This document shows positions 1-64,000 of a stretch of 64,000 nt of DNA, piece by piece. The position numbers were made by a program, and so were the translations under genes. The DNA is taken from NCBI RefSeq assembly GCF_038397755.1, contig NZ_CP151637.1, positions 1,364,001-1,428,000 of the forward strand, in the 5' to 3' direction. Below the pieces are notes generated by a model. The model searched no databases, was not told the origin of the DNA, and worked only from the letters and a program-made list of their open reading frames with translations. This DNA is from Microbacterium sp. LWH7-1.2 (GTDB lineage: Bacteria > Actinomycetota > Actinomycetes > Actinomycetales > Microbacteriaceae). Every line of letters starts with the position of its first letter. Position 1 is the first letter of the stretch.

Positions 1-594
1 GAGGCCGCCCTTCACGGCGGTGCGCCCGACTTCGAACTGCGGCTTGATCAGCAGCACGAGATCGGCATCGGATGCCGCGACCCCGCGCGCCGCGGGCAGC
101 ACATGCGTGAGCGAGATGAAGGACAGATCGCCCGTGATCACCGAGGGCGCCTCGGAGACGCCGCTCGCCGCGGCGAGGGTGTCCGGCGTCATGTAGCGGA
201 CGTTGAACCCCTCGACGGCGACGACCCCACGATCTTCGGCGACCGATGCTGCGAGCTGCCCGTGACCGACATCCACCGCGATCACCGGCTCGGCGCCGCG
301 CTCGCGCAGCACCTGGGTGAAGCCACCGGTGGACGCGCCCATGTCGAGCGCCGCACGGCCGCGCACGTCGACCTCGAACGCGTCGAGGCCCGCGATGAGC
401 TTGTGCGCAGCACGGCTGACGTAGTGATCGGACGCCGCCACTTCGATCAGGGAATCGTCGCCGACGGGCGTCGAGGCCTTGACCACCGCACGCCCGTCGA
501 CCATGACCAGTCCTTCGGCGATGAGAGTCGCGGCGTGGGTGCGCGAGCGCGCGAGGCCCCGGGCGGCGAGAGCGGCGTCGAGGCGGCTCGTCAT
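1..594 (-). CDS. tlyA: TlyA family rRNA 2'-O-methyltransferase (3' end cut by window)
   Basis: The visible part is the first 198 residues. It begins with an S4-like RNA-binding segment (MTSRLDAALAARGLARSRT, residues 1-19) and continues into a Rossmann methyltransferase fold with the SAM-binding stretch LDMGASTGGFTQ and the later motif KPQFEVGR. This arrangement is typical of TlyA/hemolysin-A-like enzymes, which methylate ribose in 16S and/or 23S rRNA and in mycobacteria determine capreomycin sensitivity. The start ATG lies in an ATGA overlap with the stop of a small upstream ORF, so the two are probably co-transcribed and translationally coupled. The C-terminus is outside the window. Family assignment is firm. 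The exact rRNA target is inferred from the family. Confidence 0.9.
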   Translation of the reverse strand, partial: MTSRLDAALAARGLARSRTHAATLIAEGLVMVDGRAVVKASTPVGDDSLIEVAASDHYVSRAAHKLIAGLDAFEVDVRGRAALDMGASTGGFTQVLRERGAEPVIAVDVGHGQLAASVAEDRGVVAVEGFNVRYMTPDTLAAASGVSEAPSVITGDLSFISLTHVLPAARGVAASDADLVLLIKPQFEVGRTAVKGGL

Positions 595-749
595 GACGGG
601 GCGCCGGGGGTCGCCTCGAGGCGACGGGCCAGCGCATCGTGCAGAGTGTCGTACGCCTCGGCGCGCGTCGCCAGCGGCTGCGCCTCGATCACTTCGAGGG
701 TCGACAGCAGGTCGCCGTGCTCGTCCTCATGTCCGCGGGCTCCATCCAT
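591..749 (-). CDS. small hypothetical protein (52 aa) upstream of tlyA
   Basis: This short ORF begins MDGARGHEDEHGDLLSTLE and ends at a TGA that overlaps the tlyA ATG by 4 nt. A TAGTCT hexamer at 756-761 lies 6 nt before the ATG, which matches the leaderless-promoter pattern seen at many other genes in this window. That placement and the coupling to tlyA are the main reasons to call it real. It is acidic and predicted helical, and it has no membrane segment or motif I recognise. In actinobacteria a small ORF between the HAD phosphatase gene and tlyA is common, and this probably corresponds to it. No function can be assigned. Confidence 0.65.
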   Translation of the reverse strand: MDGARGHEDEHGDLLSTLEVIEAQPLATRAEAYDTLHDALARRLEATPGAPS

Positions 750-800
750 GCCCCCAGACTACGGGGGCCGCACGGCGCGCCAGGGTCGCCGCGGCGAGGA

Positions 801-1838
801 TCACGGACGGTGGAACGGATCCGCGTACAGCCGCTCGGGCACGCGGAAGCCGAAGATCGCCCGCCCGGTCGACCAGATCGCCGCCGCACCCGCACGCACG
901 AGATCAACCGGATCATCGCCCTCGCTGAGGATGCGGACGTCGGGACCGTCGATCGCGACGCGGGCGCCGCGCACCGTCGCCACGCCGTCCTTCACGTGCA
1001 CCTCGGGGTACGGCTCGTGGAGTTCACGAAGGTCGCCGAGGATGTACGTCGGCCGCGAGTTCTCGGGCGCGGCCAGCACGTGCTTGGGCCGGTCCACGCC
1101 CGTGAGGACGAGCGCGGAGCGGATTCCGGCACGGTTGGCGCCGAGGATGTCGGTATCGAGACGGTCGCCCAGGAACAGCGGATGCCGCGCCTCGAACCGC
1201 GCGACGGCCTCCTGGAAGATCGGCACCTCGGGCTTGCCGGCGACGGTCGCGAGCCGACCGACGGCCGTGTGCACCGCGGAGACCAGGGTGCCGTTGCCGG
1301 GGGCGATGCCGCGCGACTGCGGGATCGTCCAGTCGGTGTTCGTCGCCACCCACGGGATGCCGCCGTCCTCTTCGGGCGTCTTGAGCGCGAACGCCGCCTC
1401 CGCGAGCTGGGTCCAGCCCACCTCCGGCGCGAACCCCTGCACGACCGCCGACGGCGCGTCGTCGGCGCTGCGCGTCACGACGAAGCCGGCCTTCTCCACC
1501 TCGACGACGAGACCGTCGCCACCGACGACGAGCACCGTCGATCCGGGCGTGATCCTGTCCGCGAGCAGCCGCATCGCGGCCTGCGGGCTGGTCACGACGT
1601 CACGCGGAGTCGTCGCGAGCCCGAGCTCGCTCAGATGCGCCGCGACCGAGGCATCCGTGCGCGCCGCATTGTTCGTGATGTAGGCGAGGGCACGGCCGTC
1701 GCGGGCGCGGTTGAGGCTCTCGACCGCGTGCGGCAGAGCGCCGGCACCCGCGTAGACGACCCCGTCGAGGTCGGCCAGCACCACGTCGACACCGTCGAGC
1801 GGGGCGGGCGTCGTAGCCCGCCGCCCGAACAGCGCCAT
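801..1838 (-). CDS. HAD-IIA (NagD-like) phosphatase
   Basis: The 345-residue protein carries the HAD motifs in order: DLDGVVY (motif I, nucleophile Asp near residue 22), TNNAARTD (motif II region), a C2-type cap, and GDRLDTDILGANRAG (motif IV acidic cluster). This is the subfamily IIA layout of NagD, phosphoglycolate phosphatase and pyridoxal phosphatase-like enzymes, which hydrolyse small phosphate esters in the cytosol. The substrate cannot be read from sequence. The start ATG overlaps the stop of the upstream repeat-protein gene as TGATG, so both are likely on one transcript. The gene order repeat protein, HAD phosphatase, small ORF, tlyA resembles the conserved actinobacterial neighbourhood downstream of tyrS. 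Confidence 0.88.
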   Translation of the reverse strand: MALFGRRATTPAPLDGVDVVLADLDGVVYAGAGALPHAVESLNRARDGRALAYITNNAARTDASVAAHLSELGLATTPRDVVTSPQAAMRLLADRITPGSTVLVVGGDGLVVEVEKAGFVVTRSADDAPSAVVQGFAPEVGWTQLAEAAFALKTPEEDGGIPWVATNTDWTIPQSRGIAPGNGTLVSAVHTAVGRLATVAGKPEVPIFQEAVARFEARHPLFLGDRLDTDILGANRAGIRSALVLTGVDRPKHVLAAPENSRPTYILGDLRELHEPYPEVHVKDGVATVRGARVAIDGPDVRILSEGDDPVDLVRAGAAAIWSTGRAIFGFRVPERLYADPFHRP

Positions 1839-3706
1839 CAGCGGTCGGCCTCGTCGTCGCCGGACTCGTCGACTCCCGCCTCCACGAGGATCTCGGAGAC
1901 CTCGTCGGCGACGGAGATCTCTTCCGGCTCGGTCGCGGCCGGCTCGGGCTCGTCGAGCTCCTCGGGTGCCTCCGTCTCGTCGAGGGTGGCCTCCGCGCCG
2001 TCTTCGTCATCGAGGTCCATCTCGACGACCTCCTCGACGAAGACCGTCTCGAGATCGTCAAGACCGGAGGCCGCGTCGATCGCCTCGGCGGCGACCACCG
2101 CGCGACGCTGCCACTGCGCGGCCTCGTCGGTACGGCCGAGCTCCTCGAGTACGGCGGCACGGGCGGCGAACAGCGCCGGGCTCCATTCGAACGCACGATC
2201 GGGATCGAGCTCGGGGATGTCGAGCTCCTGGAGCGCGCGCTCCGGGTCGCCGAGATCGAGACGGGCGCCCGACATCGCGATCGCCAGTTCGACGCGCACG
2301 GGGGTCTCGAGCGTGGAGCGGTCGACGGCACGGCCGACTTCGAGTGCCCGATCGGCTCGCCCGACGCCGCGCTCGCTGTCGACCATCAGCGCGATCTGGT
2401 CGTCGCGCCCCGAGATGCGACGGTAGGTGCGCAGCTCCCGCAACGCGAGCGCGAAGTCACCGGTCGCGTACGCGGTGATCGCAAGCGTCTCGCGGACGAC
2501 GGCGATACGCCCGGCACGACGGGACGCCGACAGCGCGTGCTGGTGCGCGAGCGCCGGGTCCTCGTCGATCAGCTCCGACGCCATCACGAGGTGACGCGCG
2601 ACCTCCTCGGCGTTCTCCTTGCTCAGGGTCTTCAGCTCGTTGCGCGCAGCCGGAGGCAGATCGCGCCCGGTGACGTCCTCGGGAATGACCGGATCGTCGT
2701 GCCGAACACGGACAGCCCGGATCTCGCCCTCGCGGACCGCGCGGTCGGGGCGGTCTGCTCCCCCACGCGTCGGACGTGCAGCGCGCTCGGATGGTCGGCG
2801 GTCGCCGTCTCGCTTCGCGTAGGGACGGTCGCCGTCGCGCTTCGCGTAGGGACGGTCGCCGTCACGCTTCGCGTAGGGACGGTCGCCGTCACGCTTCGCA
2901 TAGGGACGGTCGCCGTCACGCTTCGCATAGGGACGGTCGCCGTCACGCTTCGCATAGGGACGGTCGCCGTCACGCTTCGCATAGGGACGGTCGCCGTCAC
3001 GCTTCGCATAGGGACGGTCGCCGTCACGCTTCGCATAGGGACGGTCGCCGTCACGCTTCGCATAGGGACGGTCGCCGTCACGCTTCGCATAGGGACGGTC
3101 GCCGTCACCCTTGGCATAGGGACGGTCGCCGTCACGCTTCGCATAGGGACGGTCGCCGTCGCGCTTGACGTACGGGCGGTCGCCGTCACGCTTGGCATAG
3201 GGACGGTCGCCGTCGCGCTTGACGTACGGCTTGTGGTCGCCGTCGCGCTTGACGTACGGCTTGTGGTCGCCGTCGCGCTTGACGTACGGCTTGTGGTCGC
3301 CGTCGCGCTTGACGTACGGCTTGTGGTCGCCGTCGCGCTTGACGTACGGCTTGTGGTCGCCGTCGCGCTTGACGTACGGCTTGTGGTCGCCGTCGCGCTT
3401 CGCGTACGGCTTGTGGTCGCCGTCGCGCTTCGCGTACGGCTTGTGGTCGCCGTCGCGCTTCGCGTACGGCTTGTGGTCGCCGTCGCGCTTCGCGTACGGC
3501 TTGTGGTCGCCGTCGCGCTTCGCGTACGGCTTGTGGTCGCCGTCGCGCTTCGCGTACGGCTTGTGGTCGCCGTCGCGCTTCGCGTACGGCTTGTGGTCGC
3601 CGTCGCGCTTGGCGTACGGCTTGCGGTCGGCACCGGACGACGAGGGCTTTCCGCTGGATCGTTCGCGCGGCGCGCGTCGATCGTCGCGCGGCTCCTGCTC
3701 TGACAT
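1838..3706 (-). CDS. tandem-repeat protein with TPR-like domain and acidic tail
   Basis: The start is set by an AGGAGGA ribosome-binding site 8 nt before the ATG at 3706. Longer in-frame extensions would run into the 5S rRNA terminator. The 622-residue product has four parts. Residues 1-28 are a short charged leader. Residues 29-302 are an uninterrupted array: 14 units of the type KPY(A/V)KRDGDH, the last lacking H, then 15 units of RPYAKRDGD. Residues about 330-540 are helical and TPR-like. Residues about 540-622 are a strongly acidic tail. The repeat part is highly basic and tyrosine-rich, so RNA binding or condensate formation is conceivable but unproven. Homologues in Microbacteriaceae are, as I recall, labelled hypothetical or primosomal protein without experimental support. 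It lies directly between the rRNA operon and the HAD/tlyA genes. Confidence 0.85.
   Translation of the reverse strand: MSEQEPRDDRRAPRERSSGKPSSSGADRKPYAKRDGDHKPYAKRDGDHKPYAKRDGDHKPYAKRDGDHKPYAKRDGDHKPYAKRDGDHKPYAKRDGDHKPYAKRDGDHKPYVKRDGDHKPYVKRDGDHKPYVKRDGDHKPYVKRDGDHKPYVKRDGDHKPYVKRDGDRPYAKRDGDRPYVKRDGDRPYAKRDGDRPYAKGDGDRPYAKRDGDRPYAKRDGDRPYAKRDGDRPYAKRDGDRPYAKRDGDRPYAKRDGDRPYAKRDGDRPYAKRDGDRPYAKRDGDRPYAKRDGDRPYAKRDGDRRPSERAARPTRGGADRPDRAVREGEIRAVRVRHDDPVIPEDVTGRDLPPAARNELKTLSKENAEEVARHLVMASELIDEDPALAHQHALSASRRAGRIAVVRETLAITAYATGDFALALRELRTYRRISGRDDQIALMVDSERGVGRADRALEVGRAVDRSTLETPVRVELAIAMSGARLDLGDPERALQELDIPELDPDRAFEWSPALFAARAAVLEELGRTDEAAQWQRRAVVAAEAIDAASGLDDLETVFVEEVVEMDLDDEDGAEATLDETEAPEELDEPEPAATEPEEISVADEVSEILVEAGVDESGDDEADR
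2801..3622 (-). repeat. in-frame tandem array: 27-bp and 30-bp coding repeats
   Basis: On the plus strand the array reads as 15 units of 27 bp (2801-3205 or so) followed by 14 units of about 30 bp up to 3622. Many neighbouring units are identical at the nucleotide level. Silent and A/V variants are grouped in blocks (GTC-type Val units together, GCG-type Ala units together), which points to recent block duplication. There are no unique spacers between units and the reading frame is kept throughout, so this is a coding minisatellite and not a CRISPR array. Confidence 0.95.
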
Positions 3707-3756
3707 TCTTCGATCCTCCTGGATGCGGTCCACGTCGGCAATCGACCGTGTTAACG

Positions 3757-3790
3757 CGGAATGGCCACCCCGTGTGGGGTGGCCATTCCG
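3757..3790 (-). terminator. rRNA operon terminator
   Basis: A perfect 15-bp inverted repeat (CGGAATGGCCACCCC, loop GTGT, complementary arm) lies just beyond the 3' end of the 5S rRNA gene and before the ribosome-binding site of the downstream repeat protein. It is not followed by a clear T-run on the minus strand, which is usual for actinobacterial intrinsic terminators. Confidence 0.9.
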
Positions 3791-3798
3791 TGAATGGG

Positions 3799-3918
3799 TG
3801 TCCGGCGGTGTCCTACTCTCCCACAGGGTCCCCCCTGCAGTACCATCGGCGCTGAGAGGCTTAGCTTCCGGGTTCGGAATGGGACCGGGCGTTTCCCTCT
3901 CGCTATGGCCGCCGAAAC
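3799..3918 (-). rRNA. rrf: 5S ribosomal RNA
   Basis: On the minus strand the segment starts GTTTCGGCGGCCATAGCG and contains the conserved CCCATTCCGAACCCGGAAG and GGGAGAGTAGG blocks. Its length is about 120 nt. It is the last gene of the rRNA operon and is followed by a strong terminator hairpin. The ends are approximate within a few bases. Confidence 0.95.
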
Positions 3919-4027
3919 TCTTTCGATGTTTCAGGTCTTCACAACGTGAAAAGTTCTGTGTTTTGTTGTGTTCCCGACCGTACATCGGGAACCACTCAGT
4001 GGACGCGAGCACCAGAAGTTGGTGTTA

Positions 4028-9089
<5,062 letters not shown>

Positions 9090-9248
9090 AATGAATACCA
9101 CCCGAACCGGGAAAAACGGTCCAAAGCAGCGAGTTCAACCATGACCAAAAACGAATATCAAACTGACATCCATGAATTGATCCAAAAAAGACCCCCACCA
9201 ACCAGAAAACCTGGTCGACAGAGAAAAAAATTGGCATTTGACAAGTGC

Positions 9249-9270
9249 ACGCTGTTGAGTTCTCAAAGAT
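9249..9270 (-). promoter_or_regulatory. boxA-like antitermination site in the rrn leader
   Basis: The minus strand reads TTTGAGAACTCAACAGCG between the promoter and the 16S gene. It is nearly identical to the spacer copy at 7250-7270. Its position matches the box region of mycobacterial rrn leaders that binds NusB/S10. Confidence 0.75.
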
Positions 9271-9328
9271 CGGACGCACCAGCCAGCATCGAATCTCACG
9301 ATTCGCGCCCCGGCTGGGCAACTTCGCT

Positions 9329-9356
9329 ATCTTATCCCGCCCGATCCGTCTGTCAA
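9329..9356 (-). promoter_or_regulatory. rrn promoter
   Basis: A consensus -35 hexamer TTGACA (9351-9356) is separated by 16 nt from a -10 hexamer TAAGAT (9329-9334) on the minus strand. It is the only strong sigma-A-like promoter I see in the roughly 525-bp gene-free stretch 9090-9614. The rest of that stretch is leader sequence and the 3' flank of udgX, with one AT-rich patch near 9538-9550. Confidence 0.85.
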
Positions 9357-9614
9357 ACCCGACACGCCGTGATCTTCAGATCATCTGGCTCGTCGGCGAC
9401 CGCGGTCTCCGAGGCAGGAACCCCATCCTAGACCCGCATGCGGGCACACTCGAAACGAGTGCTGAAGGAAGGGGGTGGTTCTCCGCTTGAGGGGGGTAAG
9501 GCTTCCGGCCTCTCCGCTTCCCTGTGGGGCGAACAAGTAATACTTTACGTGCGTCCCGGGGTCTCGTCGAATCGGGGCCGCACCCCGGGCGTGTCGCAGG
9601 CTCCGGCCCCGGAA

Positions 9615-10256
9615 TCACGCGGAGTTCGCCTCTCGAGCGAGCGCGGAGGCGAGACGGAGATCGCCGGCCAGTCCCGCGGTCGCCTGCTCCCGCTCGGCAG
9701 CGTCGCGAAGTCTCAGGACCGCCGACGGATGGATCGTGACGATCGCCGTGCGTCCTCCGCGATCGAGCGGCGTCCCGCGCTCCTGCCCGATCTTGACGGT
9801 TCGGCCCAGGACGGCGCGTGCGGCAGTCGCACCCAGGCACACCACGACCATCGGCTGCACCGCTTCGAACTCCGCCTCCAGCCACGGATGACAGGCGGTG
9901 ATGTGTCCGACATCCGGCCTGCGGTGGATCCGACGCTTCCCGCGTTCCCCGAATCGGAAGTGCTTCACGGCGTTCGTGAGATACACCTGCTGGCGGTCGA
10001 TCCCTGCCGCCTCGAGGGCCTGATCCAGGATCCGGCCGGCTGGCCCCACGAACGGCTCGCCCGCCAGGTCCTCCTTGTCACCCGGCTGCTCCCCCACGAG
10101 CATGATCGGCGCCACAGGTGCGCCATCGCCGAACACGGCCTGCGTGGCGTCACGCCAGAGCTCGCACCCGCGGCATCTTTGCGCGGCTTCGCGCATGCGG
10201 GCGAGATCTGCGCCGGGCGGCACCCACTCCGCGGCACCGGGACGCTCTTCGTCCAT
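9615..10256 (-). CDS. udgX: UdgX-type uracil-DNA glycosylase (family 4-like, Fe-S)
   Basis: The 213-residue protein has the family 4 UDG layout. The water-activating region is GEQPGD (55-60). The four cysteines expected to bind a 4Fe-4S cluster are C28, C31, C122 and C140. The HPSAVLR motif is at 176-182. It also carries the KRRIH loop (107-111), the hallmark of UdgX. In the Mycobacterium smegmatis enzyme the His of this loop forms a covalent bond with DNA after uracil removal, so H111 is the predicted crosslinking residue here. The role is DNA repair or uracil-DNA marking. A TATGTT hexamer 6 nt before the ATG suggests a leaderless transcript. It is not in an operon with the downstream rRNA genes. 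Confidence 0.9.
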   Translation of the reverse strand: MDEERPGAAEWVPPGADLARMREAAQRCRGCELWRDATQAVFGDGAPVAPIMLVGEQPGDKEDLAGEPFVGPAGRILDQALEAAGIDRQQVYLTNAVKHFRFGERGKRRIHRRPDVGHITACHPWLEAEFEAVQPMVVVCLGATAARAVLGRTVKIGQERGTPLDRGGRTAIVTIHPSAVLRLRDAAEREQATAGLAGDLRLASALAREANSA

Positions 10257-10345
10257 GGGAACAACATACGCACGAGCGGTCTCGCATCAGAGACCCTGGC
10301 CCCACGCGACGCGCAGGCGTATCGTCCGTCTCCCCGGCGCGGACG

Positions 10346-11176
10346 TCAGTCGGGGGCCGAGGCGGGGCGTTCCGCGAGCGACTTCCGTCTGAGGTCCTGG
10401 ACCACGATGCACAGGACGATCGTGGCCGCTCCCCACACCGCACAGGCAGGCGGCAGCACCCGGTAGCCGAGGTGCGAGGCGGTGAAGTCCCCATCGAGGG
10501 GACCGAAGACGCTGAGCCCCCAGGCCCAGGCGATGACCAGCACGAGCGGCAGCGCCAGCCACCACGTCCATCGCACCGGAGCCGGCAGAACACGATCCAC
10601 GGATGCCGCGGGCTCACGGCGCCACAGCCACATCAGCATCCAGGTCCCGATGATGGCGAGCCCGATGGCTCTCGAGCCGTGCTGCAGCCACCGGAAACCC
10701 GGGAGGCGGCCCCACTCGGATCCGAGTGCCGGGATCACCGTCGTCCCCCACCGGCCCTCATGGGTGAACAGGTCCCACACGATGTGGCTCACGACGCCGA
10801 TCGCGAGGGAGAGGACGAGCAGCAGCATCCGGCTCCACGACGCGCGCACGGGCGATCCCGAGATCGCGAGCGTCTCGCGAAGGGCGCGGCCGGCGCCGGC
10901 GTCCCACTCCCCCGGCAGCCGCACCGCCAGCCATCGCGGCGAGAGCTCACGGACCGCAGGTCGCAGCAGCAGCCGCCACACCAGGAGCAGCGCGAACGCC
11001 AGCGCGATCGTGGCAGGCAACCAGGCGAACGCGTGAGTCACGCCGTAGTGCAGCGGCAGCCCGCGGACGAAGAGCGGCAGGTCCGGCGCCATGGCGCCGA
11101 TCGCTATCGCCGCAGGCACCAGCGGCGTCCGGACGAACGGCAGTGCGACGACGGCGTGGCTGGGGGTGAAGGGCAT
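10346..11176 (-). CDS. DUF4184 family integral membrane protein
   Basis: The protein begins MPFTPSHAVVALPF, the typical opening of DUF4184 proteins. It has 276 residues with about six hydrophobic helices (roughly 14-34, 55-75, 115-137, 170-187, 203-225, 240-260). A conserved SHIVWDLFTHEGRW stretch after the third helix carries His and Asp residues that recall metal-dependent membrane hydrolases of the YdjM/DUF457 type, but no catalytic role has been shown. It lies 45 nt downstream of tyrS on the same strand and may be read through from it. The function is unknown. Confidence 0.8.
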   Translation of the reverse strand: MPFTPSHAVVALPFVRTPLVPAAIAIGAMAPDLPLFVRGLPLHYGVTHAFAWLPATIALAFALLLVWRLLLRPAVRELSPRWLAVRLPGEWDAGAGRALRETLAISGSPVRASWSRMLLLVLSLAIGVVSHIVWDLFTHEGRWGTTVIPALGSEWGRLPGFRWLQHGSRAIGLAIIGTWMLMWLWRREPAASVDRVLPAPVRWTWWLALPLVLVIAWAWGLSVFGPLDGDFTASHLGYRVLPPACAVWGAATIVLCIVVQDLRRKSLAERPASAPD

Positions 11177-11221
11177 TCGTCAGCCGTCCACCCGCCCAGC
11201 CACGCCGGTCTTCACCGGGCG

Positions 11222-12523
11222 TCAGCCGACGAACACGCCCGCGAGCGTCTTCTTGCCGCGCCGCAGCACTGAGACTCCGCCGGGGAGCGCGCCCGACACG
11301 GTCGCCGATTCGTCCTCGACCTTCGCGCCGTCGAGCGAGACACCGCCCTGCGCGATCGCACGGCGGCCCTCCGAGAGACTCGAGACGAGCCCCGTGTCGA
11401 CGAGCGCCTGCACGACATTGGTGCCGGTCGCGACCGTCGCGTTGGGCAGCTCCTCGAGCGCATGGCGCAGCGTCGTCGCGTCGAGCGCCGCGAGGTCGCC
11501 CTGGCCGAAGAGAGCCTCGGAGGCGGCGATCACGGCGGTGGCAGCATCCGTGCCGTGCACGAAAGCCGTGACCTCGAGAGCCAGGCGCTTCTGAGCGGCG
11601 CGACGGAACGGCTCGTCGGCGACGAGGCGCTCGTACTCCTCGATCTCGGCGCGCGTCAGGAACGTGAAGATCTTCAGGCGCTGGATCACGTCGGCGTCGT
11701 CCGTGTTGAGCCAGAACTGGTACATCCGGTACGGGCTGCACATCGCGGCATCCAGCCAGATCGCATTGCCCTCGCTCTTGCCGAACTTCGTGCCGTCGCT
11801 GTTCGTGATCAGCGGCGTGCCGATCGCATGCACCGAGACGCCCTCGACGCGGTGGATGAGATCGGTTCCGCTGGTGAGGTTGCCCCACTGGTCGCTGCCG
11901 CCGGTCTGCAGCACGCAGCCGTACTGGCGGTAGAGCTCGAGGTAGTCCATCCCCTGCAGGATCTGGTAGCTGAACTCGGTGTAGCTGATACCGGCCTCGG
12001 AGTTGAGGCGCGCAGCGACTGCGTCCTTCTTGAGCATCGTGCCCACGCGGTAGTGCTTGCCGATCTCGCGGAGGAAGTCGATCGCGCTCAGCGGCGCGGT
12101 CCAGTCGAGGTTGTTGACGATGCGCGCGGCGTTGTCGCCCTCGAAGCTCAGGAACCGCTCGACCTGCGAGCGCAGGTAGCCGACCCATTCGGCGACCGTC
12201 TCGCGCGTGTTGAGCGTGCGCTCCGCAGAAGGACGCGGGTCGCCGACGAGGCCGGTCGAGCCGCCGACGAGGCCGAGGGGTTTGTGGCCGGCCAACTGCA
12301 GGCGGCGCATGGTCAGCAGCTGCACGAGATTGCCGAGGTGCAGGCTCGGGGCGGTCGGATCGAAGCCGCAGTAATACGTGATCGGGTCTCCGGCGAGAAG
12401 GGCGCGCAGCGCCTCCTGATCGGTGGACACATGTACGAGCCCACGCCACACGATCTCGTCCCACACGTTCTCGAACGCAGGGTCGATCGCGGGCGCGGTC
12501 GCGCTCACGACGGTTTCAGACAC
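11222..12523 (-). CDS. tyrS: tyrosyl-tRNA synthetase
   Basis: This class I synthetase charges tRNA-Tyr in the cytosol. The HIGH-type motif is HLGN at residues 62-65 and the KMSKS-type motif is KFGKS at 246-250. The tyrosine-binding QTGGSDQWGN stretch is at 206-215, and a C-terminal S4-like RNA-binding domain occupies about 365-433. The length of 433 is normal for the bacterial enzyme. The start is a GTG at 12523. It is preceded at a 7-nt distance by TAGCCT and has no Shine-Dalgarno, so a leaderless transcript is likely. Confidence is very high from the motifs. Confidence 0.97.
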   Translation of the reverse strand: MSETVVSATAPAIDPAFENVWDEIVWRGLVHVSTDQEALRALLAGDPITYYCGFDPTAPSLHLGNLVQLLTMRRLQLAGHKPLGLVGGSTGLVGDPRPSAERTLNTRETVAEWVGYLRSQVERFLSFEGDNAARIVNNLDWTAPLSAIDFLREIGKHYRVGTMLKKDAVAARLNSEAGISYTEFSYQILQGMDYLELYRQYGCVLQTGGSDQWGNLTSGTDLIHRVEGVSVHAIGTPLITNSDGTKFGKSEGNAIWLDAAMCSPYRMYQFWLNTDDADVIQRLKIFTFLTRAEIEEYERLVADEPFRRAAQKRLALEVTAFVHGTDAATAVIAASEALFGQGDLAALDATTLRHALEELPNATVATGTNVVQALVDTGLVSSLSEGRRAIAQGGVSLDGAKVEDESATVSGALPGGVSVLRRGKKTLAGVFVG

Positions 12524-12660
12524 GCCCGCCAGGCTATCAGCGACGGATGCCTCGTCCCGCCTGCGCCGGGCCTGCTCGCTCCCCCGACGGCAGGGGGCAG
12601 GCGCAACAAAACCCTGTTTAAGCCCTAGGCCTTAATAATGCTCATCTTAAGTGTGCAAGC

Positions 12661-12689
12661 TTGTCCGACTGAAGTGTTCAGCCTAAACT
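12661..12689 (+). promoter_or_regulatory. promoter of the SatD-like / membrane protein pair
   Basis: TTGTCC (12661-12666), a 17-nt spacer and TAAACT (12684-12689) lie about 36 nt upstream of the ATG. A good AAGGA ribosome-binding site precedes that start. The stretch 12610-12690 is unusually AT-rich for this genome and holds several TTAAG/CTTAA words, so operators for a regulator (possibly the encoded HTH protein) could lie here. Confidence 0.6.
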
Positions 12690-12725
12690 AAGGCCCACTT
12701 GAGTTGTCACACATAAGGATCGCCC

Positions 12726-13325
12726 ATGTTCGTGATCACCAGCGACCAGCGAGACAGCCGCAGCAGCGCCGACCTGGTGCCTGCCGCCGTGGCCTCCGTC
12801 CACGCGTACGGGACTCACGGGATCGCGCTGGCGCCCGAGCGCACCGCGGGCGACGAGGTGCAGGTCGCGGTCGCCGACGCGGAGGCCTTGCTCGCGATCG
12901 TTCTCGACTTGACCCGTTCGGGCCAGTGGAGCGTGGGCGTCGGCGTCGGCGAGGTCGAGTCGCCCCTGCCCGACAGCGTCCGGGCCGCGCGGGGCGAGGC
13001 CTTCGTGAACGCGCGCGACGCCGTCGACCGTGCGAAGAAGGCCGCCACTCGCATCGCGATCACGGCGCCGGACGGCGGGGCCGACGCCGAGGCCCTCGTG
13101 CGTCTGCTGGTGGAACTGCGCGATCGGCGCACCGCCGAAGGATGGGAGGTCTACGACCTGCTCGCCGAAGGGATCACGCAGCGCGAGGCCGCCGCACGCC
13201 TCGGCATCTCGGAGGGCGCCGTGAGCCTCCGAGTGAAGTCGGCGGGCCTGCGCACCGAGGAGGCCGCCCTGCCGGCGCTCGCCCGCGTGCTCGCCCGGCT
13301 GAGTCCGCGGCCCGTGCCAGACTGA
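12726..13325 (+). CDS. SatD-like protein with C-terminal helix-turn-helix
   Basis: The 199-residue protein opens with FVITSDQRDSR and carries AGDEVQ (about 39-44), a VGVGVGEV stretch and RGEAFVNARDA. These blocks resemble the N-terminal region of SatD family proteins. The C-terminal third holds a sigma-70 region 4-like helix-turn-helix (ITQREAAARLGISEGAVSLR, about 155-174). SatD proteins lie in small operons with a membrane protein in many phyla, and their biochemical role is unknown. Here the next gene starts 4 nt downstream and encodes such a membrane protein. The HTH suggests DNA binding and possible autoregulation. SatD membership is recalled from family features and was not tested by search. 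Confidence 0.7.
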   Translation: MFVITSDQRDSRSSADLVPAAVASVHAYGTHGIALAPERTAGDEVQVAVADAEALLAIVLDLTRSGQWSVGVGVGEVESPLPDSVRAARGEAFVNARDAVDRAKKAATRIAITAPDGGADAEALVRLLVELRDRRTAEGWEVYDLLAEGITQREAAARLGISEGAVSLRVKSAGLRTEEAALPALARVLARLSPRPVPD

Positions 13326-13329
13326 CGCC

Positions 13330-13926
13330 ATGGTCTCCCCGGACGTGATCCTCGTCGCCGCGCTCACGATCTTCCTGATCCTCGCACTCTGCGGGGCGCT
13401 CGTGCTGGTGGTGACCAGTCTTCGCAAGCCGACGACCATCCCCCTCATCGTCGCGGCCGTGCTGGTCGTCCTGTGCCTGCTCGCCGTGACGGTGTCGCCC
13501 GTGAACGTGCCGCTCCTGCTCGGCCTGGGCATCGCCATGCTCGGTACGGCCCTCGGCGTGCTCGGCGGCAACCCGATCACGCGGCGCATCCTCGAGATCG
13601 CGAGCCACGGGCGCGTCGAGGAGGGCGACAACGGCGGCATCCTCCTGCGCGCTCCCGCACTCCCGGGAGCCGTCGCCGGCGAGGGCGCGGTGCGCGAGGT
13701 GATGCGCGGCGGAACCACGATCGGCTACCTCGAGCGCGTGGCGGTGACGCTCGGCATCGTCGCGGGGTTCCCCGAGGCGATCGCCGTGGTCGTGGCGGTC
13801 AAGGGCATCGGCCGGTTCTCGGAACTCGCGACCGCCGAGGCGCGCGAGCGCTTCATCATCGGCACGCTCGCGAGCCTCGTGTGGGCGTGCGTCGTCGCGG
13901 CCCTGGTGCGTCTCGCGATCTGGTGA
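13330..13926 (+). CDS. membrane protein resembling the C-terminal half of DUF3307 proteins
   Basis: The 198-residue product has hydrophobic helices at about 7-28, 35-52, 57-76, 135-158 and 173-195. The segment YLERVAVTLGIVAGFPEAIA (from about 135) followed by KGIGRFSEL and IIGTLASLVWA matches my recollection of the C-terminal region of DUF3307 membrane proteins, where a YLER, K-RF and IGTL pattern recurs. The N-terminal DUF3307 part appears to be replaced by three short helices. It is translationally close to the SatD-like gene (4-nt gap), and SatD plus DUF3307 is a recurrent gene pair. The function is unknown. Confidence 0.6.
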   Translation: MVSPDVILVAALTIFLILALCGALVLVVTSLRKPTTIPLIVAAVLVVLCLLAVTVSPVNVPLLLGLGIAMLGTALGVLGGNPITRRILEIASHGRVEEGDNGGILLRAPALPGAVAGEGAVREVMRGGTTIGYLERVAVTLGIVAGFPEAIAVVVAVKGIGRFSELATAEARERFIIGTLASLVWACVVAALVRLAIW

Positions 13927-13945
13927 TCGCGAGGCTTCTTCGCGA
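13927..13945. terminator. short palindromic hairpin between convergent genes
   Basis: TCGCGA, a 7-nt loop and TCGCGA sit between the ends of the plus-strand membrane gene and argH. The stem is only 6 bp, so it is at most a weak bidirectional terminator. Confidence 0.35.
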
Positions 13946-13951
13946 CCGAGA

Positions 13952-15391
<1,440 letters not shown>

Positions 15392-15425
15392 CTACCGACG
15401 CGTCACCGACCACGACGCCGCCGTG

Positions 15426-16571
15426 TCATCGCCGTCGATCGGCGGGGACGGCGAAGCGCGAGGCGGTGTCGAGCAGCGTCTCGAGCGGGCCGCGGCCGAC
15501 GAGGAGAGCCCAGGCGGTGCACAGCGCTGCGGTGCCGATGGTGAGCGGCCAGAACGGCTCGAGAGCGCGGAATCCGGCGAGGTCGCCGACCCGCTCGAGC
15601 ACCGCCGCGGCGACGAGGGCCCACACGACGAGCTGCAGCGTGTAGGCGGTGAGCGGCATCGCGCCGACCGCCCGCAGGGGCAGTGCGACCCACACGAGCA
15701 CGGTCCGGCAGGCGAGAAGGCACAGCCCCAGCACGGCGAGCGCGAAGCCGCCGGAGCCGATCACCTCCAGCAGGCCGGTCGAGTGCGGCCGCACGGTCCA
15801 GAGCGCCCCGAGGTACGAGGCGGCCTCGGCGTCGGGATCCGAGCCGCTCGCCGCGCCGAGCCCGTACCCGACTGCCGCAAGCAGGACGCCGGCGACCACG
15901 AGCCACACCTGCACCCGCAGCCCGGTGACGCCGGCACGGGCGACCCCGAGGCCGGCGAGGACGAAGGCGATCCAGGTCGTGAACGGGTAGTGCCAGCCCA
16001 GGGCGAGAGACACCGGCTCTCCGAGCGGGGAGCTCCAGAACGGGAGGGCGTCGAGGACGACCTGCACGAACGGCAGGAAGAGGGCCAGCGCTCCCGCGAG
16101 CGGCAGAAGAACGCGCGCCGGGAGCGACGTCAGCGGCAGCGCCAGCAGGAACATGAGGGCGTACGCCGGAAGGATCACGAACACCGGCACGTCCGTGGCG
16201 ATGAGCAGGATGCCGAGTACCCAGAGCAGTCCCGCCCGGACCGCGAGCCTGCCCCGCGCGGTGTTCATCGCGTCGCCGGAGAGCGGGGAGCGCGCGCCGG
16301 TCACGAGCCCGATCGAGACGCCCGCGAGCGTCGCGAACAGGATCGAGGAACGGCCCGACACGACAGCGACCCACGTGCCGGAGTCGAGCACGTCGAAGGG
16401 CTCGGTGATCCAGAGCAGGTGGGCGGCGAACATGCCGAGCACTGCCAGCCCGCGGGCGAGATCGACGCCGCCGATGCGGGCGGGGCCGTTCAGACGCTCC
16501 CAGCGCGTGGTGAGCCAGCCGTCGGCGGGCGGCGTGATGCGCTGTGTACCGCTCGCCCCTCGCGCGCTCAC
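15426..16571 (-). CDS. membrane acyltransferase-like protein (DUF418 / HGSNAT-type)
   Basis: The 381-residue protein has about nine to ten hydrophobic segments. It begins the membrane part with RIGGVDLARGLAVLGMFAAH, a pattern shared by heparan-alpha-glucosaminide N-acetyltransferase-like and DUF1624/DUF418 proteins. Loop motifs include GRSSILFATLAG. The C-terminal third (LTAYTLQLVVWAL and PLETLLDTASRFA) is DUF418-like. These proteins may move acyl groups across the membrane, but no substrate is known for this branch. It starts 13 nt after argF ends, inside the arginine cluster, which suggests co-transcription without implying a role in arginine synthesis. Confidence 0.75.
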   Translation of the reverse strand: MSARGASGTQRITPPADGWLTTRWERLNGPARIGGVDLARGLAVLGMFAAHLLWITEPFDVLDSGTWVAVVSGRSSILFATLAGVSIGLVTGARSPLSGDAMNTARGRLAVRAGLLWVLGILLIATDVPVFVILPAYALMFLLALPLTSLPARVLLPLAGALALFLPFVQVVLDALPFWSSPLGEPVSLALGWHYPFTTWIAFVLAGLGVARAGVTGLRVQVWLVVAGVLLAAVGYGLGAASGSDPDAEAASYLGALWTVRPHSTGLLEVIGSGGFALAVLGLCLLACRTVLVWVALPLRAVGAMPLTAYTLQLVVWALVAAAVLERVGDLAGFRALEPFWPLTIGTAALCTAWALLVGRGPLETLLDTASRFAVPADRRR

Positions 16572-16584
16572 CGACCGGGTGCTC

Positions 16585-17508
16585 TCAGTCCTGGCGGAGG
16601 AGCCAGACGAGCAGGGCCTTCTGGGCGTGGAGGCGGTTCTCCGCCTCGTCCCACACCACGCTCTGCGGACCGTCGATCACCTCGGCGTCGACCTCGTAGC
16701 CGCGGTCGGCGGGGAGGCAGTGGATGAAGATCGCGTCGTTCTTCGCGAGCCCCATCAGCTCCTGGGTCACCTTGTACCCGCCGAGGTCGCGCAGGCGCTC
16801 GAGCTTCTCCTCCTCCTTGCCCATCGACACCCATGTGTCCGTCACGATGACGTCGGCACCGGCCGCCGCCTCGTTCGCGTCGGTGTAGAGAGCGACCGAT
16901 CCGCCCGTCTCCGCCGCGCGGTGGTCCGCGTCGGCGATCACGTCGTCGCGCGGCGCGTAGGCCTCGGGTGACGCGACGCGCACGTGCATCCCGGCGGTCA
17001 CGCCGGCGAGCACGTACGAGTGAGCCATGTTCGACTTGCCGTCCCCGAAGAACGCGAGCGTCAGGCCGGCCAGGTCGCCCTTGTGCTCCTTGATGGTGAG
17101 CAGGTCGGCGAGCAGCTGGCACGGGTGGAAGTCGTCGCTCAGCGCGTTGACGACGGGCACCCGCGTGCCCTCCGCCATCTGCTCGAGCCCCGCCTGTGCG
17201 TACGTGCGCCAGACGATGGCCGCCACCTGGCGCTCCAGCACGCGGGCCGTGTCGGCCGGCGTCTCCTTGCCGCCCAGCTGGCTGTTCGCCGTCGAGATGA
17301 TGAGCGGCGAACCGCCCAGGTCGGCGATGCCGACCGCGAACGACACGCGCGTGCGAGTGGATGACTTGTCGAAGATGACGGCGACCGTCTGCGGACCCTC
17401 GAGAGGCTTGAGCTTCCAGCGGTCCTTCTTGAGCGAGACCGCCAGATCGAGGATCTCGTCCTGCTCGGCCTGCGTCAGATCATCATCGCGCAGCAGGTGG
17501 CGGGTCAT
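16585..17508 (-). CDS. argF: ornithine carbamoyltransferase
   Basis: ArgF makes citrulline from ornithine and carbamoyl phosphate. The carbamoyl-phosphate motif STRTRVSF is near residue 52, the ornithine-binding HCLP motif is near 264, and HPCQ lies near 127. The length of 307 residues is typical. The ATG at 17508 overlaps the argD stop as ATGA, which fixes the start; the much longer in-frame extension is only the argD region read in another frame. Its place in argC-J-B-D-F matches the classic actinobacterial cluster, but the repressor gene argR usually next to it is absent. Confidence 0.97.
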   Translation of the reverse strand: MTRHLLRDDDLTQAEQDEILDLAVSLKKDRWKLKPLEGPQTVAVIFDKSSTRTRVSFAVGIADLGGSPLIISTANSQLGGKETPADTARVLERQVAAIVWRTYAQAGLEQMAEGTRVPVVNALSDDFHPCQLLADLLTIKEHKGDLAGLTLAFFGDGKSNMAHSYVLAGVTAGMHVRVASPEAYAPRDDVIADADHRAAETGGSVALYTDANEAAAGADVIVTDTWVSMGKEEEKLERLRDLGGYKVTQELMGLAKNDAIFIHCLPADRGYEVDAEVIDGPQSVVWDEAENRLHAQKALLVWLLRQD

Positions 17509-18719
17509 GCGGGAACCTCCGTCGCAACGTCGAGCACGAGTGCGTCTTCGACCGTGCGCAGCGACGCCGTGAACAGCTCGACGAACTCGTCGATCTCGAC
17601 GTCGCCGATCGTCAGGGCCGGGACGAGACGGATCGTCTCGTCGTTCGGGGCGTTGATCACGAGGCCGTGCTCCTGTGCGGCGGCCACGAGGGCCTTCGAG
17701 ACAGGATGCTTCAGCCCGATGCCGATCAGCAGGCCCGCGCCGCGGCATCCGTCGATCAGATCCGAATCGATGCCCTCGATCGCCGCGCGCAGCTGGGCGC
17801 CGCGCTCCGCGGCGTTGCGCACCAGCTCTGCCCGCTCGATCTCGCCGAGCACGGCGCCCGCGACGGCGGTGCCCAGCGCGTTGCCGCCGAACGTCGAACC
17901 GTGCGTGCCCGGGTAGAACAGCTCGCTCGCGGCGCCGAAGGTGATGAGGGCGCCGATCGGGAACCCGCCGCCGATGCCCTTGGCGACCGTGATCGCGTCG
18001 GGGGTGATGCCCTCGTGCTGGAAGGCGAACCACTCCCCCGTCCGGCCGGCGCCGGTCTGGATCTCGTCGATGATGAGCAGCGCGCCGTGGCGCTCGGTGA
18101 TCTCGCGCGCTGCGGCGAGGTACCCCTCGGGCAGCGGCAGCACACCTGCCTCGCCCTTGACGGGCTCGACGAAGAGGGCTGCCACCCGGTCGTCGATCGC
18201 CGCCTCGAGCGCATCGACCGTGGAGTCGATGAACTCGACGCCGGGCGTCATCGGAAGGAAGGGCTCCTGCATGTACGGCTTGCCGGTGAGAGCCAGCGTG
18301 CCCATCGTGCGGCCGTGGAAGGCGTCGGTCAGCGCGAGGATGCGCGGCCGCTCGGTTCCGCCGTGGAGGCGGGCGAGCTTGAACGCCGCCTCGTTCGCCT
18401 CGGCGCCCGAGTTCCCGAAGTACACGCGGCCGGAGTCGCCGGTGCCGGCGAGTCGCTTCAGCGTCGCGGCGAGCGCGAGCTGCGGCGGCGTGGCGAAGTA
18501 GTTCGACACGTGCGCGAGCGTCGCGGCCTGCGTCGCGATCGCGTCGACGAACACCGGGTGCGCGTGGCCGAGCGAGTCGACCGCGATCCCTGCGAGGAAA
18601 TCCAGGTAGCGCTTGCCGTCGGCGTCCCACAGGTAGGATCCCTCACCCCGCACGAACATCTGCATTCGAGCGCCGAAGCTCTTCACGAGGTCGCGCCCCG
18701 CATCGTCCTGCCACGTCAT
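17505..18719 (-). CDS. argD: acetylornithine aminotransferase
   Basis: This PLP-dependent class III aminotransferase converts N-acetylglutamate semialdehyde to N-acetylornithine. The enzyme has 404 residues. It shows the [21 protein letters not shown] substrate/PLP site, LIIDEIQTG (Asp binding the pyridine nitrogen), and [13 protein letters not shown], whose Lys is the Schiff-base residue. Its ATG overlaps the argB stop by 4 nt and its stop overlaps argF, so expression is translationally coupled. The start was chosen at MTWQDDAG because of the overlap. Confidence 0.96.
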
Positions 18720-19615
18720 CCGAGCACCACCTCTGTTCCGATTCCCTTGCTGGTGAAGATCTCCACGAGCACCGAATGCGGCACCCGCCCGTCGATGATG
18801 GCCGCGGTCTCGACGCCGCCTTCGACGGCCTCCAGGCACGCCGCCATCTTCGGGATCATGCCCGACTCGAGCGTCGGCAGCATCGCCTTCAGCTCCGTCG
18901 AGGTCAGGTGCGATACCAGTGAGTCGCGGTTGGGCCAGTCGGCATACAGCCCCGCGACGTCGGTGAGCACCACGAGCTTCGCCGCACCGAGTGCGACGGC
19001 GAGAGCGGATGCTGCGGCATCCGCGTTCACGTTCAGGGAATGTCCCGGGTGGTCGAGGTCGGGGGCGATGCTCGAGACCACGGGGATGCGGCCCGCGTCG
19101 ATCTGATCGAGCACCGGCTGGGGGTCGACCTCGACGACGTCGCCGACGCGGCCCAGGTCGTGCTCGACGCCCTCGATCACCACTCCGCGCCGACGGCCGC
19201 CGAACAGCCCGGCGTCCTCACCGCTGAGGCCGGTCGCGACCGGACCATGCGCGTTGATCTTGGACACCAGCTGCGGGTTGATCTGACCGGTGAGCACCAT
19301 GCGGACGACCGAGATCGCCTCGGTCGAGGTGACACGGTAGCCGCCCTTGAACTCGCTGGGGATCGCGAGGCGGTCGAGCATGGACGAGATCTGCGGGCCG
19401 CCGCCGTGCACGACGACGGGCTTCACCCCGACGTAGCGGAGGTAGGCGATGTCGGCGGCGAAGGCGTCCTGGAGCTCCTCGCTCACCATGGCGTTGCCGC
19501 CGTACTTGACGACCACGATCTGGTCGCGGAAGCGCTTGAGCCAGGGCAGCGACTCGATGAGGGTCACGGCCCGGGCGCTGGCCTCGCCGGGATCGGTGTC
19601 TTGCAGATCAGTCAT
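18716..19615 (-). CDS. argB: acetylglutamate kinase
   Basis: ArgB phosphorylates N-acetylglutamate and is the usual feedback-controlled step in arginine synthesis. The 299-residue protein has the amino-acid-kinase glycine-rich segments KYGGNAM (near 38-44) and VHGGGPQIS (near 69), plus [13 protein letters not shown] for ATP/NAG binding. Its N-terminal helix extension is long enough for the hexameric, arginine-inhibited form found in actinobacteria, although inhibition cannot be read directly. It lies 13 nt downstream of argJ and overlaps argD. Confidence 0.96.
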
Positions 19616-19628
19616 GAGGCCTGCTTGT

Positions 19629-20786
19629 TCATGAGGAGTACGCGCTGTTCTCGTGGACGTAGTCGTGGGTGAGGTCGTTGGTGAGGATCGTCGCCGTCGC
19701 CGCGCCGACCTTGAGGTCGATCACGAGGCGGGTCGCGCGCGGCGCGAGGTCGACCGCTTCTCGCGGGGCGTCGGGGCCTCCGGCACTGCACACGCGCACG
19801 CCGTTCATCCACACGTCGACGTCGTACGGGTCGAACGCGGCCCCGGTCGTGCCGATCGCGGCGAGCACGCGGCCCCAGTTCGGGTCGTTGCCGAAGATGG
19901 CGGCCTTGAAGAGATTGTTGCGGGCGACCGACCGGCCGACCTCCACCGCGTCGTCCTCCGAGGCGGCGTTGATGACCTCGATCGTGATGTCGTGGCTCGC
20001 GCCCTCGGCGTCGCCCTGCAGCTGCCGGGCGAGGTCCTGGCAGACCTCGGCGAGCGCGGCGGCGAACGCCTCGGGGTCGGGGGTGACGCCCGATGCTCCG
20101 CTGACCATGAGGGTGACCTGGTCGTTCGTCGACATGCAGCCGTCCGAGTCCAGTCGATCGAACGTGCGACCCGTGGCGGCGCGCAACGCGGCGTCGGCCT
20201 GCGCCGCGTCGAGGACGGCGTCCGTCGTGATGACCACGAGCATCGTCGCGAGGCCCGGCGCCAGCATCCCGGCGCCCTTCGCCATGCCGCCGATCGACCA
20301 GCCGTCGCCCGTCACGACGGAGCGCTTCGGCTTCGAATCCGTGGTCATGATGGCGAGGGATGCTGCTTCCCCGCCGTCCGCGGAGAGCTCGGCGATGCCC
20401 TGCTCGGTGCCCGCGAGCACCTTCGCACGGAACGCCTCGTCACCGGTGCCGATCAGCCCCGTCGAGCACACCAGGACGTCGCCCGCGCTCACGGCCAGGA
20501 GCTCGGCGGCCTTCTCGGCCGTCTGGTGGGTGGTCTGGAAGCCGAAGGATCCGGTGAAGCAGTTGGCGCCGCCCGAGTTGAGGACGACCGCCTCCACCAC
20601 GCCGTCGCGGACGACCTCCTGCGACCACAGGATCGGGTTCGCCTTCGCGCGGTTGCTGGTGAACACCGCGGCGCCGACCTTGAGCGGTCCGCGGTTGACG
20701 ACCACGGCCACATCGGGCTTGCCGGTCGACTTGAGTCCGACGGCGACACCGGCCGCCTCGAATCCCTGGGGCGCGGTGACGCTCAC
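19629..20786 (-). CDS. argJ: glutamate N-acetyltransferase / amino-acid N-acetyltransferase
   Basis: ArgJ recycles the acetyl group from acetylornithine to glutamate, and in bifunctional forms also uses acetyl-CoA. The precursor self-cleaves before the Thr of the ATML motif, here T181 in [16 protein letters not shown], giving two chains. The length of 385 is typical. The start is a GTG at 20786 with AAAGGAG about 9 nt upstream; a longer ORF start lies before that ribosome-binding site and is less likely. Since argJ is present, the acetylated cycle is probably used. Whether it is mono- or bifunctional is not visible. Confidence 0.95.
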
Positions 20787-20835
20787 GGCGCGACACTCCT
20801 TTGATTTCCGATGTCGAGATGCCTGCGGAGAGGAG

Positions 20836-21909
20836 TCATGGCGCGACTCCATTCACAGACAGCGCGGTGCCCTCGGCGAGCCCCAGCGCGATGTTCATGG
20901 ACTGCACGGCGGCTCCGGCCGTGCCCTTGACGAGGTTGTCGACCGCCGTCACGACGGTCACGCGGTTCGCCGCGCGATCGATCGCGAGGCCCATCAGCGC
21001 GGTGTTCGCGCCGAGCACATCGGCGGTGCGCGGGAACTGGCCGGCGGGCAGCAGCTGCACGAAGGCCTCGTCGCCGTACGCCGACTCCCACGCGCCCCGG
21101 ATCTCGTCGTCGGTCGCGCCCGGCACGATCGGCGCCGTGGAGGTCGCGAGGATGCCCCGCGACATCGGCACCAGCACCGGGGTGAACGAGATGCGGATGC
21201 CCTCGTCGGCGGTGGTGCTCTGCTCGGCGTCCGACGCGCGCGCGGCGGCGAGCGCTTGGCGGATCTCGGGGATGTGCCGGTGCGAGCCACCTACGGCGTA
21301 GGGGTTGGCGGACCCGAGGATCTCAGCAGCCAGCAGGTTCGTCTTGAGGCTCTTGCCGGCGCCCGAAGGCCCGACCGCCAGCACCGTCACGATGTCGGAG
21401 GGGTCGATCACGCCCGCGGCGACACCCGGCGCGAGCGACAGGGAGACGGTGGAGGCGTTGCAGCCGGGGGCCGCGATGCGGGACGCCCCGACCAGTCGTT
21501 GACGCTGCTTCGCACCCGCAACCGGAAGCTCGGGGACGCCGTAGACCCACGGCTCGTGGAAGTCGCCGCCGTAGAAGCGATCCCAGTCGGCCACCGACTC
21601 GAGCCGGTGGTCGGCGCCTGCGTCGATCACGAGGGGCGTGTCGCCGAGAGCGTCGGTGTACTGCCCGGACTGGCCGTGCGGCAGCGCCAGGAAGACGATG
21701 TCGTGACCGGCGAGCACCTCGGGCGAGGTCTCGGCGAGGGTCAGGTGCGCGAGGGAGCGCAGGTGGGGCTGGTGCTGGATGAGCGGCTGTCCCGCGTTGG
21801 AGTGCGCGGTCACGGTGCGGATCTCGACGTCGGGATGCGCGGCGAGGATCCGCAGGATCTCGCCGCCCGCATAGCCGGATGCGCCGGAGACGGCGACCGA
21901 ATATGTCAT
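20836..21909 (-). CDS. argC: N-acetyl-gamma-glutamyl-phosphate reductase
   Basis: ArgC is an NADPH-dependent reductase that makes N-acetylglutamate semialdehyde. Its GASGYAGGE nucleotide-binding loop is at about 9-17, the catalytic Cys is C150 in AAPGCNAST, and an HRHIPEI-type active-site His segment lies downstream. The ATG at 21909 is preferred over one three codons upstream because TAAGGT/AAGGTGG lies 5-7 nt before it. That sequence can be read either as a ribosome-binding site or as a leaderless -10. It is the first gene of the argCJBDF run. The stretch 21910-22198 upstream holds no gene and no clear ArgR box that I can recognise. Confidence 0.95.
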
Positions 21910-22198
21910 GGATTCCACCTTAGAGTCTGGGGCTGAGGGCCGGAGACGGCGACGCCCACTCGCGACGGTCCATGACAGGACGGCGTGCGGGGTCGCCTAG
22001 AGTCGGCTCTCGCCCAGACGGCGTCGGCGCGCGGGAGCGGCGCTCGGAACGAGCGTCGAGAGTCCCTGGGTCGCCGAAGGCATGCGCCGACGATAGCGGC
22101 CGGGCCGCGGCATCCGCAAATCGCCCGTCACGGTCGACGTCGCGGGCGCGACCGCGAGCCGCGCACCCCATGACACGTGTGCTGTGAATGGCGGGGGC

Positions 22199-23179
22199 TC
22201 AGCCGCGGAGTTCGCGGACCAGCTCCAGCTCGTCGGCGCGGGTGAGCCCGGCGCGGCGTTCGCGGTCGAGTCCGCGTTCCCGCTCGTCGGCGAGGGTGCG
22301 CTCGAGGGTGTCGCGCAGCGGGCGCAGATGGCCGCCGAGCAGCCGGTAGGCGGCGTTCGAGCGCGTCCAGAAGCCGATCATGTCGCGCGGGAGCCACAGC
22401 GGCAGCGACCGCGGGCCCATCCAGTACGCCACCTCGTGCTGCTGCAGCCAGTCGTCGTCGGCCGGCACCGTTGCGCCCGTGTGACCGGCGACGTCCCGCG
22501 CGTCGGCGAGCAGCCTGTCGAGAGCGACGGTGTCCCCCACCGCGTTCGCGACCCCGGTCCACCTCTCCTGCCCGATCGACTGCACGAACGCCGCGAGGTC
22601 GTCGACGTCGATCACCTGGGCACCGCGGCCGTCGCTGTCGGGCACGAGGACGTCCTCGGAGCCCGCGAGGGCGAACCGGCCCACCCAGTACCCGAACCGG
22701 TCGGTCGGGTCACCGGGCCCCACGATGAGTCCCGGACGCACGACCGCCGCGCGGAAGCCGAGCCTGGAGCGCACGGATGCCTTGGCCCGCGCCTTCGCGC
22801 GACCGTAGTCCTCGTCTTCGTCGGGGCCGGCAGTCGTCAGCAGTTCGGCGGTCTCATCGGCGCCCGGCACGTCGTGGGCGGCGTACACGGACACCGTCGA
22901 GATGTACGTCCAATGCCGCGTGCGCTCCCCCAGCGCCGCGATGGCCGCGGCGACGTGGTCGGGGTTCGACGACACGTCGACGATCTCGTCCCATTCGCGG
23001 CGCCCGACCTCCTCGTACGCGTCCGGTTCTTCGCGATCGCCGATCGCCAGGGTCGTGCCGTACGGTGCGGCGCGTCCACCGCGGGCGAGGCACGTGACGC
23101 CGGCTCCGGCATCCGCCCACCGCTCGGCGATGCGCCCGCTCAGCCAGCCCGTTCCGCCCAGCACCAGTACGTCGGTCAT
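22199..23179 (-). CDS. NAD-dependent epimerase/dehydratase family protein
   Basis: This is an extended-SDR-like protein of 326 residues. It begins MTDVLVLGGTGWLSGRIA, a classic Rossmann GxxGxxG dinucleotide loop. Later it carries the YISTVSVYA strand and a GRAKA-containing stretch in place of a strict YxxxK, followed by a C-terminal substrate domain. The physiological substrate is unknown. In actinobacteria such proteins are annotated as reductases or nucleoside-diphosphate-sugar epimerases. The TTG twelve bases upstream is a possible but weaker start. It has no clear operon partner. Confidence 0.75.
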   Translation of the reverse strand: MTDVLVLGGTGWLSGRIAERWADAGAGVTCLARGGRAAPYGTTLAIGDREEPDAYEEVGRREWDEIVDVSSNPDHVAAAIAALGERTRHWTYISTVSVYAAHDVPGADETAELLTTAGPDEDEDYGRAKARAKASVRSRLGFRAAVVRPGLIVGPGDPTDRFGYWVGRFALAGSEDVLVPDSDGRGAQVIDVDDLAAFVQSIGQERWTGVANAVGDTVALDRLLADARDVAGHTGATVPADDDWLQQHEVAYWMGPRSLPLWLPRDMIGFWTRSNAAYRLLGGHLRPLRDTLERTLADERERGLDRERRAGLTRADELELVRELRG

Positions 23180-23237
23180 GGCCCCACCCAACCAGACGCG
23201 CCGGGTCGAGGCATCCGTCTCCGCCGACGGCAGAGCG

Positions 23238-23978
23238 TCAGACGCGGCTGCGGAGGAACTCCGTCACGCGTGCCCAGGCGTCGGCCGCATCGGCCGGGTT
23301 GTAGCGGCGGCCGGTGTCATTGAAGAACGCGTGCGCCGAATCGGGGTACACGACGGCCTCGAAGTCGACGCCGGCCTGGACCATGGCCTCGGTCACCGCC
23401 GGCAGCGCGTCGATGAGCGCGGGGTCGTGCTGGCCGTAGATCGCCAGCACCGGCGCCGCGATGTCGGCGATGCGGTCCGCCGGCGGCGCCGTGCCGTAGA
23501 ACGGCGCGACGGCGCGGACGCGGTCGTCCTGAGCGGCGAGCAGGAACGCGTAGGTGCCGCCGAAGCAGAAGCCCGTCGCGGCGATCCGGTCGTCGATCCC
23601 CGGCTGCACGATGAGCCAGTCGACCGTCGCGCGGAGCGCGGCGATCGCCCAGTCCGCGTACTCCGGCGCCCGCATGCCCGCCATCGCCTCGCGCATGCGC
23701 GGCTGCGCGGCGGCGCGGGCCTCCTCGTCGTCGCTGTTCATCACCGCGAAGAGCTCCGCGCCCAGCGCCGGAGCGACGCCGCCATGACTCAGGATGTCGG
23801 GCGCCGCGACCAGCCAGCCCTCGGAGGCGAACCGGGCGGCCACGTCAGTGATGTGGCCGACCAGACCCCAGATCTCGTGGATGAGGACGAGTCCGCCGAT
23901 CGGCTCGCCCGCCGGACGGGCGACGTAGACGTCGAGGACCTCGCCTTCGGCGAGCGCAACCGTGATCATCTCGGACAT
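23238..23978 (-). CDS. dienelactone hydrolase family protein
   Basis: The 246-residue alpha/beta hydrolase carries HEIWG (E35 region), the nucleophile elbow GFCFGG with C138, YGQHDP with the acidic residue, and DSAHAFFND with the catalytic His. The Cys-Asp-His triad is that of dienelactone hydrolases, which open enol-lactones in aromatic degradation. Many chromosomal members have other, unknown substrates. No aromatic-degradation genes are nearby, so a specific pathway role is not claimed. The gene lies directly upstream of pheT in map order but has its own start 20 nt past the pheT stop. Confidence 0.85.
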   Translation of the reverse strand: MSEMITVALAEGEVLDVYVARPAGEPIGGLVLIHEIWGLVGHITDVAARFASEGWLVAAPDILSHGGVAPALGAELFAVMNSDDEEARAAAQPRMREAMAGMRAPEYADWAIAALRATVDWLIVQPGIDDRIAATGFCFGGTYAFLLAAQDDRVRAVAPFYGTAPPADRIADIAAPVLAIYGQHDPALIDALPAVTEAMVQAGVDFEAVVYPDSAHAFFNDTGRRYNPADAADAWARVTEFLRSRV

Positions 23979-23998
23979 GGTGCCCTCCGATACGGATG

Positions 23999-26536
23999 CT
24001 ACTCGCGCAGCGTCGCACCGAAACGCTCGGTCGCGACGGCCACACCCGCGAGCTTCGCCTCGGTCGCCTCGGCGGCCGTGAGCGTGCGGTCGGGGGCGCG
24101 GAAGCGCAGCGCGAACGTCAGGCTCTTCTCACCCTCGGGCACGCCCTGTCCGCGATAGTCGTCGACCAGCCGGACGGACTCGAGCAGCTCCCCCGCGCCC
24201 GCGACGAGCGCGGCGCTCACCTCGGCTGCCGGGACGTCGACGCCGAGCACGAGCGACACGTCCTGCGTCGCGGCCGGGAAGCCCGACAGCGACGCTGCGA
24301 CGACCTTCTCGCCCGCGAGCGAAAGGACGAGGTCGAGGTCGAGCTCGGCGACGATGACGCGACCCGGGAGATCGGATGCCTCGGCCACCGCCGGGAGCAG
24401 CTCACCGACGTAGCCGACCTCGCTGCCGTCCACGGACAGCACGCCGGTGCGGCCAGGGTGCAGCGCGGCGCGCTCACCCTGCGCGACGTCGATCGTGACG
24501 CCCGCGGCCGCCGCGATCGTGCGGACCGCGTCGAGGGCGTCGGCGAGCTCCGCCGTCACCGGCGCGACACCGGGCTGCTTCGCGACGAGGCTGCCCGTGA
24601 GCAGCACGGCGACGTGGCGGTGCTGGGGCGGGATCGAGGCGTCGAGCTCCGCCAGGGTCGCAGCATCCGGTCGCACGGCCAACGGCGGCACGAACGGCGT
24701 GCCGTACTGCGCACCCGGCTTCGGAAGGAATACCACGCCGGTCTCGAAGAGGGAGAGATCCGTGAAGCCACGAGCCACGTTGCGATGCGCGACCTGCAGC
24801 AGACCGGGCACGAGCGAACGACGCAGGAACGGCGCCTGCCCGTCGAGCGGGTTGGCGAGCTTGACGCTCGGGAGGTGCTCGCCCGACGCCGAGCCGTGGA
24901 GGTCGTTCTGCTCCTCGGTGGTGAAGCCGAACGACGGCGTCTCGACGAACCCGGCCGCGGCGAGCGCGTTCGCCACGCGACGGCGGCCCTGCTGCGCGGC
25001 GGTGAGGCCACGACCCGACGGCGGTGTGGGCAGCACCGAGGGGATGCGGTCGTAGCCCTCGATGCGGGCGACCTCCTCGGCCAGCGTCCACTTGTCGGTG
25101 AGGTCGGGACGCCAGGACGGCGGAATGACTTGCCAGCCGGCGGCGTCGTCCTCGGCCTCCACGACCTCGCAGCCGATGAGCCGCAGTGCGGCCTCGATCT
25201 GGTTCGGCGTGTAGTCGACGCCGATGAGGTGCTGCACGAACGTCGGCGGCAGATCGATGCCGGGGATGAACACCTCGGCGAACAGCGCCGCGCCGTACTC
25301 GTCATCGCTCGTGCCGCCGGCATATTCGACCATGAGGTCGGCCACGCGACGCGCGGCCACGAAGGGGACGAGCGGGTCGACGCCGCGCTCGAAGCGACGG
25401 GATGCCTCGCTCGGCAGCTTGTGCCGGCGGGCCGTGCGCGCGATCGACACGGTGTCGAAGGTGGCCGCTTCGATGAGCACGTTGCGGGTCGCGTCGCCCA
25501 TCTCGGTGGTGCCGCCGCCCATGACGCCGGCGAGGCCGATCGGCCCTGACTCGTCGGTGATGAGGAGGTCCTCGACATCGAGGGTGCGGACCTTGCCGTC
25601 GAGCGTCTCGAGCTTCTCACCGCGGGTCGCTCGGCGCACCGTGATGCCGCCCTGCAGCTTGTCGAGGTCGTAGCCGTGGATCGGCTGGCCGAGTTCGAGC
25701 ATCACGTAGTTGGTGATGTCGATGAGGATGCCGAGCGAGCGGATGCCGGCGAGCGAGAGGCGCGCGATCATCCAGGCGGGTGTGGGCTTCGTGGGATCGA
25801 CGTCGCGCACCACGCGCGCGACGAACTCCGTCACGCCGGCTCGGCCGCGGATCGGCGCGAGGTCGTCGGCGCTCACCGGGAACCCGGAGCCGGGAGCCAG
25901 CTCCTCCCACGCGCGATCGGCGGGGTCACGGAACGCCGCACCGGTCGAGTGCGAGTACTCTCGCGCGACACCGCGGATCGACAGCGCATAGCCGCGGTCG
26001 GGGGTCACGTTGATCTCGACGGCGACGTCGTCGAGACCGAGCAGGGCGATCGCATCGGTGCCGACCGGCGCGTCGATGCCGAGCTCCACGAGGCGCAGGA
26101 TGCCGTTGTGCTCGTCGCCGAGGCCCAGCTCGCGGGCCGACGCGATCATGCCGTCCGATACGTGGCCGTATGTCTTGCGCGCGGCGATCGGGAACGGGCC
26201 GGGGAGCACCGCTCCGGGCAGGGTCACCACGACCTTGTCGCCGACGAAGAAGTTGCGCGCACCGCACACGACGCCGTGCACGGCGTCGCCGCCGTCCGCG
26301 GCGGTCTCGCCGTCGGGCGCGACACGCACCTGGACCCATCGGATCGTCTTGCCGTTGGACTGCGGCTCCTCGACGAACTCGAGCACCTCGCCCACGACGA
26401 TCGGCCCCTGCAGCTCGAAGCGGTGCACGTCCTCCTCTTCGAAGCCGACGCGCACGAGCGCCGCGAGGACGTCCTCGGGCGCAGCATCCGCAGGGACGTC
26501 GACGTACTCACGAAGCCATGAGAGCGGGACGCGCAT
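23999..26536 (-). CDS. pheT: phenylalanyl-tRNA synthetase beta subunit
   Basis: The protein is 845 residues and begins MRVPLSWLREYVDVP. It has the usual domain order: N-terminal EMAP/tRNA-binding-like domain (about 40-150, with VCGARNF), B3/B4 editing domain, B5 domain (GCEVVEAEDD), catalytic-like core and a C-terminal ferredoxin-fold anticodon-binding domain (about 750-845). It pairs with PheS as an alpha2-beta2 enzyme that charges tRNA-Phe, with editing of mischarged Tyr in the beta subunit. The ATG overlaps the pheS stop as TGATG, fixing the start and coupling translation. Confidence 0.97.
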   Translation of the reverse strand: MRVPLSWLREYVDVPADAAPEDVLAALVRVGFEEEDVHRFELQGPIVVGEVLEFVEEPQSNGKTIRWVQVRVAPDGETAADGGDAVHGVVCGARNFFVGDKVVVTLPGAVLPGPFPIAARKTYGHVSDGMIASARELGLGDEHNGILRLVELGIDAPVGTDAIALLGLDDVAVEINVTPDRGYALSIRGVAREYSHSTGAAFRDPADRAWEELAPGSGFPVSADDLAPIRGRAGVTEFVARVVRDVDPTKPTPAWMIARLSLAGIRSLGILIDITNYVMLELGQPIHGYDLDKLQGGITVRRATRGEKLETLDGKVRTLDVEDLLITDESGPIGLAGVMGGGTTEMGDATRNVLIEAATFDTVSIARTARRHKLPSEASRRFERGVDPLVPFVAARRVADLMVEYAGGTSDDEYGAALFAEVFIPGIDLPPTFVQHLIGVDYTPNQIEAALRLIGCEVVEAEDDAAGWQVIPPSWRPDLTDKWTLAEEVARIEGYDRIPSVLPTPPSGRGLTAAQQGRRRVANALAAAGFVETPSFGFTTEEQNDLHGSASGEHLPSVKLANPLDGQAPFLRRSLVPGLLQVAHRNVARGFTDLSLFETGVVFLPKPGAQYGTPFVPPLAVRPDAATLAELDASIPPQHRHVAVLLTGSLVAKQPGVAPVTAELADALDAVRTIAAAAGVTIDVAQGERAALHPGRTGVLSVDGSEVGYVGELLPAVAEASDLPGRVIVAELDLDLVLSLAGEKVVAASLSGFPAATQDVSLVLGVDVPAAEVSAALVAGAGELLESVRLVDDYRGQGVPEGEKSLTFALRFRAPDRTLTAAEATEAKLAGVAVATERFGATLRE

Positions 26537-27585
26537 CAGACCACCATTCCGAACTGCTCGCTGAAGCGGACATCGCCCTCGGCCATGTCGCGCATGTCCT
26601 GGACGTCGCTGCGGAACATGAGCGTCCGCTCGATGCCCATGCCGAACGCGAAGCCCGAGTACTCCTCCGGGTCGATCCCCGCCGCCCGCAGCACGTTCGG
26701 GTTGATCATTCCGCAGCCGCCCCACTCGATCCATCGGGCGCCGCCCTTGAACGTGGGGTGCCACAGGTCGAGCTCTGCCGACGGCTCGGTGAAGGGGAAG
26801 AAGTTCGCGCGGAACCGCGTCTTGGCCTCCGCGCCGAACAGCACCTTGGCGGCGTGGTCGAGCGTTCCCTTGAGGTGGGCCATCGTGATGCCCTTGTCGA
26901 CGACGATGCCCTCGAACTGGGTGAAGACGGGCAGGTGCGTCGCGTCGAACTCGTCGGTGCGGTACACGCGACCCGGGCACAGGACGTACAGCGGCAGATC
27001 GCGCTCGAGCATGGAGCGCACCTGGACCGGGCTGGTGTGGGTGCGCATCACGAGGTGGCGCTCCACCGGGTCGACGAAGAACGTGTCCTGCATCTGGCGC
27101 GCGGGGTGGTCGACGTCGAAGTTCAGGGCGTCGAAATTGAACCACTCGTGCTCGAGCTCGGGGCCTTCTGCGATCTCCCAGCCCATGCCCACGAAGATGT
27201 CGGCGATCTGCTCCTGAAGGAGGGAGATCGGATGCCGCGCCCCGACGCGCGCGCGGGCGGCGAGGGCCGTGATGTCGACGCGCTCCGCCTCGAGCTTCGC
27301 GGCGGTCTCGGCCGCGGCGAGCTCCTGCTCGCGGGCGGCGAACGCCTGGTTCACGCGGCCGCGGGCCTGACCGACGAGCTTGCCGGACTCGGCCTTCCTG
27401 TCGCTCGGCACGTCGCGCAGCCGTGCGTTGAGCTTCGCCAGCGGCGAGACTTCGGCGGAGTGCGCGGAGCGGGCCGCCTTCAGCGCTGCGGTGTCGCCTG
27501 CAGCCGCGATGGCCTCGAGAGCGGCGTCGACGGCGGCGTTCACCGCCTCAGGCGTGATCTCGGTGGTTTCGGGAGCGTCGGACAC
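26536..27585 (-). CDS. pheS: phenylalanyl-tRNA synthetase alpha subunit
   Basis: PheS is the catalytic class II subunit and has 349 residues. It has an N-terminal coiled coil (about 1-90) that holds the tRNA. Class II motif 2 (VYRTDEFDATHLPVFTQFEG) and motif 3 (GFAFGMGIERTLM) are clearly present, with FDALNFDVDHPAR at motif 1. The start is a GTG at 27585. TAGACT ends 8 nt upstream and no Shine-Dalgarno is visible, so the pheST transcript is probably leaderless. Confidence 0.97.
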   Translation of the reverse strand: MSDAPETTEITPEAVNAAVDAALEAIAAAGDTAALKAARSAHSAEVSPLAKLNARLRDVPSDRKAESGKLVGQARGRVNQAFAAREQELAAAETAAKLEAERVDITALAARARVGARHPISLLQEQIADIFVGMGWEIAEGPELEHEWFNFDALNFDVDHPARQMQDTFFVDPVERHLVMRTHTSPVQVRSMLERDLPLYVLCPGRVYRTDEFDATHLPVFTQFEGIVVDKGITMAHLKGTLDHAAKVLFGAEAKTRFRANFFPFTEPSAELDLWHPTFKGGARWIEWGGCGMINPNVLRAAGIDPEEYSGFAFGMGIERTLMFRSDVQDMRDMAEGDVRFSEQFGMVV

Positions 27586-27666
27586 GAGAGACGAGTCTAC
27601 CGACGGCGGACGATCCGCTCCGCCGCCGGCCGGAGGGCCCGCGGCGGGTGAGGGGACGGACGCGGA

Positions 27667-28608
27667 TCAGACGCTCGTGCCGTCGTGCCGGCCGAGGCCC
27701 CTGTTCGCCGCGGCGAGATCGGCCTTCGCCTCGGCCTCGAGAAGCGCCGCGGGGTTGGTCGGGTCCATGGGCGCGCCGCGGCGTGCCCTTCCGCTCGCGG
27801 TGCGTCGTGCCAGCCACCGCGCGAACCACGACAGCGTGAGGTTGATGGCGAGATAGATGACCAGCGTGACGACGAAGAGCGAGAACAGGTACCGGTTGCC
27901 GTAGAACGACCCGAGGTTGTTGATGTTCGTGCGGATGATCTCGTTGTACCCGACGATGAAGCCGAGCGACGTGTCCTTCAGCAGCACGACGAGCTGCGCG
28001 ACGATGATCGGCAACATCTGGCGAAACGCCTGCGGGAACTCGACCAGCATCTTCGACTGGAACTCGCGCATGCCGACAGAGAGTGCCGCCTCGCGCTGCC
28101 CGCCCGGAAGCGAGGCGAGACCGGCGCGCAGGATCTCGCCGATGAGGGCGCCGTTGTAGAGCACCAGAGCGATGACGACGGCCCAGAACGCCCCCGTGGA
28201 GGCGACGAGCAGGATGAACAGCATCATGAGCAGCACGGGCATGCCGCGGAGGAACTCCAGCAGCCACGCCGTGGGCACGCGAATCCACGCGATGAGCGAG
28301 CTGCGGAGCAGGGAGAAGACGATTCCGAGAACGATCGCCCCGACGGCCGCCACAGCAGCCGCCTGGAGTGTGGCTACGACGCCGCGCCCGATCGCACCCC
28401 AGACCTCGGGATCAGTGAAGATGCTCCACCGGGTCGGATCGAACATGCCGGGCAGCGTGATCCCGCCGGACTCCCGCGGTGCGGCGAGGGTCAGGATCAC
28501 CCAGGTCGCGCCCGCCAGGATCAGCACAGCCGCGACGATGGAGACGGTCAGCGATAGCCTTCGCGCCCGCGGGCCGGGAGCGTCGAACAGGACGGTGGGG
28601 GCGCTCAT
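27667..28608 (-). CDS. gluD: amino-acid ABC transporter permease (GluD-like)
   Basis: This is the second permease of a glutamate-type importer, with 313 residues. It has an N-terminal helix near 18-40 and the HisM/GlnP-type permease domain with the EAA loop (about QREAALSVGMREFQSKM, near 178-194). Three more predicted helices and a basic cytoplasmic tail of about 50 residues follow. The tail and N-terminal extension are typical of actinobacterial GluD. Its ATG overlaps the gluC stop by 4 nt, so the two membrane subunits are translationally coupled. The substrate is inferred from the whole gluABCD cluster. Confidence 0.88.
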   Translation of the reverse strand: MSAPTVLFDAPGPRARRLSLTVSIVAAVLILAGATWVILTLAAPRESGGITLPGMFDPTRWSIFTDPEVWGAIGRGVVATLQAAAVAAVGAIVLGIVFSLLRSSLIAWIRVPTAWLLEFLRGMPVLLMMLFILLVASTGAFWAVVIALVLYNGALIGEILRAGLASLPGGQREAALSVGMREFQSKMLVEFPQAFRQMLPIIVAQLVVLLKDTSLGFIVGYNEIIRTNINNLGSFYGNRYLFSLFVVTLVIYLAINLTLSWFARWLARRTASGRARRGAPMDPTNPAALLEAEAKADLAAANRGLGRHDGTSV

Positions 28609-29252
28609 CGCTTCACCACATACTTCTTCTCGAGGGCCCCGGCGACCATTCCGAGCGGCACGGTGACCACGAGGTACAGCGCGGCTGCGGTCAGGAGGAT
28701 CGGGATCACCATGTTGCCGTTGTCGTTCGCCAGCTGACGTGTCACCCCGAACAGCTCGAGGACGAAGAATCCACCGGCGACGGACGTGTTCTTCGTCAGG
28801 GCGATGAAGACGTTGATGAGCGGCGGGATCGTCATGCGGAAGGCCTGTGGCAGCACGACGAGCGACACCGTCTGGCCGAACCCGAGGCCGACGGAACGCG
28901 CCGCCTCTGCCTGGCCGACCGGTACGCCGTTGATCCCGGACCTCAGCGCCTCAGCTACGAAGGGCGAGGTGTAGTACGTCAGCGCGATGAAGGCGAGGAT
29001 GATGAACGGCATGCGGACGCCCAGCATCGGCATGACGAACGTCGTGAAGATGAAGACGAGCGTCAGCGGGGTGTTGCGCGCGATCTCTGTCCAGAACGCC
29101 GCGAACGCGCGGAGGGCGCCGACCGGAGAGATCCGCATCGCCGCGATGACCGTGCCCAGCACAAGCGCCAGCACGCCTGAGACGGCCAGCAGCAGCAACG
29201 TCACCCGGAAGCCTTCCAGGAACGTCGGCCACAACGACAGGTACTGCTCCAC
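28605..29252 (-). CDS. gluC: amino-acid ABC transporter permease (GluC-like)
   Basis: The 215-residue inner-membrane permease has five hydrophobic helices and the EAA loop motif near QAEAARSVGLGFGQTVSLVV (about 134-153), where the ATPase contacts the permease. It belongs to the HisM/GlnP family for polar amino acids. It is the third gene of the cluster. An inverted repeat between it and the upstream binding-protein gene is expected to lower its expression relative to the binding protein. The start GTG at 29252 (VEQYLSLWP) follows a GAGGAGG ribosome-binding site. Confidence 0.88.
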   Translation of the reverse strand: MEQYLSLWPTFLEGFRVTLLLLAVSGVLALVLGTVIAAMRISPVGALRAFAAFWTEIARNTPLTLVFIFTTFVMPMLGVRMPFIILAFIALTYYTSPFVAEALRSGINGVPVGQAEAARSVGLGFGQTVSLVVLPQAFRMTIPPLINVFIALTKNTSVAGGFFVLELFGVTRQLANDNGNMVIPILLTAAALYLVVTVPLGMVAGALEKKYVVKR

Positions 29253-29282
29253 GAAGCCTCCTCACTCACCCACGGGCGTGGT

Positions 29283-29311
29283 GCCCGGATCCGGCGTCAC
29301 CGGATCCGGGC
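29283..29311 (-). terminator. intra-operon hairpin between gluB and gluC
   Basis: A perfect 12-bp stem (GCCCGGATCCGG) with loop CGTCA stands between the binding-protein gene and the first permease gene. There is no T-run after it. In amino-acid ABC operons such hairpins usually stabilise the upstream mRNA or terminate part of transcription, so that more binding protein than permease is made. Confidence 0.7.
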
Positions 29312-29321
29312 ATTCCCTGCA

Positions 29322-30191
29322 TCAATATCGGTCGGGCGTCGGCGGCTCGACGAACGGCAGCACCGTGCCTGCCGTCGAGTTCCATGCCTCTTCGTAGCGT
29401 CCGTCCTCGTACGACTTCTCGAGGACATCGTTGATCCACATGCGGAAATCGGTGTCTTCGAGCGCGAGTCCGATGCCGTAGGGCTCCTCGGTGAACGGCT
29501 CGCCGACGACCTTGAACTCGCCCTCGTTCTGGGCGGCGAGGCCCGCGAGGATGACGTTGTCGGTCGACACAGCCACGACCGCGCCGCTGCGCAGCGGCTC
29601 GAGGCAGTTCGAGTAGGTGTCGGTGAGGACCGGCTCGGCGCCGATCTCGGCGAGCTTGGCCGCCGGGGTCGAGCCCGTGACCGAGCAGACAGGCTGCCCG
29701 ACGAGATCGTCTTCGCTCTCGATGTCTTCGTTGTCGGCGAGCACGAGGATCGACTGGCCGGCCATGTAGTACGGACCCGCGAAGGAGACGACCTCCTTGC
29801 GCTTGTCATTGATCGTGTACGTGGCGATGACGATGTCGACCTCGCCGTTCTGGATGAACGGCTCGCGGTTGGCCGACACGGCCTCCTTCCACTCGATGTC
29901 TTCCTCGGCGATGCCGAGCTCGGACGCGATGATCTTGCCGATCTCGACGTCGAATCCCTCGGGCACGCCCGACGGTCCCATGAGACCGAACAGCGGCTGA
30001 TCGAACTTGGTGCCGATCGTGATGGTGCCCGCCTCGTTGAGCTCCGCCATCGTGGTGCCGGCCTCGAACGTGGGCTCGGGCTCTGGCGTCGCCGTGTCTT
30101 CGGCGCCCGGCGTTCCGCCGCCCGCGCACGCCGACAGCGCGAGCGCCCCTGCCGCCGCGAGAGCGATCAAAGGAAGTCGCATTCGCTTCAT
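29322..30191 (-). CDS. gluB: glutamate-type ABC transporter substrate-binding lipoprotein
   Basis: The 289-residue protein has a lipoprotein signal peptide (MKRMRLPLIALAAAGALALS, lipobox ALSAC with C22), so it is anchored outside the membrane. The mature part is a bacterial solute-binding family 3 fold, with the characteristic GFDVEIGKIIA segment and the IDIVIATYTIND strand. The closest known type is GluB of Corynebacterium, which binds glutamate. Glutamine or aspartate cannot be excluded. It follows gluA and precedes both permeases, and hairpins flank it on both sides. Confidence 0.88.
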   Translation of the reverse strand: MKRMRLPLIALAAAGALALSACAGGGTPGAEDTATPEPEPTFEAGTTMAELNEAGTITIGTKFDQPLFGLMGPSGVPEGFDVEIGKIIASELGIAEEDIEWKEAVSANREPFIQNGEVDIVIATYTINDKRKEVVSFAGPYYMAGQSILVLADNEDIESEDDLVGQPVCSVTGSTPAAKLAEIGAEPVLTDTYSNCLEPLRSGAVVAVSTDNVILAGLAAQNEGEFKVVGEPFTEEPYGIGLALEDTDFRMWINDVLEKSYEDGRYEEAWNSTAGTVLPFVEPPTPDRY

Positions 30192-30213
30192 GTCTTCGTC
30201 CTTTGCTGTGTGC

Positions 30214-30263
30214 GGACCGTTCGTGACGGTCCTCTCGGATCCCGGCCGTTCAAGGACGGCGGG
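30214..30263 (-). promoter_or_regulatory. two small hairpins between gluA and gluB
   Basis: A 7-bp stem GGACCGT with loop TCGTG (30214-30232) and a second stem with one bulged base (CCCGGCCGT against ACGGCGGG, 30241-30263) lie in the 80-bp gluA-gluB gap. They may tune mRNA stability or translation. No promoter is obvious. Confidence 0.45.
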
Positions 30264-30271
30264 AGTCTGTG

Positions 30272-31069
30272 TCAGTGCTCGAGGATCTTGGAGAGGAAGT
30301 CCTTGGCCCGGTCGCTCTGCGGGTTCGTGAAGAACTGGTCGGGCGTCGCCTCTTCGACGATCGCGCCGTCTGCCATGAACAGCACGCGGTCGGCCGCCTT
30401 ACGGGCGAAGCCCATCTCGTGGGTGACGACGATCATCGTCATGCCCTCCTGCGCGAGGCCGATCATCACGTCGAGGACCTCGTTGATCATCTCGGGGTCC
30501 AGGGCGCTGGTCGGCTCGTCCATGAGGATGAGCTTCGGGTTCATGGCGAGCGACCGCGCGATCGCCACGCGCTGCTGCTGCCCGCCGGAGAGCTGGTTCG
30601 GCATCTTCTTGGCCTGGTTGGCCACGCCGACGCGGTCGAGAAGCTGCATGGCCTTCTCGTCGGCGGCCTTCTTCTTCAGTCCTCGCACCCGAATCGGGCC
30701 GAGGGTGACGTTCTCGAGCACCGTCTTGTGCGCGAAGAGATTGAAGGACTGGAAGACCATGCCGACATCGGCGCGGAGGTGCGCGAGCGCTCTGCCCTCT
30801 TCGGGAAGAGGCACGCCGTCGATCGTGATCTTGCCGGAGTCGATCGTCTCGAGACGGTTGATCGCGCGACAGAGCGTCGATTTGCCCGAGCCCGACGGAC
30901 CGATCACGACCACGACTTCGCCGCGGTTCACCACGGTGTTGATGTCCCTCAGGACATGGAGGTCGCCGAAGTGCTTGTCGACGTGGTCGACGACCACGAG
31001 CGGCTCGCCGCGACGGACATTGATATTCGAAGTGCGCGGCGCCGCTGCCGGTGCATCAGGTGTCGCCAT
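30272..31069 (-). CDS. gluA: amino-acid ABC transporter ATP-binding protein (GluA-like)
   Basis: The ATPase carries Walker [10 protein letters not shown], a Q-loop, the signature LSGGQQQR, Walker [14 protein letters not shown] and the switch His in VVTHEMG. It energises import of a polar amino acid, most likely glutamate, by the GluCD permease. I chose the ATG at 31069 (MATPDAPA) and not the GTG ten codons upstream, because TAGTGT lies 7 nt before it in the leaderless spacing repeated across this window. From that start the length is 265 residues. Confidence 0.9.
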
Positions 31070-31158
31070 GCCCTTCACACTAGGGGTGAGCGTCGACACT
31101 CGGCCAGTGCGGCGCGGCGTCCTTTACCGATCCGTAACAGGGTGGGAACCAAGGGGTT

Positions 31159-31959
31159 TCAGCGGGACGCGCGCTGGGCGAAAGCGGTCTCGTACAGACA
31201 GACGCTGGCGGCCGTGGCGAGGTTGAGTGATTCGGCGGCACCGTAGATCGGCAGCCGCAGCGACAGGTCGGCCAGCGCGAGCGCCTCCTCGTCGAGACCG
31301 CGCGCCTCGTTGCCGAAGAGCCACGCCGTGGGCTCGGCGAGCACGTCGCGCGAGGCGAGGAAGTCCCCTCCCCCGACATCGGCGGCGACGACCCGGACGC
31401 CGGCGGCGTGCGCCTTCTCGACGGCGGTGGCGAGATCGACTCCGACCGCGACCGGCACGTGGAAGAGCGACCCGGTCGTCGCACGAACGACCTTGGGGTT
31501 GTACGGGTCCACGGTGCGCCCCGTGAGCACGACGGCGTCCGCCCCAGCGGCATCGGCCGCGCGGATGATGGTGCCGAGGTTGCCCGGGTCGCGCACCTCC
31601 TCGCAGATCGCGACGAGGCGCGGCGAGGCGGCGAACACGTCGCGCAGGGATGTGGGCGACTGGCGGGCGACCGCGACGATGCCCTGCGGCGTCACGGTGT
31701 CGGCCATCGCGTCCAGGACCGCCTCGGTCGTGTAGACGACCTCGAGTCCGGCGGCCCTCGCGGCGTCGCGCACATCGGTGTGCTTCTCGAGCGCGCTCGG
31801 TGTGGCGAAGATCTCGACGAGCGTGTCGGGCCGGTACGCGAGCGCCTCGCGCGCGGCCTGCGGACCCTCCAGCAGGAACAGGCCGGTCTCCTGACGGGCG
31901 CTGCGCTTCGTCAGCTTCGCGACGGCGCGGACACGCGGAGAGCGAGGGTTCTCGAGCAC
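31159..31959 (-). CDS. SpoU/TrmH family RNA 2'-O-ribose methyltransferase
   Basis: The 266-residue protein has an N-terminal RNA-substrate-binding domain (about 1-95, FLLEGPQAAREAL) and a SPOUT knot domain. The knot-domain motifs are EEVRDPGNLGTIIRAADAAG, LFGNEARGL and the C-terminal LNLATAASVCLYE. The family methylates ribose in 23S rRNA or tRNA; in this position, next to infC-rpmI-rplT, actinobacterial homologues are usually called 23S rRNA methyltransferases (TsnR/RlmB-like). The start GTG at 31959 is preceded 7 nt upstream by TAGACT, so a leaderless transcript separate from rplT is likely. The target site is not known. Confidence 0.88.
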   Translation of the reverse strand: MLENPRSPRVRAVAKLTKRSARQETGLFLLEGPQAAREALAYRPDTLVEIFATPSALEKHTDVRDAARAAGLEVVYTTEAVLDAMADTVTPQGIVAVARQSPTSLRDVFAASPRLVAICEEVRDPGNLGTIIRAADAAGADAVVLTGRTVDPYNPKVVRATTGSLFHVPVAVGVDLATAVEKAHAAGVRVVAADVGGGDFLASRDVLAEPTAWLFGNEARGLDEEALALADLSLRLPIYGAAESLNLATAASVCLYETAFAQRASR

Positions 31960-32031
31960 GGCTCTCAGTCTAGAGTCGCGGCATCCTGTCTCCGGAATGC
32001 GTTTCTCGCCGTGTGCCGCTCGGCGAACATG

Positions 32032-32068
32032 CGAAAGGGACGCCCTCGCGAGGAGGGCGTCCCTTTCG
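32032..32068 (-). terminator. terminator of the infC-rpmI-rplT operon
   Basis: A perfect 16-bp stem (inner 15 bp starting GAAAGGGACGCCCTC, plus a closing C-G pair) with a 5-nt loop lies about 20 nt after the rplT stop on the minus strand. It is one of the two strongest hairpins in the window. Confidence 0.88.
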
Positions 32069-32087
32069 AGACGACGGATGCCGCGGG

Positions 32088-32471
32088 TCAGGCGCTCTTC
32101 GGAGCGTTGACGTTCTCGGGCAGTGCCTTCTTGGCGGTCTGGACGAGCGACGCGAACGTCTTGGGCTCGTTCACCGCGAGCTCGGCGAGCATGCGGCGGT
32201 CCACCTGCACACCCGCGAGGCCGAGGCCCTGGATGAAGCGGTTGTACGTGATGCCGTTCTGACGGGCAGCGGCGTTGATGCGCTGGATCCACAGGCGACG
32301 GAAGTCGCCCTTGCGCTTGCGACGGTCGCGGTACGCGTAGACGAGCGAGTGGGTGACCTGCTCCTTCGCCTTGCGGTACAGGCGCGAACGCTGGCCACGG
32401 TAACCCGAGGCGCGCTCGAGGATGACGCGACGCTTCTTGTGGGCGTTGACGGCCCGCTTGACTCTAGCCAT
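32088..32471 (-). CDS. rplT: 50S ribosomal protein L20
   Basis: The 127-residue basic protein begins [20 protein letters not shown] and contains [14 protein letters not shown] and [18 protein letters not shown], all diagnostic for L20. It binds 23S rRNA early in 50S assembly, and in several bacteria it represses its own operon by binding an RNA operator upstream of rpmI. It is the last gene of infC-rpmI-rplT and is followed by a strong terminator. Confidence 0.98.
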
Positions 32472-32503
32472 TTCTTGATGTTCCTAACTTGCGTCGGCGC
32501 GCG

Positions 32504-32698
32504 TCAGCGGCCGAGGAGCTTCTTCGCGACCTTGGCGTCGCCCGGGGCGAGGACCTGCTCCTGCGACAGGCGGCGGGTGCGGCGGCTGGGCTTGCCCTCG
32601 AAGTTGTGGCGAAGGTTCGCCTGCTGCTTCATGAGCTTCCCGCTGCCGGTGACCTTGAAGCGCTTCTTGGCGCCCGAGTGGGTCTTCTGCTTCGGCAT
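32504..32698 (-). CDS. rpmI: 50S ribosomal protein L35
   Basis: The 64-residue protein opens [20 protein letters not shown] and is highly basic, as expected for L35. It lies between infC and rplT, 32 nt before rplT. A ribosome-binding site (AAGGAAGAAG) precedes the ATG. Two small hairpins sit in the infC-rpmI gap and could be part of an L20-type operator. Confidence 0.98.
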
Positions 32699-32720
32699 CT
32701 CTTCTTCCTTCGTTTCACTT

Positions 32721-32758
32721 CCCGCCCAGGCGGGAGTCGGTATCCCGCGGTGCGGGAG
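32721..32758 (-). promoter_or_regulatory. twin hairpins in the infC-rpmI gap (candidate L20 operator)
   Basis: Two 6-bp stems with the same arm sequence (TCCCGC/GCGGGA), at 32721-32736 and 32744-32758, lie between infC and rpmI. In other bacteria L20 represses rpmI-rplT at a structured site in this gap. That parallel is the only evidence for function here. Confidence 0.4.
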
Positions 32759-32770
32759 TCTGTGGGGGCC

Positions 32771-33445
<675 letters not shown>

Positions 33446-33718
33446 GCGGAACTCCTTGGGTATATGGGCTGGACCACCGCGACACACAGTCGTATCGCGG
33501 GCGGAGGAAGATCCACTCCACCCGTCAGACGCTTCGAGCGCCGACTTCCTGCACCCTCTCCGGTGACGGAGTTCCCGCCCGGTCGCCCCGGCGGCTACCC
33601 CGGCCGCGGAACGGTCGGGGCGGAGTGCATGACCCGGTAGCCTGGAACGGCAAGCGCGGGTGGGATGTGATCCACTTTCCGATCCGGTGCAGAACGCACC
33701 GGAGACCGCAGCAGTCTA
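33446..33718 (-). promoter_or_regulatory. infC promoter and about 260-nt structured leader
   Basis: A TAGACT hexamer at 33713-33718 on the minus strand is the likely -10, with the start of transcription near 33706. The leader begins with a perfect 8-bp hairpin TCCGGTGC (33683-33703, loop of 5) and stays GC-rich and pairable up to the infC ribosome-binding site. Such long leaders upstream of infC are often sites of autoregulation. The hexamer is only 15 bp from the GTG start of the divergent DUF1844 gene, so the two control regions overlap. Confidence 0.55.
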
Positions 33719-33732
33719 TCAGAGAGAACGGC

Positions 33733-34149
33733 GTGGACACGATTCGAGACCAGGACGGCCATCCGACGAGCACGGCGGCAGTGGATGCCGAGCGTCAGGC
33801 GCGCTGGGAGGAGCAGGAGCGAGCGGCCGCTTCCGCCTCGCGCGACATCGCCGATGTGCCGGCCGTCGAGGTCATCACCACGGCCGCCGTGCACCTGATG
33901 AGCGCCGCCGCCGTCAAGGTCGGACTGGCCGACGACCCCGCGACGCAGACCGACCTCGACGAGGCGCGCAAGCTCATCAACGCCCTGGCCGGACTCATCA
34001 CCGCCGGCGCGCCCGAGATCAGCGACATGCACGCCCGCTCGCTCCGCGACGGACTGCGCTCGGTTCAGCTCGCGTTCCGCGAGGCATCCGTCATCCCCGA
34101 CCCGATCGGCAAGGGTCCCGGCGAGAAGTGGACCGGCCCGGTCACCTGA
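33733..34149 (+). CDS. DUF1844 domain-containing protein
   Basis: The 138-residue protein starts at GTG 33733 (VDTIRDQDGHPTSTAAVDAE). Its core VITTAAVHLMSAAAVKVGL followed by LDEARKLINALAGLITA is the hallmark of DUF1844. This gene regularly lies divergent from infC in actinobacteria, as here. Residues 20-40 form a charged helix. No enzymatic motif is visible and the function is unknown. The ribosome-binding site is weak (GAGAGAA). Confidence 0.85.
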   Translation: MDTIRDQDGHPTSTAAVDAERQARWEEQERAAASASRDIADVPAVEVITTAAVHLMSAAAVKVGLADDPATQTDLDEARKLINALAGLITAGAPEISDMHARSLRDGLRSVQLAFREASVIPDPIGKGPGEKWTGPVT

Positions 34150-34181
34150 CCCTGGGGCGGCGCGTCCCGCCGCCTCGCCGT

Positions 34182-34235
34182 CATGTCCCGATTCTGCGGC
34201 GAACGAGACCTTCCAGCGATCGAGATCGGGACATG
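34182..34235. repeat. inverted repeat in a convergent intergenic gap (REP-like candidate)
   Basis: CATGTCCCGAT at 34182-34192 is repeated as its exact complement at 34225-34235, with 32 nt between. It lies between the convergent ends of the DUF1844 and decarboxylase genes. It may terminate transcription from both sides or be a dispersed repetitive palindrome. Confidence 0.5.
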
Positions 34236-34273
34236 TTTCGACTGGCGCCCGCCTGAACGGTGATGGGCACGCC

Positions 34274-35665
34274 TCACCTCCCGATGCCGAGCTCGGCAGC
34301 GCCGCGCGCCACGGCGTCGACCGTGCGGCGGACGGCCTCAGCGTCGGTGCCGCGATTGCTCACGGAGAAGCGCACCACCGTTCGTCCGTGCCACGTCGAG
34401 GACGATGCCCACGCCGTCCCCTCGGCGCGCAGCCACTCTCCCAGCGCCGCGGTCGACGCGTCGTCCCGCGCCGCGAGGCACACCTGGGTGAACGGCACGT
34501 CGTTCAGCACCTCGAGCCCGGGAACCGTCCGGAATCCGGCGGCGAGGGCGGTGGCAGCATCCGTCAGCGCGTCGATCAGCCGGACGACGCCCTGACGGCC
34601 GAGAGAGCGCAGGGCCGCCCACACCGGGACTCCGCGCGCACGGCGCGACATCTCCGGGGTGTGGTCGTACGGATCCGCGACTCCGGTCATCGCGGGAAGG
34701 TACGCGGCGTGGGCGCCCAGCGCCGCCGTCATCGCCGCCTCGTCGCGGACGATCGCGACCCCGCAGTCGTACGGCACGTTCAGGGTCTTGTGGGCGTCGG
34801 TGGCCCAGGAGTCCGCCTGGGCGAGACCGTCCACCAGGTGGGCGAACCGGGGGCTGGCCGCCGCCCACAGGCCGAACGCGCCGTCGACGTGCACCCAGGC
34901 GCCGGCGCGATGCGCGACGGCGATGGCCGCGACGAAGTCGTCGAAAGCGCCGGAGTGCACGTCGCCCGCCTGCAGGGCGACGATCGCCGGGCCGGTCCCC
35001 TCCCTGAGCGCGCGCTCCAGGCCCGTCACGTCGATGCGTCCCTGATCGTCGGCGCCGACGGTCGCCGGAGCGCCGAGGCCGGCGAGACGGCCGGCCAGGA
35101 CCATCGAGGTGTGTACGGCGTCGCCTGCGAGGAAGCGGATCGCGGGGGCGGCCTGGATCCCGGCAGCGGGATCGGCACCGGCACGGCGGAGCACGGCGTC
35201 GCGCGCCGTCACGAGACACGCGAAGTTCGCCATCGTCCCGCCCGTCACGAACCCCACCCCGCTGCCGGGGGGAAGCCCGAGGAGGTCCAGGAGCCACGCC
35301 GCGGCCACCTCCTCGACGGCGGCTGCCGCCGGAGTGAGCTGGCGTGCGCCGGCATTCTGATCCCACGCCGACACCAGCCAATCGGCGGCGAGTGCCGCCG
35401 GATAGGTGCCGCCGATGACCAGTCCGAAGAACCGTGGAGATCCCAGCGCGATGAGACCGGGAGCGGATGCCTCGGCCAGCTCCTCGACCACGGCCACGGG
35501 ATCGATCCCCTCCTCGGGCAATTCTCGTGGAAGGCGTGCGTGGGTCGCGTCGACGTCCAGGTCGGGGCGGATCGCCCGCTCGTCGACCGAGTCGAGCCAC
35601 GCCATCGCGTGGCGGTGCGCGACATGAAGGACAGTGCCGTATTGTCCGTGCGGGCCGTGGTTCAT
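34274..35665 (-). CDS. PLP-dependent group II decarboxylase family protein
   Basis: The 463-residue enzyme has the fold of aromatic-amino-acid/glutamate decarboxylases. It shows TGGTMANFACLVTARDAVL (PLP phosphate region), HVDGAFGLWAA (Asp to the pyridine nitrogen) and DSWATDAHKTLNVPYDCG, in which the Lys forms the Schiff base. The start at 35665 has GGAGGT about 6 nt upstream. Related proteins decarboxylate aromatic L-amino acids or cleave them as aldolase-type variants, and the substrate cannot be stated. It is monocistronic, opposite the DUF1844 gene. Confidence 0.85.
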   Translation of the reverse strand: MNHGPHGQYGTVLHVAHRHAMAWLDSVDERAIRPDLDVDATHARLPRELPEEGIDPVAVVEELAEASAPGLIALGSPRFFGLVIGGTYPAALAADWLVSAWDQNAGARQLTPAAAAVEEVAAAWLLDLLGLPPGSGVGFVTGGTMANFACLVTARDAVLRRAGADPAAGIQAAPAIRFLAGDAVHTSMVLAGRLAGLGAPATVGADDQGRIDVTGLERALREGTGPAIVALQAGDVHSGAFDDFVAAIAVAHRAGAWVHVDGAFGLWAAASPRFAHLVDGLAQADSWATDAHKTLNVPYDCGVAIVRDEAAMTAALGAHAAYLPAMTGVADPYDHTPEMSRRARGVPVWAALRSLGRQGVVRLIDALTDAATALAAGFRTVPGLEVLNDVPFTQVCLAARDDASTAALGEWLRAEGTAWASSSTWHGRTVVRFSVSNRGTDAEAVRRTVDAVARGAAELGIGR

Positions 35666-35761
35666 CGGGCTACCTCCGACGCCCGATCCTCCGCCCCCGC
35701 ACCGGGAGCCGCAAGAGGCCGGATGGCGCTCGGTCATCGCGTTACGGGCGATGCCTCGTTG

Positions 35762-36559
35762 TCAGCGGCCGCGGACGAGCTTGACAGTCAGAGAGTCGAC
35801 GAGAACGGCGATGCGGTCGTCGGCGGCCCAGCGCTTGGCGAGGCGCGCGAGCACGGCGTCGAGCTCGGCCTTCTCGAGGCCGTCGATGAGCTGCAGACGC
35901 ACGACGAGCTCGGGGCCGCGCAGGCGCGCGTCCGGGTCGCCCGCCTCCACGGCCAGGTCGATGACCGACAGCTCGCCGCCGATGCTCGCCTGAAGACCCG
36001 CGTACACCTCGGGCGAGAGGAAACTCGGCTCCCAGGGCTGGCCCTGGCCGATAGCCCATACGGCGGGGCGGCGGATGACGAACTCGGTCTCCGACGCCGG
36101 GTCGACCACGATGAGGTCGGTGTCGTCGGCCGCCGCGGACAGGGCGGTGCGGACGCCGTCCGCCGGAACCGGCCGGGCCGCGGCATCCCATCGCCTCATC
36201 GTGTCGACCGACGTGAACACCGGCAGCACGCGGCGGCCGTCGGGGGCGGCGACCGTGACGATCGAGAGCTCCTGCGTCTTGTCGACCTCGAGGCCGTGCG
36301 CCCCGATGCCGTGGTCGCCCTTCTCGGCGACGAGAGGGATCAGCAGGCGCGCCGCACGGTAGGCGTCGACGACCTCGCGCTGGCCGCCGGTGCCCGCGCG
36401 GAACGCGGTGAGCGCGGCGAGCAGCGCCGGGTCGGCGGAGCCGTCGTCGGCGGCGTGCGGATTCGCCTGGAAGCTGCGCCCCTCCCACGGCACGCCCGCG
36501 GAGTCGCCGCCATGCCCAGGGCCGTGCTGGGCGGCGTGCGGGTCAGTGTCCGGCGACAT
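35762..36559 (-). CDS. SseB family protein
   Basis: The 265-residue protein has an SseB N-terminal-type domain at about 40-160, with [12 protein letters not shown] and [14 protein letters not shown], and a C-terminal domain of about 100 residues. SseB in E. coli is linked to serine sensitivity, and the molecular role is unknown. Its ATG lies inside the end of priA (17-nt overlap in another frame), so it is part of the histidine operon. SseB genes commonly follow priA in actinobacteria. Confidence 0.82.
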
Positions 36560-37289
36560 CCAGCGCCTCGGCGAGCGTGAACGCGCCGGCGTAGAGCGCC
36601 TTGCCCACGATCGCGCCCTCGACGCCGAGCGGGACCAGGTCGCGCAGCGCCGCGATGTCGTCGAGGCTCGACACGCCCCCCGAGGCGACGATCGGCTTCG
36701 GGGTGCGGGTGGTCAGCTCGCGCAGCAGGTCCAGGTTCGGGCCCTTGAGGGTGCCGTCCTTGGTGACGTCCGTGACGACATAGCGGCTGCAGCCGGCCGA
36801 CTCGAGACGGTCCAGCACCGTCCACAGGTCGCCGCCCTCGCGCGTCCAGCCGCGCGCGGCGAGCGTCGTGCCGCGCACGTCGAGCCCGACGGCGATCGCG
36901 TCGCCATAGCGGCCGATGACGTCGGCCGCCCACTCGGGATTCTCGAGAGCGGCCGTGCCGAGGTTGATGCGCGAGGCACCGCTCTCGAGCGCGGCCTCGA
37001 GCGTGCGGTCGTCGCGGATGCCGCCCGAGAGCTCCACCTGAACGCCGCGGACCTGCTTGATGACCTTGCGCAGCACGCCGGCGTTGCTGCCGCGACCGAA
37101 CGCGGCGTCGAGATCGACGAGGTGGATCCACTCTGCGCCCTGACGAGCGAAGTCCAGTGCGGCATCGACGGGGTCGCCGTAGCTGGTCTCGGTGCCGGCC
37201 TCGCCCTGCGTCAGACGGACGGCCTTGCCGTCGGCCACATCGACGGCGGGCAGGAGGACGAGCTTGGGTGTGGATGCGAAATCGTTCAT
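36543..37289 (-). CDS. priA: bifunctional phosphoribosyl isomerase PriA (HisA/TrpF)
   Basis: The 248-residue TIM-barrel enzyme carries the two catalytic-Asp regions [15 protein letters not shown] and [14 protein letters not shown], and phosphate-binding GGxR-type loops ([10 protein letters not shown]). In actinobacteria that lack a separate TrpF, this protein serves both histidine (ProFAR isomerisation) and tryptophan (PRA isomerisation) synthesis, so dual function is likely. The sequence alone cannot prove it. It sits between hisH and sseB. Confidence 0.92.
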
Positions 37290-37361
37290 GGATCCTGACT
37301 CAGACGTGGGGAAGCTGTGGGGCGGATCACGGGAACACGCGCTCCCGCGGACGGCACGGTC

Positions 37362-38033
37362 TCAGAGGGTAGCCCCGCCGAGCCCGTCGATCCAATTCGT
37401 GAGGAGACGGATGCCGGCATCCCCCGACTTCTCCGGGTGGAACTGCGTGGCCGACAGCGGCCCGTTCTCGACCGCTGCAAGGAACGGCGTGCCGTACTCG
37501 CACCACGTCAGGACGGGCTCGGGGAAGGGAGGCTGCACGTCGAGCAGCCACTTCTGCGCGCCGAACGAATGGACGAAGTAGAAGCGCTCGTGCTCGATGC
37601 CGCGGAACAGGCGAGAGCCCTCGCCGGGCTCGACCGTGTTCCAGCCCATGTGGGGCAGCACGGGGGCGTCGAGCTCCGTCACGACACCGGGCCACTCGCC
37701 CATTCCCTCGGTGTCGACGCCGCGCTCGACGCCGCGCTCGAAGAAGATCTGCATGCCGACGCACACACCGAGCACCGGACGCCCGCCCGCGAGCCGACGC
37801 TCGATGAGCTCGTCGCCGCGGCTCGCGCGCAACGCCTCGGCCACGGCGCGGAACGCGCCGACGCCGGGCACGAAGAGCCCGTCCGCGTCCATGATGAGGC
37901 CGCGATCGGAGGTCAGTCGCGCGTCGGCGCCGGCCGCGACGAGTGCCTTGACCGCCGAGTGCACGTTGCCCGACCCGTAGTCGAGGACGGCGACGAGCGG
38001 CTTCTCCCGTTCAGCAGGAGCGCTTGCGGTCAC
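37362..38033 (-). CDS. hisH: imidazole glycerol phosphate synthase, glutaminase subunit HisH
   Basis: HisH supplies ammonia from glutamine to HisF to form imidazole glycerol phosphate. The class I glutaminase triad is present: nucleophile C91 in [10 protein letters not shown], and His plus Glu in QFHPEKSGD near the C-terminus. The N-terminal [11 protein letters not shown] is typical. The start is a GTG at 38033 that overlaps the hisB stop as GTGA, so it is translationally coupled to hisB. hisF is not in this window. Confidence 0.95.
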
Positions 38034-38638
38034 AGGGCGCCCTTCGTGCTCGGGATGCCGTCGATGAGCGGGTCGAGCGCCTTCGCCTGGCGGAACGCGC
38101 GGGCGAAGGCCTTGTACTCCGCCTCGGCGATGTGGTGCGGGTCGCGCCCCGACAGCACGCGCACGTGAACCGTCAGCGCCGCGTTGAATGCGATCGCCTC
38201 GAACGTGTGGCGCACGAGCGAGCCGGTGAAGTGGCCGCCGATGAGGTGGTGCTCGAAGCCGGCGGGCTCGCCGGTGTGCACCAGGTAAGGACGGCCGCTG
38301 ATGTCGACCACCGCCTGTGCGAGCGCCTCGTCGAGCGGGACGAGCGCGTCGCCATAGCGTGAGATGCCCGACTTGTCGCCGAGCGCCTCTCGGATCGCCT
38401 GGCCGAGCACGATCGAGATGTCTTCCACGGTGTGGTGGGCGTCGATGTCGGTGTCGCCCGACGCGCGGACCGTGAGGTCGGTGAGCGAGTGCTTCGCGAA
38501 CGCCGTCAGCAGGTGGTCGAAGAACGGCACCGTGGTGTCGATGCGGCTGCGGCCGGTGCCGTCGAGATCGAGTTCGAGCTCGACGGTCGACTCGCTCGTC
38601 GCCCGGCGCAGCGAGGCGGTACGTGGTGCGGCGCTCAT
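38030..38638 (-). CDS. hisB: imidazoleglycerol-phosphate dehydratase
   Basis: This Mn-dependent dehydratase removes water in the seventh step of histidine synthesis. Its 202 residues are the monofunctional length. Metal-binding His clusters appear as [33 protein letters not shown] and [16 protein letters not shown]. The ATG at 38638 overlaps the hisC stop as ATGA, which fixes the start; the longer in-frame extension is shadow of hisC. Its stop overlaps hisH. Confidence 0.96.
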
Positions 38639-39720
38639 GCCGCCGATCCTACCGAGGCGAGGGCGTCGAGGAACGCGGTGGTCTCGTCCTCGGTGCCCGC
38701 GGTGACCCGCAGGTGCGACGGGATGCCGACGTCGCGGATGAGCACGCCCTCGTCGTAGAGCGCCTTCCAGGTCGCGGCCGGGTCGGCCACGCCGCCGAAC
38801 AGCACGAAGTTCGTCCACGATTCGTGCGGCGTGTACCCGAGCGCCTCGACCGTGGCCGAGATGCGGTCGCGCTGGGCGACGATCTCGTCGACCATGCCCA
38901 GCATGACGGGGGCGTGGCGCAGCGCCGCGGACGCTGCCGCCTGGGTCAGCGCGCTGAGGTGGTACGGCAGGCGCACGAGACGCAGCGCGTCGATGAGAGC
39001 GGGGTCCGCGGCGAGGTAGCCGACGCGGGCGCCGGCGAATGCGAACGCCTTGCTCATGGTGCGCGAGACGACGAGGCGCTCGCGCCCGGGCAGCAATGTC
39101 AGCGCCGAGCGCTCCTCGTGCGGGGCGAACTCGAAGTACGCCTCGTCGACGATGACGACGCCGTCGGTGGCCTCGTACACGGCTTCCACGACGTCGAGCC
39201 CGAGCGGAGTGCCGGTCGGGTTGTTCGGAGAGCACAGGAAGATCACATCGGGCGAGGCGTCGGAGATCTGGGATGCCGCGTCTTCCGCGTCGATCGCATA
39301 GTCGGCCGATCGGGTGCCCGAGATCCACTCCGCACCGGTGCCGCGCGTGAGCAGCGGGTACATGGAGTAGGTGGGCGTGAAGCCGAATGCAGTGCGCCCC
39401 GGCCCCGCGAAGGCCTGCAGGATGTGCTGCAGCACCTCGTTGGAGCCGTTCGCGGCCCAGATCTGATCGCGGGTGAGACCGTGGCCGAGATAGTCGGCGA
39501 AGCCTTCCCGCAATGCGGTGAACTCGCGGTCGGGGTAGCGGTTGACGTCGCGCAGTGCGAGGGCGATCGAGTCGAGGATGTCGTCGGCGACCTCAGCAGG
39601 AACGGGATGCGTGTTCTCGTTGACGTTGAGGGCGACCGGGAGCGGTGCCTGCGGGGCGCCGTAGGGCTTCTGCCCTCGGAGATCGACGCGTAGGGGGAGG
39701 TCTTCGAGACGTGCACTCAC
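38635..39720 (-). CDS. hisC: histidinol-phosphate aminotransferase
   Basis: This fold-type I PLP enzyme transaminates imidazole acetol phosphate. It has [10 protein letters not shown] at the N-terminal substrate arm, the PLP-binding NPTGTPLG and DEAYFEF strands, and [12 protein letters not shown], in which the Lys binds PLP. I favour the GTG start at 39720 ([10 protein letters not shown]) because TACCAT lies 7 nt upstream. An ATG seven bases earlier overlaps that hexamer. The length from the GTG is 361. It is the first gene of hisC-hisB-hisH-priA-sseB. Confidence 0.94.
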
Positions 39721-39787
39721 CCATCCCATGGTAGGCCCGACCGTCACGACCCCCTCGCCGCGTGACGCCGCGCGACGCACCGCGCGA

Positions 39788-40198
39788 TCAGCGGCCGTAC
39801 GCTGCCGGGATCGCCAGGCGCTGCCCCGCCTGGACGAGGACCGTGTCGAGGGCGTTCAGTCGCACGAGCTCGTCGACGACGTCGCGCGGATCGCGGTCGG
39901 GCGCGACCTCTTCCGCGATCGTCCACAGTGATTCGCCGGGCGCCACGGTGACCGTGATGAACGAGCCCGCAGGTGCGCCCGCGTCTCGCGACGCGAGGGC
40001 CGAGCCGCCGCCGAGCACCGCCACGCTCAGTGCGATGACCGCGGGAAGGGAGGCCAGCACAGCGAGTACGCGACGACCCCGCACGGTCAGGCGGAGACGC
40101 GTGGATCGCCCGGCCACGGCGCGCGTGGCGCGCTGGGCTGCGGCACCGGCGGCGCGGGCCGGCGACGGGACGGACGTCGTGAAGTCGATCGCGGTCAT
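39788..40198 (-). CDS. LysM membrane protein divergent from lexA, probable SOS cell-division inhibitor
   Basis: The 136-residue protein has a basic N-terminal cytoplasmic part, one membrane helix (about 44-66), and an extracellular LysM domain (about 80-131, [18 protein letters not shown]). This layout, and its place divergent from lexA, match Rv2719c of mycobacteria, DivS of corynebacteria and YneA of Bacillus, SOS-induced inhibitors of cell division. Its promoter overlaps the LexA-type box. AGGAGGAGA about 6 nt before the ATG at 40198 sets the start. The role is inferred from synteny and domain layout. Confidence 0.82.
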
Positions 40199-40224
40199 GC
40201 TCGTCTCCTCCTGATGGGGAGAGA

Positions 40225-40262
40225 TTCGCATTCTCCACTCGGCCGGGAGTGAAGAATGCGAA
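40225..40262 (-). promoter_or_regulatory. long hairpin in the 5' leader of the LysM gene
   Basis: A 16-bp stem with a single mismatch (TTCGCATTCTCCACTC against its partner, loop GGCCGG) lies between the predicted start of transcription near 40267 and the ribosome-binding site. Flanking GAGAG/CTCTC can extend it to nearly the first transcribed base. It could also serve as a DNA operator. See the findings. Confidence 0.75.
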
Positions 40263-40268
40263 CCTCTC

Positions 40269-40302
40269 TTCCGAAGCTATCTTCGAGTCTGTACGATGTC
40301 AA
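40269..40302. promoter_or_regulatory. divergent lexA and LysM promoters with LexA-type box
   Basis: The box CGAAGCTATCTTCG lies at 40272-40285. For lexA (plus) TTCCGA (40269-40274), 17 nt and TACGAT (40292-40297) form a promoter. For the LysM gene (minus) TTGACA (40297-40302), 17 nt and TAGCTT (40274-40279) form another. The box covers parts of both, so LexA would repress both genes together. Confidence 0.8.
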
Positions 40303-40461
40303 TACCGGGTTCGGGCGTCGATCCCTCGAACGCGACACGCGGTGAGGTTGCCACCTCATCCCGTGGGATCCGGATACGGTTTCGATACGAGAACCCCACC
40401 ACGGGCCTCCGACATTCGAAGAAACAGCGCTCGGCGGCCGAGCGCAGGACGGAGCCGGAAG

Positions 40462-41142
40462 ATGAGCGACGCGGCCGGGCGAGAGAAGCCCCAGACCCGC
40501 CGGCGCAAGAGCCTGAGCGACAAGCAGCTCGCGATCCTCGAAGTGATCCAGCGCTCGATCGCCCGTCACGGCTACCCGCCCAGCATGCGGGAGATCGGCG
40601 ATGCCGTCGGCCTCAAGTCGCTGTCGAGCGTCACGCACCAGCTCAACCAGCTCGAGCTGAGCGGGTATCTGCGGCGCGACGCCGGCAAGACGCGCGCGAT
40701 GGAAGTGCTCATCGACCTGCCCGGCACTGCCACCGAGAGCCCCGCCGACGCCGCGCCGTCGGTCGGCGACGCCGCGCTCGTCCCGCTGGTCGGCCGCATC
40801 GCCGCGGGCGTCCCGATCACGGCCGAGCAGCAGGTGGAGGAGATCTTCCCCCTCCCCCGCCAGCTGGTCGGCAAGGGCGACCTGTTCATGCTGAAGGTCT
40901 CCGGCGAGTCGATGATCGACGCCGCGATCTGCGACGGCGACTGGGTCGTGGTGCGATCGCAGGCCACGGCCGACAACGGCGACATCGTCGCGGCGATGCT
41001 CGACGGCGAGGCGACCGTCAAGACGTTCCGCCAGCGTGACGGCCACACCTGGCTCCTCCCCCGCAACTCCGCGTTCGAGCCGATCCTGGGCGACGATGCC
41101 ACCGTGCTCGGCAAGGTCGTCGCGGTGCTGCGCGCAGTCTGA
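40462..41142 (+). CDS. lexA: LexA SOS repressor
   Basis: LexA has 226 residues. The N-terminal winged HTH (about 18-80, [19 protein letters not shown]) binds the SOS box. The C-terminal S24 peptidase-type domain self-cleaves when RecA is activated. The cleavage site is A115-G116 in GRIAAGVPI, the nucleophile is S150 in SGESM, and the general base is K187 in ATVKTF. The leader from the predicted promoter is about 155 nt. Its promoter carries the LexA-type box, so autorepression is expected. Confidence 0.97.
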
Positions 41143-41256
41143 CCCGGCTCATCCGGGCGCGTGATCGCCCTCTGCGCAGGCGACTGTTGAGGCGCGGTTC
41201 GACGCCAACCGGTGCGGTGGGTGGCGGTGGTCACGAGCAGGCGCTATAAGGGGGGA

Positions 41257-42774
41257 ATGACCGCCGCAACGCCCGCGCCAGACGTTCCCGACCTCCAGGC
41301 TCGGCTGGACGCGCTCGAGGCCGAGAACGCCCTCCTCAAAGCGGGGGCCGCTCCTGCTCCGACCACCGGCAGGACGACGAGCCGTCCCGCGGGCAGCGGA
41401 TGGCGGGCGTTCTTCTCGGCGCTGTGCATCGTGATCGCATCGATCCTCGTCCCGATCTCGATCGTGACGGCGTGGGCGCGGCTGGAGCTCGTGGACGAGT
41501 CGGCGTTCGTGCAGACTCTCGCTCCGCTCGCCGACGATCCCGCCGTCCAGCAGATGATCATCGATGAGACGGTCGAGGCCGTCCAGGCGCAGGTCGACTT
41601 CGAACAGCTCACGGCGAACGTGTTCGAAGGGATCGACCAGCTCGGGCTGCCGCCGCGGGCCTCGCAGGCGCTCCAGCTGCTCCAGGCACCGGCGGCGCAG
41701 GGCCTCGAGAACCTCCTCACGCAGACCGTGACGCGCGTCGTCGAGTCGGACGCCTTCGCCGACACCTGGACGGCCACAACGCGTGCGGCCCACCGCGCCC
41801 TCACCGCCGCGGCGACCTCCGACGGCGGCGGCATCGTCGTCATGAGCGACGAGGGTCTCGGCATCCAGCTCGGCGCGATCGTCGAGCGCGTCAAGCAGAA
41901 CCTCATCGACCGCGGTGTGGGCCTCGCCCAGCTGATCCCGGCCGTCGACAAGGTGGTCGTCATCGGCACCGGCGACACCCTCGTGACGATCCGCACGACG
42001 TACGCGCTGGCCGCGGCGCTCGGCTGGTGGCTGCCGATCATCACGATCGGCCTCTTCGTGCTGGGCATCCTCATCGCGCGCCGCCGCAGCACCGCCGTTC
42101 TCGGTTCGGGCATCGGCTTCGCGCTCGGTGGCGGCGCCCTGGCGCTCGCGTTCGCGGTCGGCTACCCCGTCGTCGGCCAGACGGCCGTCCAGCTCGGGCT
42201 CTCCGCCACGGCTCTCGACGTGGTCTACCAGAGTCTTGTCGGCGCGATGCAGCAGACCGCCGCCATCGCGGTGCTTCTCGGGCTCGTGATCGCCGCGCTG
42301 GGCTGGTTCGCGGGCCGCTGGTCGCCGGCCGCACGGTCTCGGCAGGCGATCGGCAGCCTCAACTCGTCGGCGCGCCGTCAGCTCGCCAGCCACGGCTTCC
42401 GCACCGGGCGCTTCGGTATCTGGCTCTCCCGCTACCGCACGCTGGTCCGCACGCTGGTCATCGTCCTCGCCGTCATCTGGCTGTTCGCGCTGCGACCGCT
42501 GTCGGCGGGCGACATCTTCCTCGTGCTCATCGTCGCGCTGGTCGTGACGTGGATCCTCGAGCTGCTGCAGGTCCGTCCCGACGAGGCGGTGGTGACCGAC
42601 GAGCCGGTGCTCGAAGACGCCGACCCCTACGGCACCGCCGACACCCTCGTGATCGACGCCGACACGGTCGTCGTCGACGACGCGAACGACACCGAGGTCA
42701 TCCTCGAGACGACGGATGCCTCGGCCGACGCGTCCGCGCCGGCCGAGGCATCCGCGAAGAAGCCCCGCTCTTAG
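41257..42774 (+). CDS. large multi-pass membrane protein, unknown function
   Basis: The 505-residue protein begins with a short coiled-coil-like helix ([18 protein letters not shown], about 11-28). It has a first membrane helix near 50-70, an exported region of about 180 residues, then membrane helices near 250-270, 285-305, 335-358, 405-425 and 430-448. A long acidic C-terminal tail follows. I recognise no enzyme motif. Actinobacterial homologues are annotated as hypothetical membrane proteins. TATAAG followed by GGGGGA directly before the ATG could be a leaderless -10 or a ribosome-binding site. Its stop codon overlaps that of convergent metE. Confidence 0.8.
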
Positions 42775-45107
42775 AGGCCCGCCTCCACGCGCTCGCGCAC
42801 GAGTCCGGTCGCCTCGACGAGGTTCTTCAGAGAGGCGACCGTCTCGTCGTACCCACGTGTCTTGAGCCCGCAGTCGGGATTGACCCAGACGCGTCGCACC
42901 GCCAGCTCGGCGACCGTGCGGTCGAGGAGGTCGGTGATCTCGTCGACCGACGGCACCCGGGGCGAGTGGATGTCGTAGACGCCGGGGCCGATGCCGGCCG
43001 CGAAGCCCGACGTCGCGATGTCGCCGATCACCTCGCCGCGGCTGCGGGCGGCCTCGATCGAGGTCACGTCGGCGTCGAGCGCCGCGATCGCGTCGATGAC
43101 CACATCGAACTCCGAGTAGCACAGGTGCGTGTGCACCTGCGTCGCCGGTGCGGCCCCCGCGGTCGCGAGGCGGAACGAGCCGACCGACCACTCGAGGTAG
43201 GCGGGCTGGTCGGCTCCCTTGAGCGGGAGCAGCTCCCGCAACGCCGGCTCGTCGACCTGGATGACGCGGATGCCGGCGGCCTCGAGGTCGGCGATCTCGT
43301 CGCGCAGCGCCAGGGCCACCTGGTTGGCGGTCTCACCGAGGGGCTGGTCGTCACGCACGAACGACCACGCCAGGATCGTCACGGGCCCGGTCAGCATCCC
43401 CTTCATGGGCTTGTCGGTGAGCGACTGCGCGAACGTCGACCACGCGACGGTGATCGGCGCCGGGCGTGACACGTCGCCCCACAGGATCGACGGGCGCGTG
43501 GCGCGCGAGCCGTAGGACTGCACCCAGCCGTTCTCGGTCACCGCGAACCCGTCGAGGTTCTCGGCGAAGTACTGCACCATGTCGTTGCGCTCTGCCTCGC
43601 CGTGCACGAGGACGTCGAGGCCGATGTCCTCCTGCAGCGTCACGACACGCGCGATCTCGTCGCGCAGGAACCGCTCGTACTCGTCGACGCCGAGTTCGCC
43701 GCGGCCGTGCCGCGCTCGGGCACGCCGGATGGCGCCGGTCTGGGGGAACGAGCCGATGGTGGTCGTCGGCAGCACGGGCAGCGCGAGCTCGGCGTCCTGC
43801 GCCGCGACGCGCGCGTCGTAGTCTCCGCGCTCGAAGTCGCCGGCGCTCAGCACCGCGGCGCGCTCACGCACCACGCCGTCGCGGACGCCGGGTGCGCTCT
43901 GCCGATCGGCCAGAGCGGCGGATGCTGCGGCCAGCTCGCCGGCGATGGCCGCTCGCCCGTCGACCAGACCGGTCGCGAGCGTCACCACCTGCCCGACCTT
44001 CTGGTCGGCGAAGGCGAGCCACGACGCGAGCCGCGGGTCGAGGGCGGACTCGTCCCCGATGTCGTGCGGCACGTGCTGGAGCGAGGTCGACGTGCCCGCG
44101 CTGATCTCCGACGCCCCGAGGACGCTCAGCGCCTGCAGTCGCTCCCACGCGGCGTCGAGATCACCGCGCCACACGTTCCGGCCGTCGAGGACGCCGCCCA
44201 CGAGGGTCTTACGGTTCAAGCCCGGCACCGCCTCGGGCACCGCGCCGCGGGTCAAGTCGATGGCGATGGCCTCGATCGGGGCCGCGGCGAGCGCCGTCCA
44301 CGCCTCGGGCGACAGCTGCGCGTAGCCGGCGGCGACGAGGATCGCCGGCCGGTCCCCGCGAACCCCCAGTGCGGCATAGGCGCGCGCCGCGGCATCCGCC
44401 AGGGCCGCCGGGTCGGCCGGCAGGCTCTCGCTCACGAGCGCGGGCTCGTCCAGCTGGACCCACTCGGCGCCCGCGGCGCGGAGGGTGGAGAGCAGCTCGG
44501 CATACACCGGCAGCAGGTCATCCAGACGGCTGAGCGGGTCGAAGCCCTGGGGCGCAGCATCCGTCGCCTTCGCGAGAGCGAGAAGCGTCACCGGACCCAC
44601 GACCACGGGGCGGACGGTGAATCCGTCGGCCTTCGCCTCGGCCACCTGGCGCGCGAACCGGTCGCTCGCGAGCGCGAAGGCCATCTCCGGGCCGATCTCG
44701 GGCACGAGGTAGTGGTAATTCGTGTCGAACCACTTGGTCATCTCGAGGGGTGCGTCCTCGCCCGCACCGCGCGCCGCGGCGAAGTACGCGTCCAGGCCGA
44801 TGGTGCCGTCGGCCTCGCGCAGCGCGGCGAACCGCTCGGGCAGCGCACCGACCGTGACGGCCGCGTCGTGAACCTGGTCGTAGAACGAGAAGGACTCGGG
44901 GATCGACGAGTCGTCGCGGCCGAGGCCGAGCGCGGCGAGGCGCTCGCGCGTGGCGCGTCGGAGGCCCGCCGCAGTCTGCTCCAGGGTCTGGGCGTCCGTC
45001 TCGCCGGACCAGAACGCCTCGACGGCGCGCTTCAGCTCGCGGCGGCGTCCGATCCGGGGGTAGCCGAGGATCGTGCCGTGTGGGAAGGTGGCGCGGGGTT
45101 CGGTCAT
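42771..45107 (-). CDS. metE: cobalamin-independent methionine synthase
   Basis: MetE transfers a methyl group from methyl-tetrahydrofolate polyglutamate to homocysteine without B12. The 778-residue two-barrel enzyme ends with zinc-site regions [20 protein letters not shown] and NPDCGLKTR. The N-terminal barrel begins at [16 protein letters not shown]. It lies 93 nt upstream of metF on the same strand, and metF makes its substrate. The stop TAA overlaps the stop of the convergent membrane-protein gene. Confidence 0.97.
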
Positions 45108-45200
45108 CGTGCTCTCTCTTTCGCTTCGTTCATCTCGGAGTGGGGTTTTCGGGGTCGCTGAAGAGACCCGTCGGGCATCCGACGGATCGCGGCGTCCGGG

Positions 45201-46163
45201 TCAGCGGACGGCGTCGGGCATTCGCGTCGCCGGGTCCAGCACCCCGGCTTCACGCAGCACGTCGAGAACCGTGTCGTGGTTGTTGAACGCGTACAGGTGG
45301 ACTCCGGGGGCGCCGCCGTCCACGACCTCGCGGGCGAGGCGCGCGGCGTGCGCGACGCCGACCACCCGCTGCCCCTCCGCGGTCGGCTCAATGTCGAGTG
45401 CGATCGCGAGGTCTGCCGGCAGCTGCTCCCCGGTCAGCTCGAGCACGCGCCGCAGTCGTGTGGGCGAGGTGATCGGCATGATGCCGGGGAGGATGGGGAT
45501 CGTGACGCCGGCCTCGCGCGATCGCTGCACGAAGGCGAGGTAGTCGTCCGCGTGGAAGAAGAGCTGCGTGATCGCGAGCGTGGCACCGGCCGCCTGCTTC
45601 GCGAGCAGCGCGTCGATGTCTTCGAACGGATGCCGCGAGCGCGGGTGGCCGTTGGGGAACGCGGCCACGGCGATGTCGACCCGAGGCCGCTCCGCCAGTC
45701 GCACTGCACCCGGCACGCCGGGGATCGGCGCCTCGCTGTAGGGCGCCCGCTCCGCCTGCACGCGGTCGATGAGCTGCACGAGCTGCGCCGCGCTGTCGAG
45801 GTCGCCGAGGAAGACGTCGTCTTCCGACACGCCCGCGGGCGGATCGCCGCGGAGGGCGAGGAAGCTCGTGATCCCGGCATCCAGGAACTCCCGGATGAGG
45901 GCGTTCGCGCCGGCGTAGGTGTTCCCGACGCACGTGAGGTGCGCGAGCGGCTCGACATGGGTCTCGCGCAGGATGTGGGTCAGGAGCTCGAGCGACCGTC
46001 CGCCGGTCGAGCCGCCGGCGCCGTAGGTCACCGAGATGAACCTCGGATCGACCGATGCCAGGTGGCGGATCGTCTCGTGGAGGGCGGCGACGCCCGCGTC
46101 GGAGCGCGGCGGGTACACCTCGAAGGAGATCGGCACGGGAGGAGTGCTCAGGTCGATCGACAT
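45201..46163 (-). CDS. metF: methylenetetrahydrofolate reductase
   Basis: MetF reduces methylene-THF to methyl-THF, feeding MetE. The 320-residue TIM-barrel flavoprotein starts MSIDLSTPPVPISFEVYPPR. It shows FISVTYGAGGSTG, HLTCVGNT, LALRGDPP and the FAD-contacting QLFFHADDYL. The ATG at 46163 has an AGCAGG ribosome-binding site; in-frame extension upstream is low-complexity and unlikely to be translated. Gene order metF-metE gives a compact methylation module. Confidence 0.95.
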   Translation of the reverse strand: MSIDLSTPPVPISFEVYPPRSDAGVAALHETIRHLASVDPRFISVTYGAGGSTGGRSLELLTHILRETHVEPLAHLTCVGNTYAGANALIREFLDAGITSFLALRGDPPAGVSEDDVFLGDLDSAAQLVQLIDRVQAERAPYSEAPIPGVPGAVRLAERPRVDIAVAAFPNGHPRSRHPFEDIDALLAKQAAGATLAITQLFFHADDYLAFVQRSREAGVTIPILPGIMPITSPTRLRRVLELTGEQLPADLAIALDIEPTAEGQRVVGVAHAARLAREVVDGGAPGVHLYAFNNHDTVLDVLREAGVLDPATRMPDAVR

Positions 46164-46437
46164 GGCCTGCTTCTCAGGGATCGGCGGACAGGGCTGAGCC
46201 GAACGGGAGGGCCCGGGCGGCCGCGGCACCTCACCTCCACCCGAGGGCGGAGGGGGTGTCAATGCGGGCGGGTGCCGGGCTCGGCTGTCGCTCCTGCCCG
46301 GTGCCCCGAGGTTCGGGGTGTCCGTGAAGACGACCGGGCGACGATGGCTCCACGGTAGCGGAGCCGGGCGCCCATGCGCGGCCTGTGACGTTCTGTGTCA
46401 TCGCGCCGCCGGCGGGCTTCGTCGTAGCGTGGGGTGC
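46164..46437. promoter_or_regulatory. metF / S9 peptidase divergent control region, unassigned leader
   Basis: The 274-bp gap is GC-rich and can form a hairpin CCCCGA-ACC-TCGGGG followed on the metF strand by CCGGGC/GCCCGG around a 15-nt loop. I tested it by eye against SAM-I, SAM-IV, SAH, THF and cobalamin riboswitch cores and found no match. TAGCGT at the peptidase side (7 nt before its GTG) is a likely leaderless -10. Confidence 0.4.
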
Positions 46438-48375
46438 GTGACGACACCGGACGTGCTCCCCTACGGCAGCTGGCCATCCCCGATCTCCGCCGAGGACGTA
46501 TCCGCGGCCTCGCCGCGTCTCGAGGGCGCGCGCTTCGTCGGCGCGGACCACCCGGAGGCGTGGTGGGGCGAGTCGGTGCCCGAGGAGGGCGGGCGCTCCG
46601 CAGTGCGCCGGAGGGCAGCATCCGGAGCCGTCGTCGATGTGCTCGCCGCACCATGGAGCGCGCGATCACGCGTGCACGAGTACGGCGGCGGCTCGTGGAC
46701 GGCCGACGACGACGGCGTGCTGTACTTCGTCGAGAAGTCGGACCAGCGCGTGTGGCGGCTCGACCCGGGCAGCCGGCCGCGCCCGCTCACGCCCGACGCC
46801 GGCGACGTCCGGTTCGGCGGCCTGACGCTGCAGCAGGGCCGTCTGCTCGCCGTGCGCGAGGACCACACCCGCGGCACCGCCGTGCCGGCTCGCGACATCG
46901 TGCGGATCCCCCTGGACGGCACGGGAACGGATGCTGCGCACCTGACCTCTCTCGCCGGCGGCAGCGACTTCGTCGCCCACCCTGCGCTGTCGCCCGACGG
47001 CACGCGTCTCGCGTGGATCGCATGGGATCACCCGCACATGGCCTGGGATCGCGCGGAGCTCCGCATCGGCCGGCTCGAGGGCGGCGACGGCCCGGAGTGG
47101 ACCACCGTCGCGGGCGGCGGCTCTTCGCCGCTGCAGCCCGCGTGGATCGATGATGACGACCTCGTCTACGCCGACGATCCCGCCGGTCGCTGGAACCTGT
47201 GGCGGCTGCGGCTCACGGCCGACCTCCGACACGAGCCGGTCGCTGCGGCGGACGCCGACACCGGCGGGCCGCTGTGGGTGCTCGGCACACGATGGTTCAC
47301 CCTGCTCGGCGACGGGCGCATCGTCGCGGTGCAGACGAACGGATCAGACGAGCTCGTGGTGCTCGACACCGCCGGTGGGCGCCGCACGCTGCCGGTCGAC
47401 GCGGTGACGCGCCTGTCGATCGAGGACGCCCGCGGCACGCGCGTGCTGGTCTCGGGCGCCGGCTCCGGCGGCGCCGGACTGTGGGAGATCGATGTCGACG
47501 ACACGGCGGCGACGCGGCTCCTCGTCGGCGGCGCGTCACCGTGGGGACCCGAGTGGATGCCGCGTTCCCGCGCGGTCACGGTGCCCGGCCCCCACGGACC
47601 CGTGCACGCCTTCGACTACCCGCCGACGAACCCCGGCGTCGTCGGCCCCGAGGGCGAGAAGCCCCCGTACGTCGTGTTCGTCCACGGCGGGCCGACCGAT
47701 CACGTCGGTGGCGCAGCATCCGGGAAGATCGCCTACCTGACCAGCCGCGGCATCGGCGTTCTCGACGTCAACTACGGAGGCTCGACCGGCTACGGGCGCG
47801 CCTACCGCGAGCGCCTGCTCGGACAGTGGGGAGTCGTCGACGTCGACGACGTCGTCGCCGCCGCGCGCGGGCTGGCGGCGGCGGGCGCGGCCGACGGCCG
47901 CCGGCTCGCGATTGCGGGCGGCTCGGCGGGCGGCTGGACGGTGCTGCGCGCGCTGACCAACTCCGACGCGTTCAGCGCGGGCATCAGCCGCTACGGTGTC
48001 GCGGATCTCCGGAAGCTCGCCGAGGACACGCACGACTTCGAGGCCCGCTACCTCGACGGCATGGTGGGGCCGCTCCCCGAGGCGGAGGCGCTGTACGTCG
48101 AGCGGTCGCCGCTGACCCACCTCGATCGGCTCCGGACGCCGCTGCTCATCGAACAGGGGCTCGACGACCTCGTCGTGCCGCCGTCGCAGTCCGAGGCGGT
48201 GCGCGACGCCCTCGCGGCGAACGGCGTCGCGCACGCCTACCTCGCGTTCGAGGGCGAAGGGCACGGGTTCCGGAGCGCGACCACACTCGTCCGGACGCTG
48301 GAGGCCGAGCTCGCGTTCCTCGGCCAGGTGTTCGGCTTCGAGACGCCGGGAGTGCCGCCACTCGAGCTCGACTAG
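46438..48375 (+). CDS. S9 family (prolyl oligopeptidase-like) peptidase
   Basis: The 645-residue protein has a seven-bladed-propeller-type N-terminal domain (about 60-400, with repeated DxxR/W strands) and a C-terminal alpha/beta hydrolase. The nucleophile is S496 in GGSAGGW, the acid is the Asp in QGLDDLVV, and the His is in GEGHGFRS. These are dipeptidyl/acylaminoacyl-peptidase-type enzymes. There is no signal peptide, so it is cytosolic. The start is GTG 46438, with TAGCGT 7 nt upstream. Substrates are unknown. Confidence 0.88.
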   Translation: MTTPDVLPYGSWPSPISAEDVSAASPRLEGARFVGADHPEAWWGESVPEEGGRSAVRRRAASGAVVDVLAAPWSARSRVHEYGGGSWTADDDGVLYFVEKSDQRVWRLDPGSRPRPLTPDAGDVRFGGLTLQQGRLLAVREDHTRGTAVPARDIVRIPLDGTGTDAAHLTSLAGGSDFVAHPALSPDGTRLAWIAWDHPHMAWDRAELRIGRLEGGDGPEWTTVAGGGSSPLQPAWIDDDDLVYADDPAGRWNLWRLRLTADLRHEPVAAADADTGGPLWVLGTRWFTLLGDGRIVAVQTNGSDELVVLDTAGGRRTLPVDAVTRLSIEDARGTRVLVSGAGSGGAGLWEIDVDDTAATRLLVGGASPWGPEWMPRSRAVTVPGPHGPVHAFDYPPTNPGVVGPEGEKPPYVVFVHGGPTDHVGGAASGKIAYLTSRGIGVLDVNYGGSTGYGRAYRERLLGQWGVVDVDDVVAAARGLAAAGAADGRRLAIAGGSAGGWTVLRALTNSDAFSAGISRYGVADLRKLAEDTHDFEARYLDGMVGPLPEAEALYVERSPLTHLDRLRTPLLIEQGLDDLVVPPSQSEAVRDALAANGVAHAYLAFEGEGHGFRSATTLVRTLEAELAFLGQVFGFETPGVPPLELD

Positions 48376-48391
48376 CGGCTCGAGCGGCGGA

Positions 48392-48410
48392 TCACGGTCT
48401 CACACCGTGA
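48392..48410. terminator. hairpin at convergent gene ends (peptidase / hflX)
   Basis: TCACGGT, loop CTCAC, ACCGTGA overlaps the hflX stop codon and follows the peptidase stop by about 16 nt. A 7-bp stem could act as a weak bidirectional terminator. Confidence 0.4.
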
Positions 48411-49917
48411 AGGGTGCGAGGCGTGCGGCGAGGTGCTCGCCCACGCGGGCGTGCACGGCGGTGCCGCCCTCCTCATGCTCCTGCGCGAGGATCATCCCCT
48501 GCTCGTGGATCGCCGAGACCAGGTCGCCGCGGTCGTAGGGCACGAGCGCCCGCACCTCGACAGCCGGCAGCGGCAGCGTCTCCTCGATGAGCGCCCGGAG
48601 TTCGTCGATCCCCTCGCCCGTGCGGGACGACGCGAAGACGGCCTTCGGCTCGAGTCCACGCAGCAGCAGGCGGGCATCGTCATCGATCAGGTCGGCCTTG
48701 TTGAAGACGATGATCTCGGGGATGTCCCGCGCCCCCACGTCACCGATTACGTCGCGCACCGTCGCCAGCTGGGCCGCCGGGTCGGGATGCGAGCCGTCGA
48801 CGACGTGCACGATGACGTCGGCGTCGCCGACTTCTTCGAGCGTCGAGCGGAAGGCCTCCACCAGCTGGTGCGGAAGGTTCCGCACGAACCCGACGGTGTC
48901 GGTGAGCGTGTAGATGCGGCCGTCACCGGTCTCGGTGCGCCGTACGGTGGCGTCCAGCGTCGCGAACAGCGCGTTCTCGACGAGCACGCCCGCACTGGTG
49001 AGGCGGTTGAGCAGCGACGACTTGCCGGCGTTCGTGTACCCCGCGATCGCGACCGACGGGATCGTGTTGCGCTTGCGCTCGGCGCGCTTGGCGTCGCGCG
49101 CGGGCGCGAAGTCGCGGATCTGCTTGCGCAGCTGCGCCATGCGCGTGCGGATGCGGCGGCGATCGAGCTCGATCTTCGTCTCACCGGGACCACGCGAACC
49201 CATGCCGGCGCCGCCCGCACCCACCTGGCCACCGGCCTGGCGGCTCATCGAGTCACCCCAGCCGCGCAGGCGCGGGAGCAGGTACTCGAGCTGTGCGAGC
49301 TCGACCTGGGCCTTGCCCTCGCGGCTCTTCGCGTGCTGACTGAAGATGTCGAGGATCACCGTCGTGCGGTCGATCACCTTGACCTTGACGACGTCCTCGA
49401 GCGCGCGTCGCTGGCTGGGCGCGAGCTCGGTGTCGGCGATCACGGTGTCGGCTCCGACCGAGGCGACGATGTCGCGCAGCTCCTCCGCCTTGCCACGGCC
49501 CACGTAGGTCGCGGGGTCGGGGTGCGGGCGCCGCTGGAGGACGCCGTCGAGCACGACGGCACCGGCGGTCTCGGCCAAAGCCGAGAGCTCGCGCAGGGAG
49601 TTCTCGGCGTCCTCGGTCTCGCCCTGCGCGTGAACGCCGACGAGGACGACGTTCTCGAGGCGCAGCTGCCGGTACTCGACCTCTGTGACGTCCTCGAGCT
49701 CGGTGGAGAGCCCGGGGACGCGGCGCAGTGCGGCACGCTCCTCGCGGTCCCACTGCTCGCCGTCGGTGTCGGCACGCCCGATCGTCGCCTCGTCCTGGAG
49801 CGCCTGGGCGGCTCCGAAGACGTGCACCCCCGAGCGCGCTTCGGCGCGCGCCAGCACGCGATCCACCGGGTCCACCGGCGTCTCGTCGGTGCTCTGGGGT
49901 GTCGTGGTATCCGTCAT
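48400..49917 (-). CDS. hflX: ribosome-associated GTPase HflX
   Basis: HflX splits stalled 70S ribosomes and binds the 50S subunit. The 505-residue protein has an N-terminal ND1 domain (about 100-250, DPATYVGRGKAEELRD), a glycine-rich linker (GGQVGAGGAGMGSRGPGET), and a G domain with Walker A AGYTNAGKSS, a G3-region DTVGFVRNLPHQL, and NKAD. The start at 49917 has GAAGGA 4 nt upstream; the longer ORF start is less likely. In actinobacteria hflX usually lies near miaA-dapF-recA, as here. Confidence 0.95.
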   Translation of the reverse strand: MTDTTTPQSTDETPVDPVDRVLARAEARSGVHVFGAAQALQDEATIGRADTDGEQWDREERAALRRVPGLSTELEDVTEVEYRQLRLENVVLVGVHAQGETEDAENSLRELSALAETAGAVVLDGVLQRRPHPDPATYVGRGKAEELRDIVASVGADTVIADTELAPSQRRALEDVVKVKVIDRTTVILDIFSQHAKSREGKAQVELAQLEYLLPRLRGWGDSMSRQAGGQVGAGGAGMGSRGPGETKIELDRRRIRTRMAQLRKQIRDFAPARDAKRAERKRNTIPSVAIAGYTNAGKSSLLNRLTSAGVLVENALFATLDATVRRTETGDGRIYTLTDTVGFVRNLPHQLVEAFRSTLEEVGDADVIVHVVDGSHPDPAAQLATVRDVIGDVGARDIPEIIVFNKADLIDDDARLLLRGLEPKAVFASSRTGEGIDELRALIEETLPLPAVEVRALVPYDRGDLVSAIHEQGMILAQEHEEGGTAVHARVGEHLAARLAPFTV

Positions 49918-50032
49918 GTGTTCCTTCGCTTGTTGCCGGGGATGCCGTTTTCCGCCGTTCATCGGCCGGTTCGCGGCATCCGTGAATTCTAGCTTCCCGC
50001 CATGCGGGGCGCCTCCGCTAGGCTCATCGGTC

Positions 50033-50680
50033 ATGGGGAGTGACCACTATTTCAGTGCGACGCCCGCCAGCCCCGAGAATCTGCGCCGCATCCGGATCAC
50101 ACTCGCCGGTCGCGATCTCGAGGTCACGACCGCCGGGGGCGTCTTCAGCCCCGACCACGTGGACTCGGGAACCGCGGTGCTGTTGTCGAACACTCCCCCG
50201 CCTCCGGCGAGCGGGAACTTCCTCGACCTCGGGTGCGGATGGGGGCCGATCGCACTCAGCCTTGCGCTCGATGCGCCTCACGCGACGGTGTGGGCCGTCG
50301 ACGTGAACGAACGAGCTCTCGACCTGGTGCGTCGGAACGCCTCGGCACTCGGTCTCGACAACGTCAACGCCTCGCTGCCCGACGATGTTCCCGACGACAT
50401 CGTGTTCCGCACGATCCGGTCGAATCCGCCGATCCGCGTGGGCAAGAACGAGCTGCACGGCCTGCTCGAACGCTGGCTTCCCCGGCTCGACGAGCGGGCG
50501 GACGCGTGGCTCGTGGTGCAGCGCAATCTCGGGTCCGACTCGCTGCAGCGGTGGCTCGCCGCGACGCTCGACCGGCGCTTCAGCGTGCACCGTGCGGCGA
50601 CCGCTCGCGGCTTCCGCGTGCTCAAGGTTCGCCGTCACGGCTCACCGCCGAGCGAGCCGATCGACTTGCCCGCGCTCTGA
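50033..50680 (+). CDS. class I SAM-dependent methyltransferase (RsmC/RlmG-like)
   Basis: The 215-residue protein has the SAM motif FLDLGCGWGPIALSLAL (about 63-79) and the motif IV NPPI (SNPPIR, near 130), which marks N-methyltransferases acting on exocyclic amines of bases. The closest families are RsmC (m2G1207 in 16S rRNA) and RlmG. It is half the usual RsmC length because the N-terminal degenerate domain is missing, as is common in actinobacteria. TAGGCT lies 8 nt before the ATG. The RNA target is inferred. Confidence 0.85.
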   Translation: MGSDHYFSATPASPENLRRIRITLAGRDLEVTTAGGVFSPDHVDSGTAVLLSNTPPPPASGNFLDLGCGWGPIALSLALDAPHATVWAVDVNERALDLVRRNASALGLDNVNASLPDDVPDDIVFRTIRSNPPIRVGKNELHGLLERWLPRLDERADAWLVVQRNLGSDSLQRWLAATLDRRFSVHRAATARGFRVLKVRRHGSPPSEPIDLPAL

Positions 50681-50688
50681 CATGCCCG

Positions 50689-51579
50689 CTACGCGAGCGT
50701 GACCTCGCCCGTGTAGACGAGGGTCGCGGGCCCCGACAGCAGCACGTGCCGCTCACCGTCGACCTCGGGCATCCGCACGCCCAGCGTGCCGCCCGGCACC
50801 TCGACGACCCAGTGGTCGGGCGCGGCGGGGCCGGCCCAGTGACGCACGGCGAGCGCCGCAGCGGCGACGCCGGTGCCGCAGCTGAGCGTCTCGCCGACAC
50901 CGCGCTCGAACACGCGCATGCGGATCGAGCCGACGCCCTCGTGAACGAGCGGGTCGCTCGGCACCACGAACTCGACGTTGGCGCCGTGGGGCGGCTCGGG
51001 CTGGAGCAGCGGCTGCGCGGCGAGGTCGAGCCCCTCGAGCTCCGCGTCGTCGGGCAGCGCCACGACGACGTGCGGGTTGCCCACGTCGATTCCGACCCCC
51101 GGCCGCGGTGCGCCTCCGCCGCGCGTGCGGACGAGCACACCGGAGTCGTCGACGACGAACGGGCCGAGGTCGACCTCGTACCCGCGGTCGCTCCGCGTGA
51201 CCGTCTTGACGCCCGCGCGCGTGCCGACGTGGAGGGGCGTGCCGTCGACCTCGGCCCAGCCGACGTCGACGAGGTAGCGCACGAAGACCCGCACGCCGTT
51301 GCCGCACATCTCCGCCTTCGAACCGTCGGCGTTGCGGTAGTCCATGAACCATTCCACGGTGCCCGATGAAGGCGTGGATGCTGCCAGCAGCTCTCTGCCC
51401 TCGTCGATCGCGCTCGCACGCACCACACGCAGGATGCCGTCGCCGCCGATGCCGAAGCGCCGGTCGCACAGCACTGCGACCTGGTCGTCGCTGAGGTCGA
51501 GCGTTCCATCGGGGTCGGGGACGATCACGAAGTCGTTGCCGGTGCCGTGGCCCTTGGTGAACGCGATCGTCTGCGGCAT
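50689..51579 (-). CDS. dapF: diaminopimelate epimerase
   Basis: DapF converts LL- to meso-diaminopimelate for lysine and peptidoglycan. The two-base mechanism uses two cysteines, here C92 in [10 protein letters not shown] and C234 in [16 protein letters not shown] near residue 14 and the substrate-binding GNPHVVV are also present. The length of 296 is normal. TAGACT ends 6 nt before the ATG, so the transcript is likely leaderless. It converges on the methyltransferase gene with an 8-nt gap. Confidence 0.96.
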
Positions 51580-51700
51580 CGCACCAGTCTACGGGCGCGA
51601 TCGGAGGCGCCGGCCAGGCCCGACACCGTCGGCGACGCGGCGCTGTCACACTCCGCCACCTGCCGGTGTCATATGTGTGAGAGCGACAGGAGGAGGCGGC

Positions 51701-53332
51701 GTGCACGGCAGCGGGATCGAGACGGATCCGCACCACGCGGGGAGAGGTCGGCGGCGCTCAGCGATCGACCGGCTGGCCGACCGGGTCGCGCGAACCACCG
51801 TGTTCGGCCATCGCATCGATGATGTCTGGGCCGGGCTGCGGCAGCGTCGTGCGGCAGCCCACTGGACGAGCCTCTTCGGGGTGGTGTCCGCCGCGGCGCT
51901 CGTCGTGGTGACGGTGACGGGCGTGCTGCTCATGTTCTTCTACACGCCCTCGGGCGCGTCCACCACGTACGTCGGCTCCTATGCGCCGCTCCACGGCACC
52001 GAGGTCTCCCACGCGTTCGCATCGACGATGCACGTGACGTTCGACGTGCCCGGCGGGCAGGTGCTCCGGCAGTCGCACCACTGGGCGGGGCTCCTGCTTC
52101 CCGCGTCCATCGTCCTGCAGCTGGTCACGACCTTCTTCACCGGCGGATTCCGCCGGCCGCGCCGCGGCATGTGGGTGCTGCTGCTGCTCGCGTTCATCGC
52201 CGCGCTCGCGACGGGGTGGAGCGGCTACGCCCTCCCCGACGACATGCTCTCGGGAACCGGCCTGCGCATCGTCGAGGGCATCATGCTCGGGATCCCGGTC
52301 GTCGGCACCATGCTAAAGACGGTGCTCTTCGGCGGGTCGTTCCCGGGACGCATCATCGAGAACCTCTATCCGCTCCATACCGTGGTCCTCCCCGGGGCGC
52401 TGCTGCTGTTCCTCGCCCTGCGGGCCGTCGCGGCGTGGCGGCACGGCGCTCCGCGGTTCCCGGGCGCTCACGGTGCGGCGCGCGACGGAGTGCCGCTCAT
52501 CCCCACCGCAGCCGCCCGCGCAGGAGGACTGTTCCTCGTCGTGACCGCTCTGCTCGTGCTCATCGCGGCCACCGTGACCGTGAGCCCGATCTGGCTCTAC
52601 GGTCCCGCGGATCCGGGCAATGCCGGCGCCGGCAGCCAGCCAGACTGGTACACCGGCTTCCTCGACGGCGCGCTGCGACTGGTGCCGCCCGGGTGGGAGA
52701 TCGTGTGGCTCGGTCGCACCTGGACCCTCGCGATCCTGGCGCCGCTGGCCGTCGTCGGCGCCTTCTTCGCGGCCGTCGCGACCTACCCGTTCCTCGAGGC
52801 GTGGGTGAGCGATGACCGCCGCGAGCACGACGTCCTCGATCGGCCGCGGGTCGCGCCCACGCGCACCGGGATCGGCGTGGCCGGCCTCGTGTTCGCCGGC
52901 GTGCTGTGGGCCGCAGGCGGCGCCGATGTCATCGCGCCCGCCTTCAGCGTGAGCATCGAGCACGTGATCCTGTCGCTGCAGTCCGCCCTCCTCATCGGAC
53001 CGTTCATCGCGTTCTCGGTCACGCGTCGCGTCTGTCTGGGCCTGCAGCGCAAGGACCGCGAACTTCTGGACCACGGCTACGAGACGGGTCGCATCGTGCG
53101 CCTGCCCGGCGGTGAGTACGTCGAACTGCACCACCCGCTCGACGACGCGGAGCGGGCGCGCATCGCGCTGCCCCCCACGCCGCCGCCGCCCGACATCGGC
53201 CCGGACCGGCGCGGCACGCGGACCGTCGCCCGGCGTGTGCGCGCACGCCTGTGGGCGATCTACGCGCAAGACCGCGTCGACGCCGCAGAGACCCGAGCGG
53301 ACTCCGCCCAGCTTCCCGTCAGTCGGCGATGA
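51701..53332 (+). CDS. orphan QcrB-like cytochrome b, heme bH ligands replaced
   Basis: The 543-residue protein is homologous to QcrB of the actinobacterial bc1 complex. Conserved blocks are HHW at 126-128, FFTGGFRRPR at 145-154, PDWY (314-317, the Qo-site motif), DGALRLVPPGWEI, and the C-terminal RLPGGEYVELHHPL. Helix B keeps H126 but has Q140 where the second heme ligand should be. Helix D keeps H226 but has R241 at the matching place. Both predicted heme bH ligands are therefore lost while the heme bL pair is kept. No qcrA, qcrC or oxidase genes are adjacent, so it is a stand-alone paralogue. The GTG start follows AGGAGGAGG. It overlaps the convergent acetyltransferase by 14 nt. Confidence 0.85.
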   Translation: MHGSGIETDPHHAGRGRRRSAIDRLADRVARTTVFGHRIDDVWAGLRQRRAAAHWTSLFGVVSAAALVVVTVTGVLLMFFYTPSGASTTYVGSYAPLHGTEVSHAFASTMHVTFDVPGGQVLRQSHHWAGLLLPASIVLQLVTTFFTGGFRRPRRGMWVLLLLAFIAALATGWSGYALPDDMLSGTGLRIVEGIMLGIPVVGTMLKTVLFGGSFPGRIIENLYPLHTVVLPGALLLFLALRAVAAWRHGAPRFPGAHGAARDGVPLIPTAAARAGGLFLVVTALLVLIAATVTVSPIWLYGPADPGNAGAGSQPDWYTGFLDGALRLVPPGWEIVWLGRTWTLAILAPLAVVGAFFAAVATYPFLEAWVSDDRREHDVLDRPRVAPTRTGIGVAGLVFAGVLWAAGGADVIAPAFSVSIEHVILSLQSALLIGPFIAFSVTRRVCLGLQRKDRELLDHGYETGRIVRLPGGEYVELHHPLDDAERARIALPPTPPPPDIGPDRRGTRTVARRVRARLWAIYAQDRVDAAETRADSAQLPVSRR

Positions 53333-53741
53333 GGCGCTTGCCGGTGTTCCACGTCTCGAAGGGCTCGTAGCCGAGCGCTTCGTAGAACCCCTGCGCGATC
53401 CCGTTCTCGGGTCGCACCATCAACTGCACCTTCGGGCAGCCCATCTCGGTGAGAAGCTCCTCCGCTTCGGCGACCAGCTTGCGTGCGATCCCCTCGCCAC
53501 GCCGCTCGGGGGCGCTCGCGAGATAGTAGAGCCAGCCGCGGTGGCCGTCGTAGCCCGCCATGACCGTGCCGACGATCGTCCGGTCGTCGACGGCGACGAG
53601 GAACAGCTCCGGCTGCACGGAGAGCTTGCGGCGGATGTCCTGGTACGGGTTGTTCCACGGCCGCGTGAGCCCCGTCTGCTGCCATAGCGAGACGACCGCC
53701 TCAGTGTCGGGGAGATCGAAGGCCCGGATCGCGATGCTCAT
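53319..53741 (-). CDS. GNAT acetyltransferase, YpeA-like
   Basis: The 140-residue protein matches the YpeA branch of the GNAT superfamily. It has LTRPWNNPYQDIRRKL, GTVMAGYDGHRGWLYYL and the acetyl-CoA loop RRGEGIARKL, followed by CPKVQLMVRPEN and GYEPFETWNTGKRL. These enzymes acetylate small molecules or proteins, and the substrate is unknown. Its 3' end overlaps the cytochrome b gene on the other strand. It starts 10 nt after miaA ends in map order and could be co-transcribed with miaA. Confidence 0.9.
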   Translation of the reverse strand: MSIAIRAFDLPDTEAVVSLWQQTGLTRPWNNPYQDIRRKLSVQPELFLVAVDDRTIVGTVMAGYDGHRGWLYYLASAPERRGEGIARKLVAEAEELLTEMGCPKVQLMVRPENGIAQGFYEALGYEPFETWNTGKRLIAD

Positions 53742-53750
53742 GACTACGAG

Positions 53751-54677
53751 TCATGCCAGGGCCGCGGCATCCGGTCCCGGATCCACCCAGCGAAGATCGT
53801 CATAGCGCTTGAACCACGACACCTGGCGCCGCGCGTAGCGGCGCGTCAGCGCCTGCGTCTCGGCGATGGCCTCGGCCTCGCTCATCTCGCCCGTGAGCTG
53901 CGCGAGCGCCTGCGCGTAGCCGATGGCGCGGCGCGCGGTCACGCCACGCTCGAGGCCGCGCGCGCGCAGCGCACGCACCTCGTCGAGAAGCCCGTCCCGC
54001 CACATCGCCTCCACGCGGGCGTCGAGGCGGACCACGAGCTCATCGCGCGGCACCGCGACCCCGACGATGCGCGTGTCGTCGTGCCAGAGAACGGGCTCGT
54101 CGGGCAGTGTCGCGCCGTGTGTGCGTTCACCGAGCTCGAGCACCTCGAGGGCACGCACGATGCGACGGCCGTTGCGCGGGTCGACGTTGGCGGCCGTCGC
54201 GGAATCCAGCGCGCGCAGGCGGGCGTAGAGGGCTCCGGGGCCGTGTGCGTCGAGCTCCGCCTCGAGCCGGGCACGGAGCTCCTCGTCCCGCGGCGGGAAG
54301 CGGAAGTCGAAGAGCACACTCGACACGTACAGCCCCGAGCCGCCGACCAGCACCGCGTCGGCGCCTCGGGCGTGGACCTCACGGATCGCAGTACGCGCAG
54401 CATCCTGATACCAGGCGACCGCAGCGTCGTCGGTGACATCGAGCACGTCGAAGAGGTGATGACGGATGCCGCGTCTGGAGGCCTCGGGAAGCTTCGCGGT
54501 GCCGATATCCATGCCGCGGTAGAGCTGCATGGCGTCGGCATTCACGATCTCCGCCGGGCGGCCGCGCTCCGCGAGGGCTTCGGCGAGCTCGAGCGAGAGA
54601 GTGGTCTTGCCCGTCCCCGTAGCGCCGACGACGGCCCACAGGCTCGGGGCCGTCGGAGCGCCCTCGGTGGTGCTCAC
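53751..54677 (-). CDS. miaA: tRNA dimethylallyltransferase
   Basis: MiaA adds a dimethylallyl group to A37 of tRNAs reading UNN codons. It has a P-loop [20 protein letters not shown] (about 15-34), the [15 protein letters not shown] motif, and [14 protein letters not shown]. The length of 308 is usual. It lies 7 nt downstream of miaB, which thiomethylates the same base, so the two-step modification is encoded in one operon. Confidence 0.96.
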
Positions 54678-54684
54678 GGACGGA

Positions 54685-56235
54685 TCAGACGCCGATGCGC
54701 AGCGTCGGCAGACCCAGCGAGACCGCGCGCGGCGCGCCGGACTCCCCCGCAGGCGCCGGGATGCCGCACGACTCGGCCTGCGAGCGATCCCAGGCGTCGC
54801 CGGAGCGCGTACGACGGATGCGCAGCGGCGCGCCGTCGGTGGAGTCGGCGAGCAGGTGGAACGGAGCGGCGTGCGTCACGACGACGGAGACGACGTCCCC
54901 GGGGCGCGGGATGTCGGACCCTGCCGGCACCTCGAAGTGCACGAGCCGGTTGTCTTCGGCGCGGCCGGTGAGACGGTGGGTCTCGGCGTCCTTCTTGCCC
55001 TCGCCCGTGGAGACGAGCACCTGCAGCTCGCGGCCGAGCTGCTTCTGGTTCTCCTCCAGCGAGATGCGCTCCTGCAGCGCGACGAGACGTTCGTAGCGCT
55101 CCTGCACGATCTCCTTGGGCACCTGGTCGGGCATGGTCGCCGCCGGGGTGCCCTCGCGGATCGAGTACTGGAACGTGAAGGCGCTCGCGAACCGCGCCTG
55201 CTCGACGACCCGCATGGTGTCTTCGAAGTCCTCGTCCGTCTCGCCGGGGAAGCCGACGATGATGTCGGTCGAGATCGCCGCGTCGGGCATCTTCTCGCGG
55301 ACGCGATCGAGGATGCCGAGGAACTTCTCGCTGCGGTACGACCGGCGCATCGCCTTGAGGATGCGGTCGCTTCCCGACTGCAGCGGCATGTGGAGCTGCG
55401 GCATGACGGCCGGGGTCTCGGCCATCGCGTCGATGACGTCGTCGGTGAACGCGGCCGGGTGCGGGCTCGTGAAGCGGATGCGCTCGAGGCCCTCGATCTC
55501 GCCGGCGGCGCGCAGCAGCTTGCCGAACGCCTGACGGTCGCCGAACTCGACGCCGTACGAGTTGACGTTCTGGCCGAGGAGCGTGACCTCCATGGCGCCG
55601 TCGTCGACGAGGAGCCGGATCTCGTTCAGGATGTCGCCGGGACGGCGGTCCTTCTCCTTGCCACGCAGGCTCGGCACGATGCAGAACGTGCAGGTGTTGT
55701 TGCAGCCGACCGAGATCGACACCCAACCGCTGTAGATGCTGTCGCGCTTGGTTGGCAGCGTCGAGGGGAAGATCTCGAGAGCCTCGAGGATCTCGAGCTC
55801 GGCGTCGCCGTTGTGACGCGCACGTTCGAGGAGGCCGGGCAGCGACCCCATGTTGTGGGTGCCGAAGACGACGTCCACCCACGGCGCCTTCTGCTGGACG
55901 ACGTCCTTGTCCATCTGGGCGAGGCAGCCGCCGACGGCGATCTGCATGCCCTCGTGCTTGTCCTTGCGGGACTTGAGGTGGCCGAGCGTGCCGTAGAGCT
56001 TGCCGGCCGCGTTGTCGCGCACGGCGCAGGTGTTGATGACGACGACGTCTGCCTCCTCGCCCGCCTCGGCGCGGACGTAGCCGGCGCTCTCGAGCGAACC
56101 GGAGAGCCGCTCCGAGTCGTGCACGTTCATCTGGCAGCCGAACGTGCGCACCTCGTACGTGCGCGCACGCCCGTCGACATCGTGCGCCGCCGCGGAAGGC
56201 GCGATGAGAGTCGGGGTGGCGGAAGGGGAAGACAT
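54685..56235 (-). CDS. miaB: tRNA-2-methylthio-N6-dimethylallyladenosine synthase
   Basis: MiaB is a radical-SAM methylthiotransferase that acts on i6A37. It has an N-terminal UPF0004 domain with three cysteines ([23 protein letters not shown]) for one Fe-S cluster, the radical-SAM CxxxCxxC motif in [13 protein letters not shown], and a C-terminal TRAM domain. The 516 residues include an N-terminal extension of about 25 and an extended C-tail. TAGAAT lies 9 nt before the ATG. Confidence 0.96.
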
Positions 56236-56302
56236 GATCCCGCCATTCTACGAGCCGCCCGGGTGCACGGAGGCTGGTGACGGATGCCGCGTCCGCGGCC
56301 CA

Positions 56303-57295
56303 TCAGGAGGCGGTCGGGGTGGCCTCGAGTCGAACCAGGGCGAGGTCGAGGTTGGAGCGTGCGCCGTTCTCGTAGCCGACGGCCCACTCGCCCTCGTAGC
56401 CGCGCATCGTGGGCTCGATCGTGAGCACGAGCGAGAAGTACAGGCGCGACAGCTGCAGGCGCGTGAAACCGGTGGGAGAGGCGAGCTCGCGGGCGAGCAC
56501 ACCGCCGGCGGCCGTGTTGCCCGACAGCAGGTCGACGTTCGGCTCGCCGGTGCCGAACTGGTCGGCACCCACGAGCTCGTGCAGCGGGTCGCCCCACAGC
56601 GTGCGCTCGGTGTCGATGATCCCGACGATGTCGAGGGTCTCGGGGTCGATGAAGACGTTGCCCTCCCAGAGGTCGGTGTGCACGACGGCGGCGCGGGTGA
56701 CGGGGTCGAGTGCGCCGCAGTGCGCCGCGACCGCCGCGCGCACACGCTCAGCGGGCAGAGCGACCTGCCACCGCTCCGCATCGGCGAGGACCGCCTCGAT
56801 CATGAGGACGAAGGCGTCGCGCCAGGTGCCGGCGCTGAGCCCGGCGTCGGCGGCCGGGTACCCGAATGACGGAGCCTCGACCCGATGCAGGCCCGCCATG
56901 ACGGCGCCGAGGTTGTGGCGCACGACCGCGGTCTGCGCTTCATCGAGCTCGTGGCCGAACCAGGGCACTCCGGGGAGGTGCTCAGCGACGACCAGATCGG
57001 CGTCGAGCAGCTCCCGGGTGAAGTCGGTGTGGAGCACGCGTGGCACGGGCACCCCGCTGTCTTCGAGCATGCGATAAGTCAGCGCCTCGGTGCCGAGGAG
57101 GCCGCGCTCGTAGGTGAGGAACCGCGACGTGTCGGCGCCCACGATCTTCGCGACCGCGCTGCGCCCGTCGTCGAAGTGGAGCCGATACGCCGTCGCGAAC
57201 ATCCCACCCGACAGCGGTTCGGCGGACGACAGGCGCCCGACGGGTGCGACGAGGTCGGTCAGCTGCGCCTCATCGACGAGGAACTTCGTGAGCAT
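56303..57295 (-). CDS. phosphotransferase (APH/choline kinase-like) family protein
   Basis: The 330-residue protein has the kinase-like fold with a GGMFATAYRL nucleotide loop and Brenner-type motif HTDLWEGNVF, then GIIDTERTLWGD, where Asp binds metal. It resembles aminoglycoside phosphotransferase and fructosamine kinase families. The physiological substrate is unknown. TAGGGT at 57302-57307 lies 6 nt before the ATG, so it is probably leaderless and independently transcribed from recX, which ends 53 nt upstream. Confidence 0.85.
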   Translation of the reverse strand: MLTKFLVDEAQLTDLVAPVGRLSSAEPLSGGMFATAYRLHFDDGRSAVAKIVGADTSRFLTYERGLLGTEALTYRMLEDSGVPVPRVLHTDFTRELLDADLVVAEHLPGVPWFGHELDEAQTAVVRHNLGAVMAGLHRVEAPSFGYPAADAGLSAGTWRDAFVLMIEAVLADAERWQVALPAERVRAAVAAHCGALDPVTRAAVVHTDLWEGNVFIDPETLDIVGIIDTERTLWGDPLHELVGADQFGTGEPNVDLLSGNTAAGGVLARELASPTGFTRLQLSRLYFSLVLTIEPTMRGYEGEWAVGYENGARSNLDLALVRLEATPTAS

Positions 57296-57348
57296 CCGCT
57301 CACCCTAGCGGCGCGGCACACCCTCGACATGCGCTCGCGTCCTCAGCG

Positions 57349-58212
57349 TCAGTCGAACCTCACGCGTCCTGAGGGACGCATCGATTCGTCCAGCGCCTGC
57401 CGCGCGGCGTTGAGGGCCGCCGACCCGCCGTAGCCGCGGCGCGCGAGCTGACCGGCGAGCCGGCGAAGGGCGACGTCCCGCTCGAGCCCGCGCATGGAGC
57501 CCGCCTTGGATCGCGCGAACTCGAGAGCGCGGTCGGCGTCGTCGTCGGGCAGCTCCGCGAGCACCGCATCGGCGATGTCGCGCGGCACACCCCGCTTCGC
57601 GAGGCTTTGCGAGATCGCCTGGCGCCCCTGACCCTTGCGGTCGACGCCGGCGTGCACGAGCTGCTCGGCGAGCCGGGCGTCATCGAGGTAGCCGCGCGCG
57701 AGGAAGGCGTCGAGGATCGCCTCGACACCCTCGCTGCCGAGTTCGAACTGGCCGAGATACGTCTTCGCCTCCGAGACGGAGAGCTGACGCGCGCGCAGCT
57801 TCTTCAGCAGGCCGAGCTCGGCCGCATCAGCCGAGCCGGCGGAGTCGGCGGCGTCGGCGGCGTCCCGTCCGCTCCTCCGGCGCCCGCCGGAGCGGGTTCT
57901 GCCGGCCCGCTCGGTCTCGAGGTCGATGGGACGGGCATCCCGCTCAGGCTCGCGGTGTCCGCCCGGAGCGTCGTCCCATTCAGTCCGCCGTTCAGCTGCA
58001 GCAGGCGCCGACGGCGCCGAGGCAGGTGCGGTCCAGGAGTCGGAGGTCGTCCGCTTCTCGGGAATGCGGTCTTCGAGCTGCTGGCGCACGTCGGCCGCCG
58101 TCTTCGGGTACGCCCTCGCGCTGCGGTCGCCGAAGAGCGAGGTCACGGGGGCGAGCCCGGCGTCGTTCTCGAAGCCGGACTCCTCTCCCCCGCTGTCGAC
58201 GAAACGGACCAT
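57349..58212 (-). CDS. recX: regulatory protein RecX, with long N-terminal extension
   Basis: RecX binds RecA and limits its filament. The RecX domain is at about 135-285 (KTYLGQFELGSEGVEAILDA, YLDDARLAEQ, GVPRDIADAVL). Preceding it is a region of about 130 residues that is low in complexity, rich in Arg, Glu, Ala and Ser, and unusually long for the family. The ATG overlaps the recA stop as TGATG, so recA and recX are translationally coupled. It is therefore under the same SOS promoter. Confidence 0.93.
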   Translation of the reverse strand: MVRFVDSGGEESGFENDAGLAPVTSLFGDRSARAYPKTAADVRQQLEDRIPEKRTTSDSWTAPASAPSAPAAAERRTEWDDAPGGHREPERDARPIDLETERAGRTRSGGRRRSGRDAADAADSAGSADAAELGLLKKLRARQLSVSEAKTYLGQFELGSEGVEAILDAFLARGYLDDARLAEQLVHAGVDRKGQGRQAISQSLAKRGVPRDIADAVLAELPDDDADRALEFARSKAGSMRGLERDVALRRLAGQLARRGYGGSAALNAARQALDESMRPSGRVRFD

Positions 58213-59261
58213 CAGGCCGGGCGGCGCGCCGCCAGCTCGTCCGCGACCTCGCCCGTGGCCTTGGGCACGCCGATGCCGAGCTTCGTCTTGATCTTCGTCT
58301 CGATCTCGGCCGCGACGTCCGCGTTCTTGAGGAGGAAGTTGCGGGCGTTCTCCTTGCCCTGCCCGAGCTGCTCGCCCTCGTAGGTGTACCAGGCGCCGGA
58401 CTTCTTGACGATGCCGTGCTCGACGCCGAAGTCGATCAGGCTGCCCTCGCGAGAGATGCCGACTCCGTACAGGATGTCGAACTCGGCCTGCTTGAACGGC
58501 GGCGCCATCTTGTTCTTGACGACCTTGACACGCGTGCGGTTGCCTACTGCCTCCGCGCCGTCCTTCAGGGTCTCGATACGGCGGATGTCAAGACGCACCG
58601 ATGCGTAGAACTTGAGCGCCTTACCGCCGGCGGTGGTCTCAGGCGAGCCGAAGAACACGCCGATCTTCTCGCGCAGCTGGTTGATGAAGATCATCGTGGT
58701 GTTGGTCTGGTTGAGGCCACCGGTGAGCTTGCGCAGCGCCTGCGACATGAGGCGCGCCTGCAGACCCACGTGCGAGTCGCCCATCTCGCCTTCGATCTCG
58801 GCCTTGGGCACGAGGGCGGCGACGGAGTCGATCACGATGAGGTCGATCGCGCCGGAGCGCACGAGCATGTCGGCGATCTCGAGCGCCTGCTCACCCGTGT
58901 CGGGCTGGGAGACGAGCAGCGCGTCGATGTCGACGCCGAGCTTCTGCGCGTAGTCGGGGTCGAGCGCGTGCTCCGCGTCGATGAACGCCGCGATGCCCCC
59001 GGCGCGCTGCGCGTTGGCGATCGCGTGCAGGGTCAGCGTCGTCTTACCCGACGACTCCGGTCCGTAGATCTCGATGATGCGGCCGCGCGGGAGACCGCCG
59101 ATGCCGAGCGCGACATCGAGGGCGATCGAGCCGGTGGGCACGACCTCGACGGGAGCGCGCTCGTCGCTGCCGAGCCGCATCACCGAGCCCTTCCCGAACT
59201 GCCGGTCGATCTGTGCGAGGGCCGATTCCAGGGCCTTCTCGCGGTCAACGGGTGATGGCAT
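58212..59261 (-). CDS. recA: recombinase RecA
   Basis: RecA forms the nucleoprotein filament for recombination and for LexA self-cleavage. The 349-residue protein has Walker [11 protein letters not shown] (about 66-75), Walker [11 protein letters not shown], and the DNA-binding loops L1 ([10 protein letters not shown]) and L2 ([10 protein letters not shown] followed by GSPETT). The start has AGAGGAG 7 nt upstream. A LexA-type box lies about 200 nt upstream over a TAGGCT promoter. recX follows and overlaps. DUF3046 and clgR lie immediately before it. Confidence 0.98.
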
Positions 59262-59445
59262 GACGTGCTCCTCTATGCTCGCGTTCCGTCGCCTGTAGGC
59301 TGTCGCGCTCCACCCCGGTGGGACGGATGCTGCGACAAGGCGTGAGGTGTCGTTCGACGCTGTTCACGTTAGGGAGGGGCTCCGACATCGGCCTTCGCTC
59401 CATCCCCGTACGTTGAAAACACGCTCTCGACACCTGCTGTGCAGG

Positions 59446-59475
59446 AGCCTACGCGGATCTCGAACACTTCTTCGA
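59446..59475 (-). promoter_or_regulatory. recA promoter with LexA-type SOS box
   Basis: The box TCGAACACTTCTTCGA lies at 59460-59475, and a TAGGCT -10 at 59446-59451 on the minus strand, giving a leader of about 180 nt before recA. The box covers the -35 region. The remaining gap 59262-59445 shows no gene, only the leader. Confidence 0.78.
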
Positions 59476-59517
59476 TGACACGCCGGGGCCACAGCCACGC
59501 AAACGCGTGCCGGCCCG

Positions 59518-59742
59518 TCAGCGGCGGCGCGGCTCGAGTCGTCCGACGCCGTAGCGCCGCTCGGCGGGAACGTCCAGCTCCTCGCACAGCGCGAGCCACA
59601 CCTCGCGCGGGTCGACGCCGGCTTCGATCGCCTCGGCAGCCGTGCGGCCGCCCACCTTCGACAGGTACAGATCGGATACGACGGCGTTCGCGCGCAGACC
59701 GAACTCGTCGCTCACCGCACGGTTGAACTCACTGCGACGCAT
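59518..59742 (-). CDS. DUF3046 domain-containing protein
   Basis: The 74-residue protein MRRSEFNRAVSDEFGLRANA with YLSKVGGRTAAEAIEAGVDP and REVWLALCEELDVP is the DUF3046 family, found almost only in actinobacteria and typically just upstream of recA. It starts 18 nt after clgR ends. No function is known. Its place between clgR and recA suggests a link to DNA stress, but this is only by association. Confidence 0.9.
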   Translation of the reverse strand: MRRSEFNRAVSDEFGLRANAVVSDLYLSKVGGRTAAEAIEAGVDPREVWLALCEELDVPAERRYGVGRLEPRRR

Positions 59743-59760
59743 ACGGAGAAAGCGGCGCGA

Positions 59761-60069
59761 TCAGCGCAGCGACAGCTCGGCGTCGACCGACGCCACGAGG
59801 TCGTCGGGGACCACGTCGGGGAAGGTCTGCAGGCCCTCGAGGACCGAGATGCGGTCGCCGACCTCGCGCATGATGATCGAGATCGGAACATCGAGCGCCT
59901 CGGCCACCGACGCGAGGATCTCGCTCGAGGCCTCCTTCTGGCCGCGCTCCACCTCGCTCAGATAGCCCAGCGCGACACTTGCGCGGCTGGCCACCTGGCG
60001 GAGGGTGCGCCCCTTCTGCTGGCGGAAATCACGAAGCACTTCGCCGATCTCTTGACGTACCAGGATCAT
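59761..60069 (-). CDS. clgR: ClgR-like XRE family transcriptional regulator
   Basis: The 102-residue protein has an N-terminal XRE helix-turn-helix (GEVLRDFRQQKGRTLRQVAS and ALGYLSEVERGQKE, about 8-45). A ClgR-type C-terminal tail follows (VPISIIMREVGDRISVLEGL). In corynebacteria ClgR activates clpP and clpC genes and recX. The ATG follows a GGAGG ribosome-binding site. The conserved order ftsK, pgsA, cinA, clgR, DUF3046, recA, recX supports the call. Proteolytic turnover of ClgR is known in relatives, but nothing in the sequence shows it here. Confidence 0.88.
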   Translation of the reverse strand: MILVRQEIGEVLRDFRQQKGRTLRQVASRASVALGYLSEVERGQKEASSEILASVAEALDVPISIIMREVGDRISVLEGLQTFPDVVPDDLVASVDAELSLR

Positions 60070-60237
60070 CAGGGCCCCTCCTCACTTCTGATTCCACCGT
60101 CGTCCGGGTGGCCAACAGTACAGCACCGGATGATGCCAATCTAATCCCGTGGACTGGGCAATGGGTGGGAATCTCCGAATGTAACCGAGACGAAACACCA
60201 TCTGTTCCCGGACTCGGTGTCACGCCCGACGCCTGCC

Positions 60238-60723
60238 TCACAGCAGCGTGCGCGTCAGCTCCAGCACTTTCTGCACCGTCGTGCTGCGGATGTCGTCGCG
60301 CGAGCCCGTCAGGGCCAGTTGCGAGACCACCGTCGTCTCGGGTGTCGCCACGGCGATGTAGACCGTGCCGACGGGCTGGCCGTCCTGGGGATCGGGTCCG
60401 GCGACGCCGGTGGTCGCCAGGCCGACATCCGCGCGAAGCACGCGGCGCACACCGTGGGCCATCTGCTCGGCGACCGTGGGATCGACTGCTCCGCGCGCGG
60501 CGAGCAGGTCCGCCTCCACACCGAGCGCCGTCGCCTTGAGATCGGTGGCGTATGCGACGACCCCGCCCCGCACGGATACAGACGCGCCGGGAATGTCGAC
60601 GAGTGCGGCCGTCACGCGACCGCCGGTCAGCGACTCCGCGACCGCGATCGACCAGCCGCGGACGTGAAGCGCCCGCAGCACCGCGGCCGCGGCATCCGCT
60701 GCGTTCGACGCCCCGTCCTTCAC
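60238..60723 (-). CDS. cinA: CinA C-terminal domain protein (nicotinamide-nucleotide amidohydrolase type)
   Basis: The 161-residue protein is only the C-terminal CinA domain: VAESLTGGRVTAALVDIPGAS, GGVVAYATDLKATALGV, and LATTGVAGPDPQDGQPVGT. The N-terminal COG1058 domain of full CinA is absent, as in many actinobacteria. The domain deamidates NMN in a salvage of NAD. The start GTG overlaps the pgsA stop as GTGA, giving coupling. The name cinA follows family usage and does not imply competence. Confidence 0.9.
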   Translation of the reverse strand: MKDGASNAADAAAAVLRALHVRGWSIAVAESLTGGRVTAALVDIPGASVSVRGGVVAYATDLKATALGVEADLLAARGAVDPTVAEQMAHGVRRVLRADVGLATTGVAGPDPQDGQPVGTVYIAVATPETTVVSQLALTGSRDDIRSTTVQKVLELTRTLL

Positions 60724-61292
60724 GCGTCGCGCCGCTTCGCGCGGGCCGCGCGCATCTCGGTCACGATGTAGTCGATGCCGCTCGCGATCGTGAGGATCAC
60801 CGCGATGGTCATGAGCACGCCGTTGACCCAGAAGATCCAGTCGCCGACGACGGTCCACAACGGCAGGAGGGCGAACGAGAGCGCGAGACCCTGGGCGAGC
60901 GTCTTGAGCTTGCCCATCCAGGCGGCGGCCAACACGTGGTCGCTCACCACCAGGAACCGGTAGACGGTGATGCCGATCTCGCGGATGAGGACGATGATCG
61001 TGATCCACCACGGCAACTCGCCCAGGATCGACAGCCCGATGAAGGCGAAGCCGGTGAGCACCTTGTCGGCGATCGGGTCGAGGAGCTTGCCCAGGTCGGT
61101 GACGATCTCGTGCTTGCGGGCGAGATAGCCGTCGATCCCGTCGGTCGCGATCGCCACGATGAACAGCACGGCCGCCCACCATCGGAGGGCGCCGTCCGCT
61201 CCACCGTCGGCCAGGAGCATCCACAGGAAGACCGGTGCGCACAGGATGCGCACGATCGTGATCGCGTTGGGCAGCTGCCGGGGGATCGCCAT
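60720..61292 (-). CDS. pgsA: CDP-diacylglycerol-glycerol-3-phosphate 3-phosphatidyltransferase
   Basis: PgsA makes phosphatidylglycerol phosphate at the membrane. The CDP-alcohol phosphotransferase signature is present (DGIDGYLARKHEIVTDLGKL then DPIAD), with the catalytic Asp residues in order. There are five to six helices in 190 residues. TAGGCT lies 6 nt before the ATG, so the pgsA-cinA transcript may be leaderless and independent of ftsK. Confidence 0.95.
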   Translation of the reverse strand: MAIPRQLPNAITIVRILCAPVFLWMLLADGGADGALRWWAAVLFIVAIATDGIDGYLARKHEIVTDLGKLLDPIADKVLTGFAFIGLSILGELPWWITIIVLIREIGITVYRFLVVSDHVLAAAWMGKLKTLAQGLALSFALLPLWTVVGDWIFWVNGVLMTIAVILTIASGIDYIVTEMRAARAKRRDA

Positions 61293-61351
61293 GGCCCGAG
61301 CCTATCGGCGCGTGTCGTCACAGGGCGGCCGCAGCGGTGCCGCCCCGTGGG

Positions 61352-64000
61352 TCAGTCGCGGCCCGTGAGACCCCAGGCGTCCTCGGAGCCGTCGTCGTCG
61401 CTCTCGACGACGGGGTAGCCGTCGTACTGCGAGGCCACGGCATCCGTCCCGTAGCGGTCGTCCGCCGCCGTGGCGGGCGCCGCTGGAGCCGCGGGCGCCT
61501 GATCGGGCACATCCTCCCCCCGGAGGCGCGCGAGCACCGATGGGAGCTGCTCTACCGTCACGAGCACGTCGCGAGCCTTCGATCCCTCGGACGGCCCGAC
61601 GATCTCGCGCGATTCGAGGAGGTCCATGAGGCGACCGGCCTTCGCGAAGCCGACGCGCAGCTTGCGCTGGAGCATCGACGTCGAGCCGAACTGGCTGGAC
61701 ACGACGAGCTCGGCCGCCGCGAGCAGCAGCTCGAGGTCGTCTCCGATGTCGGCGTCGATCTCCTTCTTCTCGGCCACCGCCGCCACGTCGGCGCGATACT
61801 CCGGCCGTGCCTGGTGCGTGACGTGCTTGACGACCTCTTCGATCTCCTTCTCGCTCACCCACGCGCCCTGCACGCGGAGCGCCTTCGAGGCACCCATCGG
61901 CAGGAAGAGGCCGTCGCCCTGGCCGATCAGGCGGTCGGCGCCGGGCTGATCGAGGATGACGCGAGAGTCGGTGACGCTCGTCACGGCGAACGCCAGACGC
62001 GAGGGCACGTTGGCCTTGATGAGACCTGTGACGACGTCGACCGAGGGTCGCTGGGTCGCGAGCACGAGGTGGATGCCCGAGGCGCGCGCCAGCTGAGTGA
62101 TGCGCACGATCGAGTCCTCGACGTCACGTGGCGCCACCATCATGAGGTCGGCGAGCTCGTCGACGACGACGAGCAGGTACGGATACGGCTTGAGCACCCG
62201 CTCGCTGCCCGGAGGCAGCGTGATCTCGCCCGCGACGACGGCCTTGTTGAAGTCGTCGATGTGACGGAAGCCGAACGACGCGAGGTCGTCGTATCGCATG
62301 TCCATCTCTTTCACGACCCACTGCAGCGCTTCGGCGGCCTTCTTCGGGTTCGTGATGATGGGCGTGATGAGGTGCGGCACGCCCGCGTACGACGTGAGCT
62401 CCACGCGCTTCGGGTCGATCAGCACCATGCGCACGTCCGCGGGCTTCGCCCGCATCAAGAGGCTCGTGATCATCGAGTTGACGAAACTGGACTTGCCCGA
62501 GCCGGTGGAGCCGGCGACGAGCAGGTGGGGCATCTTCGCGAGGTTGGCCACGACGTAGCCGCCGCCGACGTCCTTGCCGACCCCGATCGTCATGGGGTGC
62601 GTCTGGCTGGTCGCGGTCTGCGAGCGCAGCACGTCGCCGAGCGTCACGATCTCGCGGTCGGTGTTCGGGATCTCGACGCCGATGGCGCTCTTGCCCGGGA
62701 TGGGAGCGAGGATGCGCACCTCGTTCGAGGCGACCGCGTACGCGATGTTGTTGGTGAGCGCGGTGATGCGCTCCACCTTGACGCCGGGGCCGAGCTCGAT
62801 CTCGTACTGCGTCACGGTGGGGCCGCGAGAGAACCCCGTCACGCGTGCGTCGACGGAGAACTGATCGAGCACACTCGTGATGGCCCGCACGGTGTCGTCG
62901 TTGGCCTGCGAGCGCGCCACGTGGGGCGAGCCGGCGGCGAGCGAGTTGACCGAGGGCAGCCGGTACGGCGCGGAGGGCGAGTCGACCCTCGCGACGGAGC
63001 CGATGCCGTCGAGCCCGGGGAGCGTCCCGTCGTCTTCGATGACCTCGGCGTCGTCGCGCAGCGACGTGCGCGAGGAGGCCGTCGCCTTCGCCGCGGACAG
63101 CACCGCGGGGTCGATGACCTCGGTGAGCGCGTCCGCCGGCGGTGCCGGCGCGACGGGGGCGATGGCCTGCTCGAAGCCGCCCTGCGATGAGCCCGCCGGC
63201 AGCAGCTCCGTGAGGTCCTGCGAGCCGAGCCCACCCTCCGGATCCTTCTCGCGCCCCGTCTTGTTGCGACGCCAGAACGGCAGCGAGGAGTCGCCCTCGT
63301 CATCCGCATCGGCCGGGGCCGCAGCATCCGTCGTCGACTTCTCTTCCCGCGGCTCGGCGCCGAACATCCAGGCGTACAGCTCGCCCAGACGGCGGCCGAT
63401 GCGGTTCGGGGGCGTCTTCGTGATGATCAGGATGCTGAGCACCGCCAGCAGCGAAAGCACGATGTACGCGCCGACGTCGGTGAGCACAAGCGCGAGCGGC
63501 TCGCCGAGCATCCAGCCGAAGAGGCCGCCCGCCTCGCTCAGTGCGGGCAGCCCCTGATTCGGCTGAGGCCGCCCGCCGGCGACGTGGCAGAAGCCGGCGA
63601 TCGTGAGGACGAGCAGGCCGAAGCCGATGCCGACGCGGCCGTTGTCGTGCACGGACGACGGATGCCGGAACATCCAGCCGGCGAGCATGAGCAGCAGGAC
63701 GGGGAGCACGAACGCCTCGCGGCCGATGAGGCCGCCCACGGTGTACGCGCTGATGGTCTTGGCGACCTCGTCGCCGATGAAGAACCACTCGTTCACGGCA
63801 CCGGCGATCGCGAGCAGCACGAGGAGGAACGGGAAGCCGTCGCGGCGCTGGTCCTTCTCGAGCGCCTCGGGACCGAACGCGCGGAAGAGGCCGCCGGTGG
63901 CGTGCGCGAGGCCCATCCACGCCCGCAGGATGACGGGCGCGCGAGCGGGTTCGTCGACGTAGCGCTTGGGTGCGGGTGCCGGCTTCGCGGTCGCAGGCTT
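61352..64000 (-). CDS. ftsK: DNA translocase FtsK (N-terminus beyond window edge)
   Basis: The 882 visible residues extend to the window edge with an open frame, so the true start is outside. It has four N-terminal membrane helices (in the visible part about 50-190), a linker region, and the motor domain with Walker [15 protein letters not shown] and Walker [14 protein letters not shown]. The C-terminal gamma winged-helix domain is [20 protein letters not shown], which reads orientation signals in DNA. FtsK moves chromosome termini at the septum and activates XerCD. Confidence 0.96.

Follow-up and report, generated by a model that had tools for sequence, protein, structure and literature searches.

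A QcrB-type cytochrome b gene behind a putative ECF41-type promoter

The gene described here lies in a stretch of 64,000 nucleotides of Microbacterium sp. LWH7-1.2 DNA, the whole of which we call the window. An open reading frame with a GTG start codon is preceded by a ribosome-binding site, evident on direct inspection of the sequence, and by a promoter-like element:

51644..51670, + strand: ECF41/SigJ-type promoter, TGTCACA-N17-GTC (which equals TGTCACA-N16-TGTC), 30 bases before the start codon
51688..51693, + strand: Shine-Dalgarno sequence AGGAGG, 7 nucleotides 5' of the GTG at 51701
51701..53332, + strand: QcrB-type cytochrome b paralogue of 543 amino acids, heme bH ligands replaced

Judged from its sequence, the encoded protein is a paralogue of QcrB, the cytochrome b of the actinobacterial bcc complex. 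It matches the Pfam models for cytochrome b, falls just below the cut-off of the actinobacterial QcrB model NF050120 (496.8 bits; cut-off 500), and aligns with PDB 7q21_B at an E value of 1.2e-104, with the likeness to QcrB spanning most of its length. The top matches of a fold search are QcrB structures, and the lower listed ones are other cytochromes b. In the AlphaFold2 model, which is heme-free (mean pLDDT 80.9; weak at about residues 171-215 and 296-330, the QP loops), neither of the transmembrane helices B (119-147) and D (218-248) is disrupted. Pairwise dN/dS values against seven relatives are 0.20-0.36, so this is a working gene, and the cytochrome b gene of the family to which it belongs is under purifying selection.

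The host genome carries a single canonical qcrB elsewhere (G000:C1:1129208-1130650), whose product has the canonical signature residues and is 46% identical to the window protein. Four Rieske-domain matches occur in this genome, namely QcrA, one frame of 137 amino acids and two frames of more than 500 amino acids. There is no Rieske or cytochrome c gene beside the cytochrome b gene in the window, and the QcrA that was found adjoins the canonical qcrB. The neighbouring genes are presumably dapF, miaA and miaB, to judge from their translations, together with a GNAT gene. As dapF, GNAT and miaA are of housekeeping type and keep the same order in other Microbacterium loci, they were rejected as partners of the cytochrome.

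Replacement of the heme bH ligands and pocket

Conservation was assessed in an alignment of the window protein and 117 relatives, taken from the best 120 of 2632 homologue matches. Left out were P0002, whose sequence is that of the query, and two family members, P0080 and P0088, in which the D-E loop carries long low-complexity insertions. The counts below are for these 118 sequences, among the matches listed:

52076..52078, + strand: His126, heme bL ligand on helix B, kept (118 of 118)
52118..52120, + strand: Gln140, replacing the heme bH ligand on helix B (117 of 118)
52181..52183, + strand: Leu161, replacing the helix C glycine on the bH side (118 of 118)
52376..52378, + strand: His226, heme bL ligand on helix D, kept (118 of 118)
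52421..52423, + strand: Arg241, replacing the heme bH ligand on helix D (115 of 118)
52640..52651, + strand: PDWY motif of the quinol-oxidation (QP/Qo) site (118 of 118)

The original prediction, made from the sequence of the window, held that His126 and His226 persist as heme bL ligands, that the PDWY motif is intact, and that Gln140 and Arg241 stand where heme bH ligands belong, and each of these points is borne out by the counts. PDWY is of the PEWY type of Qo motif, which takes the form PDWY or PDFY in actinobacteria. The exceptions are His at position 140 in P0092 and Trp, Pro and His at position 241 in P0034, P0050 and P0067, respectively; among the matches listed, none of the 118 rows has both bH histidines, and Arg123, Gly74 and Gly175 are each invariant. 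A shift in helix register was also considered and rejected, because the alignments place the bL histidines on His126 and His226 and the bH histidines on Gln140 and Arg241, precisely as first read.

Two further losses had escaped the first reading, those of the bH-side glycine of helix C and of the bH-side arginine. Going by known cytochrome b structures, we take Gly161 for the one of the two paired helix C glycines that faces bH, and Arg143 to act at a heme bH propionate. The arginine is lost in all 58 window-family rows, and R273 is fixed in the same 58. When 80 genome loci were sorted by the signature His126-His140-Arg143-Gly161-His226-His241, 35 were canonical, 42 had Gln140/Arg241, one had Gln/Trp and two had His/Tyr. 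Helices B and D show, in their N-side halves, no His, Met, Cys or Lys that at least half of the family has gained; such gains occur elsewhere, at C66 (helix A, 44 of 58 rows; Ala in the window protein), M78, M110, M182 and K451. We infer that the window family very probably lacks heme bH, the second heme of the protein.

Loss of bH in a cytochrome b has a laboratory counterpart in the H212N knock-out of Rhodobacter capsulatus, which also retains heme bL (PMC4330944, PMC4807273; available portions). That protein is a mutant in one ligand, whereas in the window family both ligands and the pocket are changed and the change is naturally conserved.

Degradation of the cytoplasmic half

We compared 58 window-family rows with 42 canonical QcrB rows at the 152 positions whose conservation in the canonical rows is 95% or more. 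With halves and loops delimited by the helices of the AlphaFold2 model, at cut points chosen by us, the family keeps 13 of 42 canonical-conserved positions on the bH/QN (cytoplasmic) side of helices A-E and 54 of 76 on the bL/QP (outer) side (Fisher p 3.7e-5). It keeps 26 of 34 in helices F-H and the C-tail, including 11 of 12 in the C-tail itself, and 0 of 7 in the N-terminal segment that is conserved in canonical QcrB; overall, 59 of the 152 positions are altered or relaxed. Because the canonical rows had been picked by signature residues and the family rows by Gln140, the six signature columns are no evidence in this comparison, and without them the counts are 13 of 38 versus 52 of 74 (Fisher p 0.0005).

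F39 and E49 are named as QN residues in a solved bcc complex (PMC8616580, available portion). They correspond to alignment columns 51 and 61, which hold Phe and Glu, respectively, in 42 of 42 canonical rows. Column 61 is Val, Ala or Ile in 57 of the 58 family rows (the other has a gap), and Phe remains at column 51 in only two of 58.

The loss of the bH/QN half is, on this comparative evidence, site-selective and ancient, the QN side being degraded and the quinol-oxidation side kept. Relative to the actinobacterial QcrB of bcc-aa3 (NF050120), the window protein shares the fold, the bL ligands, the QP loops, PDWY and the C-tail, whereas its QN residues, its bH ligands and the glycine and arginine of the bH side are replaced, the conserved N-terminal segment is gone, and the gene sits outside qcrCAB behind an ECF41-type promoter. 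Two claims made at the outset thereby stand. The suggestion of a specific loss at one heme site in place of random decay agrees with the fixed replacements, the half-protein count and the dN/dS range, and a normal Q-cycle is not expected in this subunit, the bH/QN half being lost while bL and PDWY are kept. Without bH and without QN, the Q-cycle cannot close here.

Distribution and history of the family

Members of the window family are assigned, by record title, to Microbacteriaceae, Promicromonosporaceae, Nocardioides and Microlunatus. A survey of Microbacteriaceae, proposed with the original prediction, finds the same replacements family-wide and a family member in at least 24 of 398 genomes, including that of the window (23 recognised by a gap in scores, plus L109, found on alignment). 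An 80-row tree places the family in a single clade whose sister group is Microbacteriaceae QcrB, and a smaller tree built without columns 61, 140, 143, 161, 241, 250 and 315 gives the same result (100/100).

The earliest branch within the family (L166, L036, L039) retains Glu61 and has His140, Ser143 and Tyr241, with Ala or Val at position 161. This branching order reads as a stepwise loss of the bH site. The three proteins could have an unusual His-Tyr heme or could represent steps toward loss, and a second heme is possible in them.

NDH-2 and SigJ genes beside the cytochrome

Neighbours were tallied at 60 distinct family loci, which remained from 67 fetched loci plus the window after identical frames were removed, and at 35 canonical QcrB loci. 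A gene for NDH-2 lies directly upstream on the same strand at 25 of 60 family loci versus 0 of 35 canonical loci, and a SigJ/ECF41 sigma factor gene lies within 8 kb at 24 of 60 versus 0 of 35. Genes for NmrA-like proteins (16 of 60), proteins like the SigJ C-terminal domain (14 of 60) and alpha/beta-hydrolases (15 of 60) are likewise found at none of the canonical loci. For loci with at least 7 kb on both sides, the counts are 20 of 52 versus 0 of 16 for NDH-2 and 22 of 52 versus 0 of 16 for SigJ.

At one such locus, L013, the neighbours match Pyr_redox_2, NmrA, Abhydrolase_6 and Abhydrolase_3 in Pfam and NCBIfam (LipP1 is below its cut-off), and the SigJ gene exceeds the cut-off of TIGR02957 at 342 bits. 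We take the upstream Pyr_redox_2 partner, which gave no match to a curated equivalog, to be an NDH-2. It is 58% identical to the NDH-2 of the host, and the family-locus NDH-2s form a clade of their own, tied to this cytochrome and apart from the housekeeping copies (26 versus 20 rows, SH-aLRT 100). A second NDH-2 of the L013 type (66-100% identity) is present in 10 of 23 cytochrome-bearing genomes, adjoining the cytochrome in nine, and a housekeeping-type NDH-2 (56-61% identical to that of L013) is present in all 23. In the genome of L169 (G288:C1:653300-672600), a dedicated-type NDH-2 (66% to L013) is encoded about 1.7 Mb from the predicted one-heme cytochrome b. Small stand-alone proteins that resemble the C-terminal regulatory domain of SigJ are encoded near SigJ genes at L013:347-814, L013:2254-2622 and L181:6279-6680, the last in the genome of the window.

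The window genome has no dedicated NDH-2; its single NDH-2 match is of the housekeeping type, so an NDH-2 partner is not general. None of seven named Microbacterium loci has NDH-2 beside the cytochrome. The cytochrome had at first been described as an orphan, a description that fits the window and these seven loci in that NDH-2 is missing, but fails for the family given the NDH-2 and SigJ counts above, and the window gene itself has the matching promoter. The call for conserved neighbours has the same divided outcome, with NDH-2 and SigJ recurring in family loci and no NDH-2 at the seven Microbacterium loci.

The ECF41/SigJ-type promoter

The published ECF41 promoter consensus is TGTCACA-n16-CGTC (PMC3426412, available portion). 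The -10 tetramer before the window gene, TGTC, is one base off the published CGTC, and a search of the window for the strict motif gave nothing. TGTCACA by itself is about as frequent there as chance predicts (3 found, 3.7 expected), so the case within the window is one of place and spacing only. No inverted repeats were found around the promoter.

An earlier scan of family upstream regions had used CGTC or GGTC as the -10 element. For the counts given here we used the relaxed pattern TGTCAC[AG]-N17-GTC, chosen after the family promoters had been inspected, which keeps the published spacing and leaves the first -10 base free. At 39 of 60 family loci, that of the window included, it lies no more than about 260 bp from where the cytochrome or NDH-2 gene is estimated to start, against 0.09 expected from first-order Markov shuffles. 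Before canonical qcrB genes it occurs at 1 of 35 (0.02 expected), an imperfect control because these genes normally lie inside qcrCAB, and a whole-locus count was added for this reason. On both strands of 1.03 Mb of family loci there are 75 matches and none to the reversed pattern; 39 are at cytochrome b or NDH-2 starts, 24 are near SigJ-module genes and 12 are elsewhere. The motif is missing at 21 of 60 family loci, among them the two from Nocardioides and each of the 11 examined in Promicromonosporaceae; NDH-2 is present at 10 of those 11.

In the whole 4.45 Mb window genome, TGTCACA-N17-GTC has three matches (one for the control). The first is that before the cytochrome b gene, the second lies at the 5' end of a frame for an alpha/beta-hydrolase, which has a SigJ gene and an NmrA-like gene next to it, and the third is at the 5' end of a carboxymuconolactone-decarboxylase frame that is followed by SigJ, a typical ECF41 locus. 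The number of matches is unremarkable; their positions are remarkable. Two proteins of this genome exceed the TIGR02957 (SigJ) cut-off, and both have SnoaL-type C-terminal Pfam matches.

These patterns make it quite probable that the window cytochrome b belongs to an ECF41 regulon. The ECF41 (SigJ) regulons portrayed in the available portion of PMC3426412 are comparable in promoter type, from which the window element departs by one base, and in neighbouring oxidoreductase or decarboxylase genes; COE genes are called the only known and detectable targets there, and the ECF41 signal is described as unknown. In that same portion, neither a cytochrome b nor NDH-2 is among the targets.

A separate loss of heme bH ligands in Jiangellaceae

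Second copies of QcrB (108 genomes of the class) were sampled by fetching 20, plus two more with flanks, for a total of 22. Among the first 20, 16 gave a frame, of which L198 aligned poorly; 13 of the other 15 keep the signature, and L199 and L200 are without the full set of signature residues. Nine loci, which cover the copies missing before and the two additional ones, were then included. Seven second copies from Jiangellaceae (f19, assigned through homologues) lack at least one bH ligand. The residue pairs found at the bH site in this family are His-Tyr, His-Trp, His-Ala, His-Leu, Gln-Trp and Gln-Arg. One copy from another family, L209, has Gln-Arg, and L210 keeps His-His. In total, 8 of 22 second copies are bH-deficient. 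The orphan QcrB2 and QcrB3 of S. coelicolor are likewise QcrB paralogues additional to that of the main supercomplex (PMC7931247, available portion). In six genomes of one putatively Streptomyces-like genus (L185-L190), the second copies keep all four histidines.

The Jiangellaceae form is sister to a canonical QcrB of Jiangellaceae, and grouping it with the window family is rejected (p-AU 0.0001, with the caveat of long branches). By this phylogeny, Jiangellaceae lost bH separately from the window family. PPWY replaces PDWY in 29 of the best 120 homologues listed for the Jiangella protein, and among these 29 sequences both bL histidines are present in 29 and both bH histidines in two. The PPWY replacement argues against menaquinol oxidation at QP as a function common to both lineages.

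The promoter motif stands at the cytochrome start at five of seven Jiangellaceae loci and is the sole match at each of those five. L206 has no match, and L211, an outlying member beside a divergent SigJ gene, has two matches, neither at the cytochrome start. At all six loci L205, L206, L207, L208, L212 and L213, a gene for a lipoprotein-like protein, which from its sequence we take to be a serpin, lies 3' of the Jiangella-type cytochrome b on the same strand. Finally, L209 (G495:C39) represents a third QcrB lineage and possibly a third origin of bH loss; besides Gln-Arg at the bH sites it has Trp161 where helix C should carry its glycine, and it sits on a very long branch and lacks the motif.

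Discussion

On balance, we favor the explanation that the window protein is a stress-regulon paralogue of QcrB, an ECF41-controlled cytochrome b that would carry heme bL alone and operate without a Q-cycle. Homology to QcrB, site-selective loss, purifying selection, linkage to NDH-2 and SigJ genes, the promoter motif and the second origin are direct observations behind this reading. The protein would have retained the outer half, with heme bL and the QP site, and given up the cytoplasmic half, with heme bH and the QN site, and an ECF41/SigJ-type promoter would make its gene part of a stress regulon. Many relatives would have one such promoter driving an operon of NDH-2 and the cytochrome. On receipt of the ECF41 signal, NDH-2 would oxidise NADH and reduce menaquinone, and the one-heme cytochrome b would react with menaquinol on its QP/bL side and pass electrons to an acceptor at the outer face. 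The simplest acceptor would be the Rieske/cytochrome cc arm of bcc-aa3, given that the likely contact regions, the QP loops and the C-tail, are largely kept. The outcome would be a poorly coupled outlet for NADH electrons without a Q-cycle. The kept C-tail and QP loops favor the bcc-aa3 machinery as the partner, and the NDH-2 operon favors an outlet for NADH at times of stress. We nonetheless regard this electron route, from NADH through NDH-2, menaquinol and the cytochrome b to an outer acceptor, as a speculative proposal that is more apt to be wrong than right.

Because the Jiangella lineage has lost the acidic residue of PDWY, two other readings stay in play. One, which we consider possible but hardly probable, is that the protein is an exchange or regulatory subunit that replaces one or both QcrB protomers of the bcc-aa3 supercomplex under stress. 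As one half of a mixed dimer it would send electrons from its own bL to the bL and bH of the canonical partner, and as a homodimer it would throttle the complex. The model has precedents, as bL-to-bL transfer occurs in engineered dimers with one bH-less half (PMC4330944, available portion), and the orphan QcrB3 of S. coelicolor was recovered with QcrB and CtaE on the tagged nitrate reductase Nar1 (PMC7931247, available portion). The positions kept on the QP side (54/76) and in the C-tail (11/12) suit such a subunit, as does a host with one canonical qcrB and one QcrA among its four Rieske-domain matches. However, the canonical N-terminal segment is gone (0/7 positions), and the NDH-2 operon is left unexplained.

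The other reading, to which we give a low probability, is that the protein is a redox or quinone sensor, or a quinone-binding membrane protein, that feeds the ECF41 system, with bL reporting the menaquinol/menaquinone state and no need for turnover. Invariant bL in both lineages, the missing PDWY acid in Jiangellaceae (each among the matches listed) and the stand-alone proteins like the SigJ C-terminal domain near SigJ at several loci are consistent with this role. Yet the promoter before the gene makes it look like an ECF41 target and not an input, PDWY is invariant in the window family (118/118 among the matches listed), and a co-directional NDH-2 suggests electron flow.

That two hemes are still bound, the second through unusual ligands, is very improbable; Lys can stand in for a bH ligand in an engineered cytochrome b (PMC4807273, available portion), but here both ligands are replaced, by Gln and Arg, neither helix B nor helix D has gained a His, Met, Cys or Lys in its N-side half, Leu stands at the site of the pocket glycine (118/118 among the matches listed) and the bH-side arginine is lost (58/58). 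Decay of a qcrB duplicate without present function could account for the 59 of 152 altered or relaxed positions, but is scarcely credible in view of dN/dS values of 0.20-0.36, the fixed Gln140 and Leu161 (117/118 and 118/118 among the matches listed) and R273 (58/58), the conserved promoter and neighbours, and the two origins.

The layout of cytochrome b, with two hemes and two sites, is taken to go inseparably with the Q-cycle. In a literature search of mostly open-access sources, we recognised among the matches listed neither a natural bc-type cytochrome b without bH nor a cytochrome b in an ECF41 regulon; ECF41 and cytochrome b occur together in one paper, PMC6180224. If the explanation that we favor is extended beyond the window, one-heme bc-type cytochromes b may be a recurrent natural class, with at least two losses of bH and QN in Actinobacteria, each under ECF41 control, a dedicated NDH-2 in one lineage, and a stress-induced route from NADH to menaquinol without a Q-cycle. 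We put this forward tentatively, at slightly less than even chances. If it is true, a natural form of the bL half would let one study that half alone, without engineered mutants, and uncoupling and superoxide handling would be open to study in a natural one-heme form. ECF41 sigma factors would also gain a concrete respiratory output, and two independent origins under apparently one promoter type would make both questions testable in soil bacteria.
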